Assembly (NCBI RefSeq): GCF_032930845.1
Contig: NZ_CP136758.1
Span: forward strand, 2,371,001-2,435,000
Direction: 5' to 3'
From: Parvularcula sp. LCG005
GTDB lineage: Bacteria > Pseudomonadota > Alphaproteobacteria > Caulobacterales > Parvularculaceae
Length of the DNA stretch: 64,000 bases
The notes under the pieces are model-generated. The model was not told the DNA's origin and did no database searches. It worked only from the letters and a program-made list of their open reading frames with translations. Of this stretch, positions 1-64,000 are shown piece by piece (position 1 is the stretch's first letter; each line of letters begins with the position of its first letter). Made by a program: the position numbers and the translations under genes.

Positions 1-342
1 CTCATAGGCCCCCGACCTCGCCTCAAATATGAGCCGGTCAATAGGATCGGTGGCAAAGTGCCCGAAATAAGCAATGCTGAAGAAAAGGGCGAAAGGCAAC
101 AGACCTAACCACCACCTTCTTCTCATCCGAAGGCCGCCCAAAATTAATCCGATTGCCGCTATCAAGACCCAAGTCGCAAGAAGTGGCATTGCAAGAAAAA
201 ACCACAAGGGTTCGAACCAGTAGCTCAGGGCGCTACCGGCGGCGGCCACAAGAAAAGTCATCACGGTCAGAATGGTCAATAACCAGGCCCAGACTCTGAG
301 CAATGAGGGGCCTTTTGCCGCCGCTGTCTTTTGCAATGTCAT
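1..342 (-). CDS. Partial multi-pass membrane protein, function unknown
   Basis: Only the first 114 codons are visible because the gene runs off the left edge. The ATG opens MTLQKTAAAK, and an in-frame TAG fifteen codons upstream limits any extension. Three hydrophobic stretches lie at about residues 16-37, 44-66 and 76-94. The basic loop RMRRRWW between the second and third is probably cytoplasmic. I recognise no family. The gene follows the 376-residue gene on the same strand by 71 bases, so the two may share a transcript. The reading frame, hydrophobicity and start are seen directly; membrane location is inferred. Confidence 0.6.
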   Translation of the reverse strand, partial: MTLQKTAAAKGPSLLRVWAWLLTILTVMTFLVAAAGSALSYWFEPLWFFLAMPLLATWVLIAAIGLILGGLRMRRRWWLGLLPFALFFSIAYFGHFATDPIDRLIFEARSGAYE

Positions 343-413
343 GCCCAGATAAAGACTGGGCTTTGCAGCGAAAATGCGGCGTATCTAAGCTCATGCTCGA
401 GAGACAACCGAAA

Positions 414-1544
414 TTACTCCGTGCCCGCCTCACCAGCGACAAGCCCATGACACGGCGCAACGTCGTCACTTTCTGGGTTGGACGTATAGAGCGGAAATAA
501 ATTTATGCCTTTGGGCCAGTATCCTCGTTCTTCTGTCCAGGCTTCGGCATAAGCCAGCTTCTTGTCGATCGCACGACGACACTCATCGCTCAGAACGCCA
601 TCAAGCTTCGCACTTACGGGGCCAAGTTCGCGGTGCCCCAAACGCTTGGCCGCCTCGACCATATAATAGGCGACGACCGTGGACTCGATATCCTCGCCGA
701 TTTTATCGTGCACATCCCAAGCGCAGTCAGCAGCGGTTTTGGACGAGGCACCGGCGATAAGCGCACAATGATTTTTCGCATTGTCGTCGCCATATTGGAT
801 CTCCGCCCAAAGCGCCCGCATCTGCTCAGGATCATCGCTAGGGTATTCCATGAAATCAAAATCGAGCAGAATACTTCGTCCAATGTCGTCGAACCGGGTT
901 CGTGGTGTCCGTAGCATCAATTTTTGAGCGATGCCGAACATACGCCGCGAACAGTCATTATAGTGAACCTTCAACAGATCGCGCATTGCCTTTGTCGTTG
1001 GATGATCCGGCGAGATTGCCGTCCGCAGAAAGCTATCGTTCGGGTAAAATACTTCAGCATAGCCAGAGTAGCGATAGGCACGTGCCCAGCCGCACTGCCA
1101 ACGCCAATCCGCTGCTTGACGAATACCCTCCTGCGCATACTGATCATCAAACAGCTGCAACTGATCCCACGTCACCTTCATATTGTGAAAGCGGCTGAAG
1201 CGAGTGGGTGACGTCATCTCCATGTCATCGGCGTATGTGCGCAGATACTGGGCATAGCCATTCGTCGTATTGGACGTGACATCAGCGCCCGAACTTTCGC
1301 CTGACCGGTTTTTTTGACACCCCTTCCCGTCGAAGACATCAGCGATGCGCCGCCACGCTTCAGGATCATTCGTCAAAAACGCCAGATCAATGAGGAGCAT
1401 GGCGCGGTCGCAATCCCCCGCGGCCACCGCCTCTTCATAGGCGGGCACCCAGTCGGGCGTGCGCCAGTCCTTTGGCGCAAGGAGCCAATAGGCGAACCCA
1501 ACCGCCAGCGCCAAAACCACCACCCCCAGCAAATATCTACGCAT
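414..1544 (-). CDS. Membrane-anchored protein of unknown function
   Basis: This 376-residue protein begins with MRRYLLGVVVLALAVGFAYW, a single N-terminal hydrophobic helix preceded by two arginines. It is either an uncleaved anchor or a signal peptide, leaving the rest in the periplasm. The segment after it (AAGDCDRAMLLIDLAFL, then DPEAWRRIADVFDGKGC) reads like a short Sel1/TPR-type helical repeat, but I cannot place the remainder in a family. Cysteines recur through the chain (GDC, GKGC, WQCGW, DECRR), compatible with disulfides outside the cytoplasm. No catalytic motif is visible. A partial membrane protein follows it on the same strand. Confidence 0.6.
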   Translation of the reverse strand: MRRYLLGVVVLALAVGFAYWLLAPKDWRTPDWVPAYEEAVAAGDCDRAMLLIDLAFLTNDPEAWRRIADVFDGKGCQKNRSGESSGADVTSNTTNGYAQYLRTYADDMEMTSPTRFSRFHNMKVTWDQLQLFDDQYAQEGIRQAADWRWQCGWARAYRYSGYAEVFYPNDSFLRTAISPDHPTTKAMRDLLKVHYNDCSRRMFGIAQKLMLRTPRTRFDDIGRSILLDFDFMEYPSDDPEQMRALWAEIQYGDDNAKNHCALIAGASSKTAADCAWDVHDKIGEDIESTVVAYYMVEAAKRLGHRELGPVSAKLDGVLSDECRRAIDKKLAYAEAWTEERGYWPKGINLFPLYTSNPESDDVAPCHGLVAGEAGTE

Positions 1545-1656
1545 GCCCGCCCCCCGAAATCGTCCTCAGAGCTTTGCATGCGACTTTCGCCCTGCCAACT
1601 AGCTTGAAGGGCATTGCCGCCCATCTCCCCGGCGAAAATACCCCCTTGCACTTAAA

Positions 1657-2868
1657 ATGAACATTGTTCATATTGGTGTTGCCGATGCGATCTTGTCGGT
1701 GATGGAGAGCGAAATGCGCAAATTGGTGTCAGTTCTTCCCTTTGGCCGCCTGGACCGGGGCACAGGTGAAATTAGCGGTGTGATGGCCGCGGTGTGCGGT
1801 GGCCTGACCTGCCTCACGGTCACCGCGATGGTCTGGCCCGACTATCTGACGACACCGGGCCTGCGCCACCTCTGGGCCCTGATTGATGTGCGGTCGGCGA
1901 TCACAGCCGGACTTATTGCAACCTACGCCTTTGCCCTGTGGAATATCGCCAATCGCGTCCGAAATCGTGGTGCCGTCATCGGTGTTGGCATGGGTGCTCT
2001 GGCCTTTGCTCTTGGCGGACCCGATGCCAAGCCGGTGTCCGCGGGCAGTCCTCTCCTGACCATCGGCCTCGACTGGTTGATCCTCGGCGTGCTGACCACC
2101 GGCCCCCTGTTTATCGCCGTTGAAAAAGCGCGACCCTTACGCAGGCGCCAGCCCATTTTCCGGGCCAAGTGGACCACCGATGCGATCTACTTCGTCGTCA
2201 ATCATTTGCTGGTCGGCGTCTTTGCCATTGTCACCCTCTGGATCGCTTCACACGCTTTCGGTTGGGCCAAAATTGATCGTGTCGCAGCTTGGGTCCAGGC
2301 CATGCCGCTCGCTGTGCAGTTCATCGTCATGTGGCTGGTGATCGATTTTGTGTTCTATTGGGGCCACCGCGCTTTTCACGAGCACCGCCTGTTCTGGCGC
2401 TTTCATTCCGTCCACCACTCGGCCGAGAAAATGGACTGGCTGGCCAGCTCACGGCTTCATTTTCTCGAATCCCTGTTCACCCGCAGCGCGACCGTCCTGC
2501 CGGTCTACCTTCTGGGATTCAGCGATGCCGCCATCGGGATCTATCTTGTCTATATCGGCATTCACGCAACGCTTCTGCACGTCAACGCCGACATCACTTT
2601 CGGGCCGTTCGAACACATTATCGTCAGTCCAAAGAACCACCATTGGCACCATGCGAAAGAAGCCGAAGGCGTCAACAAGAACTATGCCTCGCAATTCGCT
2701 ATCTATGACCGGATTTTCGGCACCTACTACAATCCCGATCATTGGCCCAAAGCCTATGGTGTCATGGCCAATGATGTTCCCCAGAGTTTCAAGGGACAAT
2801 TGCTTCATCCCTTCACCAAGCGCGACCATACCGGGTGGGCTGCCGCCAAACCGCCACGGCGCAGCTGA
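1657..2868 (+). CDS. Sterol desaturase / fatty acid hydroxylase family protein
   Basis: This 403-residue integral membrane protein has the histidine clusters of the di-iron fatty-acid hydroxylase superfamily: HRAFHEH near residue 236, HSVHH near 251 and HHWHH near 328. These clusters bind two irons and activate oxygen for hydroxylation or desaturation of a lipid at the membrane. Several hydrophobic segments precede and surround them (about 45-60, 85-100, 130-152, 178-200, 215-235). The first ATG is used here; MESEMR, fifteen codons on, is another possible start. The substrate cannot be read from sequence: sterols, carotenoids, hopanoids and ornithine lipids are all modified by relatives. It has no operon partner and ends 23 bases from a convergent gene. 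Confidence 0.85.
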   Translation: MNIVHIGVADAILSVMESEMRKLVSVLPFGRLDRGTGEISGVMAAVCGGLTCLTVTAMVWPDYLTTPGLRHLWALIDVRSAITAGLIATYAFALWNIANRVRNRGAVIGVGMGALAFALGGPDAKPVSAGSPLLTIGLDWLILGVLTTGPLFIAVEKARPLRRRQPIFRAKWTTDAIYFVVNHLLVGVFAIVTLWIASHAFGWAKIDRVAAWVQAMPLAVQFIVMWLVIDFVFYWGHRAFHEHRLFWRFHSVHHSAEKMDWLASSRLHFLESLFTRSATVLPVYLLGFSDAAIGIYLVYIGIHATLLHVNADITFGPFEHIIVSPKNHHWHHAKEAEGVNKNYASQFAIYDRIFGTYYNPDHWPKAYGVMANDVPQSFKGQLLHPFTKRDHTGWAAAKPPRRS

Positions 2869-2891
2869 GGGCCATGGGCGGACGTCCTGTC

Positions 2892-3707
2892 CTATCGGGC
2901 GCCCGCCGACGATGGACACTGCACCGGCTTATCGTCGATGAGAATGTCATCGATCCAAAGGGTGCGCGGCTCGTCTTCCTGATAGGCCTCCCACCCCAGT
3001 TTCAACGTGTCGATATTCGGCATGTCCCACGGAAAATCTGCAGGCTGATGAAGGCAGCCCTGACCCCTCCCATCTACCGTCAGCGCAGGACGGTTTCGAC
3101 CGTCCACGTCAATGGTCCAGCGATTGGCAGCACCGTCAAATCCAAAAGCGACACAAGCCCACCGACCCGTGGGCAGGACATCATCATCGGCGCCGTGCTG
3201 CCAGCAGTCCGACCCCATGGCACCTTCCTTCCAATAAAATTCCGGCGTCTCATAATTGGCCATCATCCGGCTGCCGACAAACGCGCCATCAACCACCACC
3301 GGATGCTGTCCGCCATAGCGGAGCATCACCTGATGGCCATCGGCATGCTGACCGCTGGCCTCTATCATCGTCCAATGGACGGGGGTTTCAGGCGTCGCAT
3401 CGAGCCATAACCAAAAACGCCCAAAAACGGATTCCCTGAGTTCGGCAAATAAGGGCGCGCCAGAGAATAAGAGAAAGCCGGTGGGCTTGCCGCCGGCGCT
3501 GGCGATCCTCAGCGATGCGGCCCCACCGTGCGCTTTGGTCCGGTCGACGGTCAGTTCAGCCTCCCCGCTGAATGCCACCGCCAGATCAACGTCGGCTCCT
3601 TCGAAATCCTGACAAGCCAGCACGCCCGTGCATGGCAGAGGCTGGGCCGAGATCGCAGGCGACAGCATTCCCCATGACGCCGCCAGCACTGTCAGTATTT
3701 TTTTCAT
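2892..3707 (-). CDS. Secreted protein, possible concanavalin/LamG-like fold
   Basis: The protein starts MKKILTVLAASWGMLSPAIS, a clear Sec signal peptide with cleavage expected near AISA-QP. An ATG four codons upstream is also possible, and neither start has a good Shine-Dalgarno sequence. The mature part of about 250 residues is rich in Trp and Gly, with WACVAFGFDGAANRWTIDVD and a C-terminal RTLWIDDILIDD. This alternating-strand pattern is common in jelly-roll carbohydrate-binding or polysaccharide-lyase-like proteins. That resemblance is my inference; no catalytic residue is identifiable. Several cysteines (LACQDF, SDCWQ, GQGC, VQC) suggest disulfides in the periplasm or outside the cell. 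Confidence 0.55.
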   Translation of the reverse strand: MKKILTVLAASWGMLSPAISAQPLPCTGVLACQDFEGADVDLAVAFSGEAELTVDRTKAHGGAASLRIASAGGKPTGFLLFSGAPLFAELRESVFGRFWLWLDATPETPVHWTMIEASGQHADGHQVMLRYGGQHPVVVDGAFVGSRMMANYETPEFYWKEGAMGSDCWQHGADDDVLPTGRWACVAFGFDGAANRWTIDVDGRNRPALTVDGRGQGCLHQPADFPWDMPNIDTLKLGWEAYQEDEPRTLWIDDILIDDKPVQCPSSAGAR

Positions 3708-3719
3708 CGACAACACCAT

Positions 3720-3750
3720 AAAAAACCCCGCGCCAACATGGCACGGGGTC
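3720..3750 (-). terminator. Rho-independent terminator after the acyl-CoA dehydrogenase gene
   Basis: Read on the minus strand, ACCCCG plus GCC-type arms form a ten-position stem with one mismatch and a five-base loop, followed by six T residues. It sits just downstream of the acyl-CoA dehydrogenase stop and immediately before the start of the secreted-protein gene, so it separates the two units. Confidence 0.7.
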
Positions 3751-3778
3751 TGTCGTCAGCCAATAATGGCAGGGCAGA

Positions 3779-5566
3779 TCAGAACGCCTCGGCATCCAGC
3801 GCCATGACGCTGTCGGCCCCCGCCTTGACCCGAGCCAAGTGCACCGAGGCTTCCGGCAAAACGCGATCGAAGAAATACCGCGCCGTGATCAGCTTGTTGG
3901 CATAATGGGGATCGCTGTCGCCGGATTTCTCATGGGCGACCTTCGCCATCATGGCCCACATATAGCTGTAGGTCATCAGTGCGAAGAGGTGGAGGAAGTC
4001 ATGAGCCCCGGCCCCGGCGTTATTGGGGTTCGCCATCCCGTTCATGCCGAGCCACTGTATCGCTTCCTGCACCTGCGCCTTGGTCGCCACCATCTTGTCG
4101 ATCTGGCCGTCGAGATCATCGTTCAGGCCTTTATTGTCCTTCGCCCACTGATCAATATCGGCAAAGAAGGTCTGCCAGTAGCGGCCGCCTTCGGCCATCA
4201 GCTTACGGCCGACCAGGTCGAGCGCCTGAATACCGTTGGTCCCTTCGTAGATCATGGTGATCTTGGTGTCGCGGACGAACTGGGACATGCCCCATTCTTC
4301 CACATAGCCAGAGCCGCCAAAGACCTGCATCGCGTCGGCCGTTCCCTGGAAGCCCTTATGCGTCTGATACGCTTTGATGATCGGTGTCAGGAGCGCCATG
4401 AAATCTGACGCCTTCTGGCGCGTGCCTTCGTCTTCCGCCTTGTGCGACAGGTCTTCCTGCAGCGCCGCCCAGAAGGTCAGCATCCGCGCGCCCTCGACGA
4501 ATACGCGCGTATCCATCAGCATGCGGCGGACGTCGGGGTGCACGATGATCGGATCCGCGGGCTTGTCCGGCGCCTTGGCACCGGTCAGCGCACGCGACTG
4601 CAGCCGGTCGCGAGCAAAGGCCGCAGCGTTCTGGTTGGCGACCTCTGCCTGGGCGAGGCCCTGCAGGCCGACCCCCATGCGGGCTTCGTTCATCATGATG
4701 AACATCGCGCGCATGCCCTTGTTTTCCTCGCCGACGAGATAACCGGTAGCGCCATCATAGTTCATGACGCAGGTCGCATTGCCGTGAATGCCCATTTTCT
4801 CTTCAAGGCCGCCGCAGCTGACTGCATTGCGATCGCCCAGCGAGCCATCATCACCGACCATGAATTTCGGCACGATAAACAAGGAAATCCCCTTGATCCC
4901 TTCCGGTGCGCCTTCAATCCGCGCCAGGACGAGATGGATGATGTTGTCCGACATGTCGTGCTCACCGGCGGAGATCCAGATCTTGGAGCCGGTGATCTTG
5001 TAGCTGCCGTCACCCTGAGGCACGGCCTTGGTCCGGATGAGCCCCAGATCGGTACCGCATTGCGGCTCGGTCAGGTTCATGGTGCCGGTCCACTCGCCGG
5101 TGGTCATCTTTGGCAGATATTTCTGCTTCTGCTCGTCCGACGCATTGGCGTGGATGGCGCGCCAGGCGCCGCCCGACAGACCGGGGTACATGCCGAACGC
5201 CTGATTTGCCGAGGACGTCATCTCGGCCACGCAATAGGCCAGGGTCAGGGGCAGCCCCTGCCCGCCATATTCCGGGTCCATTGCAATGGAGCCGAACCCG
5301 TTCTCGCAGAACTGTTGGTACGCGTCCTTGAAGCCAGTCGGGGTGGTCACCGACCCGTCAGGCATCCGCGTACAGCCTTCCTTGTCACCAATGACGTTCA
5401 GCGGCGTCAGCACATCCCGATGCCATTTGCCGCTTTCTTCGAGAAAGGCGTCGATCACGTCCGGCGTCGCATCCGCGAAGCCCGGCAGGTTCGAATACGT
5501 CTGTAGGTTCAATACATCATGCAGGAGGAATTGCATGTCACGGACGGGAGGATTGTAGATGGGCAT
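3779..5566 (-). CDS. Acyl-CoA dehydrogenase, DmdC-like long subfamily
   Basis: At 595 residues this is about 200 longer than the classic acyl-CoA dehydrogenase. It has the extra N-terminal segment (MPIYNPPVRDMQFLLHDV) and C-terminal extension typical of the subfamily that includes 3-methylmercaptopropionyl-CoA dehydrogenase DmdC and many beta-oxidation paralogues. The FAD-binding middle domain shows MNLTEPQCGTDLG and KIWISAGEHD. The catalytic glutamate is expected in MIYEGTNGIQALDL near residue 445. The enzyme oxidises an acyl-CoA to the enoyl-CoA and passes electrons to ETF. There are no pathway neighbours, so the substrate is open; a straight- or short-chain acyl-CoA is the safe description. 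It appears monocistronic and ends at a terminator. Confidence 0.9.
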   Translation of the reverse strand: MPIYNPPVRDMQFLLHDVLNLQTYSNLPGFADATPDVIDAFLEESGKWHRDVLTPLNVIGDKEGCTRMPDGSVTTPTGFKDAYQQFCENGFGSIAMDPEYGGQGLPLTLAYCVAEMTSSANQAFGMYPGLSGGAWRAIHANASDEQKQKYLPKMTTGEWTGTMNLTEPQCGTDLGLIRTKAVPQGDGSYKITGSKIWISAGEHDMSDNIIHLVLARIEGAPEGIKGISLFIVPKFMVGDDGSLGDRNAVSCGGLEEKMGIHGNATCVMNYDGATGYLVGEENKGMRAMFIMMNEARMGVGLQGLAQAEVANQNAAAFARDRLQSRALTGAKAPDKPADPIIVHPDVRRMLMDTRVFVEGARMLTFWAALQEDLSHKAEDEGTRQKASDFMALLTPIIKAYQTHKGFQGTADAMQVFGGSGYVEEWGMSQFVRDTKITMIYEGTNGIQALDLVGRKLMAEGGRYWQTFFADIDQWAKDNKGLNDDLDGQIDKMVATKAQVQEAIQWLGMNGMANPNNAGAGAHDFLHLFALMTYSYMWAMMAKVAHEKSGDSDPHYANKLITARYFFDRVLPEASVHLARVKAGADSVMALDAEAF

Positions 5567-5875
5567 GGGCGTTTTCCTTTACCCGCTACCGGTCTTTCGC
5601 CGACCGGTGCGAAACGATTATTTGCTTTTCCGTCCGAACCTAATCACTTTTCCTGCTAGTAGCAAAGATGACCGGTCGGCGCGGTTGCGGCGTTTATGCC
5701 GCGAAACGACGAGAATGGCACGCTGATCACTGCAGGATTGCGATCAGGTTAAGCAAAGTTAGCAATTTGTTAAAAGCACGGGTTCACGTTAACCGCGAAA
5801 CAGAATATCGCTGACGCGTACGGATTGCGTCCGTGGTAAAAGACAAGACCGTTAGAGGCTTTAAGAGGGCGGCAC
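5567..5875. promoter_or_regulatory. Divergent promoter region between the acyl-CoA dehydrogenase and PodJ-like genes
   Basis: This 309-base gap separates two divergent genes and must hold both promoters. The half nearest the PodJ-like gene is AT-rich and has several TTAA/GTTAAC elements, including one good CtrA-type box. The half nearest the dehydrogenase contains the inverted pair ACCGGTC...GACCGGT (about 5590-5610 and again near 5670), which could bind a repressor. I see no small gene here. Promoter hexamers were not assigned. Confidence 0.4.
5759..5773 (+). promoter_or_regulatory. Candidate CtrA-binding box upstream of the PodJ-like gene
   Basis: The sequence reads TTAG, seven bases, TTAA, one mismatch from the alphaproteobacterial CtrA consensus TTAA-N7-TTAA. 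It lies about 105 bases before the start codon of the PodJ-like gene. Cell-cycle control of polarity genes by CtrA is established in Caulobacter; control of this gene is my inference. A short AT-rich motif of this kind can arise by chance. Confidence 0.4.
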
Positions 5876-8209
5876 ATGAAGTCGAATGTCCCGTGGAGTG
5901 TTAAGGGTATTGACCCCGAAGCCCGCGTCGTTGCGAAAGAAGCGGCGAAAAAAGCTGGTATGACACTCGGCGAATGGATGACCTCCATGATCAATGAGGT
6001 CGGACCCGAAGGTGTGCCAACAGAGAAAACGGCCGACACGACGGACAGCCCGCCAAAGACGGGTGTGGCCCCGGAGCAGCTGCGGGCTGTTGTCGACAGC
6101 CTCAACCGGCTGAATGAGCGCCTCAAGGCGACAGAGGAAAACCTCAAGAAAACCGAGGACAAGTCGCGCCAGGCCGTGGGCGGGCTGAATCATGGGCTGG
6201 AGACCGTCTTTGAACGGCTCAAGCGAATCGAAAAGGCGCGCGAAGCGGGCACCTCCCCGGACATTGTCGACCGGGTGGAGAAACTTGAAACCTCTGACGC
6301 CGACCGCGAACGGATTGAAAGTCTCAGGGCCCTCGAACGCGCCCTGACCCAGATGATCGATCAGTTCGAATCAACGCGGAACGAGGCAATCTCCCGAGTT
6401 GCGAAGAACGAAGAGGCGGTCGCCCGCCTTGATGCCCGCGTTGACGATATCGACACGCGCATGGCGGCCCAGTTCCAGGAAGTGCATGACGCCATGGAAA
6501 CGGTCGGGCAGCAGCTCGACCAGACCGAGCGGACAGCAAAAGCCGTCATGCTGGAAGCCAGGGAAGCGGCCAACTCGACCGACGAGGAATTTGTCGAGCG
6601 CACCGGCAAGAAGCTCCAGCTGCTTGGCAATGAGATCAAACGGTCGGGCGACCAGATCGCTGCCGTCGAACAGATGGTTTCGTCCCTGTCGAACAAGATT
6701 GAGGATGCAGAGCGCCGGTCAGCCGAAGGAATCGCGGAAATTGCCGTCGACCTGACATCACTGCGTGATGAGTTTGCCCAAGGGCAGGAAGCGGCCAGCG
6801 CCAGCGAGGATCTGCGTCGGGCTACCGCCGATGCGGAGGAGACCGTCGCAACACTGCAACGCTCCTATGACGAAATGCTGGCCCGGCTCGAAGGCCGGTC
6901 CCTGCCGGCGGACGAGGCGGACGGTTCTGAGGACGATGACGCCGGTGAGGCGGAGGCCCCTGCCGCGGCAGCATTGGCCGCAGCGCCCGAGCAGGTTTCA
7001 TCACCCGCCGATGACTTCAACGAGGCTGGCGGTGAAGATGAATTTGACGCTGTCTTTGGCGGCGCCGGTGCGTCCGGGGCGCCGACCACGGTAGAAGATG
7101 AGCCAGATGACGCGCCAGCTCATGCTGCGGCAATAGCAATTGGCGAGGCGGAACCTGCGGCAACGACCGAGGAGACGCCAGCGGACGATACGCCCAAGCC
7201 GCTGACGGCGCGCGAAAAAATCCTTGCTGCTGCCAAGGCGCGTAAGGAACGTCTGGAACGCGAGAACGCGGCTGAACAACAGGCCGATGCGCCTGACGAA
7301 GGCATGCCTGCGGAAATCATCGCTGAAGACACGCCGTTCACCGCGACAGACGAACCGACAGTTCATACCGAGGATGACGAGACTGACACTGCCCAGAACC
7401 GCAAACTCGGCCTGCCACTCGTGGCGCTGTTGGCCGTATTGCTGGCCGCCATGATCGGCGGCGCGGTGATCTTCTTCGGCGCGAGCCAACAGGAGACGAC
7501 GTCGACCGAACAGACCTCGACGAGTGACCCGGCCAACGAGCCGGCACCGGTGGCGGCCAAGTCGCCACGGACCGAGAGCGAGAGCACCTCATCGCGCGCA
7601 ACCGTCAATGAAGGCGGGATCGATGGCAGCGCGCTTTATGCTCGCGGCAAGATGCTGCTGAACAATGCCACCTCTGACAGCGATCGCTCAGAGGCGTTTG
7701 CAGCATTCCAGGAAGCGGCTTTTGCCGGTTACGTTCCCGCGCAGTACCGTCTGGGCGACATGTATTTTAATGGCCTTGGCACGTCGCAAAACCTGCCTGC
7801 AGCCAAAAAATGGTTCACCGATGCGGCCCTGTCCGGCAATGCGGCAGCCATGCACCGCCTTGGCACGCTGGCGATCAATGAAGATTTTGAGGGCGAAGAT
7901 ATCGACCTCGCCATCGAATGGTTTTCACGCGCCGCCGACTATGGCGTGATCGATAGCATGTACAATCTGGGCTACCTCTACGACCCGTCGGTCAATCGCC
8001 TACCCGTCGATATGCGCGATGCTGCCAAATCCTATCGCTGGTATATGCTGGCATCCCGTCAGGGGGACCCGCAGGCACCAATTGATGGGGCGAATGTGGC
8101 AGTGAATCTGGACCAGGCCGTGCTCGACCGGATTGATGCCGAGGTCGCCAACTGGCGCCCGGTTCCTTTCGATCCAGCCGTGAATGACGGCCTGCAACTC
8201 GTCGAGTAG
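5876..8209 (+). CDS. podJ: PodJ-like polar localisation factor with coiled coil, TM segment and Sel1 repeats
   Basis: This 777-residue protein opens with PWSVKGIDPEAR...AAKKAGMTLGEWM, which matches the conserved N-terminal motif of the polar organelle development protein PodJ. Residues of about 60-330 are strongly heptad-like and charged (coiled coil). Next comes an acidic, Ala/Pro/Glu-rich linker of about 340-500. One transmembrane helix (KLGLPLVALLAVLLAAMIGG, about 510-535) is followed by a periplasmic part with Sel1 repeats (YARGKMLL, AQYRLGDMYFNGLG, AMHRLGTLA, SMYNLGYLYD; about 587-710). The domain order is the same as in PodJ, but the protein is shorter and I see no C-terminal peptidoglycan-binding domain. 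Expected role: scaffold for polar signalling proteins. The gene symbol is given on architecture only. Confidence 0.7.
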   Translation: MKSNVPWSVKGIDPEARVVAKEAAKKAGMTLGEWMTSMINEVGPEGVPTEKTADTTDSPPKTGVAPEQLRAVVDSLNRLNERLKATEENLKKTEDKSRQAVGGLNHGLETVFERLKRIEKAREAGTSPDIVDRVEKLETSDADRERIESLRALERALTQMIDQFESTRNEAISRVAKNEEAVARLDARVDDIDTRMAAQFQEVHDAMETVGQQLDQTERTAKAVMLEAREAANSTDEEFVERTGKKLQLLGNEIKRSGDQIAAVEQMVSSLSNKIEDAERRSAEGIAEIAVDLTSLRDEFAQGQEAASASEDLRRATADAEETVATLQRSYDEMLARLEGRSLPADEADGSEDDDAGEAEAPAAAALAAAPEQVSSPADDFNEAGGEDEFDAVFGGAGASGAPTTVEDEPDDAPAHAAAIAIGEAEPAATTEETPADDTPKPLTAREKILAAAKARKERLERENAAEQQADAPDEGMPAEIIAEDTPFTATDEPTVHTEDDETDTAQNRKLGLPLVALLAVLLAAMIGGAVIFFGASQQETTSTEQTSTSDPANEPAPVAAKSPRTESESTSSRATVNEGGIDGSALYARGKMLLNNATSDSDRSEAFAAFQEAAFAGYVPAQYRLGDMYFNGLGTSQNLPAAKKWFTDAALSGNAAAMHRLGTLAINEDFEGEDIDLAIEWFSRAADYGVIDSMYNLGYLYDPSVNRLPVDMRDAAKSYRWYMLASRQGDPQAPIDGANVAVNLDQAVLDRIDAEVANWRPVPFDPAVNDGLQLVE

Positions 8210-8227
8210 CGACCAGCCAGCCCTCGT

Positions 8228-8938
8228 TCAGGTGGTGATGAACTGACGCTTGCCGTCAGTCAGCACCACTGCTGTCAACTTTGATGTCCAGACGGCACCG
8301 GTATCGACATTGATCCGCCATGCGAGATTGTCGACTTTCTTCACCGGCGTGTGCCCGTGCACGATGATGTGATCGGGGAATTTGCCTTCGCCTTCGGCAA
8401 AGAACGGGTCGCGGATCCATAAGAGATCCCGCTCGATCTGTTCGTCCAGCCCGCGCGACGGGTCAACACCCGCATGGACAAAGACATAGGGCCCGGCATC
8501 AAACCGCGTGGGCAGCGACATCAGAAAGTCGAAATGGGTGTCAGGCAGGGCCGCGGCCAGCTCCCTCTGTGTCTTGTCGAGGTCGTAGGGAAAGTCGAGC
8601 TTCACCCCGTAGCTGTCCAGCGTCTGCTCGCCGCCCCATTCAACCCACCCCTCAGCTCCCTCGCCCACGGCGAGAAAATCGAGCATGGCCTGTTCGTGAT
8701 TGCCGCGCAGGAAAACGGTGCCCGGCCGTTCCAAAGCCAGCGCGGTCAGCGTTTCGATCACGCCGCGGCTGTCGGGGCCGCGATCAACATAATCGCCCAG
8801 AAAAACCAGCCGATAAGGCTTCGTCCCCATCTTGCGCTCAATCTTGGCCAACAGCTTCTGCAGCAGCGTGTTACAGCCGTGAATGTCGCCAATAGCGACC
8901 AGTGCCTCTTCGGGCGGGGCGGGGGTAATATCTGTCAT
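8228..8938 (-). CDS. Serine/threonine-type metallophosphoesterase (PPP family)
   Basis: The protein has the full set of PPP metallophosphoesterase motifs: GDIHGC, GDYVDRGPDS, LRGNHEQ, HAGVDPS and HGHTPVKK. These ligate a two-metal centre and hydrolyse phosphomonoesters or dinucleoside polyphosphates. Bacterial relatives include PrpA/PrpE and ApaH-like enzymes, and sequence alone does not pick between protein and nucleotide substrates. I use the ATG giving MTDITPAPP, which sits just before the catalytic domain. In-frame ATGs 10 and 28 codons upstream (8968, 9022) could give up to 264 residues; none has a convincing ribosome site. It is convergent with the PodJ-like gene and divergent from the GalE-like gene. 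Confidence 0.85.
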   Translation of the reverse strand: MTDITPAPPEEALVAIGDIHGCNTLLQKLLAKIERKMGTKPYRLVFLGDYVDRGPDSRGVIETLTALALERPGTVFLRGNHEQAMLDFLAVGEGAEGWVEWGGEQTLDSYGVKLDFPYDLDKTQRELAAALPDTHFDFLMSLPTRFDAGPYVFVHAGVDPSRGLDEQIERDLLWIRDPFFAEGEGKFPDHIIVHGHTPVKKVDNLAWRINVDTGAVWTSKLTAVVLTDGKRQFITT

Positions 8939-9087
8939 GAGCTCCTGCACATAGGGAGTATGCGTCATGGCGTCGAGGTTCCAGTCAAATGCGTGGGTAC
9001 AAACAGGCGCAAACGCGGTCATCCGTTGGCAGGATCGATGATTTGGCCTAAGGCCAAGGGCGCCTACGGTTTGTTGGAGGATGTGAG

Positions 9088-10068
9088 ATGACGATCGCCG
9101 TGACAGGCGCTGCTGGCTATCTTGGCACTCACATGCTGCTCGGCCTCCATGATCGCGGTGAAAACGTTCTCGCCGTCGCTCAGACCGATGACATCATCCC
9201 GTATCTGCGCACCAAAATGCCCAATATCCGGCTGCCCCGGGAAGACGCGGACAGTCTCGCCGATCAATTCCGTCAGCATGACGTCCACCACGTGATCCAT
9301 TTTGCTGGCGAGAGCACGATCACGGATTCCCTGATCGATCCACTGGCGGCCTTTGACCAGATTTTGGGCTCGACCCTCACCGTGCTGAAGGCGGCGAAAG
9401 CGGCAAGTGTCGAGCATTTCGTTTTCTCGTCCACGGCCTCGGTTTACGGTGTGCCGCAACGCATGCCGATCCAGGAAGAAGCACCGCTGAGCCCCATCTC
9501 ACCTTTCGGTGCAGCGATGGCGATGGCGGAACGCATGGTGACGGATGTCTGTCGGCCTGCCGCCATTTCGACCGCGGTGCTGCGGTATTTCAACGTGGCC
9601 GGCGCCGATCCCAAAGGGCGGGCCGGTGAAGGCGGTCACCCGCGACATTTGATCAAAGCAGCGGCGCAGATTGCGACCGGTATTCTCGACGAGTCGCTGA
9701 AAATCTATGGCGACGACTATGAGACGCCGGACGGCACGGCCATTCGTGACTATCTGCACGTCTCCGACATGGCAGACGCCCACGCCGCGGCCATGGACTA
9801 TCTGATCCGCGGCGGTCGCTCGGTGATTCTGAATTGCGGATACGGCGAAGGCTATTCGGTCCGCGAAGTGATAGATGCCGTCGAAAAAGTGATGGGTCAT
9901 GAGATGCCAACAACCGTCGCCCCACGACGCGCCGGCGATCCGCCACAGCTCATTGCCGACAATGCCGGGATCCGCACGACGCTGGGCTGGACCCCCCGTT
10001 ATGATGATATTGACCTTATTGTACGTACAGCTATCGACTGGGAACGAAAATCGAGGCTCGCAATCTGA
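9088..10068 (+). CDS. GalE-like extended SDR lacking the catalytic YxxxK
   Basis: The 326-residue protein aligns along its length with UDP-glucose 4-epimerases: the NAD motif GAAGYLG (residues 7-13), FSSTASVYG, YFNVAGADPKG, GTAIRDYLHVSDMADAH and a C-terminal GDPPQL. The active-site Tyr and Lys of the family (YxxxK) are replaced: residues 140-144 read F-G-A-A-M. Known chemistry needs that Tyr as base and Lys to bind NAD ribose, so ordinary epimerase activity is unlikely. It may bind nucleotide sugars without turnover or use other residues. The gene leads a tight run with the VanZ-like gene and kdsB (1-base gap, then 4-base overlap), a context of surface polysaccharide synthesis. Confidence 0.8.
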   Translation: MTIAVTGAAGYLGTHMLLGLHDRGENVLAVAQTDDIIPYLRTKMPNIRLPREDADSLADQFRQHDVHHVIHFAGESTITDSLIDPLAAFDQILGSTLTVLKAAKAASVEHFVFSSTASVYGVPQRMPIQEEAPLSPISPFGAAMAMAERMVTDVCRPAAISTAVLRYFNVAGADPKGRAGEGGHPRHLIKAAAQIATGILDESLKIYGDDYETPDGTAIRDYLHVSDMADAHAAAMDYLIRGGRSVILNCGYGEGYSVREVIDAVEKVMGHEMPTTVAPRRAGDPPQLIADNAGIRTTLGWTPRYDDIDLIVRTAIDWERKSRLAI

Positions 10069-10069
10069 T

Positions 10070-10504
10070 ATGTCATATGCCCAGTTCTGGCGCATCAACG
10101 CAGTGGTCATCCTTGTCCTGGTCACGATTGTCAGCCTGACCCCTGATCCGGAAAAAATCGGCAAAGTGATGGACTGGTCCGCCTGGATCGCGGCCCTTGT
10201 GCTCGGTGATCCCATGAGCGGGGACAAGGTCTCTCACTTCATGGCGTACGGCGCCTTGGGATTTTTCTCGACGCTCGGGTTCACCACCGCCAAACGCCAG
10301 GCTGGCTTGGTGTTTCTTGCCCTGCTCGGCTACGGCCTCCTGATGGAAGTCTGTCAGGGCATGTTCACATCAACGCGGACAAGCGATGCGCTTGATTTCC
10401 TCGCCAACAATCTCGGCGCATTGAGCGGCATCCTTGGGGCGCTCGTGGTCCGTGCCTTGGTGCAGCATTACGGCATTCATATCAGGACACCGGTTATTCG
10501 ATGA
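10070..10504 (+). CDS. VanZ-like family small membrane protein
   Basis: This 144-residue protein starts at the ATG one base after the preceding stop. It has four hydrophobic helices (about 8-22, 48-68, 73-92 and 112-135) and the family's charged signature. That signature includes GDKVSHFMAYGALGFF in the second helix and MEVCQGMFTSTRTSDALDFLANN before the last. VanZ proteins are named for teicoplanin resistance, but most bacterial members have no known function; a role in handling membrane lipids or glycans is often suggested. Its position between a GalE-like protein and kdsB is consistent with envelope work. Confidence 0.8.
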   Translation: MSYAQFWRINAVVILVLVTIVSLTPDPEKIGKVMDWSAWIAALVLGDPMSGDKVSHFMAYGALGFFSTLGFTTAKRQAGLVFLALLGYGLLMEVCQGMFTSTRTSDALDFLANNLGALSGILGALVVRALVQHYGIHIRTPVIR

Positions 10505-11253
10505 CCCACGCCCTTATCGTTATTCCCGCACGCTACGGCTCCACGCGCCTGCCGGCCAAGCCTCTGCTCGCCGATACCGGCAAGCCGCTCATTCAGCATA
10601 CGGTAGAAGCCGCTTCGGCCGTCAAGGGCGCTGAAGTGGTGGTGGCCACAGACGACCAGCGTATTGTCGATGCGGTGACGGCATTCGGCGCGCGGGCTGT
10701 CATGACAGACCCCAACCATCCCAGCGGCACCGATCGGGTCGCCGAAGCGGCACGCGACAGCAAGGCGGATATCGTTGTGAATGTGCAGGGCGACGAGCCG
10801 GAGATCGAGCCGGAGAATATCGCCGCGCTGATCGAGGCCCATGCCCGAACACAACAGACAGATCGCCCGGCCTTTGCGTCAACGCTCGTCTGTCCGTTCC
10901 CCGACCATGCAAATCCTGATGATCCGAATACGGTGAAAGCGGTGTTGAGCCAGCCTGACCCGGCCGGAGTTCGCTCGGCCCTTTATTTCTCGCGCAGCCG
11001 CGTCCCCTTTCCGCGATCGGGCGATGGGGCACCCTTTCTACATTTGGGCATCTATGCCTTCACGCCTGAGGGCCTGCAGTCCTTCCCGTCGCTGAACCGC
11101 ACGCCGCTGGAAAACACAGAGTCCCTCGAACAGCTTCGTATTCTGGAGCATGGCCACCGCATCGCCGTGGCTATTGTGCCGCGCGCCGCACCGGGCATTG
11201 ATACCCGTGCAGACTATGATGCCTTCGTTGCCCGGTATCGGTCGCGCAACTAG
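10501..11253 (+). CDS. kdsB: 3-deoxy-manno-octulosonate cytidylyltransferase (CMP-Kdo synthetase)
   Basis: KdsB activates Kdo with CTP to give CMP-Kdo, the donor for the inner core of lipopolysaccharide, in the cytoplasm. The 250-residue length is normal. Diagnostic motifs are IPARYGSTRLPAKPL at the N-terminus, VVATDD, MTDPNHPSGTDRVAEA and VNVQGDEPEI. LHLGIYAF and an ENTESLEQLRILEHG motif near the C-terminus complete it. The start overlaps the stop of the VanZ-like gene by four bases (ATGA), indicating translational coupling. It ends two bases from the convergent glycosyltransferase gene, leaving no room for a separate terminator. Confidence 0.95.
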   Translation: MTHALIVIPARYGSTRLPAKPLLADTGKPLIQHTVEAASAVKGAEVVVATDDQRIVDAVTAFGARAVMTDPNHPSGTDRVAEAARDSKADIVVNVQGDEPEIEPENIAALIEAHARTQQTDRPAFASTLVCPFPDHANPDDPNTVKAVLSQPDPAGVRSALYFSRSRVPFPRSGDGAPFLHLGIYAFTPEGLQSFPSLNRTPLENTESLEQLRILEHGHRIAVAIVPRAAPGIDTRADYDAFVARYRSRN

Positions 11254-11255
11254 CC

Positions 11256-12791
11256 CTATTGTGGGGGACAGACAGGCGTGCGCAGTGGCGTGTAGTCACT
11301 CACCGCGTATAGATCGATTGTGCGCTCCGGTCGTCCCCGGCGGGTGGCCTTCAGGTCGACAAAGCTCTGGCCCATGGGCTCAATCTCGGCAAAGCCTGCA
11401 TACATGCACAGAAGGCTCGACCATTGGGTGGCGAGCAGATACCGCTCTCCGGCTTGTGCCTCGAACCCCATCGCATATTCGTAGGTATTGTCCGGCTGAC
11501 CGTTCAGATCGAACACCATCAGCGGCACATCGTCATGGCGCCATTCCCAGGTGAGGTGCGCAGCGATCTCGCGCTCATCAACGATAATAGCGTCAAATCC
11601 CTCCGCGGCCGCTCTCAGCTGCGCCGCCGTCTCGTCCCAACCGCGCAGGCGTTTGACTTCGTTCGACATGCCGAGACGATCGGCCAGAGCGAAATTGAGC
11701 GACAGCACGGTGAAAAACAGGCCGACGGCGACATGCAGAGCCGTAGCAGCCCAAAGCCCCCACCGCGCGCGCCAGCGTAAGAGCCATGCCGTCACAAGGA
11801 TGCTGGCCGCCGGGTACGCCGCCATTGCCCAATTGGCATGCGCGCGGGACAGCAAAGCCTGCACACAGATGATCAGCAGCGGCGGCAGAGCAAAACACAG
11901 GAGCAACAAATCAGCGGGGCGCTTCTCACCAGCGCCGCGCAGGCGTGCACCGAGCGTGACGATGCCGGCAAGGAAAGCACCGAACAGGATCGGCCCGAAA
12001 ACCCCGAACTGGGCACCGACGAAATCAAGCAATGAGCCGGGGTTCAGCAGATTGCCGTCCCAATGGGCATTGTCCGCGGTGTGGTTGAGCGTCTGCATCC
12101 CATGGGTGATGTTCCAGACGATGTTCGGTGCAAAGATCAGGGCGGCCAGGGCGACGGCGAAAAGGCCGGGCTTCAGCGGCATGCCGCGGCGCTCGTCCCG
12201 GACGATCAGCAGAGACAGGCCCCATCCGATGGCGAAATATATCATCGCATATTTCGACAGCATGCCGAGGCCGAGCGCGACGCCAAGCCCGAGCGCATTG
12301 CGCCGCGCGTTGAAGGGACCATCGTGGTAGAGGCTGACAAGGAAATGCAGGGCCATCGACCAGAAGAACAGAAGCGGGATATCTGTCGACATGATCGTGG
12401 CGCCGAGCATCACCGCCGGTAGGAACAACCATAAGAGCGCGGCCCAGACGCCGACACCATCGCCATAGAGCCGTCGCCCTGTTGCAAACAGGAACATCGC
12501 CGTGCCGCCGATAAAGATCGGACTGAGGAAACGCACTGACCAGGTCCAATCCCCGAAAATTGCCGTGGGCAAGGCAATCGACCACGCGATCATGGGCGGC
12601 TTGGAATAATAGCCAAAGTCGAGGTCACGCGACCAGAACCAGTATTGTGCCTCATCCGGCCCCAGGCTCGTCTGATAGAAGAAGAGCAGAATGAGCCGGA
12701 GAAGCGTGACGGCGGTGACAAGCCCGAGCACGACCTCGACGGGCCGGTCTTCGAGAACGGTACGGGCACGAATGAAGGGGGATAACGTCAT
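11256..12791 (-). CDS. GT39-family membrane glycosyltransferase (ArnT/PMT-like), first copy
   Basis: A 511-residue multi-pass membrane protein of the ArnT/PMT fold, which moves sugars from undecaprenyl-phosphate carriers to periplasmic acceptors. The first periplasmic loop carries the expected acidic site, SLGPDEAQYWFWSRDLDFGYYSKPP, with the DE pair and the KPP element. About ten hydrophobic segments follow, then a soluble C-terminal part of about 150 residues. Its ATG overlaps the stop of the upstream GT39 gene by four bases, so the two are translationally coupled. Likely acceptors are lipid A or a surface glycan; sugar and acceptor cannot be read from sequence. Confidence 0.85.
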   Translation of the reverse strand: MTLSPFIRARTVLEDRPVEVVLGLVTAVTLLRLILLFFYQTSLGPDEAQYWFWSRDLDFGYYSKPPMIAWSIALPTAIFGDWTWSVRFLSPIFIGGTAMFLFATGRRLYGDGVGVWAALLWLFLPAVMLGATIMSTDIPLLFFWSMALHFLVSLYHDGPFNARRNALGLGVALGLGMLSKYAMIYFAIGWGLSLLIVRDERRGMPLKPGLFAVALAALIFAPNIVWNITHGMQTLNHTADNAHWDGNLLNPGSLLDFVGAQFGVFGPILFGAFLAGIVTLGARLRGAGEKRPADLLLLCFALPPLLIICVQALLSRAHANWAMAAYPAASILVTAWLLRWRARWGLWAATALHVAVGLFFTVLSLNFALADRLGMSNEVKRLRGWDETAAQLRAAAEGFDAIIVDEREIAAHLTWEWRHDDVPLMVFDLNGQPDNTYEYAMGFEAQAGERYLLATQWSSLLCMYAGFAEIEPMGQSFVDLKATRRGRPERTIDLYAVSDYTPLRTPVCPPQ

Positions 12792-14479
12792 TTCAGGCGG
12801 TACAGGGTCAGTCGCATGTCTTCGCTGTTCGAGTAATTGTAGCCCGTCAGACTATCGACGGCGACCGCTGTCCGACCGGCGGGCAGAGCCTCGAGAAATG
12901 CGTCACGTTCCCGGTCTTCGACGACAACGGCGCGCCCTTGCGCCGCAATGATCCAGACGGCGGCTTCCTGCGGCGTCAACAATCGTGTCGGGGTACCGAG
13001 CGTGAACACGGCAGAGGGCTCGTGATAGCCCACAAGCGCGATTGGGCCTGTGTCGTCGCGAAGCGGATGCGCTTCGTTCCGGTCGAGCATCTCCGCCAGA
13101 CGGGGGGTCAGCAGCAGCTGGTCGAGAGTCGGCAGGACGCCTTCAAACGTGACCCACGCAAATATGCCGCTCGCCAGGACGGCAGAAGTCAGTGCGGGGA
13201 TCAATTTTGACCGCAGCGAGAAACTGGCCGCGACCAGGGTGACGCCCAAAATCACGACGGCGGCCGTGTAGTGCCAGGCATTCACCCCTTCTGACGAATA
13301 GGTCTTGGCCAGGTAGATGATCCCGAATGCCGCCAGCGCACCGACAAATGCATAGAGCAGCGCCCCAGCCCACCGCAGCAACGGGAACTGACCAGCCTTG
13401 ACCGAGGTCAGGAAGGCCCCGATCAGCAGGGCCAGGGCGGGATACAGAACCATCGGGTAATGCGGCAGCTTGGTGGATGTCAGCTCGAACACCAGAAAGC
13501 CCGGCAGAAGCCATGACAGGCAGAACAGGACCGCGCCGTCGCGCCAGCGCGGGATCGCCGATCGCATGGCCGCCGGAATGAACAGGGCCGCCGGCCAGAA
13601 CATCAGCCACAGCGCAATGAAATGATAGCCGAACGGGCCGCCATGGCGTTCCTGACCGGTCGTGATCTTGCCGAGCATGTCGGTGCCGACCGCTTCCGCG
13701 TAAAATCGTCCGTCGGTCACAATACCAATCGCAATGGCCCAGGGCGCGACCATAAGGGCGAGGATTGCGACGCCCATAACGGGGCGGAGGCGTTTGAGCC
13801 AGCTCAGGCCGGCGCCGGTCAGTTTCGAGCCGGCGATCATGCCGCCCACGGTGAACACGCCAATCATCGGGGCAATTGGGCCTTTGACCAGTATGCCCAC
13901 ACCAATCGCGACCCAGAACGCTATGGCGGTGCGCAGCACACGCCTGCCTTCTCGCGCGACGATCAGTCGGGCAAGAGCCGCCTGCATCGCACACACACAC
14001 GCCAACAGCGTGGCGTCCGTCTTGGCGATCGATCCCTCCCCCGCCAGGACGGGAGCCGAGACAAGCAGCACCGCGCCCAGAAAGGCAGCAGATCGGCCAA
14101 ACAGCGAACAACCTGCAAAATACGTGAATAGACCAGCCAGCGCGACGGCAATGAGACTTGGCAGACGATAGGCCCAGAGCGGGCGGTCTTCCACATCAGC
14201 AAAAAGTTGCACAGAAGCAGACTGGATCCAGTAGATGCCGACGGGCTTCTTGTTCCGCTCCTCATCCTGATAGCGGATCCGGACGTAGTCTCCCGTCTCG
14301 ATCATCTGGGTCGTGGCCTGGATGAACCGGCTCTCGTCCCGGTCGAGGGGCGGTACGGTCAGGAGACCGGACAGGGCCACAAGGATGGCGAACAACAGGA
14401 TGAGGATGATGTGCCCACCCGATGGTGCCTGCCTTTGCCCCTTGCCCACAACGATTGCCACACGCACCCCAAATGCCAC
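12788..14479 (-). CDS. GT39-family membrane glycosyltransferase (ArnT-like), second copy
   Basis: The protein starts with a hydrophobic helix (HIILILLFAILVALSGLL), then the loop PPLDRDESRFIQATTQMIE and NKKPVGIYWIQSAS, the acidic and KP signature of ArnT-like transferases. Some ten further membrane segments and a C-terminal soluble domain follow. The frame is open to an ATG at 14647, but that codon interlocks with the ATG of the divergent GT2 gene and its 56-codon leader looks non-coding. I therefore prefer one of several GTG codons between 14449 and 14479; the exact one is uncertain. It forms a two-gene operon with the next GT39 gene and faces away from a GT2 likely to charge the lipid carrier. 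Confidence 0.8.
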   Translation of the reverse strand: MAFGVRVAIVVGKGQRQAPSGGHIILILLFAILVALSGLLTVPPLDRDESRFIQATTQMIETGDYVRIRYQDEERNKKPVGIYWIQSASVQLFADVEDRPLWAYRLPSLIAVALAGLFTYFAGCSLFGRSAAFLGAVLLVSAPVLAGEGSIAKTDATLLACVCAMQAALARLIVAREGRRVLRTAIAFWVAIGVGILVKGPIAPMIGVFTVGGMIAGSKLTGAGLSWLKRLRPVMGVAILALMVAPWAIAIGIVTDGRFYAEAVGTDMLGKITTGQERHGGPFGYHFIALWLMFWPAALFIPAAMRSAIPRWRDGAVLFCLSWLLPGFLVFELTSTKLPHYPMVLYPALALLIGAFLTSVKAGQFPLLRWAGALLYAFVGALAAFGIIYLAKTYSSEGVNAWHYTAAVVILGVTLVAASFSLRSKLIPALTSAVLASGIFAWVTFEGVLPTLDQLLLTPRLAEMLDRNEAHPLRDDTGPIALVGYHEPSAVFTLGTPTRLLTPQEAAVWIIAAQGRAVVVEDRERDAFLEALPAGRTAVAVDSLTGYNYSNSEDMRLTLYRLK

Positions 14480-14645
14480 TCTATGTAGGGTCTCGTAACC
14501 GGTTGTGATCGGTTTGGCGAGAGCGGGCAGCGCCGCAAAGCCCCCTATCTCCGCATTGTTTCCAGTGTGACGACCGGGACGGTACAGCACGGGCTTCACA
14601 AAAAAGGGCGCGCCTTTCGCCCAGAAATGCGTTAGGCCGCCCGCC

Positions 14646-15419
14646 ATGATTGATACCCCTGCTCCCCTTTACGGCCTGCCCGATCGCAGCAATGCATCTC
14701 CTGCCGTGTCTGTTGTCGTCCCCATGCATAATGAGGAGGGCAATGCGGTCGTCCTCGTGCGTGAAATTGCCAAAGCGCTCGACGGCCATGATTTTGAGAT
14801 CATCACTGTCGATGACGCCTCCACCGATGCGACCCAGGGCAATCTGGCGGCGGCCCGCACCGAAATTCCGCAATTGCGTGTTCTGGCGCATGCTCACAAC
14901 GCCGGTCAGAGCCGGGCCGTGCGCACCGGGATCCTGGCGGCGCGGGCGCCGATCATCGCGACACTGGACGGCGATGGACAGAATCCGCCGGGCGAAATTC
15001 CCGCGATGATCGCCCAATTGACGCGCGATGGGGCGCCCGCTCTCCTGTCCATGGTCGCTGGCGAACGCCAGAAACGCCAGGACAGTCAGGCCAAGCTGCT
15101 GGCGTCTCGCTGGGCGAATGGCATCCGGAAATCACTGTTGAAAGACGACGCCAACGACACGGGATGCGGCCTCAAGGTGTTTTATCGCGACGCCTTTTTA
15201 CGGCTTCCGTATTTCGACCATATCCACCGCTATCTGCCGGCTTTGATGACGCGGGAAGGCTATGAGGTCGAATTTGCGCCCGTTTCCCACCGCTCCCGCG
15301 AACATGGTCAATCAAAATATACAAATTTTGGCCGCGCAGCAGTAGCGATCCGGGATCTTATAGGCGTAACATGGCTTATCGCCCGGTCTCGCAAACCTGT
15401 GGCGATTAAGGAACTGTAG
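14646..15419 (+). CDS. Family 2 glycosyltransferase (dolichyl/undecaprenyl-phosphate sugar synthase type)
   Basis: This 257-residue cytoplasmic enzyme has the GT-A motifs SVVVPMHNEEGNAVVLVREI, ITVDDASTDAT, NAGQSRAVRTGI and the metal-binding LDGDGQNPPGE. Later come DTGCGLKVFYRDAFLRLPYF and a C-terminal hydrophobic stretch (DLIGVTWLIARS). These place it with the DPM1/ArnC-like enzymes that load a sugar onto a polyprenyl phosphate. Its divergent neighbours are two GT39 transferases that use such carriers, and the next gene encodes a small membrane protein, so the four probably make and transfer one surface-sugar modification. That pathway link is inferred from context. Confidence 0.85.
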   Translation: MIDTPAPLYGLPDRSNASPAVSVVVPMHNEEGNAVVLVREIAKALDGHDFEIITVDDASTDATQGNLAAARTEIPQLRVLAHAHNAGQSRAVRTGILAARAPIIATLDGDGQNPPGEIPAMIAQLTRDGAPALLSMVAGERQKRQDSQAKLLASRWANGIRKSLLKDDANDTGCGLKVFYRDAFLRLPYFDHIHRYLPALMTREGYEVEFAPVSHRSREHGQSKYTNFGRAAVAIRDLIGVTWLIARSRKPVAIKEL

Positions 15420-15518
15420 CCGGTGGGGGAGGACTGACCGATGGGTAGAGGCGATATTAGTGTGGCGCCCGTGCCGGGTCTGCAGTACGGTAAAGGACGT
15501 CGCGAGGGGAAGTCCAAT

Positions 15519-15914
15519 ATGTTTTCCATGATCCCATTACTGGTTGTCAGCCTGATCCTGTTCACCGTTGGACGGTTTGCAGGCGGCGAAGGCTGGACTG
15601 ATACTGAATTCTTCACGCTCACCATGGTGTCGGGTGACTATTGGCGCGTGAGCATGGGCCATGCGTTCATCATTCTGTCGATGGGCTTCCTGTTCATCGA
15701 GCTGTTGCGGGCGACCAAAACGGGCACGGATTCACTGGTCAATCACGCCCTGTCGGCGCTCCTGTTCATCGCTACGCTTTTGCTGTTCATCATTGTGCCG
15801 GGCTATGGCAATTCGATCTTCTTCATCTTCATGTCGATGACGTTCCTCGACTTCATGGCTGGCTTCATTGTCACCACTGTCACGGCAAGACGTGATTTCG
15901 GCGTGACTGGCTAA
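15519..15914 (+). CDS. Small four-helix membrane protein, function unknown
   Basis: I start this 131-residue protein at the ATG of MFSMIPLLVV because a strong GAGGGGAAG ribosome site lies about seven bases upstream. An ATG 26 codons earlier would add a basic, non-hydrophobic leader. Four hydrophobic helices are evident (about 3-18, 44-62, 75-96 and 103-122). The sequence contains VSGDYWRVSMGHAFIILSMG and an aromatic IFFIFMSMTFLDFMAGF stretch. I do not recognise a characterised family. It follows the GT2 gene by 100 bases on the same strand and ends just before a strong terminator. Confidence 0.7.
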   Translation: MFSMIPLLVVSLILFTVGRFAGGEGWTDTEFFTLTMVSGDYWRVSMGHAFIILSMGFLFIELLRATKTGTDSLVNHALSALLFIATLLLFIIVPGYGNSIFFIFMSMTFLDFMAGFIVTTVTARRDFGVTG

Positions 15915-15941
15915 TCATCTTTTCTTTTCAAGTCTTTCGAT

Positions 15942-15976
15942 AAAGCCCGCCGGTTAGTGTTACCGGCGGGCTTTAT
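15942..15976 (+). terminator. Rho-independent terminator
   Basis: A perfect 13-base-pair stem (AAAGCCCGCCGGT and its complement) closes a seven-base loop. The stem ends in TTT and is followed by ATT. It ends the GT2/small membrane protein transcript 28 bases after the last stop codon and insulates the EAL-domain gene. Confidence 0.9.
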
Positions 15977-16144
15977 TGCTTCAGATAGCCGCAATTTTCG
16001 GCATTCGTACCTATTTGGGACAACCCTGCCGCGAATATTTCAGGCTTCTTTTACGTCACCCGCCATATAGTCGTCCCTGAAACGTCGAAGCGAACGCCAC
16101 TCGTCCCCTAGGGGGCGCTCGCTCTCACAGGCAAGGACCGCGGA

Positions 16145-17839
16145 ATGACGACCATTCAAACCGTTGAGGCAGAAACACTCAAGCTCGCCCTTGAGGCTGC
16201 TGGCCAAGCCATGTTCGACCTGGATCCAACCGATCGCGAAATGCGCTGGGCAGATCCGGACGCGGCCCGCGACCTCTTTGGCCTTGACCACGATATCAAC
16301 GGCGAAGACGACCTCCTTGCCCTCCTCGACGAAGAATTCATCACCCAGCGCCAATCGGCTCTCGATGCCGCCCAGGAAGCCAATACCAGCTACTCCCTTG
16401 AGTATCGCCTCGGCCCGGATGCCGGCAATCGGTGGGTCGAAGAGCGCGGCATGTGGATGGCTTATGGCGACACCAAGCGCCTCGTCGGCGTCATCCGTCT
16501 GATTGACGACCAGAAACAGCGTGAAGCGCGCCTGTCCTACCTCGCCTGCTATGATGAGCTGACAGGCCAGTTGAACCGGGCCCGCTGCAAGGAACTGATT
16601 GGCGAGACACTCGACGCTGTCCGGCAGGGCACGCGCCAGGGCGCCCTCCTCCTCGTCGGCATCGACAATGTCGGCGGCATCAACAGCGACTTCGGCTTCG
16701 ATATTGCGGACCAGGTGATCGTCGAGGTTGCTGATCGTATTGCTGCATCGCTGGGCCAGAAAGGCGTTTTCGGCCGGGTCGCCGGTACGAAATTCAGCAT
16801 CATCCTGAATGAGGGCACAGCGGAAGCCATCGTGACCCAGGCCCGCACCGTGATGAATGCGATGCGCGAGCAGGTGGTGATGACGCGCGCCGGCGGTATC
16901 GGCGTCTCTGTCTGCGTCGGCGCGACATTGCTCGACAGCCAGGCGTCCTCCAGCATCGCCATGGCAGAAACCGAAGCCGCCTTTGATCAGGCCCGCCGCA
17001 AAGGTCCATCAAGCTTCGAGATGTTCAGCGAAACGACGGAGACTGTTTCCCGTCGCCGCCAGAACACGGAAATGTCAGACGTCATTCTGACCGCCTTGAA
17101 TGAGCGCCGTGTCTATCTTGCCTACCAGCCGATCGTGCCGGATGTTCACGCGCCCTGCACCAAATATGAGTGTCTGATCCGCATGCGCGGTGAGGACGGT
17201 CAGGAAATACCGGCACCGGCCTTTATCCCGACCGCTGAACGTCTGGGCCTGGTCCACCTGCTGGACCGCCGGGTCCTCGAACTGGCCACGCAGGCGCTGC
17301 TGATCGAGCCGACCATTGCCCTGAACGTCAACCTGTCATGGGAAACGGTGAAAGATCCGGTCTGGGCAGAAGGCTACCTGTCACATCTGCGCGCCAACCG
17401 CCGGGTCTGTGACCGCCTGACCATTGAACTGACCGAGACCCAAGCCGTTGATGCCATTGACGCCTCGATCGAGTTTGTCTCGGCAATCAAGGATTTCGGC
17501 TGTGACTTCGCGATTGATGATTTTGGCGCGGGCTACACCTCGTTCCGGAACCTCAAAGCGCTCGACATCGATATTCTGAAAATCGACGGCTCTTTCGTAT
17601 CCGGCATTTCCTCCTCGCGCGAGAACCAGATCATTGTGCGCACGCTTCTTGATCTGGCGCGTAATTTCGGGATGAAGACTGTGGCCGAATGGGTCGACAA
17701 TGAAAGCGATGCGACTCTGCTCAAGGCATTGGGCGTCGACTACCTTCAAGGCTTCTATCTTGGCAAACCCGAACAGCGGCCGGAATGGTCTGCGCCGACC
17801 CGCGCAGAACCCGAACAGCAGGCCTGGCGCACTGGTTGA
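16145..17839 (+). CDS. PAS / degenerate GGDEF / EAL cyclic-di-GMP phosphodiesterase candidate
   Basis: This 564-residue protein has no membrane segment. An N-terminal PAS-like region of about 130 residues ends in the linker RLIDDQKQREARLSYLACYD. A GGDEF fold follows (DELTGQLNRARCKELI), but the signature reads AGTKF, so cyclase activity should be absent. The C-terminal EAL domain (about 310-550) has ECLIR in place of EALLR, INVN-like ALNVNLS, IELTETQA, IDDFGAGYTSF, ILKIDGSFV and LQGFYLGKP. The acidic and lysine residues needed to bind metal and cut c-di-GMP appear retained. The degenerate GGDEF may act as a GTP sensor, as in Caulobacter PdeA. It stands alone between two terminators. Confidence 0.85.
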   Translation: MTTIQTVEAETLKLALEAAGQAMFDLDPTDREMRWADPDAARDLFGLDHDINGEDDLLALLDEEFITQRQSALDAAQEANTSYSLEYRLGPDAGNRWVEERGMWMAYGDTKRLVGVIRLIDDQKQREARLSYLACYDELTGQLNRARCKELIGETLDAVRQGTRQGALLLVGIDNVGGINSDFGFDIADQVIVEVADRIAASLGQKGVFGRVAGTKFSIILNEGTAEAIVTQARTVMNAMREQVVMTRAGGIGVSVCVGATLLDSQASSSIAMAETEAAFDQARRKGPSSFEMFSETTETVSRRRQNTEMSDVILTALNERRVYLAYQPIVPDVHAPCTKYECLIRMRGEDGQEIPAPAFIPTAERLGLVHLLDRRVLELATQALLIEPTIALNVNLSWETVKDPVWAEGYLSHLRANRRVCDRLTIELTETQAVDAIDASIEFVSAIKDFGCDFAIDDFGAGYTSFRNLKALDIDILKIDGSFVSGISSSRENQIIVRTLLDLARNFGMKTVAEWVDNESDATLLKALGVDYLQGFYLGKPEQRPEWSAPTRAEPEQQAWRTG

Positions 17840-18049
17840 TTGTCGATAATTTATCGTTCCGCCAGATACGTGCAACCAGGCGGAGCGGAATCCTGCTCCA
17901 AGAGACGCAGATCTGGACCGAAAAGCCAAGTTATCGATGATTATCAATTATTTGGCCGCAGCACGACACTGCGCTGAAACATGTTCGAATGGTGCGGCGC
18001 AGCAACGAATTTTCTTGTCATGGATGTGTCATGTGGCGTAAACCATGGA

Positions 18050-18178
18050 TAACGAGCCGCCCGTAAGAGGCGGCCGGGGATGAAACGGCCCTCGTAATTG
18101 AGACGCACCTATGGGCAGGTGTTGCCTCAACCGAAAATGAGACACCGCGCTTTTCAGGTGGGCGCGGTGTTTCTATCT
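18050..18178 (+). ncRNA. Candidate structured small RNA ending in a terminator hairpin
   Basis: Consecutive complementary arms can be read by eye. ACGAG (18052-18056) pairs with CTCGT (18091-18095) and encloses CCGCC/GGCGG (18057-18061 with 18069-18073) and CCG/CGG (18074-18076 with 18086-18088), a three-way junction. Next, TTGAG/CTCAA (18098-18102 with 18126-18130) encloses GCACCT/AGGTGT (18105-18110 with 18117-18122). Last is a nine-pair ACACCGCGC/GCGCGGTGT hairpin (18142-18150 with 18162-18170) followed by TTTCTATCT. A TTGTCA element at 18015-18020 could be a -35 box. I matched no known RNA family; the opposite strand is possible but has a poorer T-tract. Confidence 0.45.
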
Positions 18179-18212
18179 CGGATGGCCGTTTTACGTTACT
18201 TATAGTAGACCT

Positions 18213-18252
18213 CGACAGCGCGCTGGCCCCCCTCCGGCTGCGCTGTCGTTTT
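18213..18252 (+). terminator. Strong rho-independent terminator downstream of the RNA candidate
   Basis: CGACAGCGC (18213-18221) pairs perfectly with GCGCTGTCG (18240-18248). Five further pairs (GCTGG with CCGGC) extend the stem inside, and TTTT follows. Only the plus-strand reading has the T-run. It could end the EAL-gene or RNA transcript before it meets the convergent GIN-domain gene. Confidence 0.7.
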
Positions 18253-18287
18253 CCCCCAAAAGGGGGAGTTTCCTCCCCCCACTACCG

Positions 18288-19373
18288 TCAATCGTTGAAC
18301 GTCAGGTCGCCGATGCGGACATCGCCGTCGCCTTTGACGGATACGGTCCCCTCATAATCCTTGATATCGACATCGCCTGAACCGGCGACACGAATATCGG
18401 GATTGGTCGCGACGCCGCCAAAAGACACATCACCACCGCCATTGATTCGCACGCTGAAGTTTTCAGCACGACCATGTCCGATATCGACATCACCGCTGCC
18501 ATTGATGCGGATGCTGGCTGGGCCATTGACCTCATCTGCCTCGACATCGCCTGAACCGTTGATGCCAATCTCCAGGGCATTTGCAATCGTGCCCATGGAG
18601 ACATCACCTGAGCCTGAGATCCGCACATCGACAGAGCCGCCGATCGTTCCCGTTTCCACATCACCAGAGCCGGAGACATGCACGGAAAAATCACTGCTGA
18701 TGTCGCCAAGCTCGACATCGCCGGAACCGGAGATGCGGATGGCTGTCGATCCGGCATTGGCCGCCATCAGCGAACCAGACCCCGCAATGGACACACTCAG
18801 ATCGCCAGACACATCACCTGCTGTCAGTTCCCCCATACCGGCAATGCCAAAGGCTGCCGACTCGGTCCGCCCCAGCGTGCCATAGGCTTCATAAAGGCCG
18901 CCCATGGACACATCGCCCATATCATCGGTCGCGGTGATGATGAGCGCAGCCTCATCAATGGACAGATCGCCGCCCTCCGGCAGCCGGACCGTGATTGTCG
19001 GATAGTCGCTCAGAAACTCAGCGAATTTCTCCTGGGAGTCCTTGCTCGATGTCCAGTGCCAGCCCTTCTTCTGCCATGGGCTGCCTTTGCGATAGAGCTC
19101 TTTCACCGCTTTTCGATCGCCGGTCAGGCTGACCGTGCCATCGCGTTCGGTCAATTCAAGCGGACCGCCATCGGCTGCACCGGTCATGCTGACGGTCAGC
19201 ACATCGCCGCCCGTTTCCACAATCAGTGTGCCAACAAACCCTGCGAGACTGAACTCGTTCGCCCCGTCAAAGCGCTGTTCTGCCTGTTGCACTGGCGCCG
19301 CCGTCGCGGCGAGGCCCAACAGGGCAATCGCGGCCGAGCCCGCCAGAAGTGTATTGACTGAATTCCGGATCAT
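18288..19373 (-). CDS. Exported GIN-domain (DUF2807) beta-helix repeat protein
   Basis: The 361-residue protein begins with a signal peptide (MIRNSVNTLLAGSAAIALLG...AAP). The rest is dominated by a repeat of about 19-20 residues with the core SGSGDV / NGSGDV and a following G-x-I. There are at least eight copies, from about residue 205 to the end. This is the head GIN (putative auto-transporter adhesin, DUF2807) type of right-handed beta-helix, expected in the periplasm or on the cell surface. An insert (KELYRKGSPWQKKGWHW, about 90-110) interrupts the early part. No anchor or autotransporter barrel is present. Function is unknown; binding or structural roles are usual guesses. Confidence 0.8.
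   Translation of the reverse strand: MIRNSVNTLLAGSAAIALLGLAATAAPVQQAEQRFDGANEFSLAGFVGTLIVETGGDVLTVSMTGAADGGPLELTERDGTVSLTGDRKAVKELYRKGSPWQKKGWHWTSSKDSQEKFAEFLSDYPTITVRLPEGGDLSIDEAALIITATDDMGDVSMGGLYEAYGTLGRTESAAFGIAGMGELTAGDVSGDLSVSIAGSGSLMAANAGSTAIRISGSGDVELGDISSDFSVHVSGSGDVETGTIGGSVDVRISGSGDVSMGTIANALEIGINGSGDVEADEVNGPASIRINGSGDVDIGHGRAENFSVRINGGGDVSFGGVATNPDIRVAGSGDVDIKDYEGTVSVKGDGDVRIGDLTFND
18353..18780 (-). repeat. Tandem degenerate repeats encoding the GSGDV beta-helix
   Basis: On the plus strand the motif ACATCRCC followed by GARCC or GCCATT recurs every 55-60 bases, for example near 18370, 18430, 18488, 18545, 18600, 18660 and 18717. Each copy encodes one Gly-Ser-Gly-Asp-Val turn. 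Copies differ at third positions, so this is an old, diverged protein repeat rather than a recent DNA expansion. Confidence 0.75.
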
Positions 19374-19508
19374 GTCCGACTACCTTTCTTTATCGATATT
19401 CAATATATACTACACGTCGATGGCGTTTAAAGACCGGCAGGGCAAAATTTTGCAGCGGCTCAAGCTGACGCATTGCCCAAGCGGTCACCGGGGGGCAAAA
19501 GCGCAGGC

Positions 19509-20042
19509 ATGAACCGGTACCTCCTCCTCCTCCCGCTCGCTGTCTTTGTCGTGATCGGCTTTTTTGCCGTTCGTGGGCTGACACTGGACCAGTCCACCCA
19601 ACCCTCGACGCTGATCGACCGGGCAGCACCGGAATTTGCGCTCCTGCCTCTTCCCGGGCTTGGTGCCGGTCTCAGTTCCGACGACCTCACGGGGCAGATC
19701 AGTCTCGTCAATGTGTTCGGCTCCTGGTGCGTGATGTGTCACGTGGAGCACCCGTTCCTGATGGAGTTGCAGGCGCAGGGCGACATCGAGATCTACGGCA
19801 TCAACTGGATGGATACGCCGGAGCGCGGGGCCGCTTGGCTGGCCGAGCACGGCAATCCCTATGACAAGGTCGGCAATGACGAGACCAGCCGCACTGTCGT
19901 CAATTTTGGTGTGACCGGCGCGCCGGAAACTTTCCTTGTCGATCAGACCGGTATCATCCGCTTTCGCCATCAGGGTCCCCTGACGCGGGAAGTTTGGGAG
20001 CGGTCGGTGCGGCCGCTGATTGCCGAATTGCGCGCAAAATAG
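19509..20042 (+). CDS. DsbE/CcmG-like membrane-anchored thioredoxin
   Basis: This 177-residue protein has an N-terminal membrane anchor (MNRYLLLLPLAVFVVIGFFA) and a periplasmic thioredoxin domain. The active site is WCVMCHVEHP (CxxC), GAPETFLVD supplies the cis-proline, and GINWMDTPERGAAWL is typical of CcmG. DsbE reduces apocytochrome c before haem attachment. No ccm genes are nearby, so it could instead be a general thiol-disulfide protein. I begin at the ATG before NRYLLLL; twelve extra basic codons upstream are less likely. The gene is divergent from the GIN-domain gene across 135 bases that include an AT-rich ATATTCAATATATAC stretch, a likely promoter. Confidence 0.85.
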   Translation: MNRYLLLLPLAVFVVIGFFAVRGLTLDQSTQPSTLIDRAAPEFALLPLPGLGAGLSSDDLTGQISLVNVFGSWCVMCHVEHPFLMELQAQGDIEIYGINWMDTPERGAAWLAEHGNPYDKVGNDETSRTVVNFGVTGAPETFLVDQTGIIRFRHQGPLTREVWERSVRPLIAELRAK

Positions 20043-20175
20043 CGCGCCAAGCGCTGACAAACGTGCCAAGACCGCTTACCACATATTCACTGCGCAGTTG
20101 GTTCCGTCCAAGCGCCGTGTCCTATAAGAGACGTTGTGGGATTTGGGTTCGGGTAGAGTTTTGAGGGATAGACAC

Positions 20176-21429
20176 GTGAGCAAACGGTATCTTCTGGGTC
20201 TGGGCGCCCTCCTCTGCGCTGTGGCAGCGCCAATGACGGCAGCAGCCCAACAGGTGGGAGAACGCGTGGCCGCCGTGGTCAATGACGACCCGATCTCTAC
20301 GTTTGATATCGAGCAGCGCATGCGCTTGATGATTGCGACGCAAGGCCTGCAGGTGCCTGACGAAGCGCTGCCGCAGCTGCGTCGTCAGATCTTGCAGGAA
20401 CTGGTCGAAGAACAGCTGAAGCTGCAGGAAGCTGAGCGTTTTGACCTCGTCATTACCGATGATGAACTGCAGGAAGACCTGGCCCGTATCGCCGCGTCCG
20501 GCGGCGGATCAGTCGAGTCCCTGCAACAGGATCTTGCCCGTCAAGGCATCTCTATTTCCACGCTGCAGCAGAAACTGCGTGCTGAAATAGCCTGGGAGCG
20601 TCTGGTCCGCGGACGCTATGGCGCGCGCGTCAATGTCACCGATCAGGAGGTCGACGACACGCTGAACCAGCTGCGCACAGATGTGCAGCAGGACCAGTAC
20701 CTGATTTCCGAGATCTGCCTGCCCATGGAAACCCAGGAACAGGCCGATCAGATGTACACGATCGCCATGCAGATGATTGAACAGATGCGCCAGGGTGCGC
20801 CGTTCCGGGCCTTAGCCCAGCAATATTCGGCCTGCCCCTCCGCCGCGCGCGGTGGCGATCTGGGCTGGATGCTGTCCACCGACCTCGACCCTGAACTCTC
20901 AGACATTGTCACGCGTCTTGGCGTCGGGAATATTTCCCGTCCGATCGCCAATGACGGCATGCTGAAGATGCTGGCCGTGCGCCAGAAGCGCGATCCGGCT
21001 CAGCCTGGTGAGCCGGGCTATGAAGTCGCCTATGCCGGCGCCGATGCCTCGCTGGGCGAGGAAAAGGCCGCGGCCGCGTTCAAGAAGCTGGCATCCGCCA
21101 ACCCCTGCACCGGCAACGCGCTCAGCGCGGATGTGGGCGAGGGTGTCGGCGTCACGATCCTGCCCATGCTGCCCGAGAGCGCGTTCCAGACGGTGTTCCA
21201 CGATGTCCTTGCTGGGCTGAAGGTGGGACAGGTCTCAGAGGTCGTTGAAAGTGAAGGGGCCTATCACGCCGTGATGCTGTGCGAGAAAGATGAAGGCCTC
21301 GGCCTGCCGACCCGTCGCGCCGTTGAAAGCCAGCTGGAATCGGACGAGCTCGACCTCATCTCCCGCCGTTATCTGCGTGATGTTGAGCGCGACAGCGCTG
21401 TCGAAATCCGGATGTCGCAGGAAGGCTAA
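20176..21429 (+). CDS. surA: Periplasmic peptidyl-prolyl isomerase / chaperone SurA
   Basis: SurA escorts outer-membrane proteins across the periplasm to BamA. The GTG start is preferred because AGGGA lies eight bases upstream and it opens directly into a signal peptide (SKRYLLGLGALLCAVAAPMTA). The N-terminal chaperone domain contains VAAVVNDDPISTFDIEQRM and LRRQILQELVEEQLKL. One good parvulin domain follows (EICLPMETQEQ, AQQYSACPSAARGGDLGWM), then a more diverged second copy ending in EGAYHAVMLCEKDEG. The order surA-pdxA-rsmA is conserved in many alphaproteobacteria. Here lptD is not directly upstream; a DsbE-like gene takes that place. Confidence 0.9.
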   Translation: MSKRYLLGLGALLCAVAAPMTAAAQQVGERVAAVVNDDPISTFDIEQRMRLMIATQGLQVPDEALPQLRRQILQELVEEQLKLQEAERFDLVITDDELQEDLARIAASGGGSVESLQQDLARQGISISTLQQKLRAEIAWERLVRGRYGARVNVTDQEVDDTLNQLRTDVQQDQYLISEICLPMETQEQADQMYTIAMQMIEQMRQGAPFRALAQQYSACPSAARGGDLGWMLSTDLDPELSDIVTRLGVGNISRPIANDGMLKMLAVRQKRDPAQPGEPGYEVAYAGADASLGEEKAAAAFKKLASANPCTGNALSADVGEGVGVTILPMLPESAFQTVFHDVLAGLKVGQVSEVVESEGAYHAVMLCEKDEGLGLPTRRAVESQLESDELDLISRRYLRDVERDSAVEIRMSQEG

Positions 21430-21432
21430 GCC

Positions 21433-22512
21433 TTGTCACTATCCTCTCCCCTCGCCGTTTCCATGGGTGAGCCGGCGGGGATCGGCACGGAAATTCTGGC
21501 CATGGCCTATCGGCATTTTGCCGACATGCCCCATGGCAAGGTCCCTACCTTCTTCCTCGTCGATGATCCCTTCCGGGTCGAACGGCTCGTGCGCGGGCTT
21601 GGCCTTGACGTGCCGATCGCCACGATTGCCAGTCCGAGTGAGGCGACAGAGCAGTTCGGCCATGGCCTGCCCATCCTGCCCCTCCCCGACCTGCACCTCG
21701 ATGCGTTGCGCGCCGTCGTGCCCGGCAGCCCTACTCCCTCCACCGCCGGTGCCGTGACGGCCAGCATCGATATCGCCGTTACCGCCGCACTTAACGGCGA
21801 AGCATGCGGGGTCGTCACCCTGCCCATCCAGAAACAGGCGCTGCAGGATGCTGGCTTCGAATATCCAGGGCACACCGAATATCTGGGTCACCTGACCGAG
21901 ACCACCGAGCTTCCCCACGGGATGACCCGGGGACCGGTCATGATCCTGACCGCGGGGCCATTTCGCGTGGCCCCCGTCACGGTGCATCTGCCCCTCAAAG
22001 ACGTATCAGCGGCTCTGACACTCGAGCGGATCGTCAGTACAGGCATGGTTCTGGCCGAAGCACTTGTGCGCGATTACGGTGTCGACACCCCTCGCATTGC
22101 CGTGGCGGGTCTGAATCCCCATGCTGGTGAACAGGGCCATCTGGGCCGTGAGGAAATCGATGTGATCGTTCCCGCCATCAAGGCGCTGAGGGACAAGGGC
22201 ATCGATGCCATGGGACCGTTTCCGGCCGACACGATGTTTCATGAAGAAGCGCGGGCGCAGTACCATGCGGCTCTGACCATGTATCACGATCAGGGACTGG
22301 TCCCGATCAAGACCATCGCGTTTCATGCCGCGGTCAACACGACGCTGGGCCTGCCCATCGTTCGCAGTTCACCGGATCATGGGACAGCCCTTGATGTCGT
22401 CGGCAAGAAAATCGCGCGGCCGGACAGCCTGATCAACGCCATCTATTCGGCACACAGAATGGCAGCGGCACGGACAGTGTTCGATGCGGTTCAGGCGCCT
22501 GTCTCCTCATGA
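21433..22512 (+). CDS. pdxA: 4-hydroxythreonine-4-phosphate dehydrogenase
   Basis: PdxA oxidises 4-phosphohydroxy-L-threonine in pyridoxal-phosphate synthesis. The 359-residue protein has MGEPAGIGTEI at the N-terminus, EYPGHTEYLGH, NPHAGEQGHLGREE and MYHDQGLVPIKTIAF, with the metal-binding histidines, and a C-terminal SPDHGTALDVVGK. Translation probably begins at a TTG three bases after the surA stop; the first ATG is already inside the conserved GEPAG motif and would cut the first strand. It is coupled to surA upstream, and its stop overlaps the rsmA start by four bases. Confidence 0.95.
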   Translation: MSLSSPLAVSMGEPAGIGTEILAMAYRHFADMPHGKVPTFFLVDDPFRVERLVRGLGLDVPIATIASPSEATEQFGHGLPILPLPDLHLDALRAVVPGSPTPSTAGAVTASIDIAVTAALNGEACGVVTLPIQKQALQDAGFEYPGHTEYLGHLTETTELPHGMTRGPVMILTAGPFRVAPVTVHLPLKDVSAALTLERIVSTGMVLAEALVRDYGVDTPRIAVAGLNPHAGEQGHLGREEIDVIVPAIKALRDKGIDAMGPFPADTMFHEEARAQYHAALTMYHDQGLVPIKTIAFHAAVNTTLGLPIVRSSPDHGTALDVVGKKIARPDSLINAIYSAHRMAAARTVFDAVQAPVSS

Positions 22513-23351
22513 CGCCAACCCAATTACCGCCCCTGCGCGATGTAATCGCGGAACATGGCCTTGCCGCCAAAAAGGGGTTGGGCCAGCATTTCCTCCTCGA
22601 CTTGAACCTGACGCGGAAGATTGCCCGCCTTACAGGCGCCGCCAAGGGCGACCATATTTTGGAGATCGGGCCGGGCCCCGGGGGCCTCACCCGCGCGCTA
22701 TTGGAGACCGAAGCCGATCTGACAACGATCGAGCGGGACGCCCGTATTGCGCCCATTCTGGAAGATTTGGCCGCCGCCTATCCCGGTCAACTTTCCATGG
22801 TTGAGACTGATGCGCTGGCCTATGACGAGCAAAAGATTGTTGATCAGCGCACGACCTACATTGCCTCCAATCTGCCCTACAACATCTCCACGGAACTGCT
22901 GGTGAAATGGCTCACGGTAACCCCGCGCTGGTGGCAGCGCATGGTGCTGATGTTCCAGCGCGAAGTTGCCGACCGGATCCTGGCAGCGCCGGGGTCCAAG
23001 ACCTATGGCCGCCTATCCGTCATTGCGCAGGCCGCCAGCCGGCCTTCCCTTGGCTTCCACCTGCCGGCGCGCGCGTTTACGCCGCCCCCGAAAGTGGACA
23101 GCTCTGTCGTCGTCTTCGACACGCTGGAGGTCGACCCGATACGGATTGCAGCGCTTGAAAAAGTGACGGCAGCGGCATTCGGCCAGCGGCGCAAGATGAT
23201 CCGGGCGTCGCTGAAACCCCTGTTCGGAGAGGCGGTCCTGAAGGACGCCCTCGATCATATAGGGCTTGAAGAAACCCTGCGCGCTGAAACCTTGAGTGTG
23301 GATCAGTTTCTGCAGCTGGCGGATGCGCTGATGGCCGCTCGAAAGGCCTGA
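22509..23351 (+). CDS. rsmA: 16S rRNA dimethyladenosine transferase
   Basis: RsmA (KsgA) dimethylates two adjacent adenines near the 3' end of 16S rRNA during small-subunit maturation. The SAM-binding LEIGPGPGGLTRALLET and catalytic SNLPYNIST motifs are present, with KKGLGQHFLLDLNLTRKI at the start and FGQRRKMIRASLKPLF at the C-terminus. The length of 280 is typical. The ATGA overlap with pdxA suggests coupled translation in the surA-pdxA-rsmA operon. Confidence 0.96.
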   Translation: MTPTQLPPLRDVIAEHGLAAKKGLGQHFLLDLNLTRKIARLTGAAKGDHILEIGPGPGGLTRALLETEADLTTIERDARIAPILEDLAAAYPGQLSMVETDALAYDEQKIVDQRTTYIASNLPYNISTELLVKWLTVTPRWWQRMVLMFQREVADRILAAPGSKTYGRLSVIAQAASRPSLGFHLPARAFTPPPKVDSSVVVFDTLEVDPIRIAALEKVTAAAFGQRRKMIRASLKPLFGEAVLKDALDHIGLEETLRAETLSVDQFLQLADALMAARKA

Positions 23352-23353
23352 TT

Positions 23354-24127
23354 ATGTTGTCTTATCAACACGCCTATCATGCCGGCAATCCGGCCGACCT
23401 GCACAAGCATATCGTGCTGTGCGAACTTCTCCGCCTGCTGACCGAAAAAGACCGTGGTATCTCCTACATAGAGACCCATGCCGGGCGGGCGCTTTATGAT
23501 CTGACATCGGCCGAGGCGCAGAAGACGGGTGAAGCCACCGAGGGGATCAGGCGTCTGACAATGAAACCCGACACCCCCTATGCGCGGGCGCTAGCGGAAG
23601 TCCGGGCCATGCACGGCGACAGCGCCTATGCCGGGTCCCCCCTGCTCGCCTCGCAGCTTCTCCGATCCCAGGATCGAATCGTACTGATGGAACTGCACCC
23701 GGCGGAAAATGCGGCATTGAAAGAGAATATGCGCGGTGGCTGGGCAGAAATTCACAAGCGCGATGGTTACGAGGGCCTGATGGCCATCGCCCCGCCGAGC
23801 CCGCGCAAAGGACTTGTGCTGATTGACCCCGCCTATGAGGTCAAAACCGAATATGACGAGGTCGCCAATTTCATCCCGAAGCTGATGAAAAAATGGCCCG
23901 AAGCCAGCATCCTGCTTTGGTATCCAATACTTGCCGCGAGGAGGCATGACGCCATGGCCGACGCCCTGTCGTCACTGCCCCATATCCGGCACGAAGTTTC
24001 ATTCACGCTGAAAGGCGGCAAAGGCATGACGGGATCAGGCCTTATCCTGATCAATCCGCCATGGCAGAGCGAGGCGGCATTCGATGCAAGCCTTGCTCAA
24101 AGTGAGCATATTCTAGAAAAGTGTTAG
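23354..24127 (+). CDS. rlmJ: 23S rRNA (adenine-N6)-methyltransferase RlmJ
   Basis: RlmJ (formerly YhiR/ComJ) adds a methyl group to A2030 of 23S rRNA. The 257-residue protein has the family start LSYQHAYHAGNPADLHKH, then YIETHAGRALYDL and AYAGSPLLA. The catalytic (D/N)PPY-type motif reads LIDPAYEVKTEY, with Ala at the position usually held by Pro. MTGSGLILINPPW lies near the end. It follows rsmA by two bases, so a second rRNA methylase has joined that operon. Its stop codon shares bases with the stop of the convergent unknown gene. Confidence 0.9.
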   Translation: MLSYQHAYHAGNPADLHKHIVLCELLRLLTEKDRGISYIETHAGRALYDLTSAEAQKTGEATEGIRRLTMKPDTPYARALAEVRAMHGDSAYAGSPLLASQLLRSQDRIVLMELHPAENAALKENMRGGWAEIHKRDGYEGLMAIAPPSPRKGLVLIDPAYEVKTEYDEVANFIPKLMKKWPEASILLWYPILAARRHDAMADALSSLPHIRHEVSFTLKGGKGMTGSGLILINPPWQSEAAFDASLAQSEHILEKC

Positions 24128-24630
24128 GCTGGATCGTCGCCGTCGTAGCGGTAGCCTTTTTCGCCCGCGCCTGCACCATACCAAAGTTCGGAGGTGGGTC
24201 GCTCTATGCACGTAAAGGTTATACCGGTTGAGGAAGTATCGCCTTTGTTGCGTTTCTCCACTGACCAACCAACAATCTCTCCCATGAGATAGGATGTTTC
24301 GGTTTTAGCAGTGTGAAGAGCAACATACGCCCCAACCGCCATCGACCGCGCAACCTGGCTTTCTGCAACTTTCCAAACACCAGTCAAAAACTGGCCATCG
24401 GGCAGTCGCTCAATCGCTAACTCTGTAGGACAGATGAAATGATATCCGATCACAGGGCCAGTGGGCGCACTTCGACCCACAGATTTTGAACGACCCCGCA
24501 CATTCAAATTGTCTAGTCGCTCAACAAGGTCGCGATGCCCCATTCTGTCCGCATTTCGCCTCAGACTCGTACGCTCAGCTTTGGAAAGAGCGATCAATTT
24601 TTCGTCCGACCAGTCCATTTTGATAGTCAC
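24124..24630 (-). CDS. Hypothetical cytoplasmic protein
   Basis: This 168-residue protein has no signal peptide or membrane segment. An N-terminal helical, basic part (WSDEKLIALSKAERTSLRRNADRMG) leads into a compact domain with GYHFICPTE, GQFLTGVWKVAE, GAYVALHTAKTETSYLMGEI and a C-terminal EKGYRYDGDDP. I have seen similar GYHF/GAYVALH proteins as unannotated entries but know no function. Its base composition is lower in GC than its neighbours, which may point to acquisition. A second ATG (MDWSDEK) lies four codons on. It is one base away from the gatB start of the same strand, so it sits downstream of gatB only in reading order; its stop overlaps that of rlmJ. Confidence 0.55.
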   Translation of the reverse strand: MTIKMDWSDEKLIALSKAERTSLRRNADRMGHRDLVERLDNLNVRGRSKSVGRSAPTGPVIGYHFICPTELAIERLPDGQFLTGVWKVAESQVARSMAVGAYVALHTAKTETSYLMGEIVGWSVEKRNKGDTSSTGITFTCIERPTSELWYGAGAGEKGYRYDGDDPA

Positions 24631-24631
24631 T

Positions 24632-26131
24632 CTACTCCGTCACACCCAGCTTGGCGCGCAGGATTTCGTTGACCGCTTGCGGGTTGGCCTTGCCGCCGGT
24701 CTCCTTCATCACTTGGCCCACGAACCAGCCCATGGTCTTGGGCTTGTCCTTGACCTTGGCGACCTGATCCGGGTTCGCCGCAATGACCGCGTCCACGGCG
24801 GCTTCGATGGCGCCCGTGTCCGTGACCTGTTTCAGGCCGCGCTGTTCGACAATGTCGCCGGGCATGCCGCCTTCTTCGAGCATGATCTCGAACACCTGTT
24901 TGGCGATCTTGCCGGAGATGGTCTTGTCGGAAATGAGGTCAATGAGGCCGCCCAATTGCGCCGTGGTAATCGGCGATTCGGAAATCTCCAGCCCCTGCTT
25001 GTTCAGCACACCGAACAGCTCTGTCGTCAGCCAGTTCGACGCCAGTTTGCCATCACGTCCCTCAGCGACCGCTTCGAAAAATTCAGCCTTCTCGCGGTCC
25101 ATGGCCAGCACCGTCGCATCGTATATCGACAGGCCGTAATCCGAGATAAAACGGCGTTTCTTCTCGTCCGGCAGTTCCGGAAGCGATGCCTTGATATCGT
25201 CGATCATCGCGTCATCGAGGATCAGCGGCAGCAGATCCGGGTCCGGGAAATAGCGGTAGTCATGCGCGTCCTCTTTCGAGCGCATCATCCGCGTCTCACC
25301 GGTCTTCACGTCGAACAGCCGCGTTTCCTGGTCAATCTTGCCGCCGCCTTCAATCACCTGGATCTGGCGGCGCGCTTCATAGTCGATGACTTGGCGCACA
25401 TAGCGGATCGAGTTGACGTTCTTCGTTTCTGTCCGTGTACCTAGGAAACTGAAATCGCCACTCTCCCGGAATTTGTCATAGTTTCCGGCGCGGCAGACCG
25501 ATACGTTCACGTCCGCCCGCATGGAGCCCTGATCCATATTGCCGTCACAGGTGCCAAGATAGCGCACAATTGTCCGCAGCTTGGAGAAGTAGGCCGCGCC
25601 TTCTTCCGCCGAACGCATCTGCGGCTTTGAGACAATTTCCATCAGGGCAACGCCAGAGCGGTTGAGGTCCACATGGCTGTCGGAGTCCGACAGATCGTGG
25701 ATCGACTTGCCCGCATCCTGTTCAAGGTGCAGGCGTTCGATACCGACCTTGATCACTTCGCCGTCGTCGAGCTCGACCTCGATCTCGCCCTCGCCCACGA
25801 TAGGGTCCTTGAACTGCGAAATCTGATAGCCTTGCGGAAGATCAGGGTAGAAATAGTTCTTGCGGTCAAAACGCGACCATTTGTTGATCTTGGCGTTGAG
25901 GCCGAGACCCGTCCGCACCGCCTGCTCCACGCAATAGCGGTTGATGACGGGCAGCATGCCCGGCATGGCGGCGTCAACCAGGCTGACATTTTCGTTGGGC
26001 CCCGCGCCATAGGCGGCGGAAGCGCCGGAAAACAGTTTCGCCACGGAGGAAACCTGCGCGTGGACTTCCAGGCCGATAACGACCTCCCAGTCCCCGGTTT
26101 CGCCAGACAAGAGCTTCACAGGCTCACTCAT
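24632..26131 (-). CDS. gatB: Asp-tRNA(Asn)/Glu-tRNA(Gln) amidotransferase subunit B
   Basis: GatB binds the mischarged tRNA and, with GatA and GatC, converts Glu-tRNA(Gln) or Asp-tRNA(Asn) to the correct amide form. The 499-residue protein shows [39 protein letters not shown], the [13 protein letters not shown] motif and [11 protein letters not shown], followed by the C-terminal GatB/YqeY helical domain ending [18 protein letters not shown]. All three subunits are encoded here on one strand, but two glyoxalase-fold genes separate gatB from gatA. Confidence 0.97.
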
Positions 26132-26153
26132 TCATCTTCTCCTTCACGGACGC

Positions 26154-26594
26154 TTACCAGCTTCCGGTATTCTCCATGGACGCCCAGGGCTCCTGCGGCG
26201 CGAGCGACACGCCGCGCTGCAACAGTTCAATCGAAATGCCATCCGGTGAACGGACAAAGGCCATATGGCCATCCCGAGGCGGACGATTGATCGTCACGCC
26301 CCCATCCATCAACCGTTGGCACACGGCATAAATATCATCGACGCGGTAGGCCAGATGGCCGAAATTACGTCCACCCTGATAGGTCTCGGGGTCCCAGTTA
26401 TAGGTCAGTTCGACCATGGGGGCCTTGTGCTCACGCGCACGCTCCGCGTCGTCGGGAGCGGCAAGGAAGACCAGGGTGAAGCGGCCATTCTCATTGTCCA
26501 TCCGGCTGATCTCTTCTAGACCCAGCTTGGCGCAGTAAAAATCAAGCGCGGCATCGAGATCCGCAACGCGAACCATCGTGTGCAGATATTCCAT
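26154..26594 (-). CDS. gloA: Lactoylglutathione lyase (glyoxalase I)
   Basis: This 146-residue protein matches glyoxalase I, which isomerises the methylglyoxal-glutathione adduct to lactoylglutathione. Metal-ligand positions are in YLHTMVRVADLD (His), MVELTYNWD (Glu), NFGHLAYRVDD (His) and GISIELLQRG (Glu). The ELTYNW motif is a strong GloA marker. It sits between gatB and a PhnB-like gene, whose stop shares one base with its start, so all belong to one transcript with the amidotransferase genes. No functional reason for that linkage is known to me. Confidence 0.88.
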   Translation of the reverse strand: MEYLHTMVRVADLDAALDFYCAKLGLEEISRMDNENGRFTLVFLAAPDDAERAREHKAPMVELTYNWDPETYQGGRNFGHLAYRVDDIYAVCQRLMDGGVTINRPPRDGHMAFVRSPDGISIELLQRGVSLAPQEPWASMENTGSW

Positions 26595-27025
26595 TACCAG
26601 CCTGCCTCTTTGCGTGCTTTTTCCATCTCTTCGACGTTCACGCTGCGGACATGTTCGCAGAGAGACCAGATATAGCCGAACTCATCCTGCACTGCCGATG
26701 TGCGGTCGCCCCAGAACATGTCCTTGGGTTCGAAGACGCTTGTCATGCCCGTGTCGAGCGCCCGTTTATAGGCCTCATCGCAGCTTGGCACGTAAACGTA
26801 GAACCCAGTCGACTGCGTTCCCGGCGATGGGTGCCGCGGCATCATTTCCATGTCGTCATTGATGAACAGGGTCGTGTTGCCGATCTTGAAGGCGGCATGC
26901 ATGACCTTGCCGCCGCTGCCTTCCATCACATGCCCGATCTGCGCACCAAATGCCGTCTCGTACAGCTTCAGCGCAGCACGCGCGTCTTTCACGACCAGAC
27001 TGGGAATACAGCTGTTCAGCTCCAT
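26594..27025 (-). CDS. VOC-superfamily protein, PhnB/YdeV-like
   Basis: The 143-residue protein is a bleomycin-resistance/dioxygenase-fold (VOC) member of the PhnB-like branch. It has SCIPSLVVKDARAALKLYETA at the start, KIGNTTLFINDD, then MFWGDRTSAVQDEFGYIWSL, the family's WGDR...D-x-FG-x-W signature. Members range from metal-independent binding proteins to dehalogenase-like enzymes; substrate and function are unknown. It lies 40 bases after gatA and overlaps gloA by one base. Confidence 0.8.
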   Translation of the reverse strand: MELNSCIPSLVVKDARAALKLYETAFGAQIGHVMEGSGGKVMHAAFKIGNTTLFINDDMEMMPRHPSPGTQSTGFYVYVPSCDEAYKRALDTGMTSVFEPKDMFWGDRTSAVQDEFGYIWSLCEHVRSVNVEEMEKARKEAGW

Positions 27026-27065
27026 GACGTTTCTCCCGCCCCTTCAATTGTTCCCAAAGTGCGCA

Positions 27066-28574
27066 TCATGACCACCAGTGATCAGGCTGAGCTGTAAAGC
27101 CAGCCGCGTCTTCCAGGACCGCCATGCCGCGGAACATGGTTTCCTCGTCAAACGGACGACCGATCAGCTGCAAGCCGAGCGGCAGACCGTTGGCATCAAG
27201 GCCCGCAGGCACGGAAGCGCCCGGCAGGCCGGCAAGGTTCGTCGTCACAGTGAAGACGTCGTTCAGATACATGGCAATCGGATCGTCGGATTTCTCACCC
27301 AGCGCGAAAGCTGAGGATGGCGCGGATGGCGTCAGCAACAGGTCCACATCGTTCAGGGCCAGCATCATCTCATCAAAGATCTTTTTACGGACCTTCTGGG
27401 CCTTGAGATAATAGGCGTCGTAATAGCCGGCGGACAGCACATAGGTGCCGATCAGGATACGGCGCTGAACCTCTTCGCCAAACCCGGCGGCGCGGGTCTT
27501 GGCATACATCCGATGGATGTTGCTGTCGTCGACACGCAGGCCGTATTTCACGCCGTCATAGCGCGCGAGGTTCGACGATGCCTCGGCGGGCGCGACAATA
27601 TAATAGACCGGCAGGGCGTATTTCGTGAGCGGCAGGGAGACTTCCTTCACCTCTGCGCCCGCGTCCTTCAGCCAGTCGATCCCCTTCTGCCACAATTCGT
27701 CGATTTCGGATGGCATACCGTCAATACGATACTCCTTCGGCACACCGATCTTCAGGCCCTTCACGCCCTGCCCCAGCACCGCCTCGTAATCAGGCACTGG
27801 CACATTGATCGACGTGGAATCCTTGGGGTCATGGCCCGCCATGGACTTCAGCATGATCGCCGAGTCGCGAACCGTCCGGGCTATCGGTCCGGCCTGATCA
27901 AGGGACGATGCAAACGCCACTACACCCCAGCGGGAACAGCGACCATAGGTCGGCTTCACACCGACCGTACCGGTCAGTGACGCAGGCTGACGAATGGAGC
28001 CGCCGGTGTCGGTTGCTGTTGCCGCCGCGCACAGATGCGCTGAGACGGCCGTGGACGAGCCGCCCGAGGAGCCGCCGGGCGTCAGGCCGCCGACCACCTT
28101 GCCGTCCTCGCCAATGCGCGTGGCATTGTCGCCGGACCGGCGCCAGGGATTGATCACCGGACCCATTGCAGAGGTCTCATTCGACGAGCCCATGGCGAAT
28201 TCATCGAGGTTCAGCTTGCCCAACATGACCGCACCGTCCGCGAACAGATTACCGCTGACCGTGCTTTCATAGGTGGGCTTGAAGCCCCGCAGGATATTGC
28301 TCGACGCCGTCGTCTCAACACCCTTGGTGCAGAAGAGGTCCTTGATGCCGAGGGGCACACCTTCCAGTGCGCCGCCCTCGCCCTTGGCGAGGCGAGCATC
28401 ACTGGCGTCCGCCATTTCAAGCGCGCGCTCAGCGGTAACCGTGTTGAAGGCATTCAGCGGTTTGGCCGCTTCGATATTTTTCAAATACGCTTCGGTCGCC
28501 TCGCGGGAAGACAGCTTCTTGTCCTTCAGTGCGTCGCGCAGCTCAGCGAGGGAGAGAGAGGTAATGTCCGTCAT
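27066..28574 (-). CDS. gatA: Asp-tRNA(Asn)/Glu-tRNA(Gln) amidotransferase subunit A
   Basis: GatA is the amidase subunit that releases ammonia from glutamine for transamidation. The 502 residues include the amidase-signature triad: Lys in [11 protein letters not shown], the cis-Ser in [14 protein letters not shown] and the nucleophilic Ser in [36 protein letters not shown] and a C-terminal [11 protein letters not shown] complete the family pattern. The start codon shares one base with the gatC stop, so translation is coupled. Confidence 0.97.
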
Positions 28575-28873
28575 TATTCGACCACCTTGGGCACGACAAA
28601 GAAATGCTCTTCGGTCTTGGGCGCATTGGCCACGATCTCTTCGGGCCGGCCACCGCCGGTTCCATCCGTTGTCAGAACGTCGTCACGCATGGGCAGGCCG
28701 ACTTCAACAGTGGAGGCCATGGCCTCAACACCGGTCACATCGACTTCGTCCAATTGTTCAATCCATCCCAGAATGCCGGAAATCTCCCTGGCCATTGGCT
28801 CAAGGCGGTCTTCGGGAAGCTCGATCCGGGCCAGGTTTGCCACCTTCCGAACGGTCTCTTTGTCGATACTCAT
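28574..28873 (-). CDS. gatC: Asp-tRNA(Asn)/Glu-tRNA(Gln) amidotransferase subunit C
   Basis: GatC is the small subunit that wraps around GatA and stabilises its contact with GatB. The 99-residue length is typical, and the sequence [19 protein letters not shown], then [20 protein letters not shown] and the C-terminal [12 protein letters not shown], is diagnostic. It is the first gene of the gatC-gatA-VOC-gloA-gatB run. A promoter should lie in the 38 bases before it or within the upstream peptidase gene; I could not assign one. Confidence 0.95.
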
Positions 28874-28911
28874 CGGGATCCTTTCTCAGCCGGTCCGCCT
28901 ACCAGCGCCGT

Positions 28912-29673
28912 CTATAGTCGTCCAGCGCGCAGCGCGTCGATGACCCATTTCCCGTTTGCCCGGGAGAGGTCTTCAAAAACAAATCGGTTCAGCCCGCTCA
29001 GCGTATCGATCCGCACCGCATCGGCGAGCTGCATCATCTTTTCTGGATGCTCCACAGCGTCGGCATAGGCAAGAAAGAGTTCGGCACCCGTCATGCCTAG
29101 CCGCACAGCTACCACGTCCAGTACGACATAGCCGCAGGCATAGGCAGCGGCTTCATCGCCGACCGCAAACCGTCCGGCCAGCGCGCCCGTTTTCATCGCG
29201 TTCTCGCACCGCCCGTCCGTCCGGTCGCGCCATCGGTCGCGATCCGCCACCGACCACAGACCGGACCGAACAAGGATGTCGACGGCAACCAGCTCCGCGA
29301 AACCTTCATGCAGCCATCGCGGCTCCCACACCGCATCGAGCCGCGCCAACTGCCAGACATGGGCCAGTTCATGGGCCGTGTTCTGTTTGAGAAGAGCATC
29401 GCCCTGCGCGGTCAGGCCGGACCAGCCTTCTCCCGTCAGACGGACCCGGATCACATTGACGTCGGTCGTTGCAGCAATATTCATCTGTCCTGCCACGCTG
29501 TCGTCGAGCGTCACCTCGAAGACAGGATCGTCCGGGGCAATTGTCGGAAACGCCGCGCGGTAGGCGGGCATCAGTATCGCGGCGTGAGTGTCCTGCGCTT
29601 CAGTCACCCAGGAGGGTGCCGCGTGTGCTTCGATGCTTGCGAAGAGCAACAGGACAGACCAAAGGGCGTGCAT
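28912..29673 (-). CDS. Secreted gluzincin-type metallopeptidase-like protein
   Basis: The 253-residue protein has a short signal peptide (MHALWSVLLLFASIEAHA). A zinc-peptidase signature follows: HELAH at residues 101-105 and, 17 residues on, LHEGFAEL (123-127), which resembles the NEGFAE element of gluzincins and peptidase-MA-like domains. The two histidines and the following glutamate would bind zinc. The target is unknown. Its ATG at 29671-29673 interlocks with the ATG of the divergent ruvX gene, so the ribosome site of each lies inside the other. It precedes gatC by 38 bases on the same strand and may share its transcript. Confidence 0.72.
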   Translation of the reverse strand: MHALWSVLLLFASIEAHAAPSWVTEAQDTHAAILMPAYRAAFPTIAPDDPVFEVTLDDSVAGQMNIAATTDVNVIRVRLTGEGWSGLTAQGDALLKQNTAHELAHVWQLARLDAVWEPRWLHEGFAELVAVDILVRSGLWSVADRDRWRDRTDGRCENAMKTGALAGRFAVGDEAAAYACGYVVLDVVAVRLGMTGAELFLAYADAVEHPEKMMQLADAVRIDTLSGLNRFVFEDLSRANGKWVIDALRAGRL

Positions 29674-30148
29674 GGACGACGACTTCCTGACAGCAGCGGC
29701 ACAGTTCCCCTACGGCCCGCTATTGGGCCTTGATCTGGGGACGAAGACAATAGGCGTGGCGGTGTCGACGCCGAATCGCTCGCTGGCAACCCCTGTCACG
29801 ACGATCAGGCGCACGAAATTCACGGGCGATGCCGAGGCGCTGATCGCCTTGGCTGCCGAGCGGAACGTGGTCGGCCTGGTCCTTGGCCTTCCCCGCAACA
29901 TGGACGGTACCGAAGGGCCGCGCGCCCAATCCACCAGAGCGTTTGCCCGCAATCTTCGCCGCGTGACTGATCTGCCGGTGGCCTATTGGGATGAACGCCT
30001 GTCCACCGCCGCAGCTGAGCGGGAGCTGATCGCCCTCGATACGAGCCGTGCCCGGCGCGCCGCCGTCATTGATGAAATGGCCGCCAGCTATATCCTGCAG
30101 GGCGCGCTTGATCGGATGAACGCCGCTGCGCAAAGAGAGCACCCATGA
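29672..30148 (+). CDS. ruvX: Putative pre-16S rRNA nuclease / Holliday junction resolvase RuvX (YqgF)
   Basis: YqgF-family RNase-H-fold nuclease that trims the 5' end of 16S rRNA precursors. The motifs GLDLGTKTIGVAVS, GLPRNMDGTEGPRAQST, YWDERLSTAAAER and IDEMAASYILQGALD carry the conserved acidic residues. I begin at the ATG opening MDDDFLTAA, 28 codons inside a longer open frame whose extension overlaps the peptidase gene and looks non-coding. AAAGGG five bases upstream may be its ribosome site. The stop overlaps pyrB by four bases. Confidence 0.9.
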   Translation: MDDDFLTAAAQFPYGPLLGLDLGTKTIGVAVSTPNRSLATPVTTIRRTKFTGDAEALIALAAERNVVGLVLGLPRNMDGTEGPRAQSTRAFARNLRRVTDLPVAYWDERLSTAAAERELIALDTSRARRAAVIDEMAASYILQGALDRMNAAAQREHP

Positions 30149-31098
30149 CCACGGCCCGTCACCTTACCGATATTGCCTCGCTCGACGATGAGGCCCTGCT
30201 TCAAATTCTCGAACGCTCGCTCACCTTCCGGCGCATGATGGACCAGGGACGATATCCCAAACCCGTTCTGGAAGGCCGGCTGCAGTTCAATCTCTTCTTT
30301 GAAAATTCGACCCGCACCAACCTCTCCTTTGAGGTAGCGGCCAAGCGGCTCGGCGCCATTGTGTCAGTGGTCCCGGTGGCCGCCTCATCGGTGCACAAGG
30401 GCGAGACGGTTGACGATACGGTCGTGACATTATGTGCCCAGGGTGCGGATTACCTTGTTATCCGCGCCGCCCCCGCAGGCACCATTGCCAGCGCCGTGTC
30501 GGTTATTGAGCGAAACGGCTATCCGACATCGATCCTGAATGCAGGCGAAGGCGCGCTCGGCCACCCGACCCAGGGGCTGCTTGATGTCAGCAGCGTTCTT
30601 TATGCCCTGAAGCGGCAGCCTGACGATCGGCTGGAAGATGTGCGCCTGAGCATTTGCGGCGACATCCGGCATTCCCGTGTTGCCGCCTCCGCCATTGAGG
30701 GCTTCTCACGGATGGGCGCGCAGATCACGCTCGTCGGTCCGTCGCAACTGCTTCCATCAGAGAAGCCGGCCGGTGTCGCAGCCATGATCGAGGATCTGGG
30801 GGACGGCATTGACGGCGCGGATGTGGTCATGGCCCTTCGAATACAGAAGGAACGGTTCGGCGCGGATGAGGGCCTGTCGCTGGATGGTTTCCACGAACAG
30901 TTTGGCCTGAACCACGCCAAGCTGAAACGGGCGAGCCCCGATGCCATCGTCATGCATCCCGGCCCGATGAATCGCGGCGTGGAGATCAGCGATGCGCTGG
31001 CTGACGATCCCGAGCGCTCGCTCATTCGCTCGCAGGTGACACATGGGGTGGCGACCCGTATGGCCGTTCTTGAATGGCTTGAAGAGGCTCGCCGCTGA
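30145..31098 (+). CDS. pyrB: Aspartate carbamoyltransferase catalytic subunit
   Basis: PyrB joins carbamoyl phosphate to aspartate, the committed step of pyrimidine synthesis. The 317-residue protein has the carbamoyl-phosphate loop FFENSTRTNLSFEVAAKRL, then KGETVDDTV, HPTQGLLD and a C-terminal MHPGPMNRGVEI. No regulatory subunit gene (pyrI) is present, as usual in alphaproteobacteria. A pyrC gene, often adjacent in this group, is absent; plsY follows directly with no gap. Confidence 0.96.
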   Translation: MTTARHLTDIASLDDEALLQILERSLTFRRMMDQGRYPKPVLEGRLQFNLFFENSTRTNLSFEVAAKRLGAIVSVVPVAASSVHKGETVDDTVVTLCAQGADYLVIRAAPAGTIASAVSVIERNGYPTSILNAGEGALGHPTQGLLDVSSVLYALKRQPDDRLEDVRLSICGDIRHSRVAASAIEGFSRMGAQITLVGPSQLLPSEKPAGVAAMIEDLGDGIDGADVVMALRIQKERFGADEGLSLDGFHEQFGLNHAKLKRASPDAIVMHPGPMNRGVEISDALADDPERSLIRSQVTHGVATRMAVLEWLEEARR

Positions 31099-31689
31099 AT
31101 GACTTTCATCCTGACCGCCACCCTCGCCTACCTTCTGGGTTCAGTGCCGTTTGGCCTGCTCCTGACCCGAATGGCCGGGCTCGGCGATATCCGCAGCGTC
31201 GGCTCCGGCAATATCGGTGCAACGAACGTGCTCCGGACCGGACGCAAGGATCTGGCGCTGGCGACATTACTGCTCGATAGCGGCAAAGGGGCGATCGCGG
31301 TCGGTATCGCCGCCGCTTTCACCCAAGGGGCCGCGGCGCCCATGGCGGTGGCCGGCGCTTTCGCTTTTCTGGGTCACTGTTTCCCGATCTATCTGAAGTT
31401 CAATGGCGGCAAGGGCGTGGCAACGTTTCTGGGCACGCTGTTCGCCTTCAACTGGACCGTCGGCCTCGCTGCCGCCGGTATCTGGCTGCTGACGGCGGTC
31501 ATCAGCCGCTATTCCTCCCTCTCCGCCCTGGTCATGGCCATGGTCACGCCGTTCCTGTTTCTGGTGAACGGTCAGTTCATGTTTTTCGCAGCATCCGTGT
31601 TCATGGCAGCCTTGATCTTCTATCGGCATCGCCCGAACATCGAGCGGCTCCTGAACGGGACTGAGTCGCGTATTGGCAAGAAGGGTTGA
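31099..31689 (+). CDS. plsY: Acyl-phosphate:glycerol-3-phosphate acyltransferase
   Basis: PlsY transfers an acyl group from acyl phosphate to glycerol-3-phosphate, starting phospholipid synthesis in the inner membrane. The 196-residue protein has five hydrophobic helices and the three conserved cytoplasmic motifs: GSVPFGLLL, GSGNIGATNVLRTG and FNGGKGVATFLG. Its ATG directly follows the pyrB stop, so ruvX-pyrB-plsY form one tightly packed unit. Confidence 0.96.
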   Translation: MTFILTATLAYLLGSVPFGLLLTRMAGLGDIRSVGSGNIGATNVLRTGRKDLALATLLLDSGKGAIAVGIAAAFTQGAAAPMAVAGAFAFLGHCFPIYLKFNGGKGVATFLGTLFAFNWTVGLAAAGIWLLTAVISRYSSLSALVMAMVTPFLFLVNGQFMFFAASVFMAALIFYRHRPNIERLLNGTESRIGKKG

Positions 31690-31889
31690 TGCTGCACCTG
31701 CGTAGTGGCAAGGTGTAGCGAATGTTTGCGCCCTTTCGCGCGGCAGAATATGCCAAGCTGTTTTGCTATTGCGCATCAAAATAGCTTTTGTTACCAAATT
31801 ATCTTGCGCTAACGCGAAATCTACGCACATTGCGCCGCCGTGGGAGCGGGCTGCTCTGGCCCGGCGCATCAACCAAAGAAGGTTTGTAC
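31690..31889 (+). promoter_or_regulatory. Leader and promoter region of glnA
   Basis: This 200-base gap lies between plsY and glnA. It is less GC-rich than its flanks around 31760-31820 (a CAAAATAGCTTTTGTTACC segment), where a promoter is most likely. I searched by eye for a sigma-54 element (TGGCAC-N5-TTGC) and for NtrC sites and found no convincing one. No PII gene (glnB) occupies the usual place before glnA. Confidence 0.35.
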
Positions 31890-33296
31890 ATGTCTGCAAA
31901 AGACGTCCTGAAATATGTGAAGGACAATGAGATCAAGTTTGTCGACCTGCGCTTCACCGATCCAAAGGGCACGTGGCACCACGTCACCTTTGAGGCGCCT
32001 CTTGTTGACGAGGAATTCCTGACCGACGGCACCATGTTCGACGGCTCGTCCATTGCTGGCTGGAAAGCCATCAATGAGAGCGACATGATCCTGATGCCAG
32101 ACACAAAAACGCTTGTGCGTGACCCGTTCTTCGCACAGCCAACGATTTCGCTGACCTGCGACGTGCTCGAGCCTTCCACCGGCCAGCCTTACAATCGTGA
32201 CCCACGGACGACGGCCAAGGCCGCTGAAGCCTATCTGAAATCGACAGGTATCGGTGACACGGCGTTCTTCGGTCCTGAAGCAGAATTTTTCATCTTCGAC
32301 GACGTGCGGATCTCCAGTGACCAGCATCACATGGGTTTCATGATCGATTCGACCGAAGGTCCATACAACATGGGCCGTGAGTTCGAAGGCGGCAATATGG
32401 GCCACCGTCCGCGCACGAAAGGTGGCTACTTCCCAGTACCGCCAGTGGACAGCGAGCAGGACCTGCGGTCCGAAATGCTGATCTACATGCGCGAAATGGG
32501 CATCGAGCCAGAGAAGCACCACCACGAAGTGGCGCCTTCCCAGCACGAACTCGGCATGAAATTCGACACCCTCGTCGAAGTCGCAGATCAGCTGCAAAAG
32601 TACAAATACGTCGTGAAGCAAGTCTCGCACGCCTTCGGCAAGACGGCCACGTTCATGGCCAAGCCTGTCTACGGCGATAACGGTTCAGGCATGCACGTCC
32701 ACCAGTCGATCTGGAAGGGTGGCAAGCCGGTTTTCGCAGGCGACCGTTATGCGGACCTGTCCGAAACCTGCCTTCACTACATTGGCGGCATCATCAAGCA
32801 CGCACGGGCGATCAACGCGTTCTCTAACTCAACGACCAACAGCTATAAGCGTCTGGTCCCAGGCTTCGAAGCGCCGATCATGCTCGCCTACTCCGCGCGC
32901 AACCGCTCTGCTTCGATTCGTATCCCCTGGGTCAGCTCACCAAAGGCCAAGCGTCTTGAAACACGCTTCCCTGACCCGATGGGCAACCCATACCTGATCT
33001 TCTCGGCCCTTCTCATGGCCGGTCTTGACGGTATCGAGAACAAGATCGATCCCGGCGAAGCCATGGACAAGGATCTCTACGACCTGTCGCCAGAAGAGCA
33101 GTCCGGTATCCCAACGGTATGTTCGTCCCTCGAGCAGGCGCTTGCTGCCCTCGATGCAGACCGCGAGTTCCTGAAAAAGGGCAACGTGTTCAACGACGAC
33201 CAGATCGACGCCTATATCGAACTGAAAATGGCCGAGGTTGTCCGTTACAACACGACACCTCACCCAGTCGAATTCGACATGTACTACAGCTGCTAA
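31890..33296 (+). CDS. glnA: Glutamine synthetase, type I
   Basis: GlnA makes glutamine from glutamate, ammonia and ATP. The 468-residue protein starts [20 protein letters not shown]; an open frame extends 34 codons upstream but AAGAAGG before this ATG decides the start. Metal and substrate motifs include [27 protein letters not shown] and RLVPGFEAP. The C-terminal [12 protein letters not shown] contains the tyrosine adenylylated in GSI-beta enzymes, so control by GlnE is expected. Proline codons are mainly CCA, unlike most genes here, a sign of selection for high expression. It has its own promoter region and terminator. Confidence 0.97.
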
Positions 33297-33316
33297 TCGC
33301 AGCTCTCCTGAACGAG

Positions 33317-33347
33317 AAAAGGCCGGAGCATCGCTCCGGCCTTTTTT
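33317..33347 (+). terminator. Rho-independent terminator of glnA
   Basis: GGCCGGAGC (33321-33329) pairs perfectly with GCTCCGGCC (33333-33341) across a three-base loop. A run of A precedes the stem and six T follow it. The A/T symmetry means it can also stop transcripts of the convergent pleD gene. Confidence 0.95.
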
Positions 33348-33371
33348 GTGTCGACTGTCTGGTCGCTTTGC

Positions 33372-34754
33372 TCAGGCGGCCTGCGCCACAACGCGGTTCC
33401 GACCGGTGTCTTTGGCCTTGTACAGCGCATCATCGGCGCGCTTGAGAATATCCTGCGGCGTGTCATCGAGATTGCCTGGCTCCGATGTCGCCACACCGAT
33501 CGATACGGTGATAGTGATCGGATCGCCGGCACCAATATCAACGGGCGCCTCAGCAATCTGGCTTCGCAGGCGTTCTGCGATGGCTTCCGCAGACTGGCGG
33601 TCCGTGTCGGGCATCACGAAAACGAACTCTTCACCACCGAAGCGGCAGGCCAGGTCGATACCGCGGATCGAGAAGTTCATCCGCTGCGCCATCTCTCGCA
33701 GGACCACATCGCCGATATCGTGGCCAAGTGTATCGTTCACTTTCTTGAAGTGGTCGACGTCGATGACCATCAGAGACAGCGGATTAGCCTCTTCCTTGGC
33801 ATCGCGCAGCAGACGCGGCAGGTGGTTGGCGAGATAGCGACGATTGTAGAGGCCCGTGAGCGGATCCGTCACCGCCATTTCCAGCGTTTCATTCACCGAC
33901 TGGCGGAGATGTTCGACATAACGCTTGCGACGCAGCTGCGTTTTCACGCGCGCGGCCATCTCCTGGCTGTCGATCGGGCGCATCAGATAGTCGCTCACGC
34001 CAATATCAAGAGCGCGTACAAGCTTTCGCATGTCATCATCGCGCGCCAATGCCAGCAGTGGGCTGAGACGTGCATTTTCGAACGAGCGGATGGCTGAACA
34101 CAGCCGCAGCGGGTCGTAGGACTCAAGCGCCAGATCAATCATGATCAGATCAGGCATCTGGCTGCGGATCAGGTCGAGGGACTGCCGTGCGTCATTCTCG
34201 AAGTGGAAATGGACTTTGCCGGGCAGGCCCTCAGCGTCCTCAACAAGACCATCAATAAAGGGTTCGTCGGTAATGACCATGATCGAGCTGACCATGGTGG
34301 CCTCATCAAGGTCCGTATAGGACGGGGCCACAGCGCCCAGTTCGGCGCCTTTCACATAGCGATAGCGCAGTTCGTCGGTCATCTGCTTCAGGCGGGTCAG
34401 GCTGCGCACTCGCGCAAACATGGCCACGTCCTGAACAGGTTTAGTCAGAAAGTCGTCGGCGCCGGCCTTCAGCCCCGCGAGGCGGTCGGACTGCTGGTCC
34501 AGCGCGGTGACCATGACAACGGGAATATGGCAGGTGATCGGGTCTTCCTTGAGACGGCGGCAGACCTCAAAGCCGTCCAGCCCGGGCATCATCACATCAA
34601 GGAGCACAATATCAGGCTGTTGACTGGCAGCGATCTCCAGCGCTTCTTCGCCTGATAACGATGTCAGCACCTCGAAATATTCTGCGCGCAGCTTTGCTTC
34701 GAGCAGTTTTACGTTCGGTGCCAGATCGTCAACAACAAGTACTCTAGCGGTCAT
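33372..34754 (-). CDS. pleD: Response regulator diguanylate cyclase PleD
   Basis: PleD makes cyclic-di-GMP at the cell pole during the swarmer-to-stalked transition in Caulobacter. The 460-residue protein has the same order: a receiver domain with VLVVDD and the phospho-acceptor in PDIVLLDVMMPGLDG (Asp53), a second adaptor receiver-like domain (about 150-280, MVITDEPF, DLIMIDLALESYD), and a GGDEF domain with DPLTGLYNRRYL and an intact GGEEF near residue 370. An RxxD-type inhibitory site was not confirmed. It lies 46 bases after divK, the Caulobacter arrangement. Confidence 0.95.
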   Translation of the reverse strand: MTARVLVVDDLAPNVKLLEAKLRAEYFEVLTSLSGEEALEIAASQQPDIVLLDVMMPGLDGFEVCRRLKEDPITCHIPVVMVTALDQQSDRLAGLKAGADDFLTKPVQDVAMFARVRSLTRLKQMTDELRYRYVKGAELGAVAPSYTDLDEATMVSSIMVITDEPFIDGLVEDAEGLPGKVHFHFENDARQSLDLIRSQMPDLIMIDLALESYDPLRLCSAIRSFENARLSPLLALARDDDMRKLVRALDIGVSDYLMRPIDSQEMAARVKTQLRRKRYVEHLRQSVNETLEMAVTDPLTGLYNRRYLANHLPRLLRDAKEEANPLSLMVIDVDHFKKVNDTLGHDIGDVVLREMAQRMNFSIRGIDLACRFGGEEFVFVMPDTDRQSAEAIAERLRSQIAEAPVDIGAGDPITITVSIGVATSEPGNLDDTPQDILKRADDALYKAKDTGRNRVVAQAA

Positions 34755-34800
34755 GACGTGTCCTCGTGACGCTCCCCACGTCGGGTCAGCACCATCCGCC

Positions 34801-35220
34801 TTACGCTAGATACCTTTTCACTTTCTCAAGAAACACCGGAACGGAGATCGGTTTTGCGAGATAATCTTCGCATCCGCCCTGCCGAATCCGCTCTTCATCG
34901 CTTTTCATGGCGAAAGCCGTTACAGCGATGACGGGGATGCCGGCAATTTCTGGATCAGCCTTGATCTCACGCGTCACATCCAAGCCCGACTTCTCTGGCA
35001 GCTGGATATCCATCAGGATCAGATCGGGGTGATGCGCCTTGGCGAGCGCAAAACCCTCATTGCCATTCACCGCCTTGAGGACATTATAGCCCTGGACCTC
35101 AAGCAGATCATGAAAAAGCTTCATGTTCAGCTCGTTGTCTTCGACGATCAGGACCGTCTTCTGCCCGGGTGTGCTATGATCTGTTGGTGACATTAAGTTC
35201 GTTACGACAGCGACTGACAT
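34801..35220 (-). CDS. divK: Single-domain response regulator DivK
   Basis: DivK is a polar cell-cycle regulator phosphorylated by DivJ/PleC-type kinases; it controls the CckA-CtrA pathway through DivL. The 139-residue protein is a lone receiver domain with [20 protein letters not shown], the phosphorylated aspartate in [14 protein letters not shown] (Asp71 from this start), [14 protein letters not shown] and DYLAKPISV. An in-frame ATG nine codons inside (MSPTDHS) could also be the start and would match the shorter Caulobacter protein better. It is followed by pleD on the same strand and diverges from dinB. Confidence 0.93.
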
Positions 35221-35323
35221 ACTTGTTTTAGCCTATTTCGAGACAGCGCTGGTCTCCCGCCGCTACACTCGCTCCATCCTCATCTATAGGCGTTTAAGTT
35301 AATTGCAGGTTGATCAAAAACCG

Positions 35324-36622
35324 ATGCCCGTTAACGATTGTTCCCCGCAAACCCTTTGCCGAGACTGCGGCAAAGTTAACGTCGCACGGGAACGGTGCAA
35401 TAATTGTGGCGGTCGCCGAATCATTTCCCATCCTGAGCTATTGCATTTGGGGATTGCGCACCTGGATTGCGATGCTTTCTTCGCGGCCATTGAGAAGCGC
35501 GACAATCCGGACCTCGCGGACAAACCTGTCCTTGTAGGGGGTGGACAGCGCGGCGTCGTGGCGACCTGCTGCTATATTGCGCGCGGCTACGGCGTGCGAT
35601 CGGCCATGCCGATGTTCAAGGCCCTGGCGCTGTGCCCTGACGCGGTCGTGGTCCGCCCCAGCTTCGACAAATATGTCGTCGCAGCGAAGGCAATCCGCGC
35701 GGCAATGGAGGATCTGACCCCGCTCGTCCAACCACTCTCGATTGATGAGGCGTTCATGGACCTGACGGGGACCGAGCGGCTTCACGGCGGCCCACCTGCT
35801 GCAACCCTTGCTCGCCTCGCCCGGCGGATTGAGAAAGACGTGGGCATTACGGTGTCCATCGGTCTTTCCCATAACAAGCTGCTTGCGAAAATTGCGTCCG
35901 ACCTCGACAAGCCGCGTGGCTTTGCCGTCATTGGCGCGGCGGAGACCGAAGCGTTTCTCGCGCCCTACCCGGTTGGCCTGCTGCCCGGCGTCGGTCCGGC
36001 TTTCAGCAAGAAATTGCAGGCGGCGGGCTACCGAACCCTGGGCGATGTGCAGGCCAGCGACCCCAAGCTGCTGGCACGACGCTTTGGCGATCACGGCCTG
36101 TCCCTCTACAATCGCGCCCATGGCCGGGATCATCGGCCCGTGCGCGTGGAGCGGGAGACCAAGAGCGTCTCCGGTGAAACGACCTTTCACGAAGACATTC
36201 GGGATCGCCTGGCGCTGGAAGACCGCCTTTACGCGATGGCGCAGAAAGTATCCGAGCGGGCCAAGGCAAAGGACCTCGCTGGCCGCGTCGTCACACTGAA
36301 ACTCAAGACGTCGAAATTCAAATCGCTGACTCGCAGGCAGACCTTGTCCGGCCCCACCAATCTTGCGCGCGTCATCTTCGAGGCGGGCCGACAGCTGCTG
36401 GTCCAGGAAATACCGCACGATCCGTCGCCGACAGCCTATCGCCTGATCGGAATCGGCATTTCGGATCTGGTCCCGGCCGCGTTCATGGACGAGGGCGAGC
36501 TGTTTGCCGATGACCATAAGCGAATCGGCCGACAGGAGGGTGCCATTGCCCGCCTGCGCGCCCGGTTCGGGCCGGAAACGATTGGCACGGCGCGGGACCA
36601 GCGCGTTCGCCGCAAACCCTGA
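35324..36622 (+). CDS. dinB: DNA polymerase IV with N-terminal CxxC zinc-ribbon-like motif
   Basis: A Y-family translesion polymerase of about 432 residues. Catalytic acids appear in IAHLDCDAFFAAIEKRD and QPLSIDEAFMDLTG; the fingers YIARGYGVRSAMPMFKA, the thumb PVGLLPGVGP and a little-finger domain follow. Before the palm there are two cysteine pairs (CRDC and CNNC, nine residues apart), a possible zinc ribbon that I recall in other alphaproteobacterial DinB proteins. I prefer the ATG of MPVNDCSP; a TTG seven codons earlier is possible. It diverges from divK and stands alone. Confidence 0.93.
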   Translation: MPVNDCSPQTLCRDCGKVNVARERCNNCGGRRIISHPELLHLGIAHLDCDAFFAAIEKRDNPDLADKPVLVGGGQRGVVATCCYIARGYGVRSAMPMFKALALCPDAVVVRPSFDKYVVAAKAIRAAMEDLTPLVQPLSIDEAFMDLTGTERLHGGPPAATLARLARRIEKDVGITVSIGLSHNKLLAKIASDLDKPRGFAVIGAAETEAFLAPYPVGLLPGVGPAFSKKLQAAGYRTLGDVQASDPKLLARRFGDHGLSLYNRAHGRDHRPVRVERETKSVSGETTFHEDIRDRLALEDRLYAMAQKVSERAKAKDLAGRVVTLKLKTSKFKSLTRRQTLSGPTNLARVIFEAGRQLLVQEIPHDPSPTAYRLIGIGISDLVPAAFMDEGELFADDHKRIGRQEGAIARLRARFGPETIGTARDQRVRRKP

Positions 36623-36699
36623 CGGCCACCAGCCCGCAAGGGTGGACCCGCCCGCCCCATTCCCGCTAGTTCACCTGACGACCTGACCAGAGGAAGAGA

Positions 36700-37161
36700 A
36701 TGTCCGAGATTGAAACCCGCCTGACCGATGCCGGTTTTTCCCTGCCCGAACCTGCTGCGCCTGTAGCGTCCTATGTTCCTTACACGATCCAGGACCGGAC
36801 GCTTTATATATCGGGACAGATCCCGTTTCAGAATGGCGACATCATCCGCGGCATATTGGGCGAGAGCATGGATGTCGAAGGTGGTATCGCCGCCGCCCGC
36901 GCCTGCGCCCTGGGCATTCTGGCTCAGGCCAAGGCGGCCTGTGGCGGTGATCTTGATCGCCTTGACCGGTGCCTGAAGCTTGGCGGATTTGTAGCGTCTA
37001 CGCCCTATTTCACCGATCACCCGAAGGTCATCAATGGTGCATCTGACCTGATGATGCTGGCCATGGGTGAAGATGGCCGTCACGCCCGCGCGGCTGTGGG
37101 CGTCGCCGCCCTGCCCCTAGGCGCGGCTGTCGAGGTCGACGCGATCTTCGCCCTGAAGTAG
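36700..37161 (+). CDS. RidA/YjgF-family protein
   Basis: The 153-residue protein belongs to the long, YjgF-like subgroup of the Rid family: YVPYTIQDRTLYISGQIPF, AARACALGILAQAKAACGG, then GGFVASTPYFTDHPKVINGASDLM and RAAVGVAALPLGAAVEVDAIF. Canonical RidA removes reactive enamine/imine intermediates. The key arginine may be the one in GRHARAAVGV, but this subgroup has uncertain activity. The last 45 bases overlap the 3' end of the convergent lpxB gene on the other strand, a longer convergent overlap than others here. Confidence 0.85.
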   Translation: MSEIETRLTDAGFSLPEPAAPVASYVPYTIQDRTLYISGQIPFQNGDIIRGILGESMDVEGGIAAARACALGILAQAKAACGGDLDRLDRCLKLGGFVASTPYFTDHPKVINGASDLMMLAMGEDGRHARAAVGVAALPLGAAVEVDAIFALK

Positions 37162-38295
37162 GCGGACGATTTCACTGGCGGCCCGGTGCGAAGACTGTCC
37201 GGCGCCGATCAGCTCGGGCAGAACACGGCGGAATGTCGACAGCTGTCGCCGCCGCGCCTCTTCATCCGTGAATAGCCGCACAATATCCGCCGTCAGCTGT
37301 TCGGGCGTACAGTCTTCCTGAATACGCTCAGGGATCACCATTTCATTCGCCGCCACATTGATGATGCTGACAAATGGCGTGACGAGCACCTTGCGCGCCC
37401 AATAGGCGGTCAGCGCATCGACACGGTAGGCCACGATCATGGGTGTGGCTGTCATCGCCAGCTCGGTCGTGACCGTTCCGGATGCTGCAAGGGCGACATC
37501 CGCCGCATCGAATGCGTCAAACCGCTCAGAGGACGGAATAACAAGCGGCTGGATCGGCCACGCGGCGAGCTCCTGATCAAGCAGCGGCTCCATGCCGGGC
37601 GCGGCAGCAATGACCACTTTCAGCCCGTTGATCTGACGTGACACATTGGTGACCGTGTCGCCAAAACTGGGCAACAACCTTGATACTTCCGTCTTTCGGC
37701 TACCGGGCAGCACCATGAGCAGCGGTGCCGCCCCCAGATTGTGGCGTGCCCTGAAGGCTGGTCCGGATCGTGGCGTCTTGGCAACCTGCTCGAAGTTCGG
37801 GTTGCCGACAAAGGTGGCGGGAACGCCCACTTCCTCAAAATAGGGTGGCTCGAATGGAAGAAGCGTCAGGACCGCATCGAAATTGTGGCGAACGAATTCG
37901 GTCCGTTGCGGCCGGGAGGCCCAGACTTGCGGTGCTGCATATTTCACGATCTTGGTCGCGGGGGCGCGCTTCCTGATCCGCTTGGCCGCCAGACGCGAAA
38001 AGCTCCAGCCGTCGATAAAGACGGCCACGTCCACGGACTGTTCTGCACAGATGCGCGCCAGATCCCGGGACCGCGCCCAGGCGGCAGGGAGAACCCGCGC
38101 CACATCGGTAAAGCCCATCACGGCGAATGCTGAAATATCGAAGGCCCCATCAAAGCCCTCCGCAGCCATTTTCGGGCCGCCGCATCCGACAAATGTCGCA
38201 TCCGGAACCTTGGCTTTTAATTCTTTCAGCAGCTCCGCACCGATCGCATCGGCCGACGGCTCCACCGCTGCCAGCATGATGACAGGTCCAGTCAC
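37117..38295 (-). CDS. lpxB: Lipid-A-disaccharide synthase
   Basis: LpxB condenses UDP-2,3-diacylglucosamine with lipid X to make the lipid A disaccharide. The protein of about 392 residues shows MLAAVEPSADAIGAELLKEL, VGCGGPKMAAEGF, KIVKYAAPQVWASRP, LPFEPPYFEEVGVPATFVGNP and LPGSRKTEVSRL. I use the GTG whose bases overlap the lpxI stop (GTGA), with GGAAGGG six bases upstream; another GTG five codons earlier is possible. It is the last gene of the lpxD-fabZ-lpxA-lpxI-lpxB run. Its end overlaps the RidA-family gene. Confidence 0.95.
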   Translation of the reverse strand: MTGPVIMLAAVEPSADAIGAELLKELKAKVPDATFVGCGGPKMAAEGFDGAFDISAFAVMGFTDVARVLPAAWARSRDLARICAEQSVDVAVFIDGWSFSRLAAKRIRKRAPATKIVKYAAPQVWASRPQRTEFVRHNFDAVLTLLPFEPPYFEEVGVPATFVGNPNFEQVAKTPRSGPAFRARHNLGAAPLLMVLPGSRKTEVSRLLPSFGDTVTNVSRQINGLKVVIAAAPGMEPLLDQELAAWPIQPLVIPSSERFDAFDAADVALAASGTVTTELAMTATPMIVAYRVDALTAYWARKVLVTPFVSIINVAANEMVIPERIQEDCTPEQLTADIVRLFTDEEARRRQLSTFRRVLPELIGAGQSSHRAASEIVRLLQGEDRVDLDSRA

Positions 38296-39167
38296 GTCGT
38301 GCCCTTCCACTCCAGCTCAGACAGTCCGTAAACGAACAGACCAAGCGTGTCGGCAAGCTCGACCACAGCATCGCGCTCAATGATCAACGCGCCCTCGGCT
38401 GCAATGGCGATGCCGGCAAGCCCCGCAGATGCCGCCCCACGTATGGTCCGTTCGCCGATCGTGGGCAGGTCAACGCGCAATTCCTGCCCCGGCTTGGGGC
38501 GTTTGAGCAGAACGCCGCGCGGACCGTGGGGCTGGTCAGGCTCGTACCCCTTCACATCATCGGGCAGGGCGGCACAGCGCTGTAGCATCTGGTCGGTGCC
38601 CTCTGCCGCCTCAACCGCCAGTACAAGACCGTTCCGCACCACGGCGCCCTGCCCCACGTCAAAGGGCCCCAATGCCGCAATCACGCGCGCCGCCTTGCGA
38701 ATATCACTCATCGCATCGTCATCGGGCGAGTGCTGTCCCAATGGCCCCTGCGGTGCGCGGAGATTGCCGGCCACTTCCTCGGCACCGACGACCAGAAATC
38801 CTTCGGCCCCGAATGTCTCTACCAGTACATCAAGCAGTGCGCCGTCACCGCCGCGGGCCGCCTTGACGACTTTGGGCAGAAGCGCAGCGCCCCGCCAGTC
38901 CGGTCGGAGCGTCTTAAAATTCGGCCGATGGACAAGACCCGCCATCACAATGGCGTCGCAGCCCGATTCTTTCAGTCGACGGAGAATTTTGCCAACCTCC
39001 GCAATACCGCAATCATCGCCGGGATGGTGGTCGAGGGCCGCGTCTGCATATCCCATCAGCCGAATGACGTGATAACCGTCACCCCGCTCACGGCACCCCT
39101 CCGCCAGTTTCAAAGGCAGGCGCCCACCGCCGGCGATAATCCCGACCTTGTTCCAGCGTTTGGTCAT
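38292..39167 (-). CDS. lpxI: UDP-2,3-diacylglucosamine diphosphatase LpxI
   Basis: LpxI replaces LpxH in most alphaproteobacteria and cleaves UDP-2,3-diacylglucosamine to lipid X and UMP. The 291-residue protein has the DUF1009 pattern: KVGIIAGGGRLPLKLAEGCRE at the N-terminus, GYADAALDHHPGDDCGIAEV, AIVMAGLVHRPNF, and the C-terminal DLPTIGERTIRGAASAGLAG followed by AEGALIIERD. Its position between lpxA and lpxB is the normal one. The gap to lpxA is only three bases, and lpxB overlaps its stop. Confidence 0.95.
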   Translation of the reverse strand: MTKRWNKVGIIAGGGRLPLKLAEGCRERGDGYHVIRLMGYADAALDHHPGDDCGIAEVGKILRRLKESGCDAIVMAGLVHRPNFKTLRPDWRGAALLPKVVKAARGGDGALLDVLVETFGAEGFLVVGAEEVAGNLRAPQGPLGQHSPDDDAMSDIRKAARVIAALGPFDVGQGAVVRNGLVLAVEAAEGTDQMLQRCAALPDDVKGYEPDQPHGPRGVLLKRPKPGQELRVDLPTIGERTIRGAASAGLAGIAIAAEGALIIERDAVVELADTLGLFVYGLSELEWKGTT

Positions 39168-39170
39168 CGA

Positions 39171-39956
39171 TTATTTCGCAGGCAGACAGAGCGGACGGTC
39201 CGCATCGGCCCGCATGAAGTCGATAATCGTCATGACCTCGGCCGTGTCCTTGAAAATCTCCGTCGCATCCTCAAGACGCTCCTTAAGCGTCCCTTCTTCG
39301 GCGAACAGCATCCGGTAAGCGGCGCGGATTTTATGGATCGTCTCGCGCGACATGCCGCGGCGCTTCATCCCGACAATGTTGAGGCCTTCGAGTTTGGCAT
39401 GGTTGCCGAAGGCAGAGCCATAGGGGATGACATCCGTGGTCAGAATGCCGCCGCCACCAAGGAACGAATAAGGGCCGACGCGGCAATATTGGTGGATGGC
39501 GCAAAGGCCGCCCAGGAACACGAAATCACCGATCGTGATATGCCCACCAAGCGTCGCGTTATTCGCGAAAATCACATTGTTGCCGACGGTGCAGTCATGG
39601 GCGACATGGGCGCCGACCATGAACAGGCAGTTGTCGCCCACCACGGTCGTCTTGTGCCCCTGCACTGTGCCGGGATGCATGGTGACGTGTTCGCGGATGA
39701 GGTTGCCCTCCCCAATGACCAGCGTCGTTGGTTCATCCTTGTACCCCAGATGCTGTGGCGGTGCGCCGAGGACAGCAAAGGGGAAGACGGCTGTGCGAGC
39801 ACCAATGCTGGTGTGTCCCATGACAACGGTATGGGCATGCAATGTGACGTCGGCCCCGATGGTCGCATGGGGGCCTACATGGGCGTAGGGCCCGATCTGG
39901 GCGGAGGGGTCGACTTGCGCCCCGTCCTCGACGATGGCCGTTGGGTGAATGGTCAT
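39171..39956 (-). CDS. lpxA: UDP-N-acetylglucosamine O-acyltransferase
   Basis: LpxA starts lipid A synthesis by moving a 3-hydroxyacyl chain from ACP to UDP-GlcNAc. The 261-residue protein is a left-handed beta-helix with hexapeptide repeats (IHPTAIVEDGAQVDPSAQIG onwards). The catalytic histidine lies in VGAHVAHDCTVGNNVIFAN, and GLNIVGMKRRGMSRETI precedes a C-terminal helical tail. It starts three bases after fabZ ends, on the same transcript. Confidence 0.97.
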   Translation of the reverse strand: MTIHPTAIVEDGAQVDPSAQIGPYAHVGPHATIGADVTLHAHTVVMGHTSIGARTAVFPFAVLGAPPQHLGYKDEPTTLVIGEGNLIREHVTMHPGTVQGHKTTVVGDNCLFMVGAHVAHDCTVGNNVIFANNATLGGHITIGDFVFLGGLCAIHQYCRVGPYSFLGGGGILTTDVIPYGSAFGNHAKLEGLNIVGMKRRGMSRETIHKIRAAYRMLFAEEGTLKERLEDATEIFKDTAEVMTIIDFMRADADRPLCLPAK

Positions 39957-39959
39957 GAC

Positions 39960-40442
39960 TTATCCTTTCGGCGGGGCCGTCAGCATGGCGCCGAATGCGG
40001 CCTCGGCCACGAGCTTGCCATCGACGAAGGCTTTGCCCTCATATTTCCATACTGGTGGCCGGCGGTTGGTCACCGAGATCTGAATGCGCATCTGATCACC
40101 GGGGATGACCGGACGGCGGAATTTTGCTTTTTCAACGCCCATGAAAAGAACGATCTTTCCGTCCGTGTCCACCTTGTCAGCGTAGGCCGTATAGGCTGCC
40201 GCCGTCTGGGCCATGGCCTCAATGATCAGCACGCCGGGCATCACCGCCATTTCAGGGAAGTGCCCCTGAAAGAACGGCTCGTTGATTGTCACACATTTGA
40301 TACCGACCGCGCCAGCAGTAGGCGTGACGTCGACAATTCGATCCACCAGCAGCATCGGATAGCGATGCGGCAGCAGCGTTTTCAGCATGTCCAGGCTGAT
40401 TGGAGGAAGAAAGTCGTCGTCTACGTCGCTCATGGCCATCAT
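39960..40442 (-). CDS. fabZ: 3-hydroxyacyl-ACP dehydratase FabZ
   Basis: FabZ dehydrates 3-hydroxyacyl-ACP in fatty-acid elongation and competes with LpxA/LpxD for substrate. The hot-dog-fold protein has [20 protein letters not shown] with the catalytic His, and [22 protein letters not shown] with the catalytic Glu. I place the start at the ATG overlapping the lpxD stop (ATGA), giving 160 residues; the open frame extends 26 codons further upstream inside lpxD. A third ATG (MSDVDDD) is also possible. Confidence 0.95.
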
Positions 40443-41482
40443 CTCTTTTTGTTCAATTTTGACAGGGCCACGACGTCTTTCATCCAGTCCTTGGCCAGCT
40501 TTGCGGGGAAGCCTCCCCATCGTTCACCGGGCGGTATATCCTTCATGACACCGGATTTTCCTGTGATGGCCGCGCCATCGCCAATCGTCAAATGTTCTGC
40601 GATCCCTGTCTGACCGCCGATCATGACGCCGTCACCCACAACAGTCGAGCCGGAGATTCCGGATTGAGAGGCCATCAGCACGTGCTGCCCCAGGCGGCAA
40701 TTGTGCGCGATCTGGCAGAGATTATCGATCTTCGTTCCCTGGCCGATAATGGTGTCGGCCAGAGCGCCGCGATCCACCGTCGTGTTGGCGCCGATATCGA
40801 CATTGTCAGCGATCAGAACGCGCCCCAGCTGCGGCACTGCCATGATGCCCTGGTCCGACGGAACGTAACCAAATCCGGCATCACCGATCCGTACACCAGA
40901 ATGTATTCGGCAATGATCACCGATGACCGCGTGGGTGACGCTTACATGAGGCCACACATGGGTGTCCCGGCCGATCACGACCCCCGGACCGATAACCGCG
41001 TAGGGCGCGATCACAGCGCCCTCGCCGATTTGCGCCCCGGCCATGATGACGGCAGTGTCAGCGACCCGGGCCGTCGACGCGATGACAGCATCATCAGCCG
41101 CAGGCGCCGCATCAGCGATCTCCTCAAACCGGGACGTGTGAAGAGCAGCAGCAACACTGGCGAAGGCCGCCTTGGGGCGTTTGGTGGTCGCCAGCGCCGC
41201 CTGCGGAAAAAGGGCGGCAGCGATCTCAACCGCGTCTTCCGTCAACAGGACGAGCGCTGGTTGACCGCTGATTTCTGGCTTCAGGTCCCTGACGCCCTGC
41301 GCAAAGATAAGGCCGCCTTCGCTGGGCCGCGACAGAGCGCTGGCGTGCGTCACGTTCGGGTCAGACCCCTCACGCACGAGGGTCGCGCCGCCTATTCTCG
41401 CGGCGTCAACGATACTCAGCGGCGGCGCGGTCAGGTAGAAACGGGGATCGGGACGAAAGGCGTCGTCAGCTTGGTCGGTCAT
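40439..41482 (-). CDS. lpxD: UDP-3-O-(3-hydroxyacyl)glucosamine N-acyltransferase
   Basis: LpxD adds the second 3-hydroxyacyl chain in lipid A synthesis. The 347-residue protein has an N-terminal uridine-binding domain, then left-handed beta-helix repeats ([39 protein letters not shown]). [20 protein letters not shown] carries the catalytic His, and [20 protein letters not shown] forms the C-terminal helix. I begin at MTDQADDAF because GGGA lies six bases upstream. A terminator separates it from skp, so some lpx transcripts may start just upstream. Confidence 0.95.
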
Positions 41483-41521
41483 GGTCATTCCCTTTCCAAT
41501 AGCGCCAACACCCCCCAATAG

Positions 41522-41548
41522 AAAAGGCCGGGCGTGAGCCCGGCCTTT
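41522..41548 (-). terminator. Terminator between skp and lpxD
   Basis: AAAGGCCGGGC and GCCCGGCCTTT form an eleven-pair stem with a four-base loop. On the minus strand it is followed by TTTTCTATT. It would stop or attenuate the bamA-skp transcript before lpxD, leaving only 40 bases before the lpxD start. Confidence 0.85.
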
Positions 41549-41577
41549 CAATCGTCATCACGCTTTCTGACGGCGCG

Positions 41578-42168
41578 TTACTTGTTCCGCGCGGCCTGAG
41601 CAGCTTGTGCCTGCGCAATCAGGTCCACTTTCTGAACCTTGACGGTTTTGATCTCTTTATCGAGAGCCTTGATGATCTCATCGGTGATGTCCCGCTTGTC
41701 ATCGGCATAAACAACGGCGCGACGCTCCAGCAGCACAGTGGCTTTTTTCTTCTCGAGGATCTTTTTCACGACAGGCTGCAGGCTGGCATTCAGCTCAGCC
41801 AGCGCACGGGCTTCGGCTTGGGAGACTTCAGCCTGCTTGATCTGGCTCAGCTGGCCGACCTGCTGGGCGCGCTGCAGGAGGGCCTGATAGCGCTTGGCGA
41901 AATCGTCCTTGGACAGGCTGTCTTTGGAGGCTTCGAGCTTCTTGCCCTCTTCCTGCACCTTGACGCCTTCGGCCTTCACTTCAGCTTCTGCTTCAGCTGC
42001 CAGCACTTTGACCTGATCAGAAATGGATTTCCCGGCCTGGGACTGGGTCAGCAGCTTGCCTTCGTCGATGAACAGGATGACTGAATCCTGCGCGATTGCC
42101 GCCGTTGATACGCCAGCCATGGAAACGGCAGCGATGATCGCGGCCATGAATGTCTTGAACTTGGTCAT
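41578..42168 (-). CDS. skp: OmpH/Skp-family periplasmic chaperone
   Basis: Skp forms a trimer with coiled-coil arms that hold unfolded outer-membrane proteins in the periplasm. This 196-residue protein has a signal peptide (MTKFKTFMAAIIAAVSMAGV...AIA), a short beta strand (DSVILFIDEGKLL) and a long Lys/Glu/Ala-rich helical region of about 50-130. A C-terminal strand segment (TVLLERRAVVYADDKRDITD) follows. It sits directly downstream of bamA, the usual position, and is followed by a terminator. Confidence 0.9.
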   Translation of the reverse strand: MTKFKTFMAAIIAAVSMAGVSTAAIAQDSVILFIDEGKLLTQSQAGKSISDQVKVLAAEAEAEVKAEGVKVQEEGKKLEASKDSLSKDDFAKRYQALLQRAQQVGQLSQIKQAEVSQAEARALAELNASLQPVVKKILEKKKATVLLERRAVVYADDKRDITDEIIKALDKEIKTVKVQKVDLIAQAQAAQAARNK

Positions 42169-42285
42169 TTTAAATCCTTTGCCCCTGCTAGATTAGGCTC
42201 GATGCAAGGAAAACGCCGAGCGACACGCTTGTACAGGCCAGAGACGTGTCAGCCCCATGAATTTTCCGTGAATGTGGCAATTAAA

Positions 42286-44829
42286 CTAGAAATTGCCGCC
42301 TGCGCTGAACCGGAAGACTTGCTCTTCGTCGTATTCTTCTTTCTTCAGCGCCTCGGCGATATCGATCTGAACCGGCCCGAATGGAGAACGCCAGTTGATC
42401 GACACACCCGCGGTCACGCGGAGGGAGAAGTCATCTTGAACAGGTTCGTTCTGGATGCCGTCCGTCCGGTCACCGTAATACTCGCCCCAATTGGCGAGGT
42501 CGTTGTTCAGCAGCTTGTCTTCTTCGTCGATGATACCAACGGCGCCAAAGTCACTGAACAGCGATGCGCGGATACCGTATTCTGGTGGCAACGGCAATGG
42601 CAGGCGCGCCTCAACCGAACCGATCGCATAGGCACGCGCACCAATGGCGCGGTCGTAGCCCGATGATGGATCGAAATAGCGAGGACCGACACCGGCCACG
42701 TCAAAGCCGCGGAAGCCGCGGTTGCCGCCTTTGTAGAACCGGTCATTCACGCGAATGCCGTCATCACCGAAGCCGTCAATATAGCCGACGTCGAATTTGA
42801 GCGCGCCGACCAGATCATAGGGCAAAGGCCGATAGGCCGACCCGCGTGCCGTGGTGCGCAGATATTGCACGTCACCGCCGAGACCTGCGAGGGCCTGGGA
42901 CACGTCGAAGAACCAGCCGCGGCTTGGGACAAGCGGGTCATTCCGCTGGTCAAAGCGCATGGTGTAGCCGACCTGGCTCGTCAGGAAGTCACCGCGGCTT
43001 TCGCAGGTTGGATCCAGTGAACGGGAGACGAGGTTACAGACGTCCGTCGTCAGGACCTGGCCCGACGTGCTCGGCGACAGGCTGAAATCAGTGGTGCCCG
43101 TCAACAGATAGTCGGACGGATCAGCCCCTGTAGGGATCGTTACGCTCGTCCGGCGGTCCAGCAAGATGTTGTCCGATCGCAATTGATAGGACAGGCTGAG
43201 GGAGCCGAATTCAGATACCGGGAAACCAAGATTGGCACCGGCACCAACCGTGTCGGCGACATAGCCAGCTTCTTCGTAATCGGTCTTGTTCGCGAACAGC
43301 GACAGGCCGGCATTCAGGCGACGGCCAAGGAAGAATGGCTCTGTGAATGACAGACGCGCCCGCTGTGTCCGAGACGAAGCCTGGAAGTCCATGAGCAGAT
43401 ACTGGCCACGACCGAGCAGGTTCCGCTGTTCGATCTGGAAGTTCAGAATGAACGCATCAGCCGACGACAGACCGGCGCCCACCTGGAACGAGCCCGTAGA
43501 CTGTTCGGCAAGCGCTACGTCCAGAACGGTCCGGTCAGGCGCAGACCCTGGCTGTTCTTCAATCGTGACCTCGGAGAAATAGCCAAGGCCCTTGATCCGA
43601 CGCTCTGAGCGGTCAACCAGAACGCGGTTGAAGGCGTCGCCCTCGGATAGACGCATTTCGCGACGAATGACGTGATCGAGCGTCTGCGTGTTCCCGCGGA
43701 TGTTGATCCGTTCGACGTAAACGCGCGGACCCTCGTTCACTTCGAACGTCACATCGACGGTCTTGGTCTCAGGGTTACGGGTCAGCTGTGGGCGAACATC
43801 GACGAAGGCGTAGCCAGCGACACCGGTGGAGTAGGTAATGGCCTCTTCGGCCTTTTCCATCAGTTCGGAGTTGAACTGGTTGCCCGTCCGGATAGGAATC
43901 ACACGCTCGAGATAATCCCCTGGGATTTTGGCCAGGGTCGTGCGGACGTCAATCTTCCCGAACTCATATTGCGGGCCTTCTTCAACCGTGAAGTTGATGA
44001 AGAAGTTTTTCCGGTCAGGTGTCAGCTCAGCCACGGCAGAGACAACGCTGAAGTCAGCATAGCCCTGCTTGGTATAGAAATCGCGCAATTGCTGACGGTC
44101 ATATTCAAGACGGTCAGGGTCGTAATTGTCGTTGGACTCGAACAGGTTCCACCAATTGCTCTCAGCCGTCAGGATGGCCCCGCGGAGTTCCGCGTCAGAG
44201 AAATGCGTGTTGCCGATGAAGTTGATCTTGGCGACGCCAGTCTTTGGCCCCTCTTCGATCTCATAGATGATGTCGACCCGGTTCTGCGGCAGCTCGACAA
44301 TCTTCGGCGTCACGGTAGCGCCGAAGCGCCCGCTGCGGCGGTAGACCTCGATAATACGCTGGGTGTCAGACTGAACCTTGGCGCGCGTGTAGACCGAACG
44401 GGCCTCCAGCTGCATGTCCTCGGTCAGCTTGTCCTCTTTCGTCGCGCGGTTGCCCTCGAACAGGACCCGATTGACGATAGGGTTTTCAAGCACGTTCACA
44501 ACGAGCGTGCCGTTGTCATAGACCATCTCGGCATCGGCAAAGAGGCCGGTCGCGAACAGGGTCTTCAGCCCAGCATCAATGGTAATCTGGTTAATCGGCT
44601 GGCCCGGACGAATGGGCAGATAGGACCGAACCGTCTCAGATTCGATGCGCTGGTTCCCGCGCACGACGATCTGCTGGATAATCGGGGCCTGCTCCGGCTG
44701 CGCTTCCGCCGCAGGGGCCTGGGTGGTCTGCGCATGCCCCGCCAGCGGAACCATGCCCATCGCCGAGCCACACAACAGCATCAGCCCAAAACTTTTCTTG
44801 CCGATTCCAGCCATCCCGATCCGTCCCAT
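42286..44829 (-). CDS. bamA: Outer membrane protein assembly factor BamA
   Basis: BamA inserts beta-barrel proteins into the outer membrane. The precursor of about 847 residues has a signal peptide (KKSFGLMLLCGSAMGMVPLAGHA), five POTRA domains (IVVRGNQRIESETVRSYLPI, LENPIVNRVLFEGNRATKED, VAKINFIGNTHFSDAEL, EFGKIDVRTTLAKIPG, ERINIRGNTQTLDHVIRREM) and a 16-strand barrel. The barrel carries the RGF motif in GNRGFRGFDVAGVG and a terminal Phe (FRFSAGGNF). An upstream TTG would add 15 residues; ATG at MGRIGMAG is used. It follows rseP on the minus strand. Confidence 0.96.
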   Translation of the reverse strand: MGRIGMAGIGKKSFGLMLLCGSAMGMVPLAGHAQTTQAPAAEAQPEQAPIIQQIVVRGNQRIESETVRSYLPIRPGQPINQITIDAGLKTLFATGLFADAEMVYDNGTLVVNVLENPIVNRVLFEGNRATKEDKLTEDMQLEARSVYTRAKVQSDTQRIIEVYRRSGRFGATVTPKIVELPQNRVDIIYEIEEGPKTGVAKINFIGNTHFSDAELRGAILTAESNWWNLFESNDNYDPDRLEYDRQQLRDFYTKQGYADFSVVSAVAELTPDRKNFFINFTVEEGPQYEFGKIDVRTTLAKIPGDYLERVIPIRTGNQFNSELMEKAEEAITYSTGVAGYAFVDVRPQLTRNPETKTVDVTFEVNEGPRVYVERINIRGNTQTLDHVIRREMRLSEGDAFNRVLVDRSERRIKGLGYFSEVTIEEQPGSAPDRTVLDVALAEQSTGSFQVGAGLSSADAFILNFQIEQRNLLGRGQYLLMDFQASSRTQRARLSFTEPFFLGRRLNAGLSLFANKTDYEEAGYVADTVGAGANLGFPVSEFGSLSLSYQLRSDNILLDRRTSVTIPTGADPSDYLLTGTTDFSLSPSTSGQVLTTDVCNLVSRSLDPTCESRGDFLTSQVGYTMRFDQRNDPLVPSRGWFFDVSQALAGLGGDVQYLRTTARGSAYRPLPYDLVGALKFDVGYIDGFGDDGIRVNDRFYKGGNRGFRGFDVAGVGPRYFDPSSGYDRAIGARAYAIGSVEARLPLPLPPEYGIRASLFSDFGAVGIIDEEDKLLNNDLANWGEYYGDRTDGIQNEPVQDDFSLRVTAGVSINWRSPFGPVQIDIAEALKKEEYDEEQVFRFSAGGNF

Positions 44830-44883
44830 TACCCGCGTTACCGCACTAACAAGTGTTATCGCGTTACTGTCCAAAGCCCAACC

Positions 44884-46095
44884 CTAGAAGAGTTGAACCA
44901 CATCATTAACCACGACGAAAATCATCAACGATCCCACTAGCGCAAGACCGATGCGAAAACCAATGCCCTGCACGCGGTCGCTCAATGGACGTCCTGCCAC
45001 GGCTTCATAGCCGTAGTACACGAGGTGCCCGCCGTCCAGAACTGGGACAGGCAGCAGATTGAGGAAACCGATCGAAACCGACATCAGGGCTGCCAGCTGA
45101 ATAAAATTGGTCAGGCTGGTCAGGACGCGCGCCGTCAGCGGCGCTTCCACCTCAGCATCAAACCCCGATGACACTGCCTGGCCTGCATATTGGGCGATCT
45201 TGACCGGCCCACCGAGCTGGCGCGGATCTTCCCGCCCCGTCACAAGCCGGCCGAGATAGACAACTGTCGTGTCGAGGACGCTGCCCACCTGCTGCACCCC
45301 CCGCCAGGTCGCGGTGATCGGATTGTAGCGGATGAAGACCGGATCATCGGCGCTGAAAGAGATCCCCGCGCGGCCTGCGCTCACGGTGTTGCCAAAGCCG
45401 TCCGTCATTTCCGTGCGTTCCGGTGTCAGGACGAGCGGAACGGTCGCACCGTTGCGCTCGACGACGATATCCAGCGGGCTCTCCGCCGACAGACGGACGC
45501 GCATCTGGACATCATTGAATGATTTGACCCGGTGGTTCTCGATCCGGACGATACGATCCCGGGGCATCATCCCCGCCTCGGCCGCTGGGCTATCAGCGAC
45601 AACCTCCTGGATCACCGGCTGCAGATACCGCTCACCGATCGTGGAATACAGCGCAGCAAAGATCACAACCGCGAGAATGAAATTGGCAAACGGACCCGCG
45701 GCGACGATCAGCATGCGTTGCCAGACCGGCTTGAAGTGGAAGCAGACGCGTTTTTCCTCAGGCGTCAGCAGAGATTCAAGCTTCGCCTTTTCGGATTTGA
45801 ACTGCGTACCGGACTGCTTTTCCTCACCTGCATCTGCACCGGCAGAGGCAGCATTGGCATCACCAAAGAACTTCACATAGCCGCCGAGCGGAACGGCCGC
45901 GATTTTCCAGGCCGTGCCCCTGCGGTCGATCCACTGGGTCAGCGTTGGTCCGAAGCCGATGGAAAAGGTGTCGACCTTCACGCCGCACAGGCGCGCGGTT
46001 TTGAAATGGCCGTACTCGTGCACGAAGACGATCAGCGGCAACAGAACGGAAAAGGAAGCCACCGAAATGATGACCGGCACCAGAAAATCCATCAA
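44884..46095 (-). CDS. rseP: Site-2 intramembrane zinc metalloprotease RseP
   Basis: RseP cleaves anti-sigma factors and signal-peptide remnants inside the inner membrane. The 403-residue protein has VFVHEYGHFKTARLCGVKVD with the zinc HExxH in the first helix, and FSIGFGPTL. A PDZ domain follows (about 160-235: VVADSPAAEAGMMPRDRIVRI). The third zinc ligand is in NLLPVPVLDGGHLVYY before the last helices. An extra charged loop (SAGADAGEEKQSGTQFKSEK, about 85-110) precedes the PDZ domain. It sits between dxr and bamA, as usual in this order. Confidence 0.95.
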   Translation of the reverse strand: MMDFLVPVIISVASFSVLLPLIVFVHEYGHFKTARLCGVKVDTFSIGFGPTLTQWIDRRGTAWKIAAVPLGGYVKFFGDANAASAGADAGEEKQSGTQFKSEKAKLESLLTPEEKRVCFHFKPVWQRMLIVAAGPFANFILAVVIFAALYSTIGERYLQPVIQEVVADSPAAEAGMMPRDRIVRIENHRVKSFNDVQMRVRLSAESPLDIVVERNGATVPLVLTPERTEMTDGFGNTVSAGRAGISFSADDPVFIRYNPITATWRGVQQVGSVLDTTVVYLGRLVTGREDPRQLGGPVKIAQYAGQAVSSGFDAEVEAPLTARVLTSLTNFIQLAALMSVSIGFLNLLPVPVLDGGHLVYYGYEAVAGRPLSDRVQGIGFRIGLALVGSLMIFVVVNDVVQLF

Positions 46096-46221
46096 AACCT
46101 GTCCATTCTATTCGTCGCCCGATCGCGTAGACCGTTCTGACCTTGTGCCCCAGCCGCCCGAGGAAATCCTGTTAAAAGGTCTCCACGCCGCGACGATCGG
46201 CGCATACTGCCCAAGCTTTGC

Positions 46222-47403
46222 CTAGCGGCCAAGGCTTGCGATCCGTTTCAACGCAATTTGTCGGGCCAGCGCATCGGCGGCGAGGACCGCTTCGAGGTCA
46301 GTCGACAAACCGTCTGGCCGCGCCTCTTCAAGGCAGAATTCGGCAATATCGGCGATATCAAGAAAACCGATCCGCCGCTGCAAGAACGCTTCAACGGCGA
46401 TTTCATTGGCCGCATTCATGATCGCAGTGGTCAGGCCGCCGGCCTTCAGCGCCTCCCGCGACTGCCGCAGGGCCGGGAACCTGTCCTCATCGGGCGGCTC
46501 GAAGGTCATGGTGCCGATCTGGGCCAAGTCCAGAGGCTTGGCGGGCGTCGGCACGCGGTCGGGCCAAGCCAGCGTCGATGCAATCGGAATGGTCATGTCC
46601 GGCGTGCCGAGCTGGGCGAGGACAGAACCGTCGACATAATCGACCATGGAATGGATAACCGACTGAGGATGGACGAGCACGTCAATCAGGTCATGGGCGA
46701 CAGGGAAGAGATAGGCCGCCTCGATCCGCTCCAGCCCCTTGTTCATCATCGTGGCGCTGTCGACGGAAATTTTGGCGCCCATGGACCAGTTCGGGTGCGC
46801 CACCGCCTCTTCCGGCGTCACGTTTTTCAGACTGGCCCGGTCCCGTTGACGGAATGGGCCGCCGGACGCGGTGAGAATAATTTTCCGCACGCGGTGGGGG
46901 CGCTCAAAATCGAAGACCTGAAAGATGGCATTATGCTCACTGTCCACAGGCAGGAGCCTGCCGCCGCCCCGCGCCATCGCGGCCAGCACCGCGTCACCGG
47001 CACAGACGAGACATTCCTTGTTGGCAAAGGCGATGTCGGCACCGCGCTCCGCGGCGGCCATCAAGGGGCGAATGCCCGCCGCCCCGACTATCGCCGCCAT
47101 GACCCAGTCGGCGTCCATCTGCGCCGCCTCGACCACCGCGTCGGGACCTGATGCGGACTGAATCCCCGTACCAGCAAGGGCCCGTTTGAGGGCGTCGCCG
47201 CTGTCCGGATCGCATACCGCAGCAAATTTTGCGCCTGCCCGAATGGCTGCTTCCGCGAGCTTTTCCGCATTGGTGTTGGCCGTGACGGCCACGACCTCAA
47301 TCTCAGCATCGCCCGATGCGCGCGCCGCCGCGATCAGTTCCAACGTGCACAAACCAACGGAGCCCGTGGCCCCGAGTACGGTCACTCGCCTTTTTACGGT
47401 CAT
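46222..47403 (-). CDS. dxr: 1-deoxy-D-xylulose-5-phosphate reductoisomerase
   Basis: Dxr makes 2-C-methyl-erythritol 4-phosphate, the first committed step of the non-mevalonate isoprenoid pathway. The 393-residue protein has the NADPH motif VTVLGATGSVGLCTLELI, then FANKECLVCAG, LLPVDSEHNAIFQVF, and LTASGGPFRQRD. HPNWSMGAKISVDSATMMNKG, near mid-protein, carries active-site residues. Its neighbours make undecaprenyl phosphate (uppS) and CDP-diacylglycerol (cdsA), fitting the envelope-precursor theme. Confidence 0.97.
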   Translation of the reverse strand: MTVKRRVTVLGATGSVGLCTLELIAAARASGDAEIEVVAVTANTNAEKLAEAAIRAGAKFAAVCDPDSGDALKRALAGTGIQSASGPDAVVEAAQMDADWVMAAIVGAAGIRPLMAAAERGADIAFANKECLVCAGDAVLAAMARGGGRLLPVDSEHNAIFQVFDFERPHRVRKIILTASGGPFRQRDRASLKNVTPEEAVAHPNWSMGAKISVDSATMMNKGLERIEAAYLFPVAHDLIDVLVHPQSVIHSMVDYVDGSVLAQLGTPDMTIPIASTLAWPDRVPTPAKPLDLAQIGTMTFEPPDEDRFPALRQSREALKAGGLTTAIMNAANEIAVEAFLQRRIGFLDIADIAEFCLEEARPDGLSTDLEAVLAADALARQIALKRIASLGR

Positions 47404-47428
47404 TCGATCTCTATCTTTATCAAGGCCA

Positions 47429-48214
47429 TCAACTCTGCCGCAGAACCATGATGAAGGCCAGCGTCAGCGCAGCGACGATGAAACCGTCCAGCCGGTCCAG
47501 CACACCGCCATGACCAGGAAAGGCACCGCCTGTGTCCTTCACGCCGTAAGCCCGCTTCAGGGCGCTTTCCCCCAGATCACCAATGATTGTGGAGATCGAC
47601 AGCGCGATCCCGAGGGCCAGCAGTGCCAATGGTCCGAATGGCAGGGCGGTCAGAATGCCCAAGGCAACGGCCACCGCGCCGCCGCACAGCACGCCGCCGA
47701 TCGCTCCGGTCCACGTCTTCCGCGGCGAGAGGGCCGGGCAAAGTTTCGGGCCCCCAATGAACGTGCCGGCGAGATAAGCGCCGCTGTCAGTCGCCCACAC
47801 CACAAAGAACAAAAGGAGGGTCAGCGCCCGCCCCTCCTCCGGATCGTGGCGTATATAAAGGGCAGCGATTGCGGGCAGGAGAAGATAGACGGCGCCGACA
47901 AACGGCCAGGACACGAACGGCTTGCCGCGCAATTCGAGCAGCGTGGCCAGCGCGCCGCCCCCCAGCGCAATGCCGGTCGCGGTCAGATACGATCCGCCCG
48001 CGGCAAAATAAACCATGGCAATCGCCGTCACCGACAAGGTGTAGAATCCGCGCGAAAACTCAGCGCGATCGACAATGCGCGCCCACTCGAAAATGAGAAT
48101 GATCAGGACAAATGCAATCGCGGCCGAATAGGGTCGCCCGCCCCAATAGACGATCGCCATGGCGAACGGCATCAACATGGCCGCCGTAACGACGCGCGCC
48201 AGCAGCCCCTTCAA
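47429..48214 (-). CDS. cdsA: Phosphatidate cytidylyltransferase
   Basis: CdsA makes CDP-diacylglycerol for phospholipid synthesis in the inner membrane. The 261-residue protein has eight or so hydrophobic helices and the C-terminal signature SALKRAYGVKDTGGAFPGHGGVLDRLDG. A further ATDSGAYLAGTFIGGPKL motif binds CTP and metal. Translation seems to begin at TTG (LKGLLARVVTAAMLMPF); no ATG precedes the first helix in frame. In most relatives uppS lies directly upstream. Here a 4.6 kb block intervenes, and cdsA must have its own promoter or be read from the kinase gene. Confidence 0.93.
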   Translation of the reverse strand: MKGLLARVVTAAMLMPFAMAIVYWGGRPYSAAIAFVLIILIFEWARIVDRAEFSRGFYTLSVTAIAMVYFAAGGSYLTATGIALGGGALATLLELRGKPFVSWPFVGAVYLLLPAIAALYIRHDPEEGRALTLLLFFVVWATDSGAYLAGTFIGGPKLCPALSPRKTWTGAIGGVLCGGAVAVALGILTALPFGPLALLALGIALSISTIIGDLGESALKRAYGVKDTGGAFPGHGGVLDRLDGFIVAALTLAFIMVLRQS

Positions 48215-48355
48215 CCGCTTGGGCGAAGGCGTCTTGGAAACCGTATCGTCAGAAGGAAGGATAAGAACCGGCCGTCAACTCAGAGTGAAAGGTTCACTCT
48301 ATCTGCCGGGAATGGTCACAGAACGAAAGACCTGGGCGACGACGATCTGCCGATA

Positions 48356-50500
48356 TCAGGCAGCCGATGGATTGGCCCAGCGCGACACGACCGAACGGCC
48401 CTCCTTGTCGACGAGGCTGATCGCCTCGAGTTCACGTAAGAAGCGTTTTTCGGTCAGCGGTTTTGTCAGGTACCCATCCATACCGAGTGACAGGCAATAT
48501 TCGCGCACCCCGTTCATGGCATCGCCCGTAAGCGCCAGCACGGGAACGGCCCCCCATTCCTCCCCCGATCGGCGGATCGCTTCGACGGTATCAGGACCAT
48601 CCATGACCGGCATGTGCATGTCGAGAAGCACCACATCGATGTCGAATTCCTTCAGCATCTCCAGTGTCTTCTCACCATTTTCCGCTTCGAGGACAGTGAC
48701 GCCATAAGGTTCAAGAAACAGTCGGCACAGCATGCGATTGAGCGGCTGGTCGTCCGCCACCAGTATCGTCAGCGCACTCATCATGCTCGACAGTCTATCC
48801 CGCAGGCATGGCGACTTGTTCTGGGTGGCGGCGCCTGGACTGACGGCCCCGGCCAAGAAAGTGAAGCTGAACACGGAACCCCGGCCAGGTGTACTTTCGG
48901 CGGAGACTTCGCCCTCCATCAGTTCGGCGAGCTTGGCGACGAGGGAGAGGCCAAGGCCCGTGCCATGAACGACGGTCATGGCCGTGCCGTGAACCTGCTC
49001 AAACGGGCGGAACAGGCGGGCAATGGTCATGGGATCCATCCCGATGCCCGTATCCCGCACACTGATCTTCACAGTGCTGCCGGATTGTCCCGTCGCCACC
49101 ACACGAGCCATCAGCTCAATCGTGCCCGACTTCGTGTATTTGATGGCGTTCGACAGAAGATTCGAGATGCACTGCTGTGTACGGACCGCATCAAAGCGCA
49201 GTTTCTCAGGCACATTGTCATCCACCTGAAGCGTCAGCACGATGCCCTTTTCATTGGCCTGCGGCTGCCACAGCGTCGCCTGGTGACGGAGCACATCCGT
49301 CAGGCTTTCTTCTGTCGGCACGATGGAGAATTTGCCTTCCTCGATTTTCGACATGTCCAGAATGTCGTTGAGGAGGGTCATCAACCCCTCGCACGACGCA
49401 AGCACCGTATCGACTTTCTCCGTCTGGTCGGGCGTCAGGGTCGTGCGATGCAGGGACTCCGCCATGCCGTAAATGCCGTTCAGCGGCGTACGGATTTCAT
49501 GGCTGATATTGGCAAGAAAATTCTGGCGCGTTCGCGTTTCGGCACGCGCCGCGCTTGCCTCCTCCCGCAACGTGTCAACATGCAGCATTTGCGTCGTGAT
49601 GTCAGCGAATGTCGAGATGACATATTGCATCACGCCAGTCGCCACGTCCCGTATCGGGCGCGCATTGATCCGTAGCCATCGGGATTCAAGCCGCGGATTC
49701 TGGACGCTAAGGACCGCGTCCGTAACGGGCATGCCTGTACGCAGGCAGATCATCGCAGGATGGTCCCGCATCTCAACGGGCTGACCCTCTTCATCTGTCA
49801 TCTGCCATTTCGGATCAATCGATTTGGCGCCGACCATATCATCGAGGGACAGGCCCAGAATTCTCGCCGCAGCCTCATTGCAGCTGACAATCTTGCCTGC
49901 CGCATCATTGACGATCATGCCTTCATACATGTTGGAGAGCGCAAGGGTGCGCAGTCGGTCGAGGTCTGCGGGCCGGGTCTGGGCCGCGCTCGGAATGGGC
50001 TGGCCCCGCAGGGCTGTACGGGTTTCAATGAATGTCGCCACCATACTGGCGAGACGGCGCACCTGCGAGATCTCATCCACCGTCCATTCCCGGGGCGTCT
50101 GCGATATTGCCGCCAGTGCACCAATGCGAGCTCCGCCGGACAGTTCGATCGGCACGCCAAGATAGCCGCGTATGCCCGGCTCACCGGTGACATATGGGTT
50201 AGCGCTAAAGCGCTCGTCCGTGACTGTATCAACAATCGTGAGCGGATCGGGCGTCTGGATCGTGACGGTACAGAAGGAATCGCCCCGGCAGGTTTCTTCC
50301 AGATCGACGCCGCGCTTGGCCTTGAAGACCTGACGATCCTCTTCAATCAGTGAAATGACGGCGATGGGCACCTGACAGATGGCCATGAGCTGCTCAACCG
50401 CATCCTCGAGAAAAGGCTCTGGCCCCGGCGACGACAGGCCCGTGTCAGCCAAGGCTGCAAGCCGCTTCTCTTCTGATATTGCTGCGTTAGGTGATGTCAC
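48356..50500 (-). CDS. Hybrid histidine kinase: GAF, PAS, HisKA, HATPase, receiver
   Basis: This 714-residue protein has no membrane segment. An N-terminal GAF domain (about 20-150, with EDRQVFKAKRGVD, RGDSFCTVTI and GYLGVPIEL) is of the type seen in light or redox sensors; no chromophore is implied. A PAS domain (about 180-300) follows, then the phosphorylated histidine in FLANISHEIRTPLNGI (His334), the ATPase boxes NLLSNAIKYTKSG, DTGIGMDP and GTGLGLSLVAKLAELM, and a C-terminal receiver with DVVLLDMHMPVMDGP (Asp627). The GTG start has GGAGA seven bases upstream; a TTG ten codons earlier is possible. It stands 127 bases after nrsF on the same strand. Confidence 0.93.
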   Translation of the reverse strand: MTSPNAAISEEKRLAALADTGLSSPGPEPFLEDAVEQLMAICQVPIAVISLIEEDRQVFKAKRGVDLEETCRGDSFCTVTIQTPDPLTIVDTVTDERFSANPYVTGEPGIRGYLGVPIELSGGARIGALAAISQTPREWTVDEISQVRRLASMVATFIETRTALRGQPIPSAAQTRPADLDRLRTLALSNMYEGMIVNDAAGKIVSCNEAAARILGLSLDDMVGAKSIDPKWQMTDEEGQPVEMRDHPAMICLRTGMPVTDAVLSVQNPRLESRWLRINARPIRDVATGVMQYVISTFADITTQMLHVDTLREEASAARAETRTRQNFLANISHEIRTPLNGIYGMAESLHRTTLTPDQTEKVDTVLASCEGLMTLLNDILDMSKIEEGKFSIVPTEESLTDVLRHQATLWQPQANEKGIVLTLQVDDNVPEKLRFDAVRTQQCISNLLSNAIKYTKSGTIELMARVVATGQSGSTVKISVRDTGIGMDPMTIARLFRPFEQVHGTAMTVVHGTGLGLSLVAKLAELMEGEVSAESTPGRGSVFSFTFLAGAVSPGAATQNKSPCLRDRLSSMMSALTILVADDQPLNRMLCRLFLEPYGVTVLEAENGEKTLEMLKEFDIDVVLLDMHMPVMDGPDTVEAIRRSGEEWGAVPVLALTGDAMNGVREYCLSLGMDGYLTKPLTEKRFLRELEAISLVDKEGRSVVSRWANPSAA

Positions 50501-50627
50501 CCGCTGCTCTCCGCCAGTTCCTTGGCGCAAGCTTTAACAATCCTGCATTAACGCGCTCCAAATTGACGCGGTAAAAACACCATAAAGTCCGATAGGAACT
50601 TTTTGAGGTATCCGGACAATCTTTTGT

Positions 50628-51263
50628 TTACCAACGGGCAAGGCGCGGCAGGATGAGCCGGGCTGCCAATGTCACGATGAATATACCGCCGCCATACCAG
50701 GCCGCTAAATACCACAGACTGACAAAGGGGCACTGCAGCGAGTAGATAAATGCCCCCCATGTCCCGCCAGCAAGGCCGACGAGAAGCGCGCTCTGCCCCG
50801 GCTGCACACTGGCGCCGCGCATCATCAGCAGGCTGAGAACAAGAATCAGCGGCAAGGCCAGAGCAAGGATACCCGCGACACAGGCCGATCCGTGCTGAGG
50901 CGCAAAGGCAGCAGAGAGACTGCCCGCCAGCGACCAGTCAAACCCCATCAGCGCAAGAAGGAACAGGACCGCCGACATCACAGCTGTAAAGGGCCCAATG
51001 CGCCGTGCAGACGGACCGAACGAATAAAGCGCCATCAGGGTAAAGCCGATCGTGCCCGCCCCCAGAAGCGCCATCTTGAAAATGGCACGCGCCGGGTCCC
51101 ACAGCAGTGCCTGCTGAAACCCGTCGCCCAGGACAAGAACGTATGTTCCGGCAAACTGAACCAAAGCGATGGCAATGACAGCAAGGATCTCGCGCGATAC
51201 GCGGCGAGGCCGGACGGGCTCAGCGGTTGCCACAAGGCTGTCGATGAAAGGAGAGCTACTCAT
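50628..51263 (-). CDS. nrsF: NrsF-type (DUF1109) membrane anti-sigma factor
   Basis: NrsF holds its partner ECF sigma factor at the inner membrane and releases it under oxidative or heavy-metal stress in Caulobacter. This 211-residue protein has six hydrophobic helices and little else. Conserved Cys and His positions appear in APQHGSACVAGILALALPL and LQCPFVSLWYLAAW. The ATG start (MSSSPFIDSL) overlaps the end of the sigma-factor gene by eight bases, the expected coupling of sigma and anti-sigma. Partner and stress signal are inferred from family and context. Confidence 0.85.
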   Translation of the reverse strand: MSSSPFIDSLVATAEPVRPRRVSREILAVIAIALVQFAGTYVLVLGDGFQQALLWDPARAIFKMALLGAGTIGFTLMALYSFGPSARRIGPFTAVMSAVLFLLALMGFDWSLAGSLSAAFAPQHGSACVAGILALALPLILVLSLLMMRGASVQPGQSALLVGLAGGTWGAFIYSLQCPFVSLWYLAAWYGGGIFIVTLAARLILPRLARW

Positions 51264-51825
51264 AGGATTTCTCAAGATATTTGATCAGTTTCTTCCTGGC
51301 GCGGTGGATGTTGACTTTGACCAGTGACGCACTCTGGCCGGTCATGATGGCAATTTCCTCAATCGATCGCCCCTCCACCTTGGCGAGGGTCAGCGCCTCG
51401 GCCTGCGCTTTGGGCAGGTGTTGGATCACCCGTTCCAGGACAATCCGTGCCAGGACGCTTTCCTCGTGACATTCAAACCCATGGACGTCCTGCAGTTCGT
51501 CTTCTTCGGCCCGGTAAATGGCGCGCAGCCGATCGAGCCATTTAAATCGAGCGATGGCCACGAACCACGGCGCGAAGGGTCGTGACGGGTCATAAGTGTG
51601 ACGTTTGCGGTGCACGGCCAGCAACGTTTCCTGCACCACGTCATCGACCTGATCAGGCACAAGGCGGGTGGACAGATACCGTCGCAACCATGTCTGACAG
51701 GCAACCAGCACCTCGTCATAGGCACGCCTGTCCCCCCGCTGGGCCAATGCCATCAATGGACCGCAGGGGTTCAGGTCGATCATGCCTGATGCCGATCGCT
51801 GTGTGTCCAGCTGCACAACCTGCAT
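51256..51825 (-). CDS. sigF: ECF sigma factor, SigF/ECF16-like
   Basis: Region 2 contains DEVLVACQTWLRRYLSTRL, DQVDDVVQETLLAVHRKRH and PFAPWFVAIARFKWLDRLR. Region 4 is the helix-turn-helix LPKAQAEALTLAKVEGRSIEEIAIMTGQ followed by VKVNIHRARKKL. The coding frame is open up to an ATG at 51876, but the proposed -10 element of its promoter ends only six bases before that codon. I therefore start at the next ATG (MQVVQLDTQ), which has AGGA seven bases upstream and leaves a leader of about 50 bases, giving 189 residues. It is followed by the overlapping nrsF gene. Confidence 0.88.
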   Translation of the reverse strand: MQVVQLDTQRSASGMIDLNPCGPLMALAQRGDRRAYDEVLVACQTWLRRYLSTRLVPDQVDDVVQETLLAVHRKRHTYDPSRPFAPWFVAIARFKWLDRLRAIYRAEEDELQDVHGFECHEESVLARIVLERVIQHLPKAQAEALTLAKVEGRSIEEIAIMTGQSASLVKVNIHRARKKLIKYLEKSYE

Positions 51826-51881
51826 TTTTGCGTCCTGCCCTCCGCTGACCGACGCCAGTTCGTCGACCTTTGTCATCGGTA

Positions 51882-51906
51882 TTCGCCCCCAGTTGCAGGA
51901 GGTTAC
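51882..51906 (-). promoter_or_regulatory. SigF-type promoter for the sigF-nrsF operon
   Basis: On the minus strand GTAACC (51906-51901) and CGAA (51885-51882) are separated by 15 bases; the flanking bases extend the match to TGTAACC and CGAAT. This resembles the -35/-10 motif I recall for Caulobacter SigF (GTAACC-N16-CGAA). An identical pair faces the other way in the same intergenic region. Positive autoregulation is inferred. Confidence 0.7.
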
Positions 51907-51952
51907 ACGGACCAGCCAAAAATCGGGAAGAGGTCCTGCTGCATTACCGCGT

Positions 51953-51978
51953 GTAACCCTTCCCGCCCGCTGACCGAA
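51953..51978 (+). promoter_or_regulatory. SigF-type promoter for the Spondin_N/VPLPA gene
   Basis: GTAACC (51953-51958) and CGAA (51975-51978) are separated by exactly 16 bases; flanking bases again give TGTAACC and CGAAT. Transcription should start about 35 bases before the ATG of the Spondin_N gene, and AAGGAGAGG in that leader is a strong ribosome site. Confidence 0.75.
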
Positions 51979-52019
51979 TCACGGGTCATGGCAATATCGC
52001 CAAGGAGAGGACCACCATA

Positions 52020-52847
52020 ATGACACATCGCAGTATTCTGTCAGCTTTGGGCGCCGTCGCAGCAGGCCTGGGCCTGTGCGCGAGCACTGCCCATGCCCTG
52101 CCCGTCACCATCAGCATCACCAACAATAGCGAGGCGGGCGGATTAAACCTGACACCGCTCTTCATCGCTTTTCACAATGGCGCCTATGATGCGTTTGACG
52201 TCGGCGCGGGGGCATCGGCTGGCGTCGAGCTGATTGCTGAAACAGGCGATGCCTCAGGGGCAATGGCGGAGGCTTTGGGCGCCGATGCGAATGCCCTGAC
52301 CGGCGTTATCACGGCACCGGGCGGTTTTGCCGGTGCACCGATCATTGAACCTGGCGAAAGCGCGAGCTTCACCTTCGATGTCAATCCGATGACCCAGCGC
52401 TTTCTGAGCTATCTGTCCATGGTCATCCCGTCCAACGACACGTTCATCGGCAATGGCAGCGCCCTTGAGGTGTTCAATGCCGCGGGCGCCTATCTGGGTG
52501 ACCGCACATTGATCATCGACGGCAACGCGATCTGGGACGCCGGGACAGAGGCAAATGACCTGAATGATGGCGCTGCGTTTGTCGTGGGTCAGGATGCAGC
52601 GGGCGGAATTGAGACGATGGATCCCGTAGCGCTCAGCAACGGCATTGCCGCGATGGCTGTGGCATTGCCCACGGGTGATCTGATGTCACCGGCGCTGGCC
52701 AATTTCTTTTCGGACCGCAGTGCCTTCAGACTGGCGACAATCTCGATTTCCGCAGATCCGGTCCCCGTCCCGGCCGCGCTCCCGCTTTTCGCCGCAGCGC
52801 TGGGCGGCGGTGCATTCTTCCGTAAGCGGCTTAAAAAATCGGTCTAA
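52020..52847 (+). CDS. Spondin_N domain protein with VPLPA-type C-terminal sorting signal
   Basis: The 275-residue precursor has a signal peptide ([20 protein letters not shown]...AHA). A Spondin_N-like domain spans about 27-240: [56 protein letters not shown] and [15 protein letters not shown], the last being a strong family marker. The C-terminus is a PEP-CTERM/VPLPA-type signal: [20 protein letters not shown], then RKRLKKSV. Such tails are thought to be processed by an exosortase for export to the surface. It diverges from sigF behind a matching SigF-type promoter. Its stop overlaps the convergent uppS stop by four bases. Confidence 0.88.
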
Positions 52848-53626
52848 CTGGCGACGTCTTCCGGACGCGCCCCGAAACGGCGTGTCCGGCGACGGAAGGT
52901 ATCGACCGCGAACATGAACTGGTCGCGGTCAAAGTCCGGCCAATAGCAGTCAAGAAAGACAAACTCCGCATAGGCGGCCTGCCACAACAGAAAATTTGAC
53001 AGGCGCTGCTCGCCTGATGTCCGGATCACCAGGTCAGGATCGGGCGCATCGCCCGTATCAAGGGCCAGGCCGAGCGCCGTCTCGTCAATGGCAGCGGGGT
53101 CAATCTCCCCGGCTGCAGCGCGCGCTGCCAGCTTCTGCACGGCACGGACGATTTCGTCCCGGCCGCCATAATTGAATGCGATCTGCAGTGTGTGGCCTTT
53201 ATTGTCCGCCGTGCGCTGTTCGGCGTCGATGACCAGCTTCTGGATATCGCTCGGCAGCGCATCGCGGTCACCGATGATTTTGACGCGAACATCCTCATCG
53301 GCCAGCTTCACGAGGTCCTGTTCAAAGAACCGCCGCAGCAGGTTCATGAGGTGCTGAACCTCCCAGTCGGGACGGTTCCAGTTCTCGGTCGAAAAGCTGT
53401 AGAGGGTCATGTGGGAGAGGCCGAGTTCCTTGGCGGCGTCCACAGCGCGCCGGGCGGCCTCCACCCCTTCCTGATGCCCCTTCAGGCGGGTGTGCCCCCG
53501 CTCTTTCGCCCACCGGCCATTGCCATCCATGATGATGGCCACATGGCGAAGGGGCTTTTCTTCAGGCGCGGCGTCTTCCCCACCGAGCTTGGCAAACATC
53601 CGTCCTGCAAATCTTTTCGCCGACAT
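52844..53626 (-). CDS. uppS: Isoprenyl transferase (undecaprenyl diphosphate synthase)
   Basis: UppS extends farnesyl diphosphate with cis-isoprene units to make the C55 carrier for peptidoglycan and LPS. The 260-residue protein has [17 protein letters not shown] with the catalytic Asp, [47 protein letters not shown]-type [16 protein letters not shown] and [27 protein letters not shown]. It follows frr, its normal neighbour, but cdsA is displaced 4.6 kb downstream by an inserted block. Confidence 0.97.
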
Positions 53627-53673
53627 GATGGCTCACCCTTCCCGTGTTCGACACCGCGCTCGAAGCGGTAACC

Positions 53674-54225
53674 TTACACCTGCATGATTTCGGTTTCTTT
53701 AGCAGCGTGCATTTCGTCGATGACCTTCACCTTGGCGTCGGTCAGTTTCTGGACCTGTTCGCCCATCTTCTTCTGATCGTCCTCGGGCATGCCGTCGGCT
53801 TTCTTGATCTCATCCATGCCATCGCGGCGAACGTTGCGGACGGCGACCTTGGCGGCTTCCGCATATTTGCCAGTCATTTTGGCAAGATCGCGGCGGCGTT
53901 CCTCGGTCATTGGCGGCATCGGCACGCGCACGGTCTGACCGTCAGTGACAGGGTTGAGGCCAAGGCCGGAGTCGCGAATCGCTTTTTCGACCGCGCCAAC
54001 AAGGCCCTTGTCCCAAACCTGGACGGACAGGGTCCGCGCATCCGAAACGCCGACCGTCCCGCACTGGTTCAGTGGCATGTCGCTTCCATAGGCATTCACC
54101 ATCACCGGCTCCAGCAGGGTCGCTGTCGCACGCCCGGATCGCAGGCCGGCATATTCCGTTTTCAACGTCGCCAGTGCGCCATCCATGCGCTTTTCGAGTT
54201 CATTGAGATTGGGGCCATCGGACAT
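53674..54225 (-). CDS. frr: Ribosome recycling factor
   Basis: Frr, with EF-G, splits post-termination ribosomes. The 183-residue protein starts at [18 protein letters not shown], with AAGGAAG upstream deciding this ATG over the longer frame. [59 protein letters not shown] and the C-terminal [20 protein letters not shown] are diagnostic. It lies between pyrH and uppS. Confidence 0.97.
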
Positions 54226-54330
54226 GGGATGCTTCCTTAGTTCATTTTTTGGAATCGAGGCGGCCTTATGCCCCAAGGCGGGCCGCAAAACAAACCGTTC
54301 ATTTCCGCAAGCCGGCCGCGGCAGGGGACA

Positions 54331-55059
54331 TCAATTGTCGGAGATGACCGTAAACCGGCCTGAGCCCGTCAACGCGCCATGGATCCCGCCGTCGGCGAGG
54401 GAAAACACAACGATCGGGATGCCGTTTTCACGCGTGATGGCGATGGCGGCCTGGTCCATCACCTTCAGGTCCTGCTTGAAGACATCCATATAGGTCAGAT
54501 GGTCGAAGCGCTCGGCGTTCGGGTCTTTCTTGGGGTCGGCGGAATAGACGCCATCAACCTGAGTGCCCTTCATCAGCGCGTCACAGCCCATTTCAGCGGC
54601 GCGCAGGGCGGCGGCGGTGTCCGTGGTGAAGAATGGGTTGCCAGAACCGGCAGCGAAGATCACCACAAGGCCCTTGCTCATGTGGTGCAGCGCACGGCGC
54701 CGGATATAGGGCTCACACACAGCCGTCATCTCGATAGCTGACATGACCCGGGTCTCGACCCCGATGGATTCAAGGGCGTTCTGAAGGCCGAGCGCATTCA
54801 TCACGGTGGCGAGCATGCCCATATAGTCGGCGCTGGCGCGCTCCATGCCCTTGGCGGCCATCTGGAGACCGCGGAAAATATTGCCACCGCCAACGACGAT
54901 GCAAATTTCCATGCCGAGGTCCCGGGCCTGCTTCACCTCTTCCGCAATCCGTTCCACCGTGTCGAGGTCGATACCGAATTCCTTGGATCCCATCAGGGCT
55001 TCGCCGGAAATTTTCAGACAGACACGCTTGTAGCGGGGGGTCGAGGAAGAAACGCTCAT
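54331..55059 (-). CDS. pyrH: Uridylate kinase
   Basis: PyrH phosphorylates UMP to UDP and is the bacterial amino-acid-kinase-fold UMP kinase. The 242-residue protein starts [20 protein letters not shown]; a longer frame adds ten residues without support. Diagnostic stretches are [75 protein letters not shown] and [20 protein letters not shown]. It precedes frr by 105 bases on the same strand. Confidence 0.97.
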
Positions 55060-55231
55060 CGGGGGCCTCACCAGAATTTTTCGGCGCATACCAGATGCTT
55101 CCCAGATTGGCTAGCGCTTCAAGTCAGCTCTTTGGGAAACAGCAAACAAATAGGACGCGGGAAGAGTGCCCCCTCCCGCGTCCATCCATATACGGACAAG
55201 TGGAAGGGCGCCTGCCGCCCTCCCCTCATCA

Positions 55232-57100
55232 TCAGGCTTTTGATGCTGCAATCCATTCATCGACGCGGCGTTCCAGCAGGGACAGTGGCAATGCACCGCC
55301 GCCCAGCACCACATCATGGAAATCGCGGATGTCGAACTGCTCACCAAGTTCCGTGCGGGCTTTTTCGCGCAGCTCGAGAATTTTGAGCATGCCGATCTTG
55401 TAGCTTGTGGCCTGGCCCGGGATGACGATGTAGCGCCGCACCTCCGACTGGATGGTTGTGCGGGAGCGGGCCGAATATTGCTGGGCGAACGCGATCGCCT
55501 CTTCTTCTGTCCAGCCCTTGGCGTGCAGGCCCGTATCGACGACCAGCCGGATCGCCCGCCACATTTCTGAAGAGAGCCGCCCTGCGTCAGAATAGACATC
55601 AACGTAGGTGTTCGGCATCTCCTTGGCGAGGTACTCCGTATAAAGCGCCCAGCCTTCAATATAGGCAGTCGAGCCATATTGCGTGCGGAACTGCGGCACG
55701 CTGTCGAGTTCCTGCGCGATCGAAATCTGCATGTGGTGACCCGGCAGCCCCTCGTGATAGGCGATCACTTCAAGCTGGTTCTTCGGCATCGACGTCATGT
55801 CAGACAGGTGAGCATAGTAGACGCCCGGGCGAGACCCATCAGGGGTGCCGTTGAAATAGTGCTGCGCCGCGCCGTCCTGCTCCCGGAACGCCTCAACACG
55901 CTTCACGACCAGATCAGCCTTCGGCAGAATGCCGAAATAATTCGGCAGCTCGGCCTTGATGTTGTCGATCGCCGCCGTGGCATCGTCAATATAGGCCTGA
56001 CGCCCTTCATCCGTGTCCGGATAGTAGTTCCACTCGGCTTCCTTGATATAGGTGACGAAGTCTTCGAACGTGCCGTCGAACTCGGCCTTTTCCTTGAGCC
56101 CGTTCATTTCAGCCGTGAGGCGCTCGATCTCGCTCAAGCCCAGCTGATGCACCTCTTCGGGGGACATGTCGGTCGTCGTGCTCTGCTGCAGGCGATAGGC
56201 ATAGTAGGCCTGGCCGTCCGGCATGCCGCCAATACCGCTCGCTTCCTCCGGGGCGTTCGCCAGGTCATCCTCAAGGAAGGTAATGATGCGGCCATAGGCC
56301 GTCGCAACCGGACCAACGAGCGCCGCTTCGACCTTTTCGGTCAGCTCATCCGCCTTGGCTTGATCAATCGTTCCAGCGTCGAGGAGAGCCGCGATCTTGG
56401 CCTTGGCATCCGCATAGAGGCTTGAGTCATCGCCCTCATCGAACGGCGCGCCGGAGATGATCTTCGCGCTTTCTTCCCGCACGATCTCATTGGCAAATTT
56501 CGGTGAGTGATAGCCGGTGTCGATCGCGCTTTCGCCCCGTGCGATCAGTTGCACAACCGCCGGGTCGATCGCCTCGAGACGGGCGATGTAGGCTTCCATG
56601 TCGCTGAGCGTGTCGACCTTGTGGAAATTGATCAGATAGGTCGGAAACAGGGAATGGATCCCGGTCATCTGATCGAAAATGAATCCATGATCGATAAAGG
56701 CAAGGCCAGCCATCGCCCGGTCTGCCTGATAGGTCCACAGATCGTAGGACATCTTGGCTTCGTCATCGAGCGCGTCATAGTCGAACTGCGCCGCCATTTC
56801 GTCGGCTTTTGCCTGAAGCCACTCAGCCTCGTCGCGGCCAGCCGCGGCAGTGAAATCGTCCCACTCGTCATAGCGTTCCTTGCGGCCCAGAGACGTCAGG
56901 GTCAGCGGGCTGCGCAGGATCTGCTCTTCATAAACGACATCGAACCAGGCGTTCAGCCGTTCGCTTTCAGACTGAGTCGCCTCGGCGGACGCAGCCGCCG
57001 TTTCGGTGGCAGTCGTTGAAGACGGTTGAGAGGTGCCGCTCTCGCCGCAGGCCATCAGGAGGGGAATGAGGACGAGAAGGCTCGAACATGTTCGGGTCAT
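55232..57100 (-). CDS. DUF885-family lipoprotein, probable zinc peptidase
   Basis: This 622-residue protein begins MTRTCSSLLVLIPLLMACGE, with a lipobox (L-M-A-C) that predicts a lipid-anchored periplasmic protein; a longer frame adds 22 unlikely residues. A Ser/Thr/Ala linker follows, then the DUF885 domain. The zinc signature is VIAYHEGLPGHHMQIS near residue 480, with AYIEGWALYTEYLAKEM after it supplying further ligands. DUF885 proteins resemble carboxypeptidases of the M2/M3/M32 type; the substrate is unknown. The gene lies between tsf and pyrH, where these two are normally adjacent, and follows the tsf terminator. Confidence 0.85.
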   Translation of the reverse strand: MTRTCSSLLVLIPLLMACGESGTSQPSSTTATETAAASAEATQSESERLNAWFDVVYEEQILRSPLTLTSLGRKERYDEWDDFTAAAGRDEAEWLQAKADEMAAQFDYDALDDEAKMSYDLWTYQADRAMAGLAFIDHGFIFDQMTGIHSLFPTYLINFHKVDTLSDMEAYIARLEAIDPAVVQLIARGESAIDTGYHSPKFANEIVREESAKIISGAPFDEGDDSSLYADAKAKIAALLDAGTIDQAKADELTEKVEAALVGPVATAYGRIITFLEDDLANAPEEASGIGGMPDGQAYYAYRLQQSTTTDMSPEEVHQLGLSEIERLTAEMNGLKEKAEFDGTFEDFVTYIKEAEWNYYPDTDEGRQAYIDDATAAIDNIKAELPNYFGILPKADLVVKRVEAFREQDGAAQHYFNGTPDGSRPGVYYAHLSDMTSMPKNQLEVIAYHEGLPGHHMQISIAQELDSVPQFRTQYGSTAYIEGWALYTEYLAKEMPNTYVDVYSDAGRLSSEMWRAIRLVVDTGLHAKGWTEEEAIAFAQQYSARSRTTIQSEVRRYIVIPGQATSYKIGMLKILELREKARTELGEQFDIRDFHDVVLGGGALPLSLLERRVDEWIAASKA

Positions 57101-57167
57101 ATACAATTCCAGTCTATTTATCGATGAACAGTAAAACGCGCCTCGCCCCATGGGAAGAGGAGGCATG

Positions 57168-57200
57168 AAAAAAGCCGGCCTCCAATGAAGACCGGCTTTC
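57168..57200 (-). terminator. Rho-independent terminator of tsf
   Basis: AAAGCCGG (57171-57178) pairs with CCGGCTTT (57192-57199). On the minus strand a run of six T follows the stem. It lies just downstream of the tsf stop and before the DUF885 gene. Confidence 0.85.
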
Positions 57201-57221
57201 TTCTAGCGAGGCTCAGTGATC

Positions 57222-58130
57222 TCAGCCCTTGTTCATGGCAGCAACTTCTGCAGCGAAGTCGCTTTCTTCTTTCTCGACGCCTTCGCCCAGCTCCATACGG
57301 ATGAAGCCTTTCAGCTCAGCGCCTGCATTCTTGGCGACGTCCTTGATGCGGGTTTCGCCGTCAATGACGAAGACCTGTTCAAGAAGAACACTTTCTTCGT
57401 AGAATTTCTGCATGCGGCCTTCGACCATTTTGTCGATGATCTGCTCAGGCTTGCCAGAAGCGCGGGCCTGTTCGGCAAGGACCGATTTCTCACGCTCGAC
57501 GACGGTGGCATCAAGATCATTGACCGACAGGGCCAACGGACGCGAGGCCGCGACGTGCATGGCGATCTGCTTGCCGACCGACTGCAGGGCATCCGCGTCA
57601 CCAGCAGACTCAAGTGCCACGAGGACGACGATCTTGCCGGCCTGGTCTGCAATCTGCGTGTGCACGTATGGAACGACGACGCCCTGGCTCACGGACAGGC
57701 TGGCGCTGCGACGAACGGACATGTGCTCGCCGATCGAGCCCACCATTTCGGTGATGTGGTCCTCGACGGATTTGCCAGCGCCGGGATAGTCGGCTGCTTT
57801 CAGCTTCTCGATGTCACCATCGACGCTCAGCGCCACATCGGCGATGTTGGCCACCATATTCTGGAATTTCTCATTCCGGGCCACAAAGTCCGTCTCGGAG
57901 TTGACCTCGACGACCACGCCTTTATTGCCGTCGACCGCATAGGCGACGAGGCCGTCAGCCGCGGTACGGCCAGCCTTTTTTGCCGCTTTCGACAGGCCTT
58001 TTTTCCGCAGCCAGTCGACCGCAGCTTCGATGTCACCATCGTTTTCCTGCAGCGCCGTTTTACAATCCATCATGCCAGCGCCGGTTTTTTCGCGCAGGTC
58101 TTTCACCATCGAGGCGGTGATTGCAGCCAT
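57222..58130 (-). CDS. tsf: Elongation factor Ts
   Basis: EF-Ts recharges EF-Tu with GTP. The 302-residue protein opens [20 protein letters not shown], the classic N-terminal module, then [37 protein letters not shown] and [35 protein letters not shown], later in the chain, belongs to the dimerisation half. It is normally co-transcribed with rpsB. Here a plus-strand gene and two terminators lie between them, so tsf must have its own promoter in the gap downstream (58131-58493). Confidence 0.97.
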
Positions 58131-58493
58131 TGGGGTCTCCTTGGGTTCGTCTCGTTATTGAACGAGGGAAATCTGACCGGCGCCTTTGGTCCCAAACGTG
58201 CCTCGCGGTCAACCCCAACCTGTCCAGGAACAGGTAAAGGGCACCCCCTTGCCGTGAGCAGGAGGACAACATATGTAAGCTTCGCGGTGAGAATCGGCGC
58301 TGTTAAGGTTAATTACAGCGCAATTATCTGCTAAATAGCTGTATTCTCAACAAATTGCTAAAATATTTGCTCATTTTGTGTTTTTTGTGGACCCAACGGT
58401 GCTATTATTGCGTTGTTACGACAAGACATGCCGTAGGGGGTCCCACCGCGCGGTCTGTCGTATTCGAAACCCGCAAGTGAGAAGTAAAGTACT
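58131..58493. promoter_or_regulatory. Divergent promoter region between tsf and the VPLPA-CTERM gene
   Basis: This 363-base gap holds the promoters of tsf (minus) and the VPLPA gene (plus). The stretch 58300-58400 is strongly AT-rich (TTAAGGTTAATTACA, GCTAAAATATTTGCTC, TTTTGTGTTTTTTG) compared with the surrounding DNA. A seven-base inverted repeat lies within it and is listed separately. TATTAT near 58403 could be a -10 element for the plus-strand gene, but no matching -35 is clear. No small gene was found. Confidence 0.4.
58297..58321. promoter_or_regulatory. Inverted repeat, possible operator
   Basis: GCGCTGT and ACAGCGC are exact complements separated by TAAGGTTAATT, which itself contains TTAAGGTTAA. 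The site is about 170 bases from each divergent start codon. It could bind a dimeric regulator or form a hairpin in a leader. No regulator can be named. Confidence 0.4.
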
Positions 58494-59081
58494 ATGAAAC
58501 ATCTGAAATCCCTTACAACTGCGGCAGTCCTCGGCCTGGCCGCTTTCGCTGCTGCTCCAGCTGCCCAAGCTGCGGTTGTGGTCACTGACACTGACGGCGT
58601 TGGCACGCCAATGCTGAGCCCAAGCTCTGCCGTCAGCATTCGCAACAGCTCTGTTGTCACGTCCGGCTCGCTGGTCGCTGCTGACAACACTGGCTCGTTC
58701 ATGACGGGCGCATTCCTGGGCAACGTCCAGATGTCGATCGACGTCAACGACACTACAGGCTTCCCAGCTGGCATCCGCAACTTCACCGTCGAGTTCTTCG
58801 GTGATGCTGCGCAGACCATTTCGCTGTTCGGCCCAATCACGCTGACCGACGATTCCGGCGCTGAATTCGACCCAGCTGCACTGTACAACTTTGCTCTGCC
58901 AGCTGGCACGGAAGTGTTCTTCCAAGTCACGGGCATTGGCCAATCGGTGAACGCAGCCTTCACTGGCGACTACAACATCCGCCTGCTGGCTGATGCTGTG
59001 CCAGTTCCTGCTGCTGCCGTTCTGTTCGGTACAGCAATTGCTGGTGCCGCAGCTGCACGTCGCCGCAAGAAAATTGCCTAA
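58494..59081 (+). CDS. VPLPA-CTERM sorting-domain protein, probably abundant surface protein
   Basis: The 195-residue precursor has a signal peptide (KHLKSLTTAAVLGLAAFAAA...AQA). A mature part of about 140 residues is rich in Val, Thr, Ser and Gly and almost free of Lys and Cys. The C-terminal sorting signal is VPVPAAAVLFGTAIAGAAAA followed by RRRKKIA. I recognise no domain in the mature part; a beta-sandwich is likely from the alternating pattern. Eight of its nine proline codons are CCA, a bias shared with glnA and not with most of the window, so strong expression is expected. It interrupts the usual rpsB-tsf pairing and ends in a strong terminator. Confidence 0.82.
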   Translation: MKHLKSLTTAAVLGLAAFAAAPAAQAAVVVTDTDGVGTPMLSPSSAVSIRNSSVVTSGSLVAADNTGSFMTGAFLGNVQMSIDVNDTTGFPAGIRNFTVEFFGDAAQTISLFGPITLTDDSGAEFDPAALYNFALPAGTEVFFQVTGIGQSVNAAFTGDYNIRLLADAVPVPAAAVLFGTAIAGAAAARRRKKIA

Positions 59082-59127
59082 GTCGTAGTCGTACCCTCAG
59101 GGGTGCGGTAAAGGCTAAAAGCTTCAA

Positions 59128-59155
59128 GAGGGTCCGGTTCGCCGGGCCCTTTTTT
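59128..59155 (+). terminator. Rho-independent terminator of the VPLPA-CTERM gene
   Basis: AGGGTCCGG pairs with CCGGGCCCT (one G-T wobble) around a TTCG tetraloop and is followed by six T. The UUCG loop with a closing C-G-like pair is a very stable form. Confidence 0.92.
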
Positions 59156-59241
59156 GTTGGGCGGCCCTGAATGCAGAGATGGCTCGCAGCGTTAGCCGAT
59201 CCGATTGCGTGCGGGGCGGCGCCGAGACAAAAGCTGCCAAT

Positions 59242-59269
59242 AAAAAAGGCGCCCCGGAGGGCGCCTTTT
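59242..59269 (-). terminator. Rho-independent terminator of rpsB
   Basis: GGCGCCC and GGGCGCC pair across a four-base loop. Flanking A and T runs extend the stem, so on the minus strand six T follow. It shows that rpsB transcription is meant to end before tsf. Confidence 0.85.
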
Positions 59270-59299
59270 CGACACATTATATATAGGCGTCAGCGAGGC

Positions 59300-60157
59300 T
59301 TATGCGCCCTGCTGCTTTTCTGCTTCCGCAGCAGCAGCGTCCGCCTGCTCAGCGGCCACTTCTTCTGCAGCGTCATTGGCAACCATGCCCTGCTCGGAAG
59401 GCGCGCCCATCATGGCCGCTTCTTCTGGCAGCTCTTCCAGCTCACCAAGGTCCGCGCCCATGGCGACAGCCGAAGCGCCGATGCCGTCGACAACTGCGTC
59501 AGCAACCAGGTTGCAATACAGGCTGATCGCGCGGCTGGCGTCGTCATTGCCAGGGATGATGTAGTCTACGCCTTCTGGCGAACAGTTGGTGTCGACAACG
59601 GCGACAACAGGGATGCCAAGCTTCTTGGCTTCCTTAATGGCGATGTCTTCCTTGTTCACGTCGATGACGAACATGATGTCAGGCAGGCCACCCATCTCAC
59701 GAATACCGCCGAGCGACAGCTCAAGCTTCTCGTGCTCACGGGTCATCTGAAGCTGTTCTTTCTTGGTCAGCCCTTTGGCGTTCCCTTCCAGAATTTCTTC
59801 AATGGCCTGCAGGCGGCGAATGGAGTTCGAAACCGTTTCCCAGTTGGTCAGCGTGCCGCCGAGCCAACGGTTATTCATGTAGTACTGGGCGCATTGCTGA
59901 GCGGCTTCAGCGATCGGCTGCTGGGCCTGACGCTTGGTGCCAACAAACAGAACGCGGCCACCACCGGCAACAACGTCACGGATCTTGACGAGGGCCTGGT
60001 GCAGCAGAGGAACGGTTTGGGAAAGGTCGAGAATATGGATGCCCGAACGATCGCCGAAGATATACGGCGCCATGCGAGGGTTCCAACGGTGGGTCTGGTG
60101 GCCAAAGTGCACGCCAGCTTCCAGTAGCTGACGCATTGAGAATTCAGGCATCGACAT
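59300..60157 (-). CDS. rpsB: 30S ribosomal protein S2
   Basis: S2 is a late-assembling small-subunit protein needed to dock S1. The sequence [67 protein letters not shown] and [20 protein letters not shown]-like [20 protein letters not shown] is diagnostic. The C-terminus carries an Ala/Glu-rich acidic tail of about 50 residues. I use the ATG of MSMPEFS with AGGAG eleven bases upstream; a GTG four codons earlier and an ATG two codons later are possible. The leader before it contains paired GGGAGGAAG and CTTCCCG-like arms, which may fold and be the S2 autoregulatory region. Confidence 0.96.
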
Positions 60158-60313
60158 AGCGAGCTTCACTCCTTCGGTTGAGCCGCCGCGGGGAGGAAGT
60201 GACGTTCTTCCCGAAGGAAGCGGCCCGTCACCACCGAAGTATGTCCCCCGCGTGGGGATTTATAATGGCGCGCGAGTACAGCAGGGATGCGGGGTTGGCA
60301 AGGAAATTATAAA

Positions 60314-61274
60314 TCAACGTGTCGTCGAACTGTCCGCGCATTGAACGTCGGTCCAATCAGCGGCGAGGCGCAATTCACCAGTGTTCTCGTCGATTTTGCG
60401 TACGCTGAAGCCCTGCGCCATCAAGATCGGTGCGCCGAGCAGGCTCGTTATCCCGTTCGGCGCGTCTTCTTCTCTACTATAGACGACGTTAGCCATGACT
60501 TGGATGCCGGCGACACGCACGGACACGCTTTGAAGTTCGACGCCATCCGATACCCCGCTGACATGAGCATATTGAACAACTTCATGTCCTGCTTCTACCA
60601 GCTGGTCGAAGCGGCGGTCGTCATACACAAGGAGATCGTAGCCGGATCCGGTGTCCACGAGGGCATCTCGTAGTAGACGGCCTTTCACGGAGACGTTTTG
60701 CTCCAGCACGGGTCCACGTTTGCGGTAGACGACAGGCACCACAATATCTGACGCGGGCCAGCAGTTTGCCGGGGCCAGAAACAGTCGGTCTGTCGAGGCG
60801 TCACCGCCCAAAGTGAATCTGACGAGGGCGTCGTTGCCGATAACTATTCCCGGGGAAGCGCCCGCCACCAGATTATCCCCCACCACCAATGGAACGGTAG
60901 AGGCCATGAGGTAGCTGTAGGTCAATGCCGCACCTCGAAATAACACTGTCGCATTGCTCAGGATGGAGGCTTCTTGCCTACGCCCGCGTGCACCGTTGAA
61001 CCGGACGGCGACAGTGTCCTCCTTCGCTGCATCTGCCTCCAACAGTTCTTTATTTAATAGCAACGATCGCTCTGCACCCGTATCAAATAAGAACCATGTC
61101 TTGGTCGTTTACACGATCAGTGGTGACGGCAAATATCGAAGAGGCTGCAGCAAAAGTAACGACACGCTCTTGCCGAACGGTTGCTACCAAAGAGGGTGCA
61201 ACGGGCTGCACGGTTGAACTGCATGCGCTCAGGAACACGGCGACGCATACCGACGCGAACAATTTATCGGACAA
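60314..61274 (-). pseudogene. Frameshifted two-domain retropepsin-like aspartic protease lipoprotein
   Basis: Two frames on one strand together encode one protein. The first (61274 to 61083) gives a lipoprotein signal, MSDKLFASVCVAVFLSACSS (lipobox L-S-A-C), and stops as NDQDMVLI. The second, open from 61108 to 60314, gives TWFLFDTGAERSLLLNKELL, a retropepsin active-site DTGA. A second site follows mid-chain, LVDTGSGYDLLVYDD. The frames overlap by about 26 bases, and removing one base (for example one C of the CC near 61105) would join them into about 319 residues. It is either a recent pseudogene or a sequencing error; programmed slippage is unlikely because no slippery run is present. Base composition is lower in GC than the flanks. 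Confidence 0.7.
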
Positions 61275-61474
61275 AAGTCGGTCACCCTTTCTGCGTGCGT
61301 ACCAAAATGTGAACTCAATGAGCCTGAGCCAAGGCCGTCTTCGCGGTCAACTATCTGCTTGTCGCCCTTGACTGATTTCCTTCCCGCCCCTTGCCATGCG
61401 TCCCTTCTCCACCCTACGCTTTCCCCAGACAAACCGGCGTCAGACCGGTCAGGGGCAACGAACGGGAGTACGCC

Positions 61475-63097
61475 ATGGACGGCAGTTGGGGCGCGTTTGC
61501 ATCCAGTGCGGATGAAACGACAATTTCACAAAAAGAGGCCGCGCGGTTCCTGCTGCAGGCGCAGTTCTCGGCCCGGCCCTTGGAAATCGCCGAAGTGCAG
61601 CGCTTGGGCTTTGACGGCTGGCTCTCCGAACAGTTCAAGGTCAAGCCGGGTCAGAGTGGCTCGGACTGGCTTGATGAAGCCGGCTATGGCGCCATCACAC
61701 CGAAGGGTGAATATTTCTGGCCCATGATGGGCGACCATATGGCGTGGAACCAGTTCCTGACCGCGCCGGACCAGGTGCGGCGCCGCACCTCCTTCGCCCT
61801 GTCGGAATTCTTTGTCGTCTCCCTCAACCCGATCGAGGGGTTCTGGCCGCCCTACATGATCGCCGGGTACTGGGACATGCTGAACCAGCATGCCTTTGGC
61901 AATTTCCGCGACCTGCTGGAGGCCGTGACGCTCAATCCCGCCATGGGCATGTACCTGAACACCAAGGGCAACCTGAAAGAAGACAAGGAGACCGGCCGCG
62001 AGCCCGACGAGAATTACGCGCGGGAGATCATGCAGCTGTTCACCATCGGGCTTTATGAACTGAACCCCGACGGCACACTGCGCCTTGATGCGAATGGCCA
62101 GCCGATCGAGACATACACGCAGGATGACATTGTCAATCTGGCGAGAGTGTTTACCGGCTACGACCACAATTTCGACAATGTGACCAAGCACGATGTGGAC
62201 TGGCTGAGCTATCCCGTGCCGAGCACAGAGTTCTGTCGCGACTCGATGAAGGTGACGCGGGCCAACCACTCCTATATGGACGTGACCTTCCTTGGGCTGA
62301 CCATTCCGGGCGGAACGGATGCCAAGGTAAAACTGGGCCAGGCCCTCGACCATCTGTTCAACCATCCCAATACCGGACCATTCTTCAGCTATCAGATGAT
62401 CCAGCGTCTGGTGACCGGCAGCCCCAGCCCTGCCTATGTCAAACGGGTGGCCGATACCTTTGCTGATAATGGCAAGGGCGTACGCGGCGACCTCAAGGCC
62501 GTCTGGCGCGCTGTCCTGATGGATCCCGAGGCGCGGGCCATGCCAGGAACAGACGGCGCGATTCTGGGCAAGGTGCGCGAACCCGTGCTGCGCCTGACCC
62601 AATGGGCGCATACGGTGGGTGTGAAATCCGAGAACAACAAATGGGAGATGCACAGCACGGCGCGTGACGACCGGTCACTGGGCCAGAGTCCCCTGCGCGC
62701 GCCATCGGTCTTCAACTATTTCCGTCCCGGCTATGTGCCGCCGCAAACGCAGATGGCGAAGGAGGGGATCGAAGCGCCGGAGTTTCAGATCCACAATGAG
62801 AGCTCCACCGCTGGCTATATCAATTTCCTCAGTTGGATGATCAATACCGGCTATAACGATGTGAAGCCGACCTATGACCGGGTACCAGACCTGGGCACTG
62901 ATGTCTCAGCGGTCATTGACTGGCTCGACCTGCACATGACCGCAGGGCAGCTTTCCGATGAGACCAAGCTGGTGATGACTACCGCGCTGGAAAACGCCGG
63001 ACAGAATCAGGAAGTGACGCCGAAGCTGAAACGGCAGATGTGGGTCGCCGCCCTGATGCTCGTCATGGCGTCACCAGAATACATCATTCAGAAATAG
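61475..63097 (+). CDS. DUF1800 family protein
   Basis: This 540-residue protein starts at MDGSWGAFASSADETTIS with GGAG five bases upstream; a longer frame adds 28 unsupported residues. Family features are AARFLLQAQFSARPLEIAEV, WLSEQFKV, MLNQHAFGNFRDLLEAVTLN, PAMGMYLNTKGNLK, and EPDENYAREIMQLFTIGLYE, which is the strongest marker. No signal peptide is visible. Function is unknown. It pairs with a DUF1501 gene 15 bases downstream, the standard arrangement across bacteria, which suggests the two proteins act together. Confidence 0.9.
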   Translation: MDGSWGAFASSADETTISQKEAARFLLQAQFSARPLEIAEVQRLGFDGWLSEQFKVKPGQSGSDWLDEAGYGAITPKGEYFWPMMGDHMAWNQFLTAPDQVRRRTSFALSEFFVVSLNPIEGFWPPYMIAGYWDMLNQHAFGNFRDLLEAVTLNPAMGMYLNTKGNLKEDKETGREPDENYAREIMQLFTIGLYELNPDGTLRLDANGQPIETYTQDDIVNLARVFTGYDHNFDNVTKHDVDWLSYPVPSTEFCRDSMKVTRANHSYMDVTFLGLTIPGGTDAKVKLGQALDHLFNHPNTGPFFSYQMIQRLVTGSPSPAYVKRVADTFADNGKGVRGDLKAVWRAVLMDPEARAMPGTDGAILGKVREPVLRLTQWAHTVGVKSENNKWEMHSTARDDRSLGQSPLRAPSVFNYFRPGYVPPQTQMAKEGIEAPEFQIHNESSTAGYINFLSWMINTGYNDVKPTYDRVPDLGTDVSAVIDWLDLHMTAGQLSDETKLVMTTALENAGQNQEVTPKLKRQMWVAALMLVMASPEYIIQK

Positions 63098-63111
63098 GCG
63101 GGAGACGGACA

Positions 63112-64000
63112 ATGACATTCATACCCAAAGGCCCGATTTCTCGCCGCGAACTGATCCGCCGCACCGGTCAGCTTGGCATGATGGGCGCAGCTGCGCCCCT
63201 CGCCCTTCAACTCAACGGTCTGGCCAATGCCGCCGCAGCGGGCGCGACCGATTACAAGGCGCTGGTCTGTATCTTCCTCTATGGCGGGAATGACTTCGGC
63301 AACACGGTCATCCCGGTCGATCTGGCCAATTACGATAAATACCACGCCATCCGGGGCGGCAGTGATGGCCGTCAGGCGGGCGGGATCGCCTATGGCCATG
63401 ATGAGATCCTGCCCATGGCTCTCAAGCCGGTAGCGCAACAGACCCTGACCGATGATATTCAGTATGCGCTGAACCCGAACCTGAAGGGCATGAAGTCCCT
63501 GTTCGACCACGGCCATGCGGCCATCCAGCTGAATGTCGGCCCGCTGATCACCCCGCTGACCCTGGCGCAATATAACAACCCGAACAAGACAGCCTATCCC
63601 CTGCCGCCCAAGCTGTTCTCCCACAATGACCAGCAGTCGGTGTGGCAGTCGCTGGGCAGCGAGGGCTCAACCGTCGGCTGGGGCGGACGGCTGGGCGACA
63701 TGGTCCTGGATGGCAATGATGAATCGCTGCTGACCTGCATTTCGGCCAGTGGCAATGCTGTCTTTGTGTCCGGCAATGACGCTCTTCAATATCAGATCAG
63801 CCCGGACGGGGCGATTGCCATCGGCGCCATCAACAATCCGGCCGTGCCGGAATCCATCCGCGATGCGATGAAATATCTGATCACGCGGCCATCGGACCAT
63901 ATGCTGGAGAACGAATTCGCAAAGGTCACCCAGCGGTCCATCCGCATGGAAGGCATCGTCAATGGCGCGTTGAACCGGGTGCAGATGAACACGCCGTTTG
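63112..64000 (+). CDS. DUF1501 family protein, partial at right edge
   Basis: The first 296 codons are visible. The N-terminus has a Tat-type signal: ISRRELIRRTGQLGMMGAAA with the twin arginines, then a hydrophobic run ending ANAAAA. The DUF1501 domain follows: YKALVCIFLYGGNDFGNTVI, LNPNLKGMKSLFDHGHAAIQ, NPNKTAYPLPPKLFSHNDQQ and SVWQSLGSEGSTVGWGGRLG. The fold is related to alkaline phosphatase/sulfatase, but activity is unproven. Export in folded form would fit a metal cofactor. Translation probably follows the DUF1800 gene on one transcript. Confidence 0.9.
   Translation, partial: MTFIPKGPISRRELIRRTGQLGMMGAAAPLALQLNGLANAAAAGATDYKALVCIFLYGGNDFGNTVIPVDLANYDKYHAIRGGSDGRQAGGIAYGHDEILPMALKPVAQQTLTDDIQYALNPNLKGMKSLFDHGHAAIQLNVGPLITPLTLAQYNNPNKTAYPLPPKLFSHNDQQSVWQSLGSEGSTVGWGGRLGDMVLDGNDESLLTCISASGNAVFVSGNDALQYQISPDGAIAIGAINNPAVPESIRDAMKYLITRPSDHMLENEFAKVTQRSIRMEGIVNGALNRVQMNTPF

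Follow-up and report, generated by a model that had tools for sequence, protein, structure and literature searches.

The ECF16-type sigma factors are encoded together with anti-sigma factors of the NrsF family. In Caulobacter crescentus, the ECF16 sigma factor gene sigF is followed by the gene for NrsF, an anti-sigma factor with two conserved cysteines, and SigF promoters have the form GTAACC-N16-CGAA, including one before sigF itself, as described in the available text of PMC3511200. The eight targets listed there (CC2748, CC2905-2907, and CC3254-3257) encode a YedY-type enzyme, proteins of the DUF2063 type and other proteins of unknown function, and a DoxX protein; none is termed a Spondin_N protein in that text (PMC3511200). 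In Brucella melitensis, the available text of PMC8315932 describes BcrS-AbcS, an ECF16 system with an anti-sigma factor of the NrsF family and a full regulon of 36 genes, which controls an adjacent operon for exported proteins as well as methionine sulfoxide repair. Other ECF16 systems regulate peptides rich in methionine and also methionine sulfoxide reductases (PMC8315932, same text). In Sinorhizobium meliloti, motifs were predicted before the operon of the ECF16 sigma factor RpoE7 and before one target operon, SMb20527-SMb20530, which is orthologous to CC3254-CC3257 (PMC6180224, available text).

We analyzed a 64-kb stretch of DNA, referred to here as the window (C1:2371001-2435000), from a genome of 3.08 Mb in a single contig (G000). 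The window contains a sigma factor gene followed by a gene for an NrsF-like anti-sigma factor with both conserved cysteines, as in Caulobacter. As in Brucella, the pair adjoins a gene for an apparently exported protein and may be tied to methionine sulfoxide repair, and, as in S. meliloti, predicted motifs precede both the sigma operon and a target. The adjacent gene encodes a protein with a Spondin_N domain, unlike the methionine-rich peptide and MsrQP-like system next to bcrS-abcS (PMC8315932, available text). From its domains, the presence of NrsF, and the promoter boxes, this is very probably an ECF16-type SigF/NrsF circuit that drives its own operon, the Spondin_N gene, and unlinked redox-repair genes.

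A gene pair of the SigF-NrsF type

The sigF-like gene (51256..51825, minus strand) encodes an ECF sigma factor of 189 aa that has regions 2 and 4 only (Pfam Sigma70_r2, E = 4.1e-11; Sigma70_r4_2, E = 5.4e-15). The longest open reading frame reaches 51876. Since just 3 nt separate the end of the -10 box of the predicted promoter described below from the first in-frame ATG (51876), the ATG at 51825 is the more likely start of translation, and it also aligns with the starts of sigF in two members of the genus (G005 and G006). Three further SigF-like proteins from the family share 31-37 percent identity with the product.

The nrsF-like gene (50628..51263, minus strand) is directly downstream. The initial annotation of this DNA had noted that the two genes overlap, and the overlap is 8 nt: the ATG of nrsF is at 51263 and the stop codon of the sigma factor gene is at 51258-51256. 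The product matches NrsF (PF06532) over its full length (E = 8.6e-24; 84.9 bits, cut-off 26.8) and is the only match to this family in the whole G000 genome. The two conserved cysteines are Cys128 and Cys178, counted from ATG 51263, and the corresponding columns hold cysteine in 16/16 and 14/16 aligned NrsF proteins. The protein is placed in the NrsF family by Pfam; its score against the equivalog model AntiSigF_NrsF (NF042994) was 28.7 bits, with a cut-off of 300. Together, these features support the assignment of the pair to the SigF-NrsF type.

The surroundings of nrsF vary. In G000, nrsF is separated from a cdsA-like gene by a gene for a GAF-PAS hybrid histidine kinase (48356-50530), and in G005, G006, and G007 nothing intervenes between the two (gene names by eye). 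A single contig of G038 (L074) carries two genes for NrsF; one is beside a DUF2282 gene, and the product of the other has a serine in place of the second conserved cysteine.

Predicted SigF promoters upstream of sigF and the Spondin_N gene

The gap between sigF and the divergent Spondin_N gene contains two outward-facing sites that resemble SigF promoters. One, TGTAACC-N15-CGAATA (51880..51907, minus strand; core boxes GTAACC-N15-CGAA at 51882-51907), was found in the sequence and by a motif scan and is upstream of the sigF-nrsF operon. The other, TGTAACC-N16-CGAATC (51952..51980, plus strand; core boxes GTAACC-N16-CGAA at 51952-51978), ends 39 nt before the ATG of the Spondin_N gene. The pattern TGTAACN-N15/16-CGAAT has exactly two matches in the window, both in this gap, and 100 dinucleotide-preserving shuffles of the window gave a mean of 0.02 matches and none with two. 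The two copies and their spacers of 15 and 16 had been pointed out in the initial annotation, along with GTAACC-N16-CGAA as the Caulobacter SigF promoter, which agrees with the available text of PMC3511200.

The site upstream of sigF is likely an autoregulatory promoter. Its boxes match the autoregulatory promoter type GTAACC-N16-CGAA, with a spacer of N15 in the window in place of the N16 found in Caulobacter (PMC3511200, available text).

Conservation of the predicted sites within the genus

NrsF is present in 8 of ten genus genomes and a Spondin_N match in four (G000, G001, G007, and G009), all of which also have NrsF; no match to Spondin_N was obtained in the other four members that carry sigF-nrsF. 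The Spondin_N gene adjoins sigF in G000 and G007, is approximately 380 kb from it on the same contig in G009, and is on a different contig in G001, whose assembly is fragmented. The sigF gene of G005, a genome that gave no match to Spondin_N, is at the same place as in G000 and has a uppS-like neighbour (by eye).

Sites of the SigF form were found before both genes wherever they occur in the genus. A SigF-like site precedes sigF in 8/8 members with nrsF, with variant boxes in G001, G003, G004, and G009 (by eye); the spacer is N15 in G000 and G006 and N16 in the other six. GTAAC-N16/17-CGAA is just upstream of Spondin_N in all four members that have the gene, and the distance from the end of CGAA to the preferred ATG is 41 nt in G000, 41 nt in G007, 45 nt in G009, and 37 nt in G001, where the preferred ATG is 24 nt inside the longest open reading frame and was picked by alignment. 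Among 4000 shuffles of each of these upstream regions, 3 (G000), 5 (G007), 12 (G009), and 2 (G001) matched.

We also scanned 189 regions upstream of called open reading frames of at least 100 aa in ten genus loci whose selection rested on NrsF or Spondin_N and was independent of the motif. Six of these regions, those of sigF in G000 and G005 and of the four Spondin_N genes, matched GTAAC-N16..18-CGAA, and none matched the reversed pattern. The other sigF genes are missing from this set because of variant boxes or a start misplaced by the crude ORF picker.

A weight matrix built from the eight sigF promoters alone was then applied to the regions upstream of Spondin_N, and gave p = 0.0005 (the floor) in G000, 0.0005 in G007, 0.028 in G001, and 0.16 (not significant) in G009. 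The weak points are the Spondin_N genes away from sigF (G001 and G009), and these are backed by the exact core and by position. The same matrix gave p = 0.011 in G045, a family genome with no NrsF match. The loci of the six family genomes that have Spondin_N and no NrsF match (G011, G016, G037, G045, G047, and G053), three of which are less than 92 percent complete, contain no exact site. Co-occurrence of NrsF and Spondin_N among 149 relatives was at the level of chance (4 observed versus 45x11/149 = 3.3 expected). Taken together, the comparison of upstream sequences gives good support for the predicted co-regulation of sigF and Spondin_N.

The chromosomal place of sigF-nrsF in G001, G003, G004, and G009 differs from that in G000, G005, G006, and G007 (by eye; L064, L066, L068, and L069). 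An engB-like gene is near sigF-nrsF in G001, G003, and G004, and G009 has other neighbours in common with them.

Linkage of sigF, nrsF, and Spondin_N genes in other bacteria

The initial annotation had raised the question of whether this synteny recurs in other genomes. We found that sigF, nrsF, and Spondin_N are again linked in Rhizomicrobium (L138) and in four genomes placed in Gammaproteobacteria (L166, L188, L192, and G884). A wider survey gave at least 524 Spondin_N relatives, and among the best 80 of these, which include four from the family genomes with no NrsF match, there were four with NrsF and a SigF-like gene within the flanks (up to 5 kb). The genes are divergent, as in the window, in Rhizomicrobium electricum (L138), in the order sigF-nrsF-Spondin_N in L166 (Gammaproteobacteria) and L188 (Thiotrichales), and in the order Spondin_N-sigF-nrsF in L192 (a proteobacterium, genome G554).

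We searched 46 Spondin_N genomes whole, 35 of them genomes judged proteobacterial by title or tree from the best 80 of at least 524 relatives and 11 from a draw on the class. NrsF was present in eight, adjacent to Spondin_N in the four just described; the others are three Bradyrhizobium genomes and G481. Bacterial Spondin_N proteins are not rare, being present in 61/369 genomes of the class of G554 and in 12/385 of the window's class. The former class also includes G560, with a locus (L212) titled Gammaproteobacteria. Among the 60 Spondin_N genomes of the former class besides G554, three have NrsF, and in G884 the genes are consecutive in the order sigF-nrsF-Spondin_N. With the genus included, both genes are present in 15 genomes and are adjacent in 7 and not adjacent in 8. 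The chance of such adjacency is about 1e-14 at 10 kb per 3.5 Mb; this estimate is rough, since similarity had been used to rank one of the sets and the genomes, being related, do not count as independent. A survey of plasmids gave nine records with a relative; of the two that were examined, the stretch from Vibrio had no annotation, and a profile search of both found no NrsF.

The sites at these linked loci are of more than one kind. In G884, the window's own boxes, TGTAACC-N16-CGAATC, can be read 126 nt before Spondin_N; a test of 150 bp upstream shows no site in G884 because the site is beyond those 150 bp. In L166, L188, and L192, TCGTTT-N13-CGTA(T/G)TG precedes Spondin_N, and it also precedes sigF in L166 and L188 (by eye). 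This pattern was built from those five sites, which match by construction; in the three whole genomes it has one further match, approximately 150 bp before a DUF547 gene, and the reversed control has none. In R. electricum, TGTAACC-N16-CGTCAT is readable before sigF, and CGTAACT-N16-CGTAAT precedes the gene for a small methionine-rich protein between sigF and Spondin_N. That protein (L138:4448-4756) has 13 methionines in 102 aa, a signal-like start, and no matches in Pfam or NCBIfam.

When mapped on a tree built from 82 Spondin_N domains, the eight linked or site-bearing rows (G884 left out) need three changes, forced by well-supported branches in a tree whose bootstrap had not settled, indicating that the association arose more than once or was often lost. 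The Spondin_N gene had been taken in the initial annotation for an apparent direct target of SigF, and this reading is supported by the sites in all four genus members that have the gene and by the linkage elsewhere.

Physical linkage that is repeated in several gene orders could also mean that Spondin_N is an accessory of signalling. Once exported, it would act back on NrsF or convey the condition of the outer envelope, and its gene would be kept beside the pair for that reason. By a signature count, a response-regulator gene is present in eight or more of 30 short Spondin_N loci in the class of G554, and two more loci have one by eye, indicating that the domain is found near sensors in a wider range of settings. 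However, Spondin_N is away from sigF in two members of the genus and four others with sigF-nrsF have no match to it, so NrsF presumably works without Spondin_N. We consider an accessory role unlikely, and prefer the reading in which Spondin_N is an output of the SigF circuit.

Candidate SigF sites elsewhere in the genome

Genome-wide counts of the motif were of limited use. The strict form, GTAACC-N16-CGAA, had four matches in G000 versus two for the reversed control, barely above it, and a looser pattern (N12-17) had 12 versus 33. Over the ten genus genomes, TGTAACN-N15/16-CGAA had 62 matches, below the 101 of the reversed control, and we rejected site counts as proof of a regulon. Five of the 62 matches are known sigF/Spondin_N sites or their neighbours, and 47 were examined, 27 of which fall inside an open reading frame called by the crude ORF picker, including sites associated with MsrA (G003), radical SAM (G005), glutathione-reductase-like, DsbD, and DoxX-like genes.

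Several of the sites are near genes for thiol and methionine repair. Our assignment of redox genes relied on where the sites are, what the genes encode, and whether the combination recurs in two species, and not on counts. In G000, sites of the SigF form are 34 bp upstream of an MsrA gene and 61 bp upstream of a VTT-domain gene that is followed by a disulfide oxidoreductase gene. In sister species, there are sites for MsrA (G003), VTT (G006), AhpC/TSA-like (G003 and G009), catalase and DsbD (G003), radical SAM (G005, with TGTAACG, and G007), and DUF1223 and glutathione-reductase-like (G006) genes. Those found in two species each are VTT (G000 and G006), MsrA (G000 and G003), AhpC-like (G003 and G009), and radical SAM (G005 and G007). 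Each of these assignments is tentative because some sites are at unusual distances (3 nt, or within the called start) and the counts are below the reversed control. Another possible SigF target is a gene with weak similarity to DoxX (PF07681, E = 0.033; 15.3 bits, cut-off 23.6), which also has a site upstream. The theme of thiol and methionine repair agrees with the ECF16 systems described in the available text of PMC8315932. Because sites of the same form precede the MsrA gene and the VTT/disulfide oxidoreductase pair in G000, we reject the description of the circuit as self-contained that had been suggested.

It could be argued that both sites in the gap are coincidental, or that the sigF site alone is functional and Spondin_N is transcribed from another promoter, since these genomes have many short motifs of this kind, as the reversed controls indicate, and G009 has a weak site (p = 0.16). 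In contrast, the site recurs in every one of the four genus members that carry Spondin_N, at a near-constant distance from the ATG and in two cases away from sigF, G884 carries identical boxes, and a consensus scan of the plus strand of the gap found no sigma-70-like site. We regard coincidence as improbable, and believe that transcription of Spondin_N from the predicted SigF site accounts better for these observations.

Properties of the Spondin_N protein

The Spondin_N gene (52020..52847, plus strand) encodes a protein of 275 aa that scores above the cut-offs of both domain models (Spond_N, PF06468, E = 1.4e-8, 35.6 bits, cut-off 24; NF038123, E = 5.2e-33, 114.9 bits, cut-off 40). It has a signal-peptide-like start (by eye), the spondin domain, a C-terminal hydrophobic helix, and a basic tail. 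The AlphaFold2 model (mean pLDDT 88.4) has a confident, strand-rich domain between the first helix and the C-terminal helix. The end of the protein (52761..52844, plus strand), scanned alone, scored 20.5 bits with the PEP-CTERM model TIGR02595 (cut-off 16) and 17.9 bits with the VPLPA-CTERM model TIGR03370 (cut-off 25.35), so that of the VPLPA-CTERM tail first annotated here, a generic PEP-CTERM-like sorting tail stands and the VPLPA subtype does not. There are two exosortase matches in the G000 genome. The linked relative in G884 ends without a PEP-CTERM-like tail, indicating that surface sorting is not constant to the association.

The domain is homologous to that of animal spondins. A profile of 25 Spondin_N proteins matched spondin-1 (3q13, E = 5e-7) and spondin-2 (3d34, E = 1.9e-6); a PSxD motif is common to the bacterial proteins and both spondins, and DAGTE/D is shared with spondin-2. 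Unlike the animal spondins, the bacterial protein consists of a single domain between a signal-like start and a tail of the PEP-CTERM-like kind, and no thrombospondin repeat was matched. By analogy with the animal homologues, Spondin_N may bind metal. We did not adopt LPS binding by analogy with mindin, because LPS recognition is ascribed to the thrombospondin repeat in the available text of PMC6484411. Our searches of open-licence PMC text found no published link between spondin and ECF sigma factors, DUF1109, or PEP-CTERM, and no role for bacterial Spondin_N proteins; the matches, by title, concern insects, algae, and zebrafish.

Spondin_N might instead be sacrificed to oxidants as a scavenger, in the manner of the methionine-rich peptide in the ECF16 systems of Brucella and Azospira. 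This would fit with the control of such peptides and of methionine sulfoxide reductases by ECF16 systems elsewhere (PMC8315932, available text) and with the small methionine-rich protein encoded between sigF and Spondin_N in Rhizomicrobium. A sacrificial role, whether of methionine or of thiols, is disfavoured by composition and in our view highly improbable, as the nine linked or site-bearing proteins have an ordinary methionine content (0.8-2.4 percent; the mean of 46 others is 1.54, with an sd of 1.00) and eight of the nine have no cysteine after the first 25 residues.

Proposed circuit

In the circuit that we propose, SigF would be kept inactive by NrsF, a cysteine-bearing membrane protein (two conserved residues), and would be released when an oxidant or a thiol-reactive metal disturbs NrsF. 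Free SigF would then activate transcription of the sigF-nrsF operon, of Spondin_N from the divergent TGTAACC-N16-CGAATC site, and of unlinked envelope redox-repair genes, with Spondin_N acting as an exported effector of the response, perhaps one that binds metal. We infer that the window SigF reads these sites, and we likewise infer the inducing signal and the function of Spondin_N. The response to membrane stress and the surface remodelling that had been suggested for this locus were not supported; the company of genes points to redox damage in the envelope.

If the circuit operates in this way, the outputs of ECF16 systems would extend beyond the methionine and thiol repair and metal-induced operons described in the available published text. 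A tie to a stress regulator would also give a testable handle on some Spondin_N proteins, through the class of inducer (hypochlorite or thiol-reactive metals), the promoter, and the phenotype of a deletion. More speculatively, and with considerable doubt, spondin-domain proteins might be an output that SigF/NrsF systems of Proteobacteria, and perhaps other envelope sensors, have recruited repeatedly. They would then form a new class of exported, metal-binding, envelope-protective proteins, a bacterial counterpart of the animal spondin fold in envelope stress, whose tie to NrsF originated on several occasions, one of them involving another promoter sequence.

We also noted the arrangement of Spondin_N genes in the class of G554. 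In the 30 loci examined there (L231-L260), the Spondin_N genes are often in tandem pairs. The response-regulator genes counted there by signature, in at least eight loci, are OmpR-like, and the two loci that have one by eye are L240 and L241.
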